From assembly GCA_025361425.1 (NCBI GenBank), contig JANYAH010000255.1, forward strand, positions 1 through 32,051: DNA of 32,051 nucleotides, in the 5' to 3' direction. Position 1 is the stretch's first letter; the number at the start of each line of letters is the position of its first letter. Made by a program: the position numbers and the translations under genes. Source of the DNA: Candidatus Solibacter sp. (GTDB lineage: Bacteria; Acidobacteriota; Terriglobia; Bryobacterales; Bryobacteraceae). Positions 1-32,051 of this stretch are shown piece after piece. Under the pieces are notes generated by a model, which worked only from the letters and a program-made list of their open reading frames with translations, searched no databases and was not told the DNA's origin.

Positions 1-278
1 CGCACTTCCCCAACCGCACCAACGTGTCGTTCGTGAAGGCAGTGGATGAGCACACCATCGACGTGCGTTTCTGGGAGCGCGGGGCAGGGGAGACGATGAG
101 CAGCGGTACGGGGTCCACCGGCGCCGCCGCGATGGCGGTGACGCGCGGATGGGTACGCACTCCGGTGCGTGTGCTGACGCCAGCCGGCCCGATCGACCTA
201 CGCTTCGATGGCGACATCTACCTCACCGGTCCGGCCGAGATTGTCGCGGAAGGCGAGTTCTTCCTGGAGCAGCCCTAA
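1..278 (+). CDS. dapF: Diaminopimelate epimerase, C-terminal part (5' end outside window), catalytic Cys replaced by Ser
   Basis: The reading frame is open from base 3, so this is the 3' end of a gene that begins before the window. The first residues ([11 protein letters not shown]) match the DapF segment that opens the second half-domain, and ERGAGET followed by GTG matches the C-terminal active-site loop. DapF interconverts LL- and meso-diaminopimelate in the cytoplasm for lysine and peptidoglycan synthesis, using one catalytic Cys in each half. In the standard loop (GAGET-x-A-C-G-x-G-A-C-A) the Cys lies just before the Gly. Here that position, codon 102-104, is AGC (Ser), and the loop reads [12 protein letters not shown]. 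The N-terminal Cys cannot be checked. The stop shares four bases (CTAA, 275-278) with the stop of the convergent gene. Family membership is secure; epimerase activity is not. Confidence 0.88.
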
Positions 279-1405
279 ATCTTGAGAAATAACTTCCGCC
301 GGTACATCCAATAGAGCAGCACCCAAAACACCAGCAGCACCGCGATGCCGCGCAGCAGCGGTTCGTACTCCGTCCCCAGAAACGCGAACGCGTGCGCGCC
401 CAGGTGAATGCGGAACGTATCCAGAATGAAGCGCTCCCACAGGTGCGCCATCAGGTACGCCGCAATCGAGTTGGCCCCAATCACCACCAGTGGGAATGCC
501 CATTTGCGATAGCCCTTGACCTCGGTCAGCCAGCAGAAGCCCGCCAGGAAAAGGAAGCAAAGACCGCCGCTGAACAGCGTCCACGCGGGCGTCCAGATGC
601 GCTTCACTACCGGACAGATGCCCGTGAAGTGCAGCAGCAGGCCCGCGGCGACGCCGATCGCGCCCGCCGCCAGCAGGCGCCGCATCGGCGTTGCGGGAAC
701 CGCGGCGCGCAGCCACTGTCCGGCAGCGAGCCCAAGGATCATGGTACCGAGCGTCGGGATGAAACTGAGGGTGAGGTACCCGCCGCCATTTTCGACGAAC
801 GGTTTCACGGTCGGAAACAGATTGAGGAACCAGACGTCGAACGCGTTGCCGAAGTTGTTTCCCTTGTTCCAGTGCGCCAGGAAGCCCGAGAAGAATCCCG
901 GCGGCTGCGCGGGATACAGCGCCCACGCCAACCAGTAGCCGAACAGCAGCACACCCAGCGCGGCCCACTGCCAGCGCGGCGGACGGAGAGCCAGCAGGAA
1001 AAGCATCGGGTACCCCAGCCCGATCTGCGACAGCGTATCTTCGAACGTGTAGTAAGTCTGCGGGGCGTGCGTGGAGCGCAGAAAGACGCCGAGAGCGACC
1101 AGCAGCAGCGACCGCCAAAGCGCGTGCAGAAACATCGCGCGGATTGTCCCGCCCTTGGCGATGCGCGCCGCGATGGAGTACGGCAGCGCCACCCCGACCA
1201 GAAACGAGAAGCCCGGCTGGATGGTATCGTGCAGCGAACACCCCGCCCACTCGACGTGCGTCTGGTGGTAGGCCAGCAAACTCCAGAACCCACTCCCCGG
1301 CAGCGCATTCGCCACCCGCGAAAGCTGCACGACCTCCGCCATCATGAGCAGCATGACGAAGCCGCGATACGTATCCACCGCCAGATTGCGCGGAGCTTTT
1401 TCCAA
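275..1405 (-). CDS. DUF5009 / heparan-alpha-glucosaminide N-acetyltransferase-like membrane protein
   Basis: This is a polytopic membrane protein of about 376 residues. Its N-terminus ([16 protein letters not shown]) and the H-D[12 protein letters not shown] motif are typical of the DUF5009/HGSNAT-like acyltransferases, which are often found in polysaccharide-use loci and proposed to acetylate sugars across the membrane. About ten hydrophobic segments alternate with short basic loops, ending in a basic tail (YRRKLFLKI). Start choice: a GTG at 1411 directly abuts GGGAGGTG, leaving no room for the ribosome, whereas the in-frame TTG at 1405 has that Shine-Dalgarno at normal spacing, so TTG is preferred. 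It is the last gene of the minus-strand block, 105 bp after the DUF1501 gene. Substrate unknown. Confidence 0.8.
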
Positions 1406-1516
1406 GGACACCTCCCGCTGATCCTCTATCGAACTACGAGGACACCCCAGCCGCGGTCTTCAGGACCTCCCGGCGGGAATCATGCAGCACCATTCTGCCA
1501 CAGCGCGGCCGTCCGG

Positions 1517-2950
1517 TTACGCCAGCACTTCCTTCACCACTTCGCCATGTACGTCGGTCAGCCGGAAGTGGCGTCCCTGAAACTTATAAGTCAGCTTCAG
1601 ATGATCCACGCCCAGCAGCCGCAAGATCGTCGCTTGCAGATCGTGCACGTGGACCGGGTTGGCCACCACGTTGTAGCAGTAGTCGTCCGTTTCCCCGAAG
1701 CTGAAACCTCGCTTCACGCCGCCGCCGGCCATCCACATGGTGAAACAGCGCGGATGGTGGTCGCGCCCATAGTTCGTCTCCGTCAGCTTTCCCTGGCAGT
1801 ACACCGTCCGCCCGAATTCGCCACCCCATACCACCAGCGTGTCGTCGAGCAGTCCGCGCTGCTTCAGATCCGTCACCAGCGCCGCCGTTGCCTGGTCCGT
1901 GCCCTTGCACTGTAGAGCGAGGTCGCGCGGCAGATCGTTGTGCTGGTCCCATCCGCGATGGTAAAGCTGCACGAAGCGCACGTCGCGCTCCAGCAGGCGG
2001 CGGGCCAGTAGACAGTTGGCCGCGTAGCTGCCCGGCTTGCGCGCATCGGGACCGTACAGATCGAAGGTGCTCCGCGGCTCCTTTGAAAGATCCAGCAGAT
2101 CCGGCACCGAGGTCTGCATGCGGAACGCCATCTCATATTGCGAGATGCGCGTTTCGATCTCGGGATCGCCGAACTCGTCCAGGTGCATGCGATTGAGTTT
2201 GCCCGCCGCGTCCAGCATTTCGCGGCGCGTCGCGGGGTCGATGCCCTCCGGATTGTGCAGGTACAGCACCGGATTACTGCCCGCGCGGAAGCGCACGCCC
2301 TGGTGATTGGAGGGCAGGAAGCCGCTGCCCCACAGGCGCGAAAAAAGCGGCTGGTCCGGGTTCAACGCCTGCGCCTGCGAGAGCATCACCACGAACGCCG
2401 GCAGATTGCGGTTCTCGCTACCCAGGCCGTAACTGGCCCACGCGCCCATGCTGGGACGCCCCGGCTGTTGGCTGCCGCTCTGAATGAACGTGATCGCCGG
2501 ATCGTGATTGATCGCGTCCGTGTTCATGGTCTTGATGATCGCCAGATCGTCCACGATCTTCGCGGTGTGCGGCAGTAGTTCGCTGACCCAGGCGCCGGAT
2601 TGCCCGTGCCGCTGGAATTTGAAAATCGAGCGCGCCACCGGAAAGGCGCTCTGTCCCGACGTCATTCCGGTGATGCGCTGTCCCATCCGTACGCTGCCGG
2701 GCAGTTCCGTGCCGGACAGCTTGTCGAGCGAGGGCTTGTAGTCGAACAGGTCCATCTGCGAGGGTCCGCCCGATTGGTGCAGGAAGACCACGCGCTTGGC
2801 TGTGGGAGCGAAATGCGGCAGTCCCGCGAGGCCGCCGGTGTGGGTGGTTTCCGTCCCGGCGAAGCCGTCCTGGGCCAGCAGCGAACCCAGCGCGGCCATC
2901 CCGATGCCGGTGCTGCCGCGCGAGAAGAAGTGGCGCCTGGTGATATCCAT
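1517..2950 (-). CDS. DUF1501 domain-containing Tat-exported protein (sulfatase/alkaline-phosphatase-like fold)
   Basis: The 477-residue protein opens with a Tat-like leader (TRRHFFSRG, then a hydrophobic stretch up to QDGFAG), so it is probably exported folded. The body has DUF1501 hallmarks: [18 protein letters not shown] near residues 56-73, [13 protein letters not shown], the WDQHNDLP region and [10 protein letters not shown], with the [14 protein letters not shown] segment near the C-terminus. The family has an alkaline-phosphatase/sulfatase-like fold but no settled reaction. It is almost always paired with a DUF1549/DUF1553 cytochrome, as here: that gene ends 19 bp upstream and AAGGAA lies before this ATG. 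The pair probably acts together in the periplasm. Start and frame look sound. Confidence 0.88.
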
Positions 2951-2969
2951 GTTTTATTTCCTTGAGCTT

Positions 2970-5900
2970 TTATTGCTTGGTGATGGTCTCGTCCAGATTC
3001 AGGATGGTGCTGGCCACCGTGGTCCAGGCGGCCAGTTCCACGGCTTCCACGTTGCCCGGTTTGGAAGCTCCGATGGAGATCAGCTTGGCCGCCTGTGTCG
3101 GGTCCTTCTTGTAGTGCTCGATCTGGCGCTGCGCCAAGTCGAGCAGGACGCGCAGTTCGGCCTGCGTGCCGCGCCGCGCCGTGGCCTCACGGAAGAGAAA
3201 GCGAACGCGCGCCGCGGAATCGCTTCCCACTTCGAGCAGCGCGCGTTGCGCCAGCGCGCGCGCCGCTTCCACGTAGGTCGGGTCGTTGAGCAGCACCAGC
3301 GCCTGTAGCGGCGTGTTGGTGATCAGGCGGCGCGAGGTACACTTCTCGCGGTCGGGCGCGTCGAAGGTGGTGAGCGCGGCGGGCGGCACGGTGCGCTTCC
3401 AGAACGTGTACATGCTGCGCCGGTAGAGATCGGGCCCCGTGCTTTCGCGATACTCCTGCGCGGTGAATGTCTCGCCGCGTGACAACTCCTCCCAGAGCCC
3501 CGGCGGCTGATAGGGAAACACACTGGGGCCGCCAATACTTCTGTTGATCAGGCGGCTGACGGCGAGGGCATTGTCGCGCACCATCTCGGCGGGCAAGCGG
3601 AAACGCGGACCGCGCGCCAGCAGCCGATTCTCCGGGTCCTTCTCGAGAAGTTCGGCGTTGACCTGCGACGCCTGCCGGTAGGTGGCCGAGGTGACGATCA
3701 GCCGCTGCATGGCCTTCACGTCCCAGTTGCTCTGAAACTCGCTGGCCAGCCAGTCCAGCACGTCACGCTGTATGGGCGCATCGCCTTGCGAGCCGAAATC
3801 CTCCGTGGTCTTCACCAGGCCCGTGCCGAAATGCAGTTGCCAGTAGCGGTTGACGGCCACGCGCGCGGTCAGCGGATGCTGCGCGCTGAACAGCCACTGC
3901 GCCATGCCTAGCCGGTTCGCAGGAGCGTCCTTCAGCATGGGCGGCAGCATGGCGGGGACGCCGGGCGTTACCTTCTCGCCCTGATTGCGATAGTCGCCGC
4001 GACCCAGAATGAAGGTGTCGCGCGGCTTGGCCATCTCCGCCATCACCTGCGCCGTCACGATATCTTGTTTCGTTTGCGCGAGCCTGCTCTTGAGCTCATT
4101 GAGTTCGGCATAGACGCGCCGTAACTCAGGCGCGGCATCGTACTTGAGGAAGTAGTCGAGGAGTCGCTGGTTCTGCTCCTTGGTGCGCTTGGTTTCGTCC
4201 TGCGCCAGGATGTAGCGGACGGGTTCGTGCAGCGCCAGCGCCTCGGCTTCGGCCGGCGTCAACGCGCGGCCGTAAATGCGCAGCCCGCCAATATCGCCCT
4301 TGAGTGGCTTGTCGTGGTGCGGATCGCCGATAGTCACGGGCCCGGTGGGCGTACGCTCGGCCTTACCCACTTCGAGCATCCGCGTGGGTTTGCCGTCCAG
4401 CAAGAGTCGCGGGTGTCCGCTCTCGAAGTTCAGCGCGACGTGGTGCCATTGCCCGCCGTACACGATGGCGTCACTGTGCCAGCGGATTCCGGCGAATTCC
4501 ACGTACAGCGGTGAGCCGCGCTTGTCATTGGGCTGCGGGTGCGAGTCTGTGACGCCGATGTCAAACCCGGGCCCGCCTTCCAGCACGGTGATTTCCCCGA
4601 GGGCGCCGCTGCGCATCCAAAGCGCCACCGCAAAGCGTTCCGCCGAAAACCCGGGAAACTCCAACTGCGCCTCGCCGTTGAAGGCGGCGGATTGTCCGGG
4701 CCGCCCCGCGCCGAACGGCGTCGTGCCCTTCGCCATCTTGCCGTCGCGGTGGTTGCCGGACGAATCGGCGAGATTGCCTTCGAACGTGTACTCGGCCAGC
4801 AGTCCGTCGCGCGGCGGCTCCGCGCGCGTGGCGAAGCGGGTCTTTGACTGGGTCACCGTCCACGCGGCCAGCAGCGGCTGCGTCTCTTTCTCGGGCAGCG
4901 CCGCTTCATGCTCGACGATGGCCTGCTGCAACCACGCCACCTCGCTCGCCTGCGCGGCGGTGGGCATTTCGAGGATGGGCGCGGCGTTGCCGTTCTTGCC
5001 GTCGAGGCCCTTCTCGGCGATGGTGTTAAAGAAAGCGAAGAAGCGGTAGTAGTCCTTCTGCGAGATGGGGTCGAACTTGTGATCGTGGCAGCGCGCGCAG
5101 CCCACGGTCAGGCCCATGAACACGTTGGCGGTGGTATCGACGCGGTCGGCCACATACTCTACTTGATACTCTTCGGGGATGGCGCCGCCTTCGTAGTTGA
5201 TCATGTGGTTACGGTTGAAGCCGCTGGCCAGCTTCTGCTGTACCGTGGCGTTGGGGAGCAGGTCGCCGGCCAGTTGCTCGATGCCGAAACGGTCGAACGG
5301 CAGGTTGCGGTTGAAGGCGTCGATCACCCAATCGCGCCACTTCCACATGTCGCGCGCGGAATCGATGTGGAAGCCGTGCGTGTCGGCATAGCGTGCCAGA
5401 TCGAGCCACTGCATCGCCATGCGCTCGCCGAACTGCGGCAGTGCCAGCAGGCGGTCCACCTGCCTCTCGTAGGCGTCGGCGGCGTTGTCGGCGAGGAAGG
5501 CGTCCACCTCGGCGGACGCCGGCGGCAGGCCGGTAAGGTCGAAGCTCAGGCGGCGCAGCAAAGTGGCGCGGCCGGCCTCGGGCGAGGGCTGGAGCCCCTC
5601 GCGTTCCAGGCGCGCCAGCACTAGGCGGTCGATCGGGTTGCGCGCCCACTTCTCATTGCGCACGGCCGGCATCGCGGGACGCACGGGCGGCACGAACGCC
5701 CAGTGCCGTTCCCACTTTGCACCCTGCTCGATCCATTTGCGCACGGTAGAGATTTGCGCTTCGGTGAGTGTAGTGCCGGGCCTGCCGCGGCGGCATGCGG
5801 TTGGCCGGCATGGTGGCACCGATGCGTGCCAGCAGGCGGCTCTTCGCCGGGTCGCCGGGCGCCACGATGCGGTAGTTGCCGCGCTCGGCGAACAGGCCCT

Positions 5901-6084
5901 CCTCGGTATCCAGGCGCAGGTTCGCGACGCGATGCTTATCGTCGGGACCATGGCAGGCGAAGCAATTGTCGGACAGGATCGGACGCACGTCGCGGTTGAA
6001 ATCCACCAGCGGTCCGGCGGCGAAGCACCAGCCTGTTACACTCAGACCCAGAAACAGACGAAACAGAATAACCAGCAAATCCAC
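2970..6084 (-). CDS. PSD1-type secreted cytochrome (DUF1549/DUF1553 with LamG-like insert), apparently frameshifted
   Basis: Two overlapping minus-strand frames make one protein of about 1,037 residues. The first frame (from 6084) gives a signal peptide and the haem motif CFACHG (C41, C44, H45), then runs to the segment ANRMPP. The second continues from GRPGTTLTEAQ through DUF1549 (NPIDRLVLARLEREGL), a second CxxCH (CARCHDHKFDP), a LamG/concanavalin-like region (about residues 390-560) and C-terminal DUF1553 (FGTGLVKTTEDFGSQGD). Removing one base near 5787, in a CCGCCGCGG run, joins them exactly. This could be a sequencing error or a real mutation. The protein family is common in planctomycetes and acidobacteria beside DUF1501 and is thought to act in periplasmic oxidative polymer breakdown. 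The GTG at 6084 abuts GGAGG; the TTG at 6078 has better spacing. Confidence 0.82.
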
Positions 6085-6166
6085 CCTCCGTTGCTGTTAC
6101 CATTCTGCCCCATATTTAAGCCAGCGGCGCAGGCAAATAATAGGCATTAAGCCGTGGAAAAGATGG

Positions 6167-8290
6167 TCACGCCGAATGGAGCGCCGCTACTTCGTAGTCC
6201 AGGACTGTGGGAATCGTGAACTCGATGGTGCCGGATCCTCCGGTAAACGGGATGTTCTTTTCGGCCCGTAAGAGTTCCACTCGGGTCACGCGCCTTCCCT
6301 GGGGGAGCAACATCCTCACCTTCTGGCCGCCGATGGGATAGAACTTCCGGATCCATCCGCGGTGCATGGCGGGGTTCGTGTAATTGAGGACGTGCACGGC
6401 AAAGCCGGCCTGCGTCTCCCATGCGAAGGTCTCGACCACGCCGTCGCCTTCGACGGTGACCGGCTGCGCGGGGCCCGCGACCCACCGGATGGCGTTCTGC
6501 AGCAACCGCGCCAGATCGGTATGGCCGCTTCGAAACATGGTGCGCTCGATGTCGCCCGGGAAGTAGACCAGGCGGCTCTTGCCCTTCTGCCGCACCACGA
6601 TTGCCGGTTCATTCGTCCGCGCCTGGAGCGGATACGACAGTTCCGGAGGATAAGCCACGAAGCCGGGTACCACCGTCAGAATCGGGCCATCCACCGGAGC
6701 GATGGGTATGCGATTTTCCGCTCCGGGGATCCAGTTGGTACCCGTAAAACCATTGAGAATCTCATGCGGCTTTTCGATGCGGGCAAGGTACGCGTTTCCC
6801 AGCGTGCCCACGAGATCGCCGGCCTTCCTAATGCCGAACACGTCGGCCAGGCCGAAATCGCTGCGCCGTTCGTTGCGCTCGTTGTACATGCTGGTCTCAA
6901 ACGTGGCAAGCAGTGAGCCGCCGCCGTCCACGTAGGCGCGCAATTGGCGGCACTGTTCGTCGCTGAGCAATGCGGTGTTGGGCAATAGCAGCGCGGAGTA
7001 TTTCGCCAGGTCCTCAGTCGCCAGCTTGTCTTCATGCACGAAATCGAAGAGGAAGCGGCCTTCGAGCAGGGCGTAATACATGCCGTCCATGTACTCCCGC
7101 ATGAGAACTCCGCGCGGGGTCTTGTAGAACAGGTGAGTGCGCTGGCCCATCACCACGCCTATATTCGCGATGGTCCGCTTATTGACGAAGTGGGCGTCGT
7201 GCCTGGCCATCCACTCAAAATATTTGCGCGCCGGTTCCAGCCAGCGGCGATCCTCGCCCATGCCGTTCTCGCCGCCGATAATGTGGTGATACGGCACCAT
7301 TCCCGAGGCCAGCGTTTCGTCGAACCACATTTGCTGTTCCTGCGGCGATTTGTAAACGTTGCGCCAGCGGGGCGTGCCGGTGGACCACGCCGCCGTCACG
7401 TTGGTGGACATCTTGCCTTTTTGCACGGCGTTGCACACACGGCCTTGCAGCGCGCATCCCCAGATTGGCGTATCGTCTCCGCCGCGGCCCTGGTTGTCGC
7501 ATTGGAACCACTCGCAGAGTTCGCCGAGTTTCACCAGGTCTGCCGTGCTGCGTATTCCACCGCCGAGATTGGCGAAATAGAAGTTCGACGTCTTCTTCTC
7601 TTTGGCAATGGAATCGTAGAGCTTCCACAAGTAGGCGATGCGCTCATTGAATTTCCCCCAGTAGGCCACCGTGCCCGCCGGCGGAAGGTTTTTGCACTGT
7701 TCGCAATGGCACACCGGCAGGGAACCGAGAGGCGGCCACGCGTTGGTGAACAGGCCGTCCACGTCATAGAGAGAATTGATCTCTTTCATGATGGCCGGCA
7801 TGTAATCGGTCATGTAGGTGGTAAACATGCAGGTGCGGAACAGCCTGGGGTCCTCGGTGTGGTGCACGGCATTGCCTTGCGCGTCGCGTTGGAACCACTC
7901 CGGATGGGCCTGCACGGCGTCTTCCCAATTGAGGTCCGGACTCATACGTGCGATCACGTGCATGCCGCGCTTCTTGGCGGCCGCGCAACATTCGCCGAAG
8001 AAATCCCGGTTGCCCAGGAACTTGCCTTTTCTGTGGTAGGGCACTTTCGTCGGGTAAAACGCAAGAATGCCGGTGACGCTCACCATCACGGCGTCAATCG
8101 TCAGGCTGGCCCAGTAGTCCGCCCATTGCTCGACATCGAGAACGGCGGGATCGTGTTCGGTCATATTGGTCTGGCCGAGCCGGCGGATCTTCCGCTGCCA
8201 GGGGACAGCCGGATCGGCGGCGAATAGTAAGGAAGTGGCCGCTATCGTGGCGGCCGGAGCCGCGATAAAATCTCGTCGATTCAAGTTCAT
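6167..8290 (-). CDS. Tat-exported glycoside-hydrolase-like protein (GHL6 / beta-galactosidase-trimerisation-like)
   Basis: The 707-residue protein starts with a Tat-type leader (NRRDFIAAPAATIAATSLLF). Residues of about 40-350 look like the catalytic TIM barrel of 'hypothetical glycosyl hydrolase 6', with WADYWASLTIDAVMVSVTG, HVIARMSPDLNWEDAVQAHPEWF and DVDGLFTNAWP. A second domain (about 400-560) resembles the class-I-amidotransferase-like trimerisation domain of GH42 enzymes (LLPNTALLSDEQCRQLRAYV, GGGSLLATFETSMYNE). A beta-rich C-terminus follows (HVLNYTNPAMHRGWI). The substrate cannot be read from sequence. GAGGA lies 5 nt before the ATG, inside the 3' end of the SMP-30-like gene, whose stop is only 8 bp away, so the two are cotranscribed and probably coupled. 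The family call is fairly sure; the enzymatic role is inferred. Confidence 0.75.
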   Translation of the reverse strand: MNLNRRDFIAAPAATIAATSLLFAADPAVPWQRKIRRLGQTNMTEHDPAVLDVEQWADYWASLTIDAVMVSVTGILAFYPTKVPYHRKGKFLGNRDFFGECCAAAKKRGMHVIARMSPDLNWEDAVQAHPEWFQRDAQGNAVHHTEDPRLFRTCMFTTYMTDYMPAIMKEINSLYDVDGLFTNAWPPLGSLPVCHCEQCKNLPPAGTVAYWGKFNERIAYLWKLYDSIAKEKKTSNFYFANLGGGIRSTADLVKLGELCEWFQCDNQGRGGDDTPIWGCALQGRVCNAVQKGKMSTNVTAAWSTGTPRWRNVYKSPQEQQMWFDETLASGMVPYHHIIGGENGMGEDRRWLEPARKYFEWMARHDAHFVNKRTIANIGVVMGQRTHLFYKTPRGVLMREYMDGMYYALLEGRFLFDFVHEDKLATEDLAKYSALLLPNTALLSDEQCRQLRAYVDGGGSLLATFETSMYNERNERRSDFGLADVFGIRKAGDLVGTLGNAYLARIEKPHEILNGFTGTNWIPGAENRIPIAPVDGPILTVVPGFVAYPPELSYPLQARTNEPAIVVRQKGKSRLVYFPGDIERTMFRSGHTDLARLLQNAIRWVAGPAQPVTVEGDGVVETFAWETQAGFAVHVLNYTNPAMHRGWIRKFYPIGGQKVRMLLPQGRRVTRVELLRAEKNIPFTGGSGTIEFTIPTVLDYEVAALHSA

Positions 8291-8298
8291 CAGTATCC

Positions 8299-9228
8299 TC
8301 AGGTTGTAGCCAGTTCCGCCACGAAAATGCTGCCCGCTTCCGGGGCGATGGCGCGCGTCTCTTGCGGCATGCCCTCAATCGCCGTAGTGAAAAACACGCG
8401 CGTTGCGCCGTCCAGTTCCCACACCTCGGGGCAGGTGACGCGCGGCGACCCGGGGAGCACGAACTCCGTGAGTACTTCGCCATCGGAGAGCCGGATCTCC
8501 TGCGCGATGCCATCGGCAGCGTGGGCCGGGTTGTAGAATGCCACGATCACGCTCTTACCGCCGGGCATCGGCCGCAGACCGTCAGGCAGCGCGGGCAGCG
8601 CATCCGGCTGCGCGATCAGCCGCACGCGGTGCAGCGCGCCATCGTAGCGGTATTCGGTGATCGTCCTCGGCTGGGTGTCGATATCCACCAGCAGGCCGTC
8701 GTGCAGGTATTTTCCGTTGGAACAGGTTTGCCCGCCCAGCAGTTCGCGCACGTGGCGCGTGGCGTGGTCGTAGTGATACAGCGCGGCCACCGGTTCGCTG
8801 AACGTGAGGTGCTTGGTACCGAAAATGGCCCCGCCCGGAATCGCGATGCCGTCGTTGATGATCACGCGCGGGTCCTCCGGAATGTGCGCCAGTGTCTCCG
8901 TGATTTCGCCGCGATTTAAGTCATACAGGACCAGGCGGCGCTCCAGGCCAACCAGGAGGACGCCCGGGGTGGCGGGTTCACCGGGCTCGCCGGTTTCGCC
9001 GGTTTCGCCGGTTTCGGCGAAGAATCCAGGACGCCCCGGCAGCGCGTGGTGTACATTTTCCCGGCTGGCCAGGTCCAGTACGTTGATGCCGCCCCGCGGC
9101 CGGTCCGCCGCGTACTGGATGGAAATCCAAACCAGCGAGCCGCCGATTACGCGTGGGCATTCGGGCAGATAACACTGTTCTTCCAGGGTAGGGCGAAAAA
9201 AAGGACGGGCTTCCACTCGTTTCGGCAT
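8299..9228 (-). CDS. SMP-30/gluconolactonase-like beta-propeller protein
   Basis: The 309-residue product has the layout of SMP-30/LRE-like propellers: NDGIAIPGGAIFGTKHL (the N-D-G-x-x-x-P-x-G-x-x-x-x-G-T motif), CSNGKYL, the metal-site-like DIDTQPRTITEYRYD, LPDGLRPMPGGKSVIVAFYN, and CPEVWELDGATRVFFTTA near the end. Family members are metal-dependent lactonases of sugar acids. No signal peptide is visible, so it is probably cytoplasmic. The start is ATG 9228 (MPKRVEARPFF). The frame remains open upstream, but that part overlaps the divergent DUF1080 gene and does not look coding. There is no Shine-Dalgarno sequence; a TATCAT -10 lies 7 nt upstream. A loop near residues 70-82 is expanded by a 9-bp tandem repeat. 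The GHL6-like gene follows after 8 bp. Confidence 0.75.
   Translation of the reverse strand: MPKRVEARPFFRPTLEEQCYLPECPRVIGGSLVWISIQYAADRPRGGINVLDLASRENVHHALPGRPGFFAETGETGETGEPGEPATPGVLLVGLERRLVLYDLNRGEITETLAHIPEDPRVIINDGIAIPGGAIFGTKHLTFSEPVAALYHYDHATRHVRELLGGQTCSNGKYLHDGLLVDIDTQPRTITEYRYDGALHRVRLIAQPDALPALPDGLRPMPGGKSVIVAFYNPAHAADGIAQEIRLSDGEVLTEFVLPGSPRVTCPEVWELDGATRVFFTTAIEGMPQETRAIAPEAGSIFVAELATT
8982..9017. repeat. 9-bp tandem repeat inside the SMP-30-like gene
   Basis: Three near-identical copies of CGGTTTCGC/G (8991-9017) follow a diverged copy (CGGGCTCGC, 8982-8990). On the coding strand they encode Gly-Glu-Thr repeats followed by Gly-Glu-Pro. The unit is a multiple of three, so copy-number slippage would change loop length without breaking the gene. 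Confidence 0.85.
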
Positions 9229-9234
9229 CGTTTT

Positions 9235-9241
9235 TATGATA
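9235..9241. promoter_or_regulatory. Shared bidirectional -10 element between SMP-30-like and DUF1080 genes
   Basis: TATGATA reads as TATGAT on the plus strand (9235-9240) and TATCAT on the minus strand (9236-9241). The minus-strand hexamer lies 7 nt before the ATG at 9228. The plus-strand one lies 10-13 nt before the GTG 9251/ATG 9254. No convincing -35 box is visible on either side. Confidence 0.45.
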
Positions 9242-9253
9242 GAACCAGTTGTG

Positions 9254-9892
9254 ATGCGAAGAATGTTAGCAATACTCGCGCTGCCAGTGTTATTCCTGGC
9301 ACAGACTCCCAAGAACAAGGCCAACCTGCTCCCCAACGAACAGTGGGTTTCGCTGTTCAACGGCAAGAGTCTCACCGGGTGGATCAAAGTCGGCGCCGAG
9401 GATTGGACCGTGGAAAACGGCACCATCCATGGGCAGGGGGTGAGCAAGCAGTACGGCTACCTCATGACCGAAAAGAGCTACAAGGACTTCTGGCTGTCCC
9501 TGCGCTTCAAGTGCGAGGCCGACGGCAACAGCGGAATCTACTTTCACACTCGCTTCAAGCCGGGCACGGTGGATGTCGCCTCGGGCATGCAGTTCGAAAT
9601 CGACCGGACTGAGAATCACCATAACGGCGGACTGTATGGCGACGATCGCGGCTGGATCGCCTGGCCGTCCCCGGAGTTTGAGTACGTAATGCGCCCCACC
9701 GATTGGAACGACATGCTCATGAAGGTGGAAGGCAATCACATGGTCTGCATCATCAACGGGATCACGGTGATCGATTTCACCGACCCTAAGCCTAAATCGT
9801 TCGATGGCGGGATCGCCCTGCAACTGCACTCCGGGGGCGAAGGCAATATGCGGTTTAAGGATATCGCCGTGCGCGATCTGTCGCGGCGGTAA
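9254..9892 (+). CDS. DUF1080 (3-keto-disaccharide hydrolase-like) secreted protein
   Basis: The product is a DUF1080 protein of about 212 residues with a concanavalin-like beta-sandwich fold. Diagnostic pieces are WVSLFNGKSLTGW, WTVENGTIHGQG, KDFWLSLRFKCEADGNSGIYFHTR and the final GGIALQLHSGGEGNMRFKDIAV. Some family members hydrolyse 3-keto sugars; many have no tested activity. A signal peptide (MRRMLAILALPVLFLAQ) sends it to the periplasm or surface. The ATG at 9254 is chosen because the leader then begins with MRR; the GTG at 9251 and ATG at 9236 are alternatives. It diverges from the SMP-30-like gene, with the start regions only 25 bp apart, so both genes share promoter DNA and probably belong to the same sugar-use locus. 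Confidence 0.85.
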   Translation: MRRMLAILALPVLFLAQTPKNKANLLPNEQWVSLFNGKSLTGWIKVGAEDWTVENGTIHGQGVSKQYGYLMTEKSYKDFWLSLRFKCEADGNSGIYFHTRFKPGTVDVASGMQFEIDRTENHHNGGLYGDDRGWIAWPSPEFEYVMRPTDWNDMLMKVEGNHMVCIINGITVIDFTDPKPKSFDGGIALQLHSGGEGNMRFKDIAVRDLSRR

Positions 9893-9912
9893 GACAGGCG
9901 GCCTATCGCACC

Positions 9913-10116
9913 ATGGACCCGTTTCCAATCGCCAAGAACTCGTGGGGAGTGGGCGATACCCGGGAAGTCGAGCAGCAGCGCCTGCGCCAGGAAATCGGCG
10001 TCTCGTACGATTCCTACCGCCGCATCTACCTGGCCGACGGCCACGAGTGGTCGATTGTGGGACAAATCGCGCGCGACGATGGCAAGAAATACTACATCCT
10101 CGAGTGCGTCGGATAG
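9913..10116 (+). CDS. Small hypothetical protein (67 residues)
   Basis: The short ORF starts with MDPFPIAKNSWGVG and ends with DGKKYYILECVG. It has the GC-rich third codon positions of its neighbours, which argues that it is real. There is no signal peptide, transmembrane segment or family I recognise. The sequence is polar and mixed (REVEQQRLRQEIGVSYDSY, then WSIVGQIARDDG) and would suit a small cytoplasmic beta-rich fold. It lies 20 bp after the DUF1080 gene and 56 bp before the permease, on the same strand. The ribosome site is weak (GGCGG). No function is proposed. Confidence 0.55.
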   Translation: MDPFPIAKNSWGVGDTREVEQQRLRQEIGVSYDSYRRIYLADGHEWSIVGQIARDDGKKYYILECVG

Positions 10117-10172
10117 ATTTCCGCCCCTTTTTGCAAACTTTTTCGGCCACGCGGCGTACTTACTGGTAAGCC

Positions 10173-12680
10173 ATGGCCGAATTCCTCTTTGATCTCCGAT
10201 TTGCATTGCGCAGCCTGCGGCGCAGTCCTCTCTTCACCGCGGTCGCCGTGGCGTCGCTGGCCCTCGGCATCGGCGCCAATACCGCCATCTTCACCCTGAT
10301 CGACCAATTGATGCTGCGCCTCCTGCCCGTGGCGCGGCCCGAGCAACTCGTCATGATCTGGTCCACGGGGCCGCACATGGGAAACAATCGCGGAACCCGC
10401 ATGGCGTCCTACCCCATGTACCAGGATTTTCAGAAGAAGGCGGAGGCGTTTTCGAGCGTGTTCTGCCGCCGCGGCGTCGCCGTATCCCTCAGCTTCAACG
10501 GGCAGACCGAGCGCGTCAATGCGGAACTGGTATCCGGCAACTATTTTCAGTCTCTCGGGGTGCGCCCGGCCATCGGGCGCGTGTTTTCTCCCGAGGAGGA
10601 CGACCGCGTCTACAAAGGCCATCCCTCCGTCGTGCTTGGCTACGATTATTGGGTGACGCGCTTCGCCGCCGACCCCAAGGTCATCGGGCAGAAGCTGCTG
10701 GTGAACAACTATCCCCTGACCATTGTAGGCGTCTCCGCGCAAGGCTTCACGGGCCTGGACCCGGCGCGTTCGGAGCAGATCCGCATCCCCATTCAGATGA
10801 AACCGCTGATGACGCCGGGGTGGGACTCTATCGGCGACCGCCGCAGCCAGTGGATCCAGATGTTCGCGCGCATGAAGCCGGGCTTCACCGTGAACTCCGC
10901 CCAGGCATCGCTCCAGCCCTTGTTCATCCAGACGCTGCGTGAAGAGTTGACCCTGCCGGAAATGAACGACATCTCCAACTACAACCGGGACCGTTTCCTG
11001 GCGAGAAAGATACTCATGGAGCCGGCGGCCAACGGCTACTCGCAGATGCGGCGCGATTTCTCCACGGCGTTGACCGTGCTCATGTGCATGGTGGCGATGG
11101 TTCTGTTGATCGCCTGCTTCAACGTGGCCAATCTGATGATCGCCCGCGCCATCTCGCGGCAGAAGGAAGTGGCCGTGCGCCTGGCCGTCGGAGCCTCGCG
11201 CTGGCAGTTGCTGCGCCAGTTGATGATTGAGAGCCTGGTGCTTTCCCTGGCCGGCGGCGTGGCCGGACTGTTTCTGTCCGTGGCCATCATCCGCGGCCTG
11301 CTGCATTTCCTCCCCGGAGATTCTTCCACGCTGATGTTGCGCGCGGAGCCGGACCTCCGCATCCTGGCCTTCAATGGCGCGCTCGCCCTGCTTACCGGCG
11401 TGTTGTTCGGTCTCGCCCCGGCGCTGCAATCGCTCAAGGTGGACCTGTGGAACACGCTCAAGGACGTGGTCGGCGCCGTCTCCGGCAGCGGCGGCTCGGT
11501 CCGACTCCGCAAAAGCCTGGTCGCCGCGCAGGTGGCGTTTTCCTTCCTCCTGCTGGTGGGCTCCGGACTCTTCGTGCGCACCCTGGCCAATCTGCAGCAG
11601 ACCAACGCCGGCTTCCAGGCCATCGATAACCTGGTCACCTTTCAGGTGGACCCGGCCCTCAACGGATATTCTGTGCCGCGCTTGCAGGCCTTCTACCGGC
11701 AACTGCTCGAAAATGTGCGCGCCACCCCGGGTGTGAAATCGGCGGGCTTCGCCATGGTGCCGGTGCTCAGCGGTGGCGAGTGGGATTCCTCCATGTCGGT
11801 GGAAGGCCACAAGAACCAGGACAGCGAAGATAACCAAGCCTTCATGAACGGCCTCTCCAGCGACTACTGGAAGACCATGGGCGTGCCACTGGTGGCCGGG
11901 CGCGATTTCGACCATCGCGATGCCGGGAAGAAGACTACCGTGGCGATTGTCAATCGCAAGTTTGCCACCCACTTCTTCGGGGACAAGAGCCCCCTCGGCC
12001 GCCATATCGGCTTCGGCAGCGGTCCCAAAACCAAGCTCGATATCGAGATTGTCGGCGTCACGGAGGACTCGCTCTATGAAGGTCCGCGCGAGGGGGTGCA
12101 CCGTCAGGTATTCGTGCCGTTTGCGCAGGCTGACTACCCCGCCGGCGTGGCGTTCTACATCCGGACGTCGATGGATTCTAAAAGCATGTTTACCGCGCTG
12201 CGCCGCAAGGTGCGGGAGCTCGATGGCGGCATGCCGGTCTACGAGATGAAGACCCTGGAGCGCCAACTGGATGAGACGCTGGGCACGGAGCGCCTGATTG
12301 CGGTGCTGTCGGCGGCCTTCGGTCTGCTGGCCACGGTGCTGGCGGCGCTGGGGTTGTACGGCGTGATGGCATTCATGGTGGCGCGCCGCACCAAGGAGAT
12401 TGGCCTCAGGATGGCGCTCGGCGCGCCGCGGGCGCAGGTGGTATGGATGGTGATGCGAGAGACGCTGGTGCTGGTAGCCGCCGGCCTCGCCATCGGAATT
12501 CCGGCAGCGCTGGCCGTGAGCAAATATGTCTCCACGCAGTTGTTCGGCGTCAAGGCTACCGATATCGCTTCGGTGAGCGCGGCGCTAGTCATTCTGGCGT
12601 TGGTGGCGGCCGGCGCAGGCTTCCTGCCCGCGCGCCGCGCCAGCACCATCGACCCGATTCAGGCATTGCGATATGAATAA
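10173..12680 (+). CDS. ABC transporter permease, MacB/FtsX type (acidobacterial 'orphan' duplicated permease)
   Basis: The 835-residue protein has two copies of a MacB periplasmic-core plus FtsX-permease module. The first opens with ALRSLRRSPLFTAVAVASLALGIGANTAIFTLI and has its FtsX part near residues 300-420 (NVANLMIARAISRQKEVAVRLAVGASRW). The second ends near 690-830 with GVMAFMVARRTKEIGLRMALGAPR and the C-terminal LPARRASTIDPIQALRYE. Each half supplies about four membrane spans. This architecture is multiplied in acidobacterial genomes, mostly without an adjacent ATPase gene; none is seen here either. The substrate is unknown; efflux of a lipid, peptide or small molecule is the usual guess. 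The ATG is preceded by no clear Shine-Dalgarno. The coiled-coil gene starts 12 bp downstream. Confidence 0.9.
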   Translation: MAEFLFDLRFALRSLRRSPLFTAVAVASLALGIGANTAIFTLIDQLMLRLLPVARPEQLVMIWSTGPHMGNNRGTRMASYPMYQDFQKKAEAFSSVFCRRGVAVSLSFNGQTERVNAELVSGNYFQSLGVRPAIGRVFSPEEDDRVYKGHPSVVLGYDYWVTRFAADPKVIGQKLLVNNYPLTIVGVSAQGFTGLDPARSEQIRIPIQMKPLMTPGWDSIGDRRSQWIQMFARMKPGFTVNSAQASLQPLFIQTLREELTLPEMNDISNYNRDRFLARKILMEPAANGYSQMRRDFSTALTVLMCMVAMVLLIACFNVANLMIARAISRQKEVAVRLAVGASRWQLLRQLMIESLVLSLAGGVAGLFLSVAIIRGLLHFLPGDSSTLMLRAEPDLRILAFNGALALLTGVLFGLAPALQSLKVDLWNTLKDVVGAVSGSGGSVRLRKSLVAAQVAFSFLLLVGSGLFVRTLANLQQTNAGFQAIDNLVTFQVDPALNGYSVPRLQAFYRQLLENVRATPGVKSAGFAMVPVLSGGEWDSSMSVEGHKNQDSEDNQAFMNGLSSDYWKTMGVPLVAGRDFDHRDAGKKTTVAIVNRKFATHFFGDKSPLGRHIGFGSGPKTKLDIEIVGVTEDSLYEGPREGVHRQVFVPFAQADYPAGVAFYIRTSMDSKSMFTALRRKVRELDGGMPVYEMKTLERQLDETLGTERLIAVLSAAFGLLATVLAALGLYGVMAFMVARRTKEIGLRMALGAPRAQVVWMVMRETLVLVAAGLAIGIPAALAVSKYVSTQLFGVKATDIASVSAALVILALVAAGAGFLPARRASTIDPIQALRYE

Positions 12681-12692
12681 AGGAGAGACGCG

Positions 12693-12983
12693 ATGAAGTA
12701 CGTAGTAGTCATTGCATTGTTGGCGGTGATGCCGGCCTTGGCGGACTGGCGCTGCAAGGGACGGGAGCAATCGCGCCAGGCCGTTGCCGAAGCCCGCCGC
12801 GCGCGCGGTGAAGCCATGCGTGAGGTGGCGCGGGCCCGCCGGGGGGTGCTGCGGGAATTAGATTCGGCGCATCGCGAATGGCGGACCGAACTGCGCCAGG
12901 CCCAGACGGAGGTCGCTCGCGAAATGCGCCAGTTCCACGAGGAAATGCGCCGCGCCGGCCGCCCCTTCCGCACCTGGCGCTAA
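12693..12983 (+). CDS. Small secreted coiled-coil protein, Arg/Glu-rich (96 residues)
   Basis: The start has a strong AAGGAG site 7 nt before the ATG and lies 12 bp after the permease stop, so it is probably in the same operon. Residues 1-17 (KYVVVIALLAVMPALAD) form a signal peptide. The rest is one long charged helix, rich in Arg, Glu and Ala, with heptad-like spacing (RQAVAEARRARGEAMREVA, REMRQFHEEMRR). I recognise no family. It could be a periplasmic adaptor for the permease, but this is a guess from position. Its TAA stop is in the same frame as the DUF7402-like gene that follows, with no other stop between them. Confidence 0.65.
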   Translation: MKYVVVIALLAVMPALADWRCKGREQSRQAVAEARRARGEAMREVARARRGVLRELDSAHREWRTELRQAQTEVAREMRQFHEEMRRAGRPFRTWR

Positions 12984-13034
12984 CCCCCCGCGCCCTCTGG
13001 CATACTATTTCTCAAGCCGTCCTCATGCCGGAGC

Positions 13035-13466
13035 GTGCCTCTCACCAAGACCGGCGATCGCCACCAGCAGAACATCGCGCCGTTGGCCACCGTCATCGTC
13101 TCATCGGAAGACAACGCCAGTGGGCAAACCGGCGAGGGCGTGGCCGATGGCCAGCCCGATGCCAACGAATGGGCCAGCGCGGGCGAAGGCGAGGGCGCGT
13201 GGATCACCCTCACTTGGAACCACCCCGCCACCGTCACGGAGATCGATCTCTATGACCGGCCAGATCCCGTCGACAACGTGCTCAGTGGCACCCTGACCTT
13301 CGACGATGGGGGTGTGATCGTGGGGCGCGCCTTGCCCGCCGGCGGCACGCCCGAGCACGTCACCTTCCCGCCGAAAACCCTCCGCTCCGTCACCTTCCAC
13401 ATCGCGCAAGCCCAGGGCCGCAATGCCGGATTGGGCGAAATCATGGTCATCGGCACGCTGAACTGA
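13035..13466 (+). CDS. DUF7402-like (discoidin-type beta-sandwich) domain protein, start uncertain
   Basis: The 143 residues are almost entirely one domain. NIAPLATVIVSSEDNASGQ, then GEGVADGQPD-NEWAS, the AWITLTWNHPATVTEIDLYDRP segment, GTLTFDDGG and the final NAGLGEIMVIG fit DUF7402, a relative of F5/8 type C carbohydrate-binding domains usually found in large exported proteins. There is no signal peptide and no usable Shine-Dalgarno (GGAG is 1 nt from the GTG), so either the annotated start is wrong or this is the surviving end of a longer gene. The frame is open back to the TAA of the coiled-coil gene at 12981. Domain identity is fairly secure; gene status is uncertain. Confidence 0.6.
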   Translation: MPLTKTGDRHQQNIAPLATVIVSSEDNASGQTGEGVADGQPDANEWASAGEGEGAWITLTWNHPATVTEIDLYDRPDPVDNVLSGTLTFDDGGVIVGRALPAGGTPEHVTFPPKTLRSVTFHIAQAQGRNAGLGEIMVIGTLN

Positions 13467-13574
13467 GCAATAAGGCTCGGACGTTCTGCCCCCCGCTTCA
13501 AAAAGGGTCCGCGGCTGCATTCGGAAATGCAAACTCGGCATCCTGCTTGCCTGTTAGGATCCTGGCTTTTGGGA

Positions 13575-13580
13575 TATAGT
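13575..13580 (+). promoter_or_regulatory. -10 element of the MBL-fold gene (likely leaderless)
   Basis: TATAGT ends 8 nt before the ATG at 13589. A start site 6-8 nt downstream of the hexamer would put the first transcribed base at or next to the start codon. There is no Shine-Dalgarno in between, and the -35 region is weak. Confidence 0.5.
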
Positions 13581-13588
13581 ATTGAGTT

Positions 13589-14440
13589 ATGGCATTCCCT
13601 AAGTGCGCGATCACTCGTGTAACCCTGATTTTGGCCGGGGCCGCGGGCCTCTGGGTCGCCTGGGCACAACAGCAGCCGCGCCCGGCGCTCACCATTGAGA
13701 AGGTAACGGAAAATCTCTGGGTCATCGTGGGCAACGGCGGCAACGTAGCCGTCATGCCAACCAGCGAAGGCGTCATCGTGGTGGACGATAAGTTCGCCGA
13801 GGACGCTCCGGCCATCCTTGCCAGGATTAAGACTATCACCGACAAGCCGGTTCGCTACGTTTTGAACACCCATCATCACGGCGATCACACCGGCGGCAAC
13901 GCGGCCATGCTCGCGGCCAACGCCGAAATAATTCTTTCCAGGAACGCGCGGGCCAATATGGTGACCGGGAATCAGTCGGGCCTTCCCCATCTCACCTTTA
14001 GCGACGAACAACAGGTCTTTCTCGGCGGCAAACAGGTTGTCGCTAAGTATCTGGGGCGCGGTCACACCAACGGCGACGCTGTCATCTACTTTCCGGCCGA
14101 GCGCGCACTGCATACCGGCGACCTCTTCGTCACACCGGGCGCGCCCTTCTGCGACACCGCCAACGGCGGCAGCATTAAGGATTGGGACGCCACCATCCAA
14201 AAGGTGCTCCAGTACGATTTCGATATCGTGATTCCGGGTCACGGTCCAGTCTCGAAAAAGGCGGATCTGGTGAAGTGGGTGCAAACCCTCGCCACCGTTC
14301 GGGCGCGCATCAAGGCGGCTTGCGCCGGTGGCGTGGGGGACGCGGCCAAGCGCATCGACCTGAAGGATCTCGGCATGGGCGCGGGCGGCGGCTTGTTCGA
14401 TCGCGGCGTTCCCGGTATGTGCCAGGAACTCGCCCAGTAG
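13589..14440 (+). CDS. Exported MBL-fold metallo-hydrolase (subclass-B3-beta-lactamase-like)
   Basis: The 283-residue protein has a signal peptide (ITRVTLILAGAAGLWVAWAQ) and a complete metallo-beta-lactamase core. Visible landmarks are VVDDKFA near 65-70, the metal motif HHHGDH (H95, H97, D99, H100), GRGHTNGD with the third-site His, HTGDLF with the bridging Asp, and the late metal-ligand segment IPGHGPVS. The zinc-binding set is therefore intact. Proteins of this kind in environmental bacteria include B3 beta-lactamase relatives and periplasmic hydrolases of unknown substrate, so beta-lactam cleavage should not be assumed. It is the last gene before the his operon and seems to have its own promoter. 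Confidence 0.88.
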   Translation: MAFPKCAITRVTLILAGAAGLWVAWAQQQPRPALTIEKVTENLWVIVGNGGNVAVMPTSEGVIVVDDKFAEDAPAILARIKTITDKPVRYVLNTHHHGDHTGGNAAMLAANAEIILSRNARANMVTGNQSGLPHLTFSDEQQVFLGGKQVVAKYLGRGHTNGDAVIYFPAERALHTGDLFVTPGAPFCDTANGGSIKDWDATIQKVLQYDFDIVIPGHGPVSKKADLVKWVQTLATVRARIKAACAGGVGDAAKRIDLKDLGMGAGGGLFDRGVPGMCQELAQ

Positions 14441-14488
14441 AAGCCCTCCTTGCTCGCGCCGTCCTTTGTCCCGCCGCAGCCCGGTCTA

Positions 14489-14526
14489 CTTCGGTAAGTC
14501 GAAGGCCGATCCGACTCTGCTATACT
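14489..14526 (+). promoter_or_regulatory. his operon promoter region with -10 TATACT and a small palindrome
   Basis: TATACT (14521-14526) ends 8 nt before the leader-peptide ATG. The -35 region is weak. An interrupted palindrome, CTTCG (14489-14493) with CGAAG (14500-14504), lies across the expected -35 position and could be a binding site; this is speculative. Confidence 0.55.
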
Positions 14527-14534
14527 GATGGCTT

Positions 14535-14603
14535 ATGACACTGGTCAACGTCGCGCGGCATCATCACCATAGCCATGCCATCCTGCGACGGGCCCTGTCC
14601 TGA
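14535..14603 (+). CDS. hisL: Histidine operon leader peptide (22 residues, five His codons)
   Basis: This ORF is too short for normal gene calling. It starts MTLVNVAR, has HHHHSH encoded at 14559-14576 (CAT CAT CAC CAT AGC CAT), and ends AILRRALS before a TGA. A run of His codons in a short ORF between a promoter and a terminator in front of hisI is the signature of ribosome-mediated attenuation. When charged tRNA-His is scarce the ribosome stalls in the run; otherwise it proceeds to the stop. The peptide itself need have no function. The ATG lies 8 nt after the -10, so the leader may be translated from a leaderless transcript. Confidence 0.9.
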   Translation: MTLVNVARHHHHSHAILRRALS

Positions 14604-14639
14604 TTTTCACTTCATCCGAATCGGAAAGGACGCCCGCCG
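14543..14639 (+). promoter_or_regulatory. his attenuator: protector and antiterminator pairings
   Basis: Segment 1 (GGTC 14543-14546 and GTCGC 14550-14554) can pair with segment 2 (GCGAC 14585-14589 and GGCC 14591-14594), leaving the His codons in the loop. Segment 2 can instead pair with segment 3: CGACGGGC 14586-14593 with GCCCGCCG 14632-14639 (one A-C mismatch), continuing as GTCCT 14597-14601 with AGGAC 14627-14631, with a 3-nt bulge. Segment 3 is also the left arm of the terminator. A ribosome at the stop codon would cover segment 2 and favour termination. One stalled on the first His codons would leave segment 2 free and favour read-through. Confidence 0.8.
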
Positions 14640-14659
14640 CGAAAACGGCGGGCTTTTTT
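14632..14659 (+). terminator. his operon attenuator terminator
   Basis: A perfect 8-bp stem, GCCCGCCG (14632-14639) with CGGCGGGC (14646-14653), closes a 6-nt loop (CGAAAA) and is followed directly by six T's (14654-14659). It lies between the leader peptide and hisI, where an attenuator is expected. Confidence 0.92.
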
Positions 14660-14683
14660 ATTGGTGCAATGGGTAGTATTACA

Positions 14684-15064
14684 ATGAATCTCGATTTCGA
14701 AAAGTCAGGCGGACTGATCACCGCCGTGATCCAGGATCACGCCAGCGGTCGCGTCCTCATGGTCGGCTTCATGAACGAAGAGGCCTTTCAAAAAACTGTG
14801 GAAACCGGCTTTGCCACCTTCTGGAGCCGCTCCCGCCGCAAACTGTGGCTCAAGGGCGAAAGCTCTGGCCATCACCTCCTGGTCAAGGAGATCTCCACCG
14901 ATTGCGACCGCGATGCCGTGCTCGTCAAGGTGGAGGCGCAGGGCCCCGGTGTCTGCCATGAGGGCTACCAAAGCTGCTTCTTCCGCCGCTTCGAAGATGG
15001 CCAGTGGAAGGTGAGCGAAGCCCAAACCTACGATCCCCAAGCGGTCTACGGAGGAAAACAGTGA
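14684..15064 (+). CDS. hisI: Phosphoribosyl-AMP cyclohydrolase
   Basis: HisI opens the purine ring of phosphoribosyl-AMP, step three of histidine synthesis, in the cytoplasm. The product is about 126 residues and has only the cyclohydrolase domain, without a fused HisE. Visible hallmarks are [25 protein letters not shown], the metal motif D-C-D-R-D, and [11 protein letters not shown] carrying the two later zinc cysteines. The ATG at 14684 gives the usual family N-terminus ([11 protein letters not shown]); the ATG at 14669 adds five residues. The gene starts 25 bp after the attenuator's T run and is the first structural gene. Its TGA overlaps the hisG start by 4 bp (GTGA). Confidence 0.95.
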
Positions 15065-15930
15065 AACTCAAACTCGGCATTCCCAAAGGCAGCCTGGAAA
15101 ACGCCACCATCGATCTCTTCCGCCGTGCCGGATTCCAGATCGCTACCTCCAGCCGCTCCTATTTCCCCACCATCGACGATCCTCAAATCGAGTGCATGCT
15201 CATCCGCGCCCAGGAAATGGCGCGCTACGTCGAAGACGGCATTCTCGACGCCGGTCTCACGGGCCGCGATTGGATCGAGGAGAACGAGGCCGATGTGGTC
15301 GCGGTAGCCGACCTGATTTACGCCAAGCAGAGCTTCGGCAAAGTACGCTGGGTTCTGGCCGTGCCGGAGTCGTCGGTCTTCCGCACGGTGCACGATCTCG
15401 CCGGCAAGATCATCGCCACCGAACTGGTGGCCACCACCAAGCGCTACATGAAGAAGCACGGTGTCGAGGCCAAGGTGGAATTCAGTTGGGGCGCCACCGA
15501 AGTCAAGCCGCCCGTACTCGCCGACGCCATTGTGGAGGTCACCGAAACCGGCTCTAGCCTGCGCGCCAACAATCTCAAGATTATCGATACGGTGATGGAA
15601 TCCAACACTCAGTTGATCGCCAACAAGGCATCCTGGGAAGACGCGAAGAAGCGGCGCAAGCTGGAAGATATTCACATGCTGCTTGATGGCGCCATCAACG
15701 CCCTCGGCAAAGTGGGGCTCATGCTCAACGTCCACAAGGACAATCTGGCGGCCGTGCTGGCTGTACTCCCGGCGCTCAAGCGGCCCACCATTTCGCACCT
15801 TAGCGACGACCAGTGGCTGGCGGTCAACACCATCCTGGATGAGACCACCGTGCGCGACATCATTCCCCGGTTGAAGCAAGCGGGCGGCGAGGGAATTGTG
15901 GAATACCCGCTCAACAAGATCGTACTGTGA
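15061..15930 (+). CDS. hisG: ATP phosphoribosyltransferase (long form)
   Basis: HisG joins ATP and PRPP, the first and feedback-controlled step of the pathway. The 289-residue length and the extra C-terminal domain (from about residue 210, with [21 protein letters not shown]) mark the long, self-regulated hexameric form, which does not need HisZ. The N-terminus is [29 protein letters not shown] and the loop [18 protein letters not shown] are the substrate-binding segments. The start is GTG 15061, overlapping the hisI stop as GTGA; upstream in-frame starts lie inside hisI and are not credible. The stop overlaps the hisD start in the same way. Allosteric inhibition by histidine is expected from the family, adding to attenuation. 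Confidence 0.97.
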
Positions 15931-17165
15931 TCCGCATACTCGAGAGCCAACAGGTCGGCCGTCTGTTGGCGCGCAAAGCGGCCCGTTTCACCGAAGCAGA
16001 GGCCGTGGTGCGGCCCATTCTGGATGCCGTCCGCCAACGCGGCGATCGCGCGCTGATGGAATACGCGCGCCAGTTCGACCACCTGGAGCGCAAGAGTGTG
16101 CGCGTGCCGGAATCCGAACTTCACGCCGCGCGCGAGGGGTTGACCCCGGAATTCCGCGCGGCCGTGGAGACCGCTGCCGCCAATATCCGCACCTACGCGC
16201 AGCGCCAGATGCCGCGCGAGTGGACGGCGCAAACCAAGCCGGGGTTGAAGCTCGGCCAGATCGTGCGCCCGCTGGATACCGTAGCCGCCTACATTCCGGC
16301 GGGGCGCTACCCGCTGCCCTCCACCGTGCTGATGACCGCGATTCCGGCGCAGGTGGCGGGCGTGGCCAATATCTGCATCGCCTGCCCCAAGGCGGTGGGC
16401 GAGGTCTTCGGCACCGCGGACCTGCTGGGCGTGCGCCAGGTATTTCAGATGGGCGGCGCGCAGGCCATCGCCGCCTTCGCCTTTGGCACGCGCACCGTGC
16501 CGCGCGCCGACCGCATCGTTGGGCCGGGCAACATTTACGTCGCGGCCGCCAAGAAATTGCTCGCTGGCGAAGTCGGTATCGATTTCATCGCCGGGCCTAC
16601 CGAGATCCTGATCATCGCCGGCGACGGCGATCCCCGACACTACGCTGCCGATATGCTGGCCCAGGCCGAGCATGATGTGGATGCCTCGGCCATCCTGCTG
16701 ACCACCTCCAAGCGCCTGGCTCTGGCAGTGGCGTCCGAAGTGGAGCGCCAGTTGCGCACTTTGCCCACGGCTCCAGTGGCGGCCAAATCGATTGCCAAAA
16801 ACTCGGCCATCATCTTGGTGCGCTCGGTGGAAGAAGCCTTGGAGATTTCCAACCGTTTCGCGCCCGAGCACATGAGTATTCCGGACGCTTCGCTCTTACC
16901 CGGTATCCTTCACGCCGGCAGCGTGTTTGTCGGCCCCTACAGCCCTGAAGCGGCGGGCGACTACGCATCCGGCCCCAATCACGTTCTTCCCACCAGCGGC
17001 GCCGCCCGCCAGCGCGGCGGCCTCTCCGTCACCGACTACCTGAAGGTAATCGCAGTCCAGGAATTGAGTCAGCCGGCGCTGCGGAAACTGGCCTCATCCA
17101 TCACCACCCTGGCGCGCGCCGAAGGTCTGGAAGCCCACGCCAGAAGCGTCGAGGTGCGCCTATGA
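15927..17165 (+). CDS. hisD: Histidinol dehydrogenase
   Basis: The 412-residue protein catalyses the last two steps, the NAD-dependent oxidation of histidinol to histidine, using zinc. Typical blocks are present in order: [53 protein letters not shown], the zinc/catalytic [13 protein letters not shown] with the catalytic Glu-His pair, and the [13 protein letters not shown] region with the last zinc ligand. The length is normal. The start is GTG 15927, overlapping the hisG TGA by 4 bp. Its own stop lies in ATGA (17162-17165), which opens a short bridging ORF rather than hisC, because a 107-bp inverted-repeat element separates it from hisC. Confidence 0.97.
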
Positions 17166-17341
17166 TCCCGTCACCACGGACTCTTCCCAAAGCTGCCAAT
17201 CCCGCACACATTGTGGGGCGGACCCCCTGCTCTGCGCGGGTCCCCCTGGACCCGCTTCTCAGGCATGCCGCGCAAGCCGGCGAAGGCGTCGGCTGCGCAC
17301 CAGAGGGTCCGCCCCACATCCCACTCCCGGAATCCCTATGA
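17162..17341 (+). CDS. Short bridging ORF between hisD and hisC (59 codons), containing the inverted repeat
   Basis: The ORF begins with ATG 17162, overlapping the hisD stop as ATGA, and ends with TGA 17339-17341, overlapping the hisC start as ATGA. It reads [16 protein letters not shown], then repeat-derived sequence, then PHIPLPESL. Pro, Ala and Gly dominate, there is no recognisable domain, and about 60% of it is the inverted-repeat element. Its interest is positional: it would let ribosomes travel from hisD to hisC through two 4-bp overlaps, the spacing used throughout this operon. It may be a coupling device with no functional protein, or chance. Confidence 0.4.
   Translation: MIPSPRTLPKAANPAHIVGRTPCSARVPLDPLLRHAAQAGEGVGCAPEGPPHIPLPESL
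17212..17318. repeat. Inverted-repeat (REP/MITE-like) element between hisD and hisC
   Basis: Perfect 14-bp terminal inverted repeats, TGTGGGGCGGACCC (17212-17225) and its complement (17305-17318), enclose two smaller hairpins: GCGGGTCC with GGACCCGC near 17235-17254, and a GCGCA-GCCG / CGGC-TGCGC stem near 17270-17299. In RNA this would fold as a long stem with two arms. There is no transposase gene. It is probably one copy of a dispersed palindromic repeat. Confidence 0.8.
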
Positions 17342-18417
17342 CCTCTCTAAAACTCCCCTCAGGCGCCATCAAGCCTCGCCCCGCCGTCCTCGCCATGGCG
17401 CCCTATTCCCCGCCCACGGGCGAACGCGCCGACAAACTGCGCCTCGATTTCAACGAAAACACGGTGGGCTGCTCCCCCAAAGTGATCGACTTCCTCAAAG
17501 CCAACCTTTCTGCCGCGGACCTCGCCATCTACCCCGAGTACACCGCCGCCAAGCAAGCCATCGCGCGCTACTTCCACGTCTCGCCCGACCAGTTTGTTTT
17601 CACCAACGGCACCGACGAGGCCATCCAGGTCTTCATCAATACCTATATAGATGACGGTCAGGAAGTGCTCGTGCTCAAGCCGGCGTATGCCATGTACCGC
17701 TTCTATGCCGAAGTCGCCGGAGCCAAAATCAACGAAGTGGCGTATCCCCAGCCGGAGATGGAGTTTCCGCTCCAGCAAGTGCTCGACGCCATCACGCCCC
17801 AAACCCGCGCCGTCATCCTATCCAACCCGAACAACCCCACAGGGACCGGCCTGAGCCTGCTCGCCATTGAGCGCATCCTGTCGCGCGCCAGGCACGCCGT
17901 CGTCATGGTGGACGAAGCCTATTACGAATTCTCCGGCGTCACCGCGCTCACCGAAATTGAACGCGTGCCGCACCTTTTCGTTTGCCGCACTTTCTCCAAA
18001 GTGTTCGGCATGGCGGGGATGCGCCTGGGATGCCTGTTCTCGCACCCGGCGAATATCCAATACCTGCGTAAGGCCCAGTCGCCCTACAGCGTGAATTCCC
18101 TAGCCGTGATGGCCGCGCAGGCGGCGGTAGCCGATACCTCGTACATTGAAAACTACGTCGCCGAAGTGCTGGCCGCGCGCGAACTGCTCTGCGTTGGCCT
18201 CGAGAAACTCGGCATCGCCTACGTGCCCAGCTCGGCCAATTTCGTGCTCGGCCATTTCGGCAAGCGCGCCATCGAAGTGCGCGACCGGCTGCGCGACCAA
18301 GCCATCCTGGTGCGCGACCGCAGCTACGAAGCGCCCGGCTGCGTCCGCATCACCGTGGGCACGCGGGTCCAAACCCGCCGCCTGCTGGAAGCGCTGGAAG
18401 AGATCTGGAACCAATGA
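17338..18417 (+). CDS. hisC: Histidinol-phosphate aminotransferase
   Basis: HisC is a PLP enzyme (aminotransferase fold type I) that converts imidazole-acetol phosphate to histidinol phosphate. The 359-residue protein has RLDFNENTVGCSP near 35-47, NPNNPTG at 163-169, VDEAYYEF with the PLP-contacting Asp192 and Tyr195, and the PLP lysine K221 in RTFSKVFGMAGMRLG. The C-terminal Arg region (CVRITVGTRVQTRRLLEAL) is normal. The start is ATG 17338, with a weak Shine-Dalgarno and overlapping the bridging ORF's stop, so translation may depend on coupling. Its stop overlaps the HAD gene start (ATGA, 18414-18417). Confidence 0.95.
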   Translation: MTSLKLPSGAIKPRPAVLAMAPYSPPTGERADKLRLDFNENTVGCSPKVIDFLKANLSAADLAIYPEYTAAKQAIARYFHVSPDQFVFTNGTDEAIQVFINTYIDDGQEVLVLKPAYAMYRFYAEVAGAKINEVAYPQPEMEFPLQQVLDAITPQTRAVILSNPNNPTGTGLSLLAIERILSRARHAVVMVDEAYYEFSGVTALTEIERVPHLFVCRTFSKVFGMAGMRLGCLFSHPANIQYLRKAQSPYSVNSLAVMAAQAAVADTSYIENYVAEVLAARELLCVGLEKLGIAYVPSSANFVLGHFGKRAIEVRDRLRDQAILVRDRSYEAPGCVRITVGTRVQTRRLLEALEEIWNQ

Positions 18418-19094
18418 ATCAACCTCTGATCGTATTCGACATGGACGGCGTTCTGGTGGACGTCACCGAAAGCTATCGCGAGAGCATCGCCCGAACCGTC
18501 AAGCACTTCACCGGCGTCGACCTGACTCGTGAACAGATTCAGGCCTACAAGAACCAGGGCGGCTGGAACGACGATTGGAAACTTACCCATCACATCATCA
18601 CAGCCGCCGGAAAAGAGATCCCCTTCGAAACCGCCAGGGATTACTTTCAATCCATCTTTCTGGGTAACGGCGAAGGGGGCCTCATCCTTCGCGAAGAATG
18701 GGTGGCGCGCCCCGGCGTGCTCGAACAGCTCAACCGCCAATTCCAGTTCGCGGTCTTCACCGGACGTCCCAAAACTGAAGCCCAACTCACCTTGAGCCGC
18801 TTCGCCGGCGGCGTGGTCTTCCATCCCGTGATCGGCATGTACGACGTGGAGAACCACAAACCGCACCCCGAGGGTCTGCTGCGCATCCTCCAGACCAACC
18901 CTGGCCGCAAGGTCTACTACATCGGCGATACCGTGGATGACGCGCGTTGCGCGCGCGCCGCCCAGGTCCCGTTCATCGGCATCGCCGCGCCCTCCAACCC
19001 GCGCTACCTCGACCTGGTCTTCCTCCTCCAGGAGGAAGGCGCCCACGCCATCGTCGATGACATCAATTTCCTGCAAGAGGTCTTCGCCGCATGA
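18414..19094 (+). CDS. HAD-superfamily phosphatase, candidate histidinol-phosphate phosphatase
   Basis: The 226-residue protein has all four HAD motifs: FDMDGVLVD (nucleophile D9, acid/base D11), T116 in VFTGRP, K149 in NHKPHPE, and GDTVDD (D172, D175/D176). The cap (about residues 15-95) is helical, fitting subfamily IA. The pathway needs a phosphatase for histidinol phosphate. The classical forms (the HisB N-terminal domain, PHP-type HisK, inositol-monophosphatase-like HisN) are all absent here, and this gene sits between hisC and hisB with 4-bp overlaps on both sides. Histidinol-phosphate phosphatase is therefore the best reading, but the inference is from context. It resembles the hypothetical HAD-IA proteins reported in his operons, not E. 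coli HisB-N. Confidence 0.82.
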
Positions 19095-19678
19095 GAACCG
19101 CCACTATACAGCGCGATACCAAGGAGACACGCATCTCCGGCATTTTGAAAATCGAAGGCCGCGGCCGCTATGACATCTCCACCGGCATCCGGTTTTTCGA
19201 CCACATGCTGGAGTTGTTCACCAAACACGGCGGCTTCGACCTCACGCTGAAGGCCGAAGGCGATCTCGACGTGGACCAGCACCACACCGTGGAAGATGTG
19301 GGCATCGTGCTGGGCCAGTTGTTCGCCAAAGCGCTGGGCGACCGCAAGGGCATCAACCGCGCGGGTTACTTCGTCTTGCCCATGGACGAGACCCTCGCCG
19401 TGGTCGCGGTGGATCTCGGCGGACGCCCCGCCCTGGTCTATAAGGATCTGGTCAGGGTGAGGCTGGTGGGCGATCTGCAAACCGAACTCGTCGAGGATTT
19501 CTTCGGCGGCTTCGTGCACCACGCCGGCGCCAACCTGCACGCCAAGGTACTGTACGGCCGCTCCAACCACCACAAATTGGAAGCCATTTTCAAGTGCTTC
19601 GCGCGCGCCATGAAGTTTGCCTGTTCCACGGACGCGCGCCTCAAGGGTCAACTTCCCTCCACGAAGGGGCTGTTGTGA
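19091..19678 (+). CDS. hisB: Imidazoleglycerol-phosphate dehydratase
   Basis: This is the monofunctional dehydratase of 195 residues, without the phosphatase domain of enterobacterial HisB. It dehydrates imidazoleglycerol phosphate to imidazole-acetol phosphate using manganese. Both metal-binding repeats are visible: [17 protein letters not shown] and [17 protein letters not shown] in the first half; [20 protein letters not shown] and [16 protein letters not shown] in the second. The N-terminus ([16 protein letters not shown]) is typical. ATG 19091 overlaps the HAD stop (ATGA), and the hisB stop overlaps the hisH GTG. Confidence 0.97.
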
Positions 19679-20271
19679 TTGCCATCTTCGATTACGGCGC
19701 GGGCAATCTGCGCAGCGTGCAGAACACCCTCGGCGAACTGGGCTGCGAGTACACCCTGGTGCGCGAGTCGGCCGGATTGCTCGCGGCCACCAAAATCCTG
19801 CTTCCCGGCGTGGGCCATTTCGGTCAAATGATGCGCGCGCTGGATGCCCTGGAAGTCCGCCAGACGCTGATTGAACGCATTACCGACGGCGTGCCTTTCC
19901 TCGGCATCTGTCTCGGCATGCAGGCGTTGTTTGATGCCAGCGAAGAGGCCCCGGAAGTCCGCGGCCTCGGCATCTACCCCGGCACGGTGCAGCGTTTCCC
20001 CATGGGTGCGCGTGTTCCCCACATGGGCTGGAACGAGCTCGAAGTGCGCCCCGGATCGAAGCTGATTCACCATCTGAACGCCCGCCCCTACGTGTATTTT
20101 GCGCACAGCTACTACGTGCCCGAAGACCCTCGTGCCAGCGCCACCTGCACCTATGAACTCCGCTACACCGCCGCGCTCGAATGCGGCAACGTGTACGGCG
20201 TCCAGTTTCACCCCGAGAAATCCGGCGCGGTCGGGCTGAAAATCGTCCGCAACTTCCTGGAGACCGCATGA
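19675..20271 (+). CDS. hisH: Imidazole glycerol phosphate synthase, glutamine amidotransferase subunit
   Basis: HisH hydrolyses glutamine and channels ammonia to HisF. The 198-residue class-I amidotransferase begins [14 protein letters not shown] and has LLPGVGHFG, the nucleophile C79 in GICLGMQ, and the catalytic His-Glu in VQFHPEKSG. Start GTG 19675 overlaps the hisB stop (GTGA); longer in-frame starts lie inside hisB and are rejected. In most operons hisA or hisF follows directly; here the stop sits in ATGA (20268-20271), which opens a bridging ORF over an inverted-repeat element before hisF. Confidence 0.97.
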
Positions 20272-20456
20272 GGGAAGAGTCTATTCTACGCAGAGACGCG
20301 GAGGCGCAGAGACAAGCGCAGAGAACGTCAGGAACAAGGCCAACCGGCGCGTGGCGAACCCTGCGCCGGCCATCTATCTCGTTTTTGCGTTTCCTCCTCT
20401 CTGCGCTTATCTCAGCGTCTCTGCGGCTCTGCGGTGAAAGGCCCTCCCCGTGTTAG
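20268..20456 (+). CDS. Short bridging ORF between hisH and hisF (62 codons), repeat-derived
   Basis: ATG 20268 overlaps the hisH stop as ATGA, and the TAG at 20454-20456 lies just inside hisF, overlapping its GTG start by 7 bp. The product starts [16 protein letters not shown] and ends GERPSPC. Most of it is translated inverted repeat, so it is Arg/Ser-rich with a hydrophobic stretch ([14 protein letters not shown]). No domain is recognisable. As with the ORF between hisD and hisC, its value may be to keep ribosomes moving into the next gene. hisF also has GAAAGG 8 nt before its start. Confidence 0.35.
20288..20425. repeat. Inverted-repeat element between hisH and hisF
   Basis: The left arm (20288-20312) has CGCAGAGACGC, then GCGCAGAGA. 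The right arm (20398-20425) has the complements TCTCTGCGC and GCGTCTCTGCG, differing only in the short linker. The arms flank about 85 bp. This CGCAGAGACGC-type palindrome resembles dispersed intergenic repeats of many bacterial genomes. Nothing suggests a transposase. Confidence 0.82.
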
Positions 20457-21214
20457 CCAAACGTATCATTCCCTGTCTCGATGTCACCGGCGGACGCGTC
20501 GTCAAGGGCGTCAACTTCGTCAACCTGCGCGATGCGGGCGATCCGGTGGAACTCGCCGAACGCTACAACCGCGATGGCGCCGATGAACTGGTCTTCCTCG
20601 ATATCACCGCCTCTAGCGACGCCCGCGAGATCATGGCCGACGTGGTGGCCCGCACCGCGCGCCAGGTGTTCATCCCGCTGGCCGTCGGCGGCGGCATCCG
20701 CTCGGTGGGCGACGCGCGGCGCATCCTCATGTCCGGCGCCGACAAGGTCACCGTCAACACCGCCGCCGTGCGCCGTCCCGAACTGATCACCGAACTGAGC
20801 AACGAATTCGGCGCGCAGGCCGTCGTGCTGGCCATCGACGCTCGCCGCCATGGACCCGGCGGATGGCACGTCTTCACGCGCGGTGGGCGCGACGACGAGG
20901 GGCTCGATGCGGTGGCGTGGGCCGCGCGCGGCGAAGCGCTCGGCGCCGGCGAAGTCCTGCTCACTTCCATGGATAGCGACGGCGTGCAGGACGGTTTTGA
21001 TTGCCGCCTCACCCAGGCCGTCTCGCGCGCCACCCACATTCCGCTCATCGCCAGCGGCGGGGCGGGGAAGCCGGAGCACTTCATCCGCGTGCTGACCGAG
21101 GGCCTCGCCGATGCCGCCCTTGCGGCCTCCATCTTTCATTACGGGACTTACACAGTGAATCAACTCAAGGAAGAACTGGACAAACACGGTATTTCGGTGC
21201 GGGTGACGGCATGA
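20450..21214 (+). CDS. hisF: Imidazole glycerol phosphate synthase, cyclase subunit
   Basis: HisF is the TIM-barrel partner of HisH and forms the imidazole ring, releasing AICAR. The 254-residue protein starts [22 protein letters not shown], with the catalytic Asp of CLDV near residue 11. AVGGGIRSV and [10 protein letters not shown], with the second catalytic Asp near 130, follow, and [12 protein letters not shown] carries the late phosphate-binding loop. The start is GTG 20450, with GAAAGG at 8-nt spacing, a site at the edge of the upstream repeat element. The stop overlaps the hisA ATG (ATGA, 21211-21214). Confidence 0.97.
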
Positions 21215-21915
21215 TCGTTCCCTGCATTGATCTGATGGATGGCAAGGTGGTCCAGTTGGTCCAGGGGCGCGAGAAGGCGCTGGAGGGCGATAGCCCCGAG
21301 GAGATGCTGCGCAAATTCGCCGCGTTCCCTGAAATCCAGGTGATCGATCTGGATGCCGCCCTGGGCCGCGGGTCCAACGACGAACTGGTGCGCATGCTGG
21401 CCGACAAAGCGGTGTGCCGCGTCGGCGGCGGCGTGCGCACGGTGGACCGCGCGCGCACGCTGCTCGCGCAGGGCGCCCACCGCGTGATCGTCGGCACCAG
21501 CGCGTTCATCAAGGGCGGCATCAATGAAGAGCTTCTGTCCGCTTTGCGCGATGCCGTGGGCCGCGAACGCTTGACCATTGCACTCGATTCTAAAGGCGGC
21601 CGCATTGTGGTCAAAGGCTGGCAGGAAGCCACCGCTTTCACCGCCGAAGAGGTGCTGGCGTCGCTCGAGCCCTATTGCGCAGGCTTCCTGTGCACCTATG
21701 TCGATAAGGAAGGCATGATGCAGGGCACGGACCTCGACTGGTTCCGCCGGCTGCGTGCCGCCACCACTTTGGAAATCACCGCGGCCGGCGGCATCACGAC
21801 TCTCGAAGAGGTCAAGGCGCTGCTCGCCATGAACATCGATGCGGCGCTCGGCATGGCGATTTACACCGGCCGTCTCAAGCTGGAAGACCTGGCCGCGGTG
21901 GGACAGGCCTCCTGA
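21211..21915 (+). CDS. hisA: Phosphoribosylformimino-5-aminoimidazole carboxamide ribotide isomerase
   Basis: HisA is the TIM-barrel isomerase that supplies HisF. The 234-residue protein begins [18 protein letters not shown] with the catalytic Asp of [27 protein letters not shown] and the second catalytic Asp in [14 protein letters not shown] follow, and [13 protein letters not shown] carries the phosphate-binding loop. ATG 21211 overlaps the hisF stop; longer in-frame starts are inside hisF and are rejected. It is the last his gene. The stop lies in a 13-bp tandem duplication. No strong terminator is visible after it. Confidence 0.95.
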
Positions 21916-22063
21916 CCAGGCCTCCTGACCTGTCTATGCTACTTCGGCGCCACCATGACTGGGATGGCCCGCCGTCGGCCAGCTTCCCGGTGAGCTTGGG
22001 CTCGGTGGCTAAGGCGAGCATCGCCAGGGAGAGAACCAGCGCAAGGGCGCGCAGGCCCGTCAT
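21875..22063 (-). CDS. Doubtful small secreted ORF downstream of ridA, running antisense into hisA
   Basis: The ATG at 22063 is 2 nt after the ridA stop. The first 20 residues (MTGLRALALVLSLAMLALAT) look exactly like a signal peptide, followed by EPKLTGKLADGG. After that the sequence becomes Arg/Pro-rich, crosses the 13-bp duplication and ends inside the 3' end of hisA, which suggests loss of the original frame or stop. It may be the stub of an exported protein cotranscribed with ridA, or a chance hydrophobic stretch. No family is recognised. Confidence 0.3.
   Translation of the reverse strand: MTGLRALALVLSLAMLALATEPKLTGKLADGGPSQSWWRRSSIDRSGGLVRRPVPPRPGLPA
21904..21929. repeat. 13-bp tandem duplication across the hisA stop codon
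   Basis: CAGGCCTCCTGAC occurs twice in a row (21904-21916 and 21917-21929). The first copy contains the hisA stop codon. The second copy is in a different frame and lies wholly downstream. Confidence 0.9.
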
Positions 22064-22065
22064 AC

Positions 22066-22554
22066 CTACGTCTTCGGGGTAGTGCGGAACATGGCGATGG
22101 CTTCGATTTCGATGAGCAGTTCCGGGCGGCAGAGAATCGCCTGTATCCCGGTGGAAGCAGGGACGGGGTCGAGTTTCTGCTGGCGGAAAAACTCGGTCCG
22201 TTCCTCGTTGAACGCCGCGTAATCGCGCTCGATGTCGCGCAGGTAGCAGGTGGTGCGCACGATGTCGTGCCAGGTGGCGCCTTCGGCTTCGAGCAGGCCG
22301 GTAATGTTCTGGTAGGTGCGGCGTAACTGAGCCCGGAAGTCGCCGATGTGCACGCTGCGTCCTTCCTCGTCGATGCTGGCGGTCCCGGAGATCAGCAGGA
22401 TGGCGAGACCGTTGAGGTCAATACGCATGCCGCGTACAAAGGAGCTAGGCTTGGCGTAATCGTAGGCCTCGTTGAGCACCCGGAGGTTGGTGATGGCGCG
22501 TTTTTCCACAGGCAGTGCCGCCAGATTTTGCAAGAGGTCAGCTTCCAGGGTCAT
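22066..22554 (-). CDS. RidA/YjgF-family protein
   Basis: The 162-residue protein has the Rid-family core: LISGTASIDEEG, the FRAQLRRTYQNITGLLEAEGATWHDIV helix region, TTCYLRDIERDYAAFNEER, and the C-terminal PASTGIQAILCRPELLIEIEAIA. The canonical RidA imine-deaminase active site has an Arg in the A-x-R-V segment; here the equivalent stretch is ILCRPELLIEIE, so a variant Rid subfamily is likely. It therefore need not be the 2-aminoacrylate deaminase. There is no signal peptide. A TATTAT hexamer 5 nt before the ATG and the absence of a Shine-Dalgarno suggest a leaderless start. It is convergent with the his operon. Confidence 0.85.
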   Translation of the reverse strand: MTLEADLLQNLAALPVEKRAITNLRVLNEAYDYAKPSSFVRGMRIDLNGLAILLISGTASIDEEGRSVHIGDFRAQLRRTYQNITGLLEAEGATWHDIVRTTCYLRDIERDYAAFNEERTEFFRQQKLDPVPASTGIQAILCRPELLIEIEAIAMFRTTPKT

Positions 22555-22559
22555 GCCTA

Positions 22560-22565
22560 ATAATA
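22560..22565 (-). promoter_or_regulatory. -10 element of the ridA-like gene
   Basis: TATTAT on the minus strand ends 5 nt before the ATG at 22554. No -35 match is clear. Between here and the nucleotidyltransferase gene (22566-22710) I see no gene or strong structure. Confidence 0.4.
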
Positions 22566-22710
22566 CCTGAATCTCTCTAAGAGTTGCTGTAAAACTCAGC
22601 AGTTACACTTTTTTACATCAATGGCGGGGAGTGGGGGAGGGGGCTATGCCTTGCGCCGCGTTCTGCCGATGTTAGGAAGAACGGCATCAATCCAGGTCCA
22701 TTGCGGCTTA

Positions 22711-23247
22711 TTAGTCACCGAGCATTTCGATCCAAAGCCGGATTGTCAGGTCGTGCCGCTCCGGGACCGCCAGATACGGGCGTAGTTCCAAACGATAGCG
22801 ATCTTCAAGGACCGTGAGATCGAGCGGCACAGCACGGGCCAGGAATTTCACGTCCTCCCGATCTCGGGCCGAGTTACGTTCGAGCTTCGACAACGCGAGG
22901 TCGTAGGCGTCGAGCCCCAGGAGTCGCAGGCGTCGATAGGCGGACGGGAACATTGGTGTGAGCCGCTCCTCGAAGCTGTCGGGCACTGTGACGATGCTCA
23001 CGTGCTGGAGGCACACGCCGTGCTTGTTGTGAAGCGTCGACCCCATTCCGGCAAGCGATTCAAGGTTGGTGGCTTCGCCGACGGGAACCACGGACAGGTA
23101 ATCGACATCGACGGTCGGCCGCGGTAAGCCGTACAACATGGCGATGGTGAATCCACCGATGCAGCGGAGTTCAACGGCTTGAATAAGGACCTTGTCGATA
23201 TCAAGGAAGAAAGAATGCCAGGGTTCGGGTGGCCGCTCACGCAGCAT
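22711..23247 (-). CDS. DUF6036/AbiEii-like nucleotidyltransferase, likely toxin partner
   Basis: The 178-residue protein has a nucleotidyltransferase signature: IGGFTIAMLYGLPRPTVDVDYL (residues 30-51) with the GG motif and the metal-binding pair D47/D49, then LALSKLERNSARDREDVKFL (117-136), typical of the DUF6036 and AbiEii group. Such proteins act as toxin-like NTases in toxin-antitoxin or abortive-infection systems. The start overlaps the end of the XRE gene by 11 bp, the usual arrangement for an antitoxin-toxin pair. The ATG at 23247 lies inside the upstream gene. Family is secure; toxin function is inferred from gene order. Confidence 0.78.
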   Translation of the reverse strand: MLRERPPEPWHSFFLDIDKVLIQAVELRCIGGFTIAMLYGLPRPTVDVDYLSVVPVGEATNLESLAGMGSTLHNKHGVCLQHVSIVTVPDSFEERLTPMFPSAYRRLRLLGLDAYDLALSKLERNSARDREDVKFLARAVPLDLTVLEDRYRLELRPYLAVPERHDLTIRLWIEMLGD

Positions 23248-23929
23248 ATGGCAGGTGCTTCGCTTCGAGATCGGTCAGAAGGTTCCAGTGTTGGGCGACG
23301 GCTGGGCGCCCCTGTCTGAGCCATCGCCGTTCCGCCTGAGAGAGCGACTGCTGGCACAGCGTGTCCTCGCGCACCAGACGCGATCGTTCCAGAACTTCTT
23401 CCAACTCGCGTAGACTACTTCGGGCCGCTTCCGCGTTGTGCTTTTCAGCCACCCGCCGGCCGAGCGTGACTATGAAGCCAAGCCGGTTCTGAGCATCGCG
23501 CATTTTGGCCTCGCGGGTTAGCCACTGCCAATCGAGATCGTGGTACTCAACAACGAGCCAAGGCAGGCTCTCAAGGACTCGGACCTCCAGATCATCGCGA
23601 GAGACGGCGGCGAGCAGGATAACCGCGGGATTCCAACTGAGCCCCCCGCGCAGGTGCCGAAACCCGCGATATCCGAGATTGGCAAGGGCTTGGGCGAGCG
23701 ATGCTGAGTTCCACGAATCCAGGTCGCCGATTTCGAGAGGCAGGACAGACGCCGGCAGTCGATAGAGATCCACCATCTTGAACCCGAGCCGATGCGTCAC
23801 CCGGCGCCGGCCGTTTTCCATCAGCGCGAGGTACGCCTGTGAGACGCCCAACTGCCGGGCGGCGCGTTGTTGCGTGAAGCCGGCCGCCTGGCGGGCGGAT
23901 CGCAGTTGGTCTGGGCGGAAAGTCCACAC
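23237..23929 (-). CDS. XRE-family helix-turn-helix protein, likely antitoxin
   Basis: Residues 5-60 form a Cro/C1-type helix-turn-helix (PDQLRSARQAAGFTQQRAARQ, then LGVSQAYLALMENGRR). The remaining 170 residues are mostly helical and unfamiliar. The GTG at 23929 is chosen as start: it gives the standard domain beginning (MWTFRPDQLR), and a perfect TATAAT lies 6 nt upstream. A longer frame to 24025 lacks coding character and would include the promoter. The gene leads a two-gene unit with the DUF6036 NTase and probably represses its own promoter, as such antitoxins do. It shares no protein-level likeness with MntA-type antitoxins. Confidence 0.75.
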   Translation of the reverse strand: MWTFRPDQLRSARQAAGFTQQRAARQLGVSQAYLALMENGRRRVTHRLGFKMVDLYRLPASVLPLEIGDLDSWNSASLAQALANLGYRGFRHLRGGLSWNPAVILLAAVSRDDLEVRVLESLPWLVVEYHDLDWQWLTREAKMRDAQNRLGFIVTLGRRVAEKHNAEAARSSLRELEEVLERSRLVREDTLCQQSLSQAERRWLRQGRPAVAQHWNLLTDLEAKHLPYAA

Positions 23930-23935
23930 CGACCC

Positions 23936-23941
23936 ATTATA
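23936..23941 (-). promoter_or_regulatory. Consensus -10 (TATAAT) of the XRE/NTase pair
   Basis: A perfect TATAAT on the minus strand ends 6 nt before the GTG at 23929. TTACCC, 18 nt further upstream, is a weak -35. There is no room for a Shine-Dalgarno sequence. Confidence 0.6.
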
Positions 23942-24065
23942 ACAAAATGTGTAATAGTTGGGTAAGCCTGTGGAAGTGTGTCTCCACCTGAGGCGTGAAC
24001 GGGTGCGGGGCAACCAGCGCCGCAACCAGTGCTCGCGCTGGCACCGGAAACCGCCCGTGGGGTGA

Positions 24066-24668
24066 TTAGTCGGTGGTGAAATTGAAGATGTCGGTGTTGG
24101 TGCGGACTACGATGTGGCCGAAGCCGAGCACTTTGCCGTCGGTGGGGAAGAAGACGGCGCCGTCGGTGGACTCGCCGGGCATCATTTTGGTTTGGACCAG
24201 TGCCAGGGCGCTGGCGGCGGCGGCGGCCTTCAGTTTCACCGACCCCATGGCGAGGACGCTCTGGCGGCGCTGTTCGTAGCCGTTGGTGGATTTGAGGCGC
24301 TGATTGCCGTAAATCGAGTTCTCGTAGCTCGTGATTAGCTTGATGACGTCGCTGGCGCTGCCTTTCTGCTCCAGCAAGCTGACGACGACGCGGGCGGCGG
24401 ATGCGCGCAGCACCACGCCGTCGAGGCGAACAAAAGTGAAATCCTCGGGCCGGATGATGTAGGGGGCCTTCGAACCATTGGAAACGGCCACCTGGAGGAT
24501 GGCATAATCATGTAGGCGCTGCGGCAGCGTGGCGAACATAATGGTCACGCCGGATTTCGTAAGTGTTTGATACTTTAAGCCATTCGACTCAAATTCGATG
24601 ACCTGGGCGTGGCCGCGTCCTAACCACAGGACGAGCGCGAGGGCACATGCCCAGAGAAGCCGGTTCAT
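24066..24668 (-). CDS. Hypothetical secreted protein (200 residues)
   Basis: The sequence opens with a clean signal peptide (NRLLWACALALVLWLGRGHAQ). The mature part looks like a beta-rich domain: VIEFESNGLKYQTLTKSGVTIMFA, then YAILQVAVSNGSKAPYIIRPEDF, an Ala-rich helical stretch (KLKAAAAASALALVQTKMM) and a hydrophobic strand-rich C-terminus (VFFPTDGKVLGFGHIVVRT). I do not recognise a family. The ILQVAVSNGS and PEDFTFVRLDG segments recall immunoglobulin-like domains in which one partner supplies extra strands, but that is weak. It diverges from pckA with a 49-bp gap; TAGAAT lies 6 nt before its ATG. Confidence 0.7.
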   Translation of the reverse strand: MNRLLWACALALVLWLGRGHAQVIEFESNGLKYQTLTKSGVTIMFATLPQRLHDYAILQVAVSNGSKAPYIIRPEDFTFVRLDGVVLRASAARVVVSLLEQKGSASDVIKLITSYENSIYGNQRLKSTNGYEQRRQSVLAMGSVKLKAAAAASALALVQTKMMPGESTDGAVFFPTDGKVLGFGHIVVRTNTDIFNFTTD

Positions 24669-24674
24669 GAGACA

Positions 24675-24680
24675 ATTCTA
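24675..24680 (-). promoter_or_regulatory. -10 element of the hypothetical secreted protein gene
   Basis: TAGAAT on the minus strand ends 6 nt before the ATG at 24668. No Shine-Dalgarno is present and the -35 region does not match consensus. Confidence 0.4.
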
Positions 24681-24717
24681 CGATACGGGCGGAGCCCTGT
24701 TGGGAAAGAAATAAACC

Positions 24718-26337
24718 ATGCCAACTGAGTACAGGCAGATTGCGAACGCGGGGATCCGGCCAAGCCGGCACAGTCTGGAGGAGCAGGGGTTCCGCAACCT
24801 CAATGTTGCGTACTGGAATCTTGGTACGGCGCAGTTGCTGGAGCACGCCATCCAGCGCAGGGAAGGGACGCTGGCCAGTGGCGGCTCGTTCGTAGTCCGC
24901 ACCGGGCAATTCACGGGGCGTTCGCCCAGAGACAAATTCGTAGTGCGGGACGAGACCACCGCTGCCCAAGTGCAATGGGGGGACGTCAACCAGCCGCTGT
25001 CGGAGGCGCATTTCGACCGGCTGTACTCCAAGATGATGGCCTTCTGGCAGGGTCACGATGTGTATGTGCAGGATTGCTTTGTTGGCGCGGATGCGGAATA
25101 CGGGATGCCTATCCGGGTGGTGAGCCAACTGGCGTGGCACAATCTGTTTGCGCGGCAGCTTTTCATCCGGCCGGACGCGCAGAAGACGGGTGATCACGTG
25201 CCGCGGTTTTCGATTCTTTTTGCGCCGGATTTCCAGGCCAACCCGGCGGAGGACGGCACCAATTCGGAAGCCTGCATCGTGATCAATTTCAAGAAGCGCG
25301 TGGTGCTGATCTGCGGGACTAGCTACGCGGGGGAAATGAAGAAATCGGCCTTCACGATTCTGAACTACCTGCTACCGGAACGCGGGGTGTTCCCGATGCA
25401 CTGTTCCGCGAACACGAGCGCGGCGGGCGAGGTGGCGCTGTTCTTCGGGCTTTCGGGGACGGGGAAGACGACGCTTTCGGCGGATGCGGAGCGGCGGCTG
25501 ATCGGCGACGACGAGCACGGCTGGAGCGACAACGGGGTGTTCAATTTCGAGGGCGGCTGTTACGCCAAGTGCATACGGCTCTCCGAGGAGAACGAACCGC
25601 AGATCTGGAAAGCGATCCGCTTCGGGACGGTGCTGGAGAACGTCGCGATGGATGCGGAGACGCGGCTGCTGGATTTCAATTCGGAGGTGGTCACGGAGAA
25701 TACGCGCGCGGCGTATCCGCTGAAGTTCATCGAAAACGTTGTGATTCCTAGTGTGGGCGGGCATCCGAACCACGTAATCTTCCTGACGGCGGATGCGTTT
25801 GGCGTGCTGCCGCCAATTTCGAAGCTCTCGCCGGAGCAGGCGATGTACCACTTCCTGAGCGGATACACGGCGAAAGTGGCGGGTACGGAGCGGGGGCTAG
25901 GCAAGGAGCCGCAGGCGACGTTCAGCGCGTGTTTTGGCGGGCCGTTCCTGCCGCGTCCGGCGGCGACATACGCATCGCTGCTGGGTGAGAAACTGCGGCG
26001 CCACGCAGCGCAGTGCTGGCTGGTGAACACCGGGTGGGTGGGCGGGCCGTTCGGTATGGGAGAGCGCATGAAGCTGCGCTACACGCGCGCCATGCTCCAC
26101 GCGGCGCTCGACGGTCAATTGAAGGATGTGGCGGTGGAGCGGCACCCGGTGTTTGGCGTGGCGGTGCCGAAACTGTGTCCGGGAGTGCCGGCGACGCTGC
26201 TGGATGCGCGCGGTATGTGGCCGGATAAGGCGGCGTACGACCGCGCGGCGCAAGATCTGGCCATCCGGTTCAATAAAAATTTCGAGAAGTTCTCAGGGGT
26301 GAGTAAGGAAATTGCGGCGGCGGCGCCGGGGAGGTAG
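24718..26337 (+). CDS. pckA: Phosphoenolpyruvate carboxykinase (ATP)
   Basis: PckA decarboxylates and phosphorylates oxaloacetate to PEP, the entry step of gluconeogenesis, in the cytoplasm. The 539-residue protein is full length. In order it shows RTGQFTGRSPRDKFVV (oxaloacetate-binding Arg), YAGEMKKSAFTILNYLLP with the metal-binding Lys, HCSANTSA, the P-loop GLSGTGKTTLS (about 244-254), the kinase-2-like IGDDEHGWSDNGVFNFEGGCYAK, and the adenine-binding region ENTRAAYPL. GGPFGMGERMKLRYTRAMLHAAL is C-terminal. The start is ATG 24718 (MPTEYRQIANAG), with a weak GGGAAAG site. It diverges from a secreted-protein gene. A short stem without a T run (AAGCCC 26347 / GGGCTT 26365) follows the gene. 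Confidence 0.98.
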   Translation: MPTEYRQIANAGIRPSRHSLEEQGFRNLNVAYWNLGTAQLLEHAIQRREGTLASGGSFVVRTGQFTGRSPRDKFVVRDETTAAQVQWGDVNQPLSEAHFDRLYSKMMAFWQGHDVYVQDCFVGADAEYGMPIRVVSQLAWHNLFARQLFIRPDAQKTGDHVPRFSILFAPDFQANPAEDGTNSEACIVINFKKRVVLICGTSYAGEMKKSAFTILNYLLPERGVFPMHCSANTSAAGEVALFFGLSGTGKTTLSADAERRLIGDDEHGWSDNGVFNFEGGCYAKCIRLSEENEPQIWKAIRFGTVLENVAMDAETRLLDFNSEVVTENTRAAYPLKFIENVVIPSVGGHPNHVIFLTADAFGVLPPISKLSPEQAMYHFLSGYTAKVAGTERGLGKEPQATFSACFGGPFLPRPAATYASLLGEKLRRHAAQCWLVNTGWVGGPFGMGERMKLRYTRAMLHAALDGQLKDVAVERHPVFGVAVPKLCPGVPATLLDARGMWPDKAAYDRAAQDLAIRFNKNFEKFSGVSKEIAAAAPGR

Positions 26338-26414
26338 TAGCGCTCCAAGCCCTCGGCAGGGGCTTGCTCCACGCGGTCCCTTTAAGCGCGTAGAGTGTCC
26401 AGGGAACTGCGACG

Positions 26415-26528
26415 ATGTCTGGTGCGGCGAACACGGTTGACCAGGTTCCCGAGCCCACCACGATGCTGCTGATGGGTGCGGGCTTGCTGTTTGCGGGCAT
26501 TTTCTCGCGCAAAAGCAAAAAGGCCTAA
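26415..26528 (+). CDS. Orphan PEP-CTERM sorting tail (37 residues), probable gene remnant
   Basis: The ORF reads MSGAANTVDQ and then VPEPTTMLLMGAGLL, continuing FAGIFSRKSKKA: a V-P-E-P motif, a hydrophobic span and a basic end, exactly a PEP-CTERM signal. Such tails anchor exported proteins until an exosortase cleaves them. Here only the tail remains: an in-frame TAG lies at 26391, and pckA ends at 26337, leaving no room for the body of the protein. It is best read as the 3' end of a deleted gene. The rest of the 307-bp interval between pckA and the NADH dehydrogenase (26338-26644) shows no other gene, only weak stems (26347-26365 and 26523-26536). Confidence 0.55.
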   Translation: MSGAANTVDQVPEPTTMLLMGAGLLFAGIFSRKSKKA

Positions 26529-26644
26529 ACGTAGGCATTTCAAGCGGGGGACGGAACCTAGGCCCTCGCGATCTCTTCCTCTATCTTCCGCCCGGCCCGC
26601 ACACTTTCGGCTCTCCGCCCGACAAGCAGTAAGCCAGTGCCATC

Positions 26645-27937
26645 TCAGGGCTTGCCACCGGTAATCAGGCGGGCGCCGCGGTTGCGCGTGAAGTAGTTGT
26701 AGACCCACTCAGTGAACACCAGCAGGCGATTGTCGAACTCCACCAGGTACATGAGGTGTACGAAGACCCAGGTGAACCATGCGGGGAAGCCGGAGATGTG
26801 CAGCCTGCCAAATTCGGCGACGGCCTTATTGCGGCCAATGGTCGCCAGATTGCCCTTGTTGAAGTAGCGGAAGGGTGCGGGCTTTTGGCGGCCGGCGACG
26901 CGGCGGAGAATCAACTTGGCGACGTAACTCCCCTGCTGCATGGCCACGGGGGCCACGCCGGGCAGCGGCTTGCCGCCCTGATGGGTGAAGCTGGAGAGGT
27001 CGCCGATGACGAAGATATCGGGATGTTCGGGGAGGCTCAGGTCCGGTTCCACGACGACGCGTCCGGCCCGATCGAGTTGTGCTCCCGCGCGTTCGGCGAG
27101 CACCTTGCCCAAGCGCGAAGCGCGTACGCCGGCGGCCCAGAGCACGGTGTGGGTGGCGATGCGCTCGTCGCGGCCGTTGACGGTGACGGTGACGCCATCG
27201 GCATCGATCCGGGTCACGCGGGCGCTGGTGCGGGCGCGCACGCCGAGAGCGATCAACTGGCGCTCTGCCTTGTTGGAGAGGTCCGGCGGGAAGGTGGGCA
27301 AGACACGCGGCTCGCCCTCCACCAGCAAGATGGCGGCATCGCGCGGGTCAATGTGGCGGAAGTCGTGGCGCAGGGTATCATTGGCGATCTCGCCGAGCGC
27401 GCCCGCCAGTTCGACGCCAGTGGGTCCGCCGCCCACGATGACGAAGTTGAGCCAGGCGCGGCGTGCCGCGGGGTCGGGCTCGCGCTCGGCGCGTTCGAAC
27501 GCCAGGAGGAGGCGGCTGCGAATCTCAGTAGCGTTTTCGATGGTTTTCAGGCCCGGCGCCACGGCTTCCCACTGGTCGTTTCCGAAATAGTGGTGAGTGG
27601 CTCCGGTGGCGACGATCAGGGAGTCGTACGAAATAGCGCCATCGCGGAGGATGACGCGGCGGTTCTCCGCGTCCAGGTCGACAGCTTCGCCCAGCAGCAC
27701 TTCGGTGTTGCGATTGTTCTTCAGCACGACACGCAAGGGCGAGGCGATTTCACCGGGCGAGAGTCCGCCGGTGGCCACTTGGTAGAGCAGCGGCTGGAAG
27801 AGGTGAAAGTTGCGGCGATCGACTAGGGCGACCGATACGGGCGCGCGGCGGAGCGCCTTGGCAAGATACAACCCGCCAAATCCACCGCCGATGATGACTA
27901 CCCGATGCGGTTGACCGGTATTAGGCTCCACTGTCAT
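26645..27937 (-). CDS. Type II NADH dehydrogenase (NDH-2, FAD-dependent)
   Basis: This single-subunit flavoenzyme passes electrons from NADH to quinone without pumping protons. The 430-residue protein has the FAD Rossmann motif VVIIGGGFGGLYLAKAL at about 12-28, the quinone-site-like FQPLLYQVATGGLSPGEIASP, the NAD motif VIVGGGPTGVELAGALGEIA, and IFVIGDLSSF in the C-terminal flavin-binding stretch, followed by APVAMQQGSYVAKLI. The C-terminal part (AWFTWVFVHLMYLVEFDNRLLVF) is the amphipathic membrane-anchor region. The ATG at 27937 (MTVEPNTGQPHRVVIIGGG) is chosen because the extension to 28042 lies over the neighbouring gene and lacks coding character. No clear Shine-Dalgarno is visible. Convergent with pckA. 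Confidence 0.93.
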   Translation of the reverse strand: MTVEPNTGQPHRVVIIGGGFGGLYLAKALRRAPVSVALVDRRNFHLFQPLLYQVATGGLSPGEIASPLRVVLKNNRNTEVLLGEAVDLDAENRRVILRDGAISYDSLIVATGATHHYFGNDQWEAVAPGLKTIENATEIRSRLLLAFERAEREPDPAARRAWLNFVIVGGGPTGVELAGALGEIANDTLRHDFRHIDPRDAAILLVEGEPRVLPTFPPDLSNKAERQLIALGVRARTSARVTRIDADGVTVTVNGRDERIATHTVLWAAGVRASRLGKVLAERAGAQLDRAGRVVVEPDLSLPEHPDIFVIGDLSSFTHQGGKPLPGVAPVAMQQGSYVAKLILRRVAGRQKPAPFRYFNKGNLATIGRNKAVAEFGRLHISGFPAWFTWVFVHLMYLVEFDNRLLVFTEWVYNYFTRNRGARLITGGKP

Positions 27938-28025
27938 TTGGATGGTTTTGGTTGGGAGCAGGATTCCGGGAATCTGCCGCGGATGACGGGGGTCCAGGGC
28001 GGAAGACTGCGAGCGCGCTGCGATT

Positions 28026-28316
28026 TCACAACGGCACGGCATCCCGGAGAACCGAAGCGCGGATGAGAGGGCTCAGCGAGCGGCGAATCACCACTTGTAC
28101 GCGCCGCTCCAGGAGTTGCTCGAGGTCAGCGACCAGGCTTCCCGGAAACCACGGCGTTGTCTCACCAGTCACGTCTATAAGAAGGTCCACATCGCTTTCG
28201 AGCGTCTCTTCCCCGCGAGCCACGGAGCCGAAAAGCCGGACATTACCCGCGCCGTGGCGGTTGGCCCCCCGCAGAATCTCGTCGCGGCGCTCTGTGATGC
28301 GCTGGCCCTTACTCAT
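28026..28316 (-). CDS. Minimal nucleotidyltransferase (MntA-like), no HEPN partner seen
   Basis: The 96-residue protein is a small Pol-beta-like nucleotidyltransferase: LFGSVARGEETLESDVDLLID (residues 28-48) carries the GS motif and the metal Asp pair D42/D44. The C-terminal part (ADLEQLLERRVQVVIRRSLSPLIRASVLRDAVPL) is as in MNT-domain antitoxins. Usually such genes sit next to a HEPN (HepT-like) toxin gene, but neither side shows one: metH ends 81 bp upstream and the next gene is NDH-2. The ATG at 28316 is chosen; an in-frame TTG at 28358 adds 14 residues. The protein may be an orphan antitoxin or act on its own. Function not proved. Confidence 0.75.
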   Translation of the reverse strand: MSKGQRITERRDEILRGANRHGAGNVRLFGSVARGEETLESDVDLLIDVTGETTPWFPGSLVADLEQLLERRVQVVIRRSLSPLIRASVLRDAVPL

Positions 28317-28396
28317 GCATCCATTTTGTATCGTTAGGGTAGGGAACTCGTATCGCAAATTCTCATACGCAAGAAGACCACAAAGCGGGCGGGCAC

Positions 28397-31300
28397 TTAC
28401 GCCGCCGTCTCGCTCTCGCCCTCATCCGCCGTGAAGTAGGCGCAATCGGGATGGTGGAAGACGATGGCGCTCACGCTGGCCTCCGGCTCCATCATCATGC
28501 CTTCCGTCAAACTCACGCCGATATCGTCGGGCTGGAGTAGTTTCCACACGCCCTGCTGATCGTCCAGGTTGGGGCACGCCGGGTAGCCGAAGCTGTAGCG
28601 CTTGCCGTGATACTTGGACGTGAAGCGGTCGTGCATGGTCGCGGTGGGCGGATCGGGAAAGCCCCAATCCTCGCGGATGCGGCGGTGCAGCCACTCCGCC
28701 GTTGCTTCGGCGGTCTCGATGGCCAACGCCTGAATGGCGTGCGCTTTGAAGAACGCGCCCTCCTTTTTCCACTGCTCGCTCATTTCGCGGATGCCGGCGC
28801 CCGCCGTCACCACCATCAGCGCCAGATGATCGCGCTGCCCATCGTCGCCCTCCAGGATGTAGTCGCTCAGGCAGAGCCCGTCGTCGCGGCGCTGCCGGCC
28901 AAAGCGGAAGGTGTGAACGGGCGCGACGCCTGTCGGCGCGAACAGATGGATCGCGTTGCCGTCGCGCTCGGCTTCGAAGAACTGCCATACGGCCTTCACC
29001 TTCATGAAGCGCCCGGCCTCGTGCTTGACCTCTTCCACGTTGTGGAACAGTTCCAGCGCCTTCTCTTCGTGCTCTGCGAGCGCCTTCTCGAAATTGCCCT
29101 TGTACCCTAGATGACGCCCGTAGATCATGAAAGGGTTGATGTAGCTCCACACCTCGGCCAGGTTGGGTACGTCGCGAACGCGGCGATCCAGATACGGCGC
29201 GGGCGGGATCGGCAGAGCGGTGCGCACTTTGCGGCTGCGCCGCGTGGTCACGGGCGCGAGCGGTTCCACGGGAGCTTCCACCACCGCGGGCGCTTCCGTG
29301 AAGGTGTGGCTGGCCAGCGCGGCCGCGCGCTGCGCCGGGTCCATCAGGCGATTCATCAGGCTGAGCCCGGTCATGGCATCCTTGGCATAGCAGACCGCCT
29401 CTCCGTACGCCGGAGCAATCTTGGTACGGGTGAACCTTTCGGAGAGCGCCGCGCCGCCCACCAGGAGGGGCGCCAGAATTCCCGCCGCCCTCAGGTCGGT
29501 CGCCGTGATCACCATCTGCTGCGTGCTCTTCACCAGCAGCCCGGATAGACCGATGGCGTCGGGGTGGTGCTCCAGGCACGCCTGAATTAAGACATCGGGC
29601 GGCACCTTGATTCCCAGGTTGACCACTTCGTACCCGTTGTTGGCGAGGATGATCTCCACCAGGTTTTTGCCGATATCGTGCACGTCGCCCTTGACCGTGG
29701 CCAGGATCACCTTGCCACGCGCCGCCGTGTCCGCCTTCTCCATGAACTGCTCAAGGTGGTTGACAGCCGCCTTCATTGCCTCGGCCGATTGCAGCACTTC
29801 GGCCACAATCAGCTCATTGTTGTTAAACAGGCGGCCGACCTCGCTCATGCCGCCCATCAGGGGTCCGTTGATGATTTCGAGAGGCGTCGCACCCTCGGCC
29901 CGCTTGCGCTCCAGGTCGGCAACCAAACCGTCCTTGGTGCCTTCGATGATGTAGTTGGCCAGGCGCTGAGCGAGCGGCAGATCCTGCGCGTGCTGTTTGA
30001 CGCGCGCCCCGGCCCCGCGGAAATGCTCCGCGATAGCCGCGATGTGGAATTGATTGATGGCAGCCTTCTGCGCCGGCGTCTGGGCGCGCCAATCTTCCGG
30101 CGCGGTGCGCAGCGATTCGTCTTCCGCATTAGCCGGCGGCGTGTTGAACAGTAGGTGCTCGGCCAGGCGCCGCTCTTCTTCGGGCAGCGACGCAAAGCGC
30201 TCCAACTTCTCCGCATTGACAATCGCCAGGTCCAGCCCCGCCTTGGTGCAATGGTAGAGGAAGACCGAGTTGACCACTTCGCGCGCCGAAGCCGGCAGCC
30301 CGAAGCTGATGTTGGAAATGCCGAGCACGGTCTTCACATACGGGATGTTTTCCTTCACCAGCCGTATGCCTTCGATGGTCTCCACCGCGCCGCCGATGTA
30401 GTTCACGTCGCCAGTGGCGCACGGGAACACCAGCGGGTCGATGATGAGGTCCTCCGCCGGTATCCCGTACTTTTCCGTCAGCAACTGCACGCTGCGCTGC
30501 GCCACCGCCAGTTTGCGTTCGCGGGTGAAGGCCTGCGCCTGCAACTTGTCCTCGTCGATCGAACCCACCACCAGCGCCGCGCCGAAGCGTTTTGCGATGG
30601 GGCAGAGGCGTTCGAACTTGTCCTCGCCATCCTCCAGGTTGACCGAGTTGATGATGCTCTTCCCCTGGCAGTAGGTAAGCGCCAGTTCCACCGCTTTGGG
30701 GTCGGTGGTGTCGATCATGATGGGCGCCTTGATCTTGCGGATCAGCTTCTCGTAAAAGGGTGGGATGTCCTCCATCTCGTCGCGGTCTGCGCTCTGCAAG
30801 CAGACGTCGATCACGTGCGCGCCGTTGCGCACCTGCCGCCGCGCGATGTCGGTGGCCTCTTCCCATTTGTCCGCGGCCACCAGGTTCTTGAAGAGGCGCG
30901 AGCCGATCACGTTGGTCCGCTCGCCCACCAGCAACGGCCGGTTGCTTTCCTCGGCCTCCACCAGCTCAATGCCCGAGTAGTAAGCGCGATGTTGGCGCCC
31001 CGGCAGCGCCCGCGGGCGCTTGCCCTGGATCATCTGCGCGATGGCCCGAATGTGCGCGGGCGTGGTGCCGCAGCATCCGCCGACGAAATTCAGCCAGCCG
31101 CGGTTGGCGAACTTCTCCAGTTGCGCCGCCAGCGATTCCGGCGTCTCGCCGAATTTTCCTTCGGAGTTCGGCAGGCCGGCATTCGGGTAGCAGGAGATGC
31201 GGTGCGAGGACATCTCATTGAGCGTCCGTATGTGGTCGGTCATCAGGTCCGGACCGGTGGCGCAGTTCATGCCCACGGCCAGCAAGCGATGGTTCTCGAT

Positions 31301-31954
31301 GGAAGCGTAGAGCGCGTCGATGGGCTGCCCGCCCAGCATGGTCCCGGTGCGTTCGATGGTCACCGACGCCACCACCGGAATCTCTATTCCCAGATCGCGC
31401 CCCAATTGTTCCACCGCCACCAGGCCCGCCTTGAGGCTGCCCGTGTCGAAGCAGGTTTCGATCAGCAGATAGTCGGCCCCGCCCTCCACCAGACCTTTGG
31501 CTTGCAGGTAATAGTCGGCGCGCAGTTCGCCGAACGTGGTGGTGCCGGTGATGTTGAGATCCTTATTGGTGGGCCCGATGGAACCGGCGACGAAGCGCGG
31601 CTTGGCGGGCGTGGAATACTGGTCTGCGATCTCGCGCGCCAGTTTCGCGGCGGCGAAATTAAGCTCGTACGCGCGGTCTTCCAGTTTGTTGTCGGCGAGC
31701 GCGATCCGCGTGCCTCCGAAGGTGTTGGTCTCAATGATGTCCGCGCCGGCTTCCAGATACTGGCGGTGGATATCCTGGATGACGTCGGGCCGCGTGACGT
31801 TGAGGATTTCCGGACAGTTCTCCCGCCCCAGGTAGTCGGTCTCGATGGAAAGCGGCGCCTCATGGATCATCGTGCCCATGGCCCCATCAAGGACGAGTAC
31901 ACGTTGTTCCAAGGCGTCTTTGAGCGCCTGTTGACGCTCCAGGGGATTGGTCAT
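28397..31954 (-). CDS. metH: Cobalamin-dependent methionine synthase
   Basis: MetH transfers a methyl group from methyl-tetrahydrofolate to homocysteine via cobalamin, in the cytoplasm. All four modules are present in 1,185 residues: the homocysteine domain (about 1-325; zinc cysteines in MNCATG and GGCCGTTP), the pterin domain (about 350-620; LVGERTNVIGSRLFKNLV), the cap plus B12-binding domain (about 650-890; GDVHDIGKNLVE, cobalt-ligand His near 759, and GLSGLLVKS), and the AdoMet reactivation domain (about 930-1185; KRYSFGYPACPN). No truncation is seen. The ATG at 31954 has no Shine-Dalgarno; the leader oddly has CCTCCT just before the ATG. No B12 or SAM riboswitch is recognisable in the 97 bases left of sequence upstream (31955-32051), but it may lie beyond the window. 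Confidence 0.97.
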   Translation of the reverse strand: MTNPLERQQALKDALEQRVLVLDGAMGTMIHEAPLSIETDYLGRENCPEILNVTRPDVIQDIHRQYLEAGADIIETNTFGGTRIALADNKLEDRAYELNFAAAKLAREIADQYSTPAKPRFVAGSIGPTNKDLNITGTTTFGELRADYYLQAKGLVEGGADYLLIETCFDTGSLKAGLVAVEQLGRDLGIEIPVVASVTIERTGTMLGGQPIDALYASIENHRLLAVGMNCATGPDLMTDHIRTLNEMSSHRISCYPNAGLPNSEGKFGETPESLAAQLEKFANRGWLNFVGGCCGTTPAHIRAIAQMIQGKRPRALPGRQHRAYYSGIELVEAEESNRPLLVGERTNVIGSRLFKNLVAADKWEEATDIARRQVRNGAHVIDVCLQSADRDEMEDIPPFYEKLIRKIKAPIMIDTTDPKAVELALTYCQGKSIINSVNLEDGEDKFERLCPIAKRFGAALVVGSIDEDKLQAQAFTRERKLAVAQRSVQLLTEKYGIPAEDLIIDPLVFPCATGDVNYIGGAVETIEGIRLVKENIPYVKTVLGISNISFGLPASAREVVNSVFLYHCTKAGLDLAIVNAEKLERFASLPEEERRLAEHLLFNTPPANAEDESLRTAPEDWRAQTPAQKAAINQFHIAAIAEHFRGAGARVKQHAQDLPLAQRLANYIIEGTKDGLVADLERKRAEGATPLEIINGPLMGGMSEVGRLFNNNELIVAEVLQSAEAMKAAVNHLEQFMEKADTAARGKVILATVKGDVHDIGKNLVEIILANNGYEVVNLGIKVPPDVLIQACLEHHPDAIGLSGLLVKSTQQMVITATDLRAAGILAPLLVGGAALSERFTRTKIAPAYGEAVCYAKDAMTGLSLMNRLMDPAQRAAALASHTFTEAPAVVEAPVEPLAPVTTRRSRKVRTALPIPPAPYLDRRVRDVPNLAEVWSYINPFMIYGRHLGYKGNFEKALAEHEEKALELFHNVEEVKHEAGRFMKVKAVWQFFEAERDGNAIHLFAPTGVAPVHTFRFGRQRRDDGLCLSDYILEGDDGQRDHLALMVVTAGAGIREMSEQWKKEGAFFKAHAIQALAIETAEATAEWLHRRIREDWGFPDPPTATMHDRFTSKYHGKRYSFGYPACPNLDDQQGVWKLLQPDDIGVSLTEGMMMEPEASVSAIVFHHPDCAYFTADEGESETAA

Positions 31955-32051
31955 AGGAGGTTTGCTGTTATTAGTTTAACAGGGCAGGCCGCGGACCAGA
32001 AAAACCAGAGAAGCATGCCCATCCTTGTCCGGTAACGGCCGGCAGGCGCAG

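Follow-up and report, generated by a model that had tools for sequence, protein, structure and literature searches.

A probable ribosome-mediated attenuator of the histidine operon in Candidatus Solibacter, with an apparently leaderless leader peptide and relatives scattered across the Acidobacteriota

We identified an RNA leader in front of the histidine operon of Candidatus Solibacter sp. that is very probably a ribosome-mediated transcription attenuator. The leader and the operon lie on the forward strand of a contig of 32,051 nucleotides (JANYAH010000255.1; the whole stretch is hereafter the window), which belongs to an assembly of 377 contigs that is 95% complete. A previous reading of the window made from sequence only had taken its host to be an acidobacterium; the closest named hisI loci are those of Candidatus Solibacter and Bryobacterales MAGs, and the window therefore derives from an acidobacterium belonging to that group.

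The leader contains a hisL-like ORF (14535–14603) encoding MTLVNVARHHHHSHAILRRALS*, whose translation probably begins at a leaderless 5' end. Its 22 codons include a regulatory run of five His codons among six (14559–14576, with His codons at 14559, 14562, 14565, 14568, and 14574), just as the sequence-only reading had described, and the repeated codon is thus that of the amino acid made by the downstream his operon. At the local His frequency, the chance of finding at least five His in some six-codon stretch of such an ORF is about 6e-7. The His pattern CAYCAYCAYCAYNNNCAY occurs nine times in the genome and twice in the control, so the evidence comes from context and conservation, not from the His run alone.

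Four segments of the leader form alternative pairings. Segment 1 (14543–14555) is the 5' arm of a protector hairpin, and segment 2 (14584–14601) pairs either with segment 1 in the protector or with segment 3 (14627–14639) in an antiterminator. The last part of segment 3 (14632–14639) is also the 5' arm of an intrinsic terminator located between the leader ORF and the first structural gene, the 3' portion of which is segment 4 (14646–14659), consisting of the 3' arm (14646–14653) and a tail of six T residues (14654–14659). The eight base pairs of this terminator stem are perfect and its TTTTTT tail is complete, as had been proposed.

The minimum-free-energy fold of 14535–14660 holds the protector and the terminator together (-46.4 kcal/mol, z = -3.1), and none of 200 shuffled sequences folds as well. 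The protector in this fold, which encloses the regulatory codons, consists of 14543–14546 paired with 14591–14594 and of 14549–14555 paired with 14584–14590; the hairpin of the sequence-only reading is thus recovered, with its inner helix extended by one G-U pair beyond the earlier description. The terminator stretch alone (14627–14660) folds with -18.6 kcal/mol (z -3.4), and the protector by itself is weaker (z -1.1, with 32 of 200 shuffles equally good). When the RNA extends only to the terminator loop (14577–14645), it adopts the antiterminator (-23.8 kcal/mol, z -2.5), in agreement with the competing structure expected earlier. The terminator stem is the longest and most GC-rich of five terminator-like sites within 13500–22500, a number of sites that is not above that in shuffles of the region (mean 8.2).

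Downstream of the leader the gene order is hisI-hisG-hisD-hisC-HAD-hisB-hisH-hisF-hisA. The first structural gene, hisI (phosphoribosyl-AMP cyclohydrolase), is listed at 14669–15064, and its start is probably the ATG at 14684 instead of 14669, because relatives start, by eye, at an MNLDFEK-like codon. It is followed by hisG (15061–15930), hisD (15927–17165), hisC (17338–18417), a HAD-family hydrolase that is a putative histidinol-phosphate phosphatase (18414–19094), the dehydratase gene hisB (19091–19678), hisH (19675–20271), hisF (20450–21214), and hisA (21211–21915). The start of hisH was picked by eye within a listed ORF of 19594–20271, in which the family match begins at residue 29. The best family for hisA is TIGR00007 (E 9e-52), with a score of 175.9 bits that lies under the curated cut-off of 228.95. 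A gap of 178 nucleotides (20272–20449) separates hisH and hisF in this otherwise tight operon, and a reading frame inside the gap resembles, by eye, an inserted repeat element.

The leader is conserved in relatives. We gathered 139 hisI loci (30 + 80 + 29), of which 120 were left after dropping those with identical 120-nucleotide upstream ends, near-identical regions being kept. A leader was scored as an ORF of 6–45 codons with at least four His in seven codons, ending no more than 220 nucleotides from hisI. Such a His-rich ORF is present in 100 of the 120 non-identical regions; the same count gives 23 for Arg and 16 for Ala, the next most frequent amino acids. At five in seven codons the counts are 76 for His and 3 for Ala, the next. 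The 104 regions with at least three His were used as the leader set in the tests of pairing, promoter, and geometry described below. The terminator 5' arm begins 17–58 nucleotides past the leader stop codon in these 104 leaders, and 25–30 nucleotides past it in 71 of them. Outside the His run the peptide differs strongly between relatives.

Most members of one family of the same order (f3) have no leader before hisI: 12 of 18 genomes show two His or fewer (L116, L119, L120–L122, L124, L126, L127, L130, L131, L133, and L136), and the six others have at least three His. One of these loci, L119, resembles by eye a decayed leader with ACG at the expected position of the leader ATG. Elsewhere, L008 has no His-rich ORF within its 254 nucleotides, L016 has no His-rich leader ORF upstream of hisI, and L028 has two His only, yet carries a leader-like ORF and matches the covariance model described below. 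Four loci (L089, L112, L128, and L140) have three His each and fall below the four-His rule. In L014 the promoter box is followed directly by the conserved terminator with no leader ORF, which is either a genuine deletion or an artifact of assembly.

We examined the pairings in an alignment (A1, made with MAFFT) of 94 of the 104 leaders, none more than 93% identical. Because the arms GCCCG and CGGGC hardly vary among leaders, classical covariation is limited. The terminator is paired in 96.4% of cells, four of its eight pairs have changed on both sides, and its covariation score exceeds all 500 shuffles. The protector is paired in 61.7% of cells compared with 36–50% when the helix is slid. Its covariation score is matched by 12 of 500 shuffles and its count of pairs changed on both sides by 273 of 500, making this fixed-register result moderate. 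The antiterminator has a nearly invariant core (88.5% paired) and an outer helix that shifts register (51.6% paired). The sequence-only reading had named the His run and the pairings as features to expect in relatives; both are kept in most of them, and what did not appear is antiterminator covariation beyond shuffles in a fixed register (score matched by 182 of 500).

Our conclusions therefore lean on swap and synonymous-recoding tests, which need no fixed register. Across the 104 leaders, native partners of segments 2 and 3 pair with -19.8 kcal/mol versus -17.9 kcal/mol for swapped partners (0 of 10,000 permutations), and segments 1 and 2 likewise favor their native partners (0 of 5,000). 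Among 32 representatives with less than 75% hisI identity, permutations equaled the native pairing in 1 of 5,000 cases for segments 2 and 3, 3 of 5,000 for segments 1 and 2, and 0 of 5,000 for segments 3 and 4. Synonymous recoding of the leader lowers the protector from 11.6 to 6.5 expected pairs and the antiterminator from 0.83 to 0.62, with native values higher in 93 of 104 leaders in both cases. Selection thus acts on the pairing of the RNA, beyond the peptide that it encodes.

In a simple model, we placed a ribosome with an assumed downstream footprint of 12 nucleotides on an RNA whose synthesis had reached the terminator loop. The mean antiterminator probability is 0.83 when the first His codon occupies the A site, and 98 of 104 leaders exceed 0.5; when the stop codon occupies the A site, the probability is 0 and no leader of the 104 exceeds 0.5. 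The geometry put forward in the sequence-only reading therefore works in this model: the antiterminator and terminator are computed to be mutually exclusive and chosen by ribosome position. With no ribosome, and before segment 4 is made, the mean is 0.60 and 71 of 104 leaders exceed 0.5, which makes it doubtful that, at equilibrium, the protector brings about termination by default. The corresponding values for the window itself are 0.83 (first His), 0 (stop), and 0.83 (no ribosome). In the absence of translation the protector may enforce termination only if it is formed first in time, an order of events that the full-length fold suggests for the window but does not prove.

A conserved promoter element lies close to the leader ORF. 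In the window it is an extended -10 element, TGC-TATACT (14518–14526), with no recognizable -35. A TATACT-like box ends 8–9 nucleotides 5' of the leader ATG in 87 of 104 leaders and 6–10 nucleotides 5' of it in 94, and among these 94 boxed relatives the TG positions before the hexamer carry T (85%) and G (96%), the signature of an extended -10. No -35 is visible before the leaders with a -10 box. A consensus promoter scan gave no promoter at the leader because the scan requires a -35. The usual spacing between a -10 element and the start site would put the transcription start at the ATG or two to three bases upstream. Shine-Dalgarno-like 4-mers occur in only 10 of 104 leaders. Because of this scarcity and the -10 box 8–9 nucleotides before the ATG, the leader ORF is probably leaderless; the sequence-only reading had offered this as a possibility, and the conserved box strengthens it.

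The same combination of extended -10 and ATG occurs at nine sites in the genome versus one in a reversed control, and none of the other eight sites reads by eye as an amino-acid leader. One site with this spacing (L149) precedes a 472-amino-acid ORF that resembles glutamyl-tRNA synthetase by eye, which suggests that this gene too is leaderless. The available text of PMC3160421 calls leaderless genes by the same -10 signal, reports it in three of three Acidobacteria genomes, and counts 13.3% of genes on average as leaderless in Acidobacteria genomes.

Sequence and comparison establish which elements are present, that they are conserved, that they can pair in alternative ways, and where the promoter lies. 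From this arrangement we infer where transcription starts, that the leader is translated, that ribosomes stall on it, and that the switch responds to histidine, as follows. RNA polymerase, directed by the extended -10 promoter, would begin the RNA at the leader ATG or no more than a few bases from it, and a ribosome would load directly onto the 5' AUG. When charged His-tRNA is present, the ribosome would reach the stop codon and cover segment 2, leaving segments 3 and 4 to form the terminator, so that transcription would end before hisI. When charged His-tRNA is scarce, the ribosome would stall on the His codons and cover segment 1. Segment 2 would then be left uncovered and pair with segment 3, which would block the terminator and let the his genes be transcribed.

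In addition to its action in cis, the leader might act in trans, through its terminated RNA or through its peptide, like rnTrpL and peTrpL of Sinorhizobium meliloti. We regard this as improbable: a similar leaderless terminated leader does act in trans in that species according to the accessible portion of PMC7298713, but the strong variation of the peptide outside the His run speaks against such a role. It is less probable still that the terminator is constitutive, for example that of the upstream gene encoding a metallo-beta-lactamase-fold protein, with the His-rich ORF being incidental or serving only the re-initiation of translation at hisI. The terminator is strong alone and sits between two genes on the same strand, as this explanation would expect. 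However, of 78 leader loci with at least 1000 nucleotides upstream, one (the window itself) carries a homolog of this upstream gene, while the leader and terminator stay with hisI (hisG is found at 78 and hisD at 75 of the same 78 loci). Moreover, exchanging partners between leaders worsens the match among the His ORF, its 3' end, and the terminator arm, and the leader stop codon lies 65 nucleotides before the listed hisI start, compared with a peak at about 10–11 base pairs for re-initiation in the available part of PMC4833913. A genuine switch that does its sensing otherwise than through a stalled ribosome, for example as a riboswitch, by a protein, or by a tRNA sensor resembling a T-box, is the least probable of the three: T-boxes or the repressor HisR control his genes in other phyla, as described in the available text of PMC9413887, but no Rfam family, T-box included, reaches threshold in the window, and the conserved feature is an in-frame run of His codons after a start codon.

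Attenuation by a translating ribosome thus remains our preferred reading, and we searched for similar leaders elsewhere in the phylum. At E up to 0.01, a covariance model built from A1 has matches in 95 of the 297 genomes of the phylum. We inspected 69 matches besides the window, the best 29 and the next 40 by E-value with one skipped. Among the best 29, 28 precede a his gene and include a His-rich leader; the leader at L152 is the same as that at L114 in the same genome. Of the 40 weaker matches, 17 likewise combine a His-rich leader with a his gene downstream. Another 17 of the 40 are neither His leaders before a his gene nor leaders for another amino acid nor the contig-end case L220, and the figure of 95 genomes therefore overstates the number of true leaders; nine of these 17 resemble ordinary terminators when read by eye. 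The 45 matches at his genes fall in family f1 and in f8, f10, f11, f21, f23, f30, f50, f52, f73, and f81, and the match in f21 (L208) lacks a T tail.

In a separate survey of hisG, found in 98 of 149 genomes, we examined 64 hand-chosen upstream regions from 63 genomes, two further fetched regions being left out as too short. At least four His in seven codons and a loosely defined terminator-like tail are present in 26 of the 64, distributed among f8, f24, f27, f30, f31, f39, f50, f52, and f64; the f24 and f31 cases are doubtful. The other 38 regions have no leader by this rule, although three of them (L295, L300, and L317) contain a His-rich ORF followed by a hairpin, in two cases just beyond the distance searched. 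In f27 (L297, L296, L299, and L302–L304), His-rich leader ORFs lie about 160–170 nucleotides before hisG, and the terminators are, by eye, imperfect GCGTCG-type hairpins with a T tail, unlike the GCCCGCC type. In f23, two His-rich leader ORFs are arranged in series before hisG, each followed by a terminator (some recognized by eye). These apparent tandem His attenuators are present in all four genomes inspected, from two genera (L173, L179, L190, and L211 in G076, G128, G090, and G103, respectively). Judged from these genome surveys, the distribution of the his attenuator in Acidobacteriota is wide but patchy.

We repeated the tests on leaders from other families. Sixty were supplied, and eight (L172, L208, and all six from f27) were dropped because the terminator finder found no good stem, leaving 52. 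Nine of the 26 hisG-survey positives were left out of the set, six from genomes already included plus L330, L335, and L336, whose leaders look less convincing. In the ribosome model, a stall frees the antiterminator in 48 of the 52 and a ribosome at the stop codon does so in none, and native leaders score above synonymous recodings in 41. In addition, TANNNT occurs 6–10 nucleotides 5' of the start codon in 42 of the 52.

The E. coli his leader consists of a His-codon ORF, a protector, an antiterminator, and an intrinsic terminator, and the window shares with enterobacterial hisL (RF00514) this set of parts before the his operon, including the short ORF with its run of His. The E. coli anatomy is summarized in the available text of PMC3896937. 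In contrast to enterobacterial hisL, the window has hisI as the first structural gene and a leader that is apparently leaderless with an extended -10 promoter, lies outside the Proteobacteria, and has no RF00514 match, either at the gathering score across the window or at E up to 10 in 14300–14800. The T-box (RF00230) has no match at the gathering threshold in the whole window, and a weak match to Thr_leader (17.9 bits versus a cut-off of 55) was taken as a chance resemblance.

Predicted his attenuators of Firmicutes also combine an antiterminator and a terminator before his operons, with three to five consecutive His codons in the leader peptides, and RF00514 is not found there either (PMC9413887, in its available text). 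They were described in 17 genomes of three lineages, compared with the many families of Acidobacteriota here, and the main text of that paper contains no word beginning with "acidobacter". Leader ORFs transcribed from their own start, as apparently in the window, include LeuL, TrpL, and IlvL of Streptomyces lividans (PMC8079986) and trpL of Sinorhizobium meliloti (PMC7298713), and in the accessible portions of these papers several such leaderless ORFs are followed by a terminator. These leaders serve other amino acids in other phyla than that of the window, and there is no His leader among the eight leader peptides reported for S. lividans in the available part of PMC8079986. The emphasis that the sequence-only reading placed on Proteobacteria as the home of such attenuators was thus too strong, given those described in Actinobacteria (PMC8079986) and Firmicutes (PMC9413887) in the available texts. 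Short leader genes are counted by distance in PMC4833913, Acidobacteria included, with no his attenuation in its available text. Our literature search on leader-peptide attenuation in Acidobacteriota found no such attenuator recognizably described among the papers listed, and an earlier mention (e.g. by Lopatovskaya and colleagues in 2010) is possible. The window's element is best explained as operating, in its predicted regulation, like enterobacterial his attenuation, as a separate and apparently leaderless version that is wide in one phylum.

Candidate leaders for other amino acids were also found. The genome that contains the window also has a leader ORF rich in Ile and Val, MLNGFTSRTLLPTAYGIPVGIIICILVIVPGPA, before ilvB (L263; G000:C28, from about 7919 onward). 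The 5' part of its terminator can pair by eye with the 3' end of the leader, and a -10 box lies about 16 nucleotides before the ATG, making it a probable ilv attenuator from its sequence features. Ile/Val-rich leader candidates are present at 15 of 30 ilvB loci (28 with at least 250 nucleotides upstream). Among the covariance-model matches, leaders recognized by eye and regarded as probable include a Thr-run leader before thrB (L174), Trp-run leaders before TrpB-like genes (L194 and L203), a Trp leader before trpE (L217), a Tyr-run leader before a DAHP synthase gene (L227), and a Lys-rich leader before asd (L205). A search for Trp-rich leaders before trpE in Bryobacteraceae and the other families of the order gave two candidates, both implausible, among 30 loci, 28 of which have 250 nucleotides or more upstream, and a search for Leu-run leaders before ilvB gave 1 of 26 scanned, also implausible.

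We lean slightly towards the view that ribosome-mediated attenuation in Acidobacteriota is an old form belonging to the phylum itself, leaderless for the most part, centered on his, extending to ilv, thr, trp, aromatic, and lysine-pathway genes, and doubled in one family. If this is true, leader-peptide attenuation did not spread mainly from the Gammaproteobacteria. The presence of a conserved attenuator in many families makes the age of the mechanism testable, and existing sequence models miss such elements in searches. The leaderless start raises the question of whether ribosome loading on a 5'-AUG is fast enough to match RNA polymerase. For a little-studied soil phylum, the conserved his attenuator gives both a function and a regulatory prediction.
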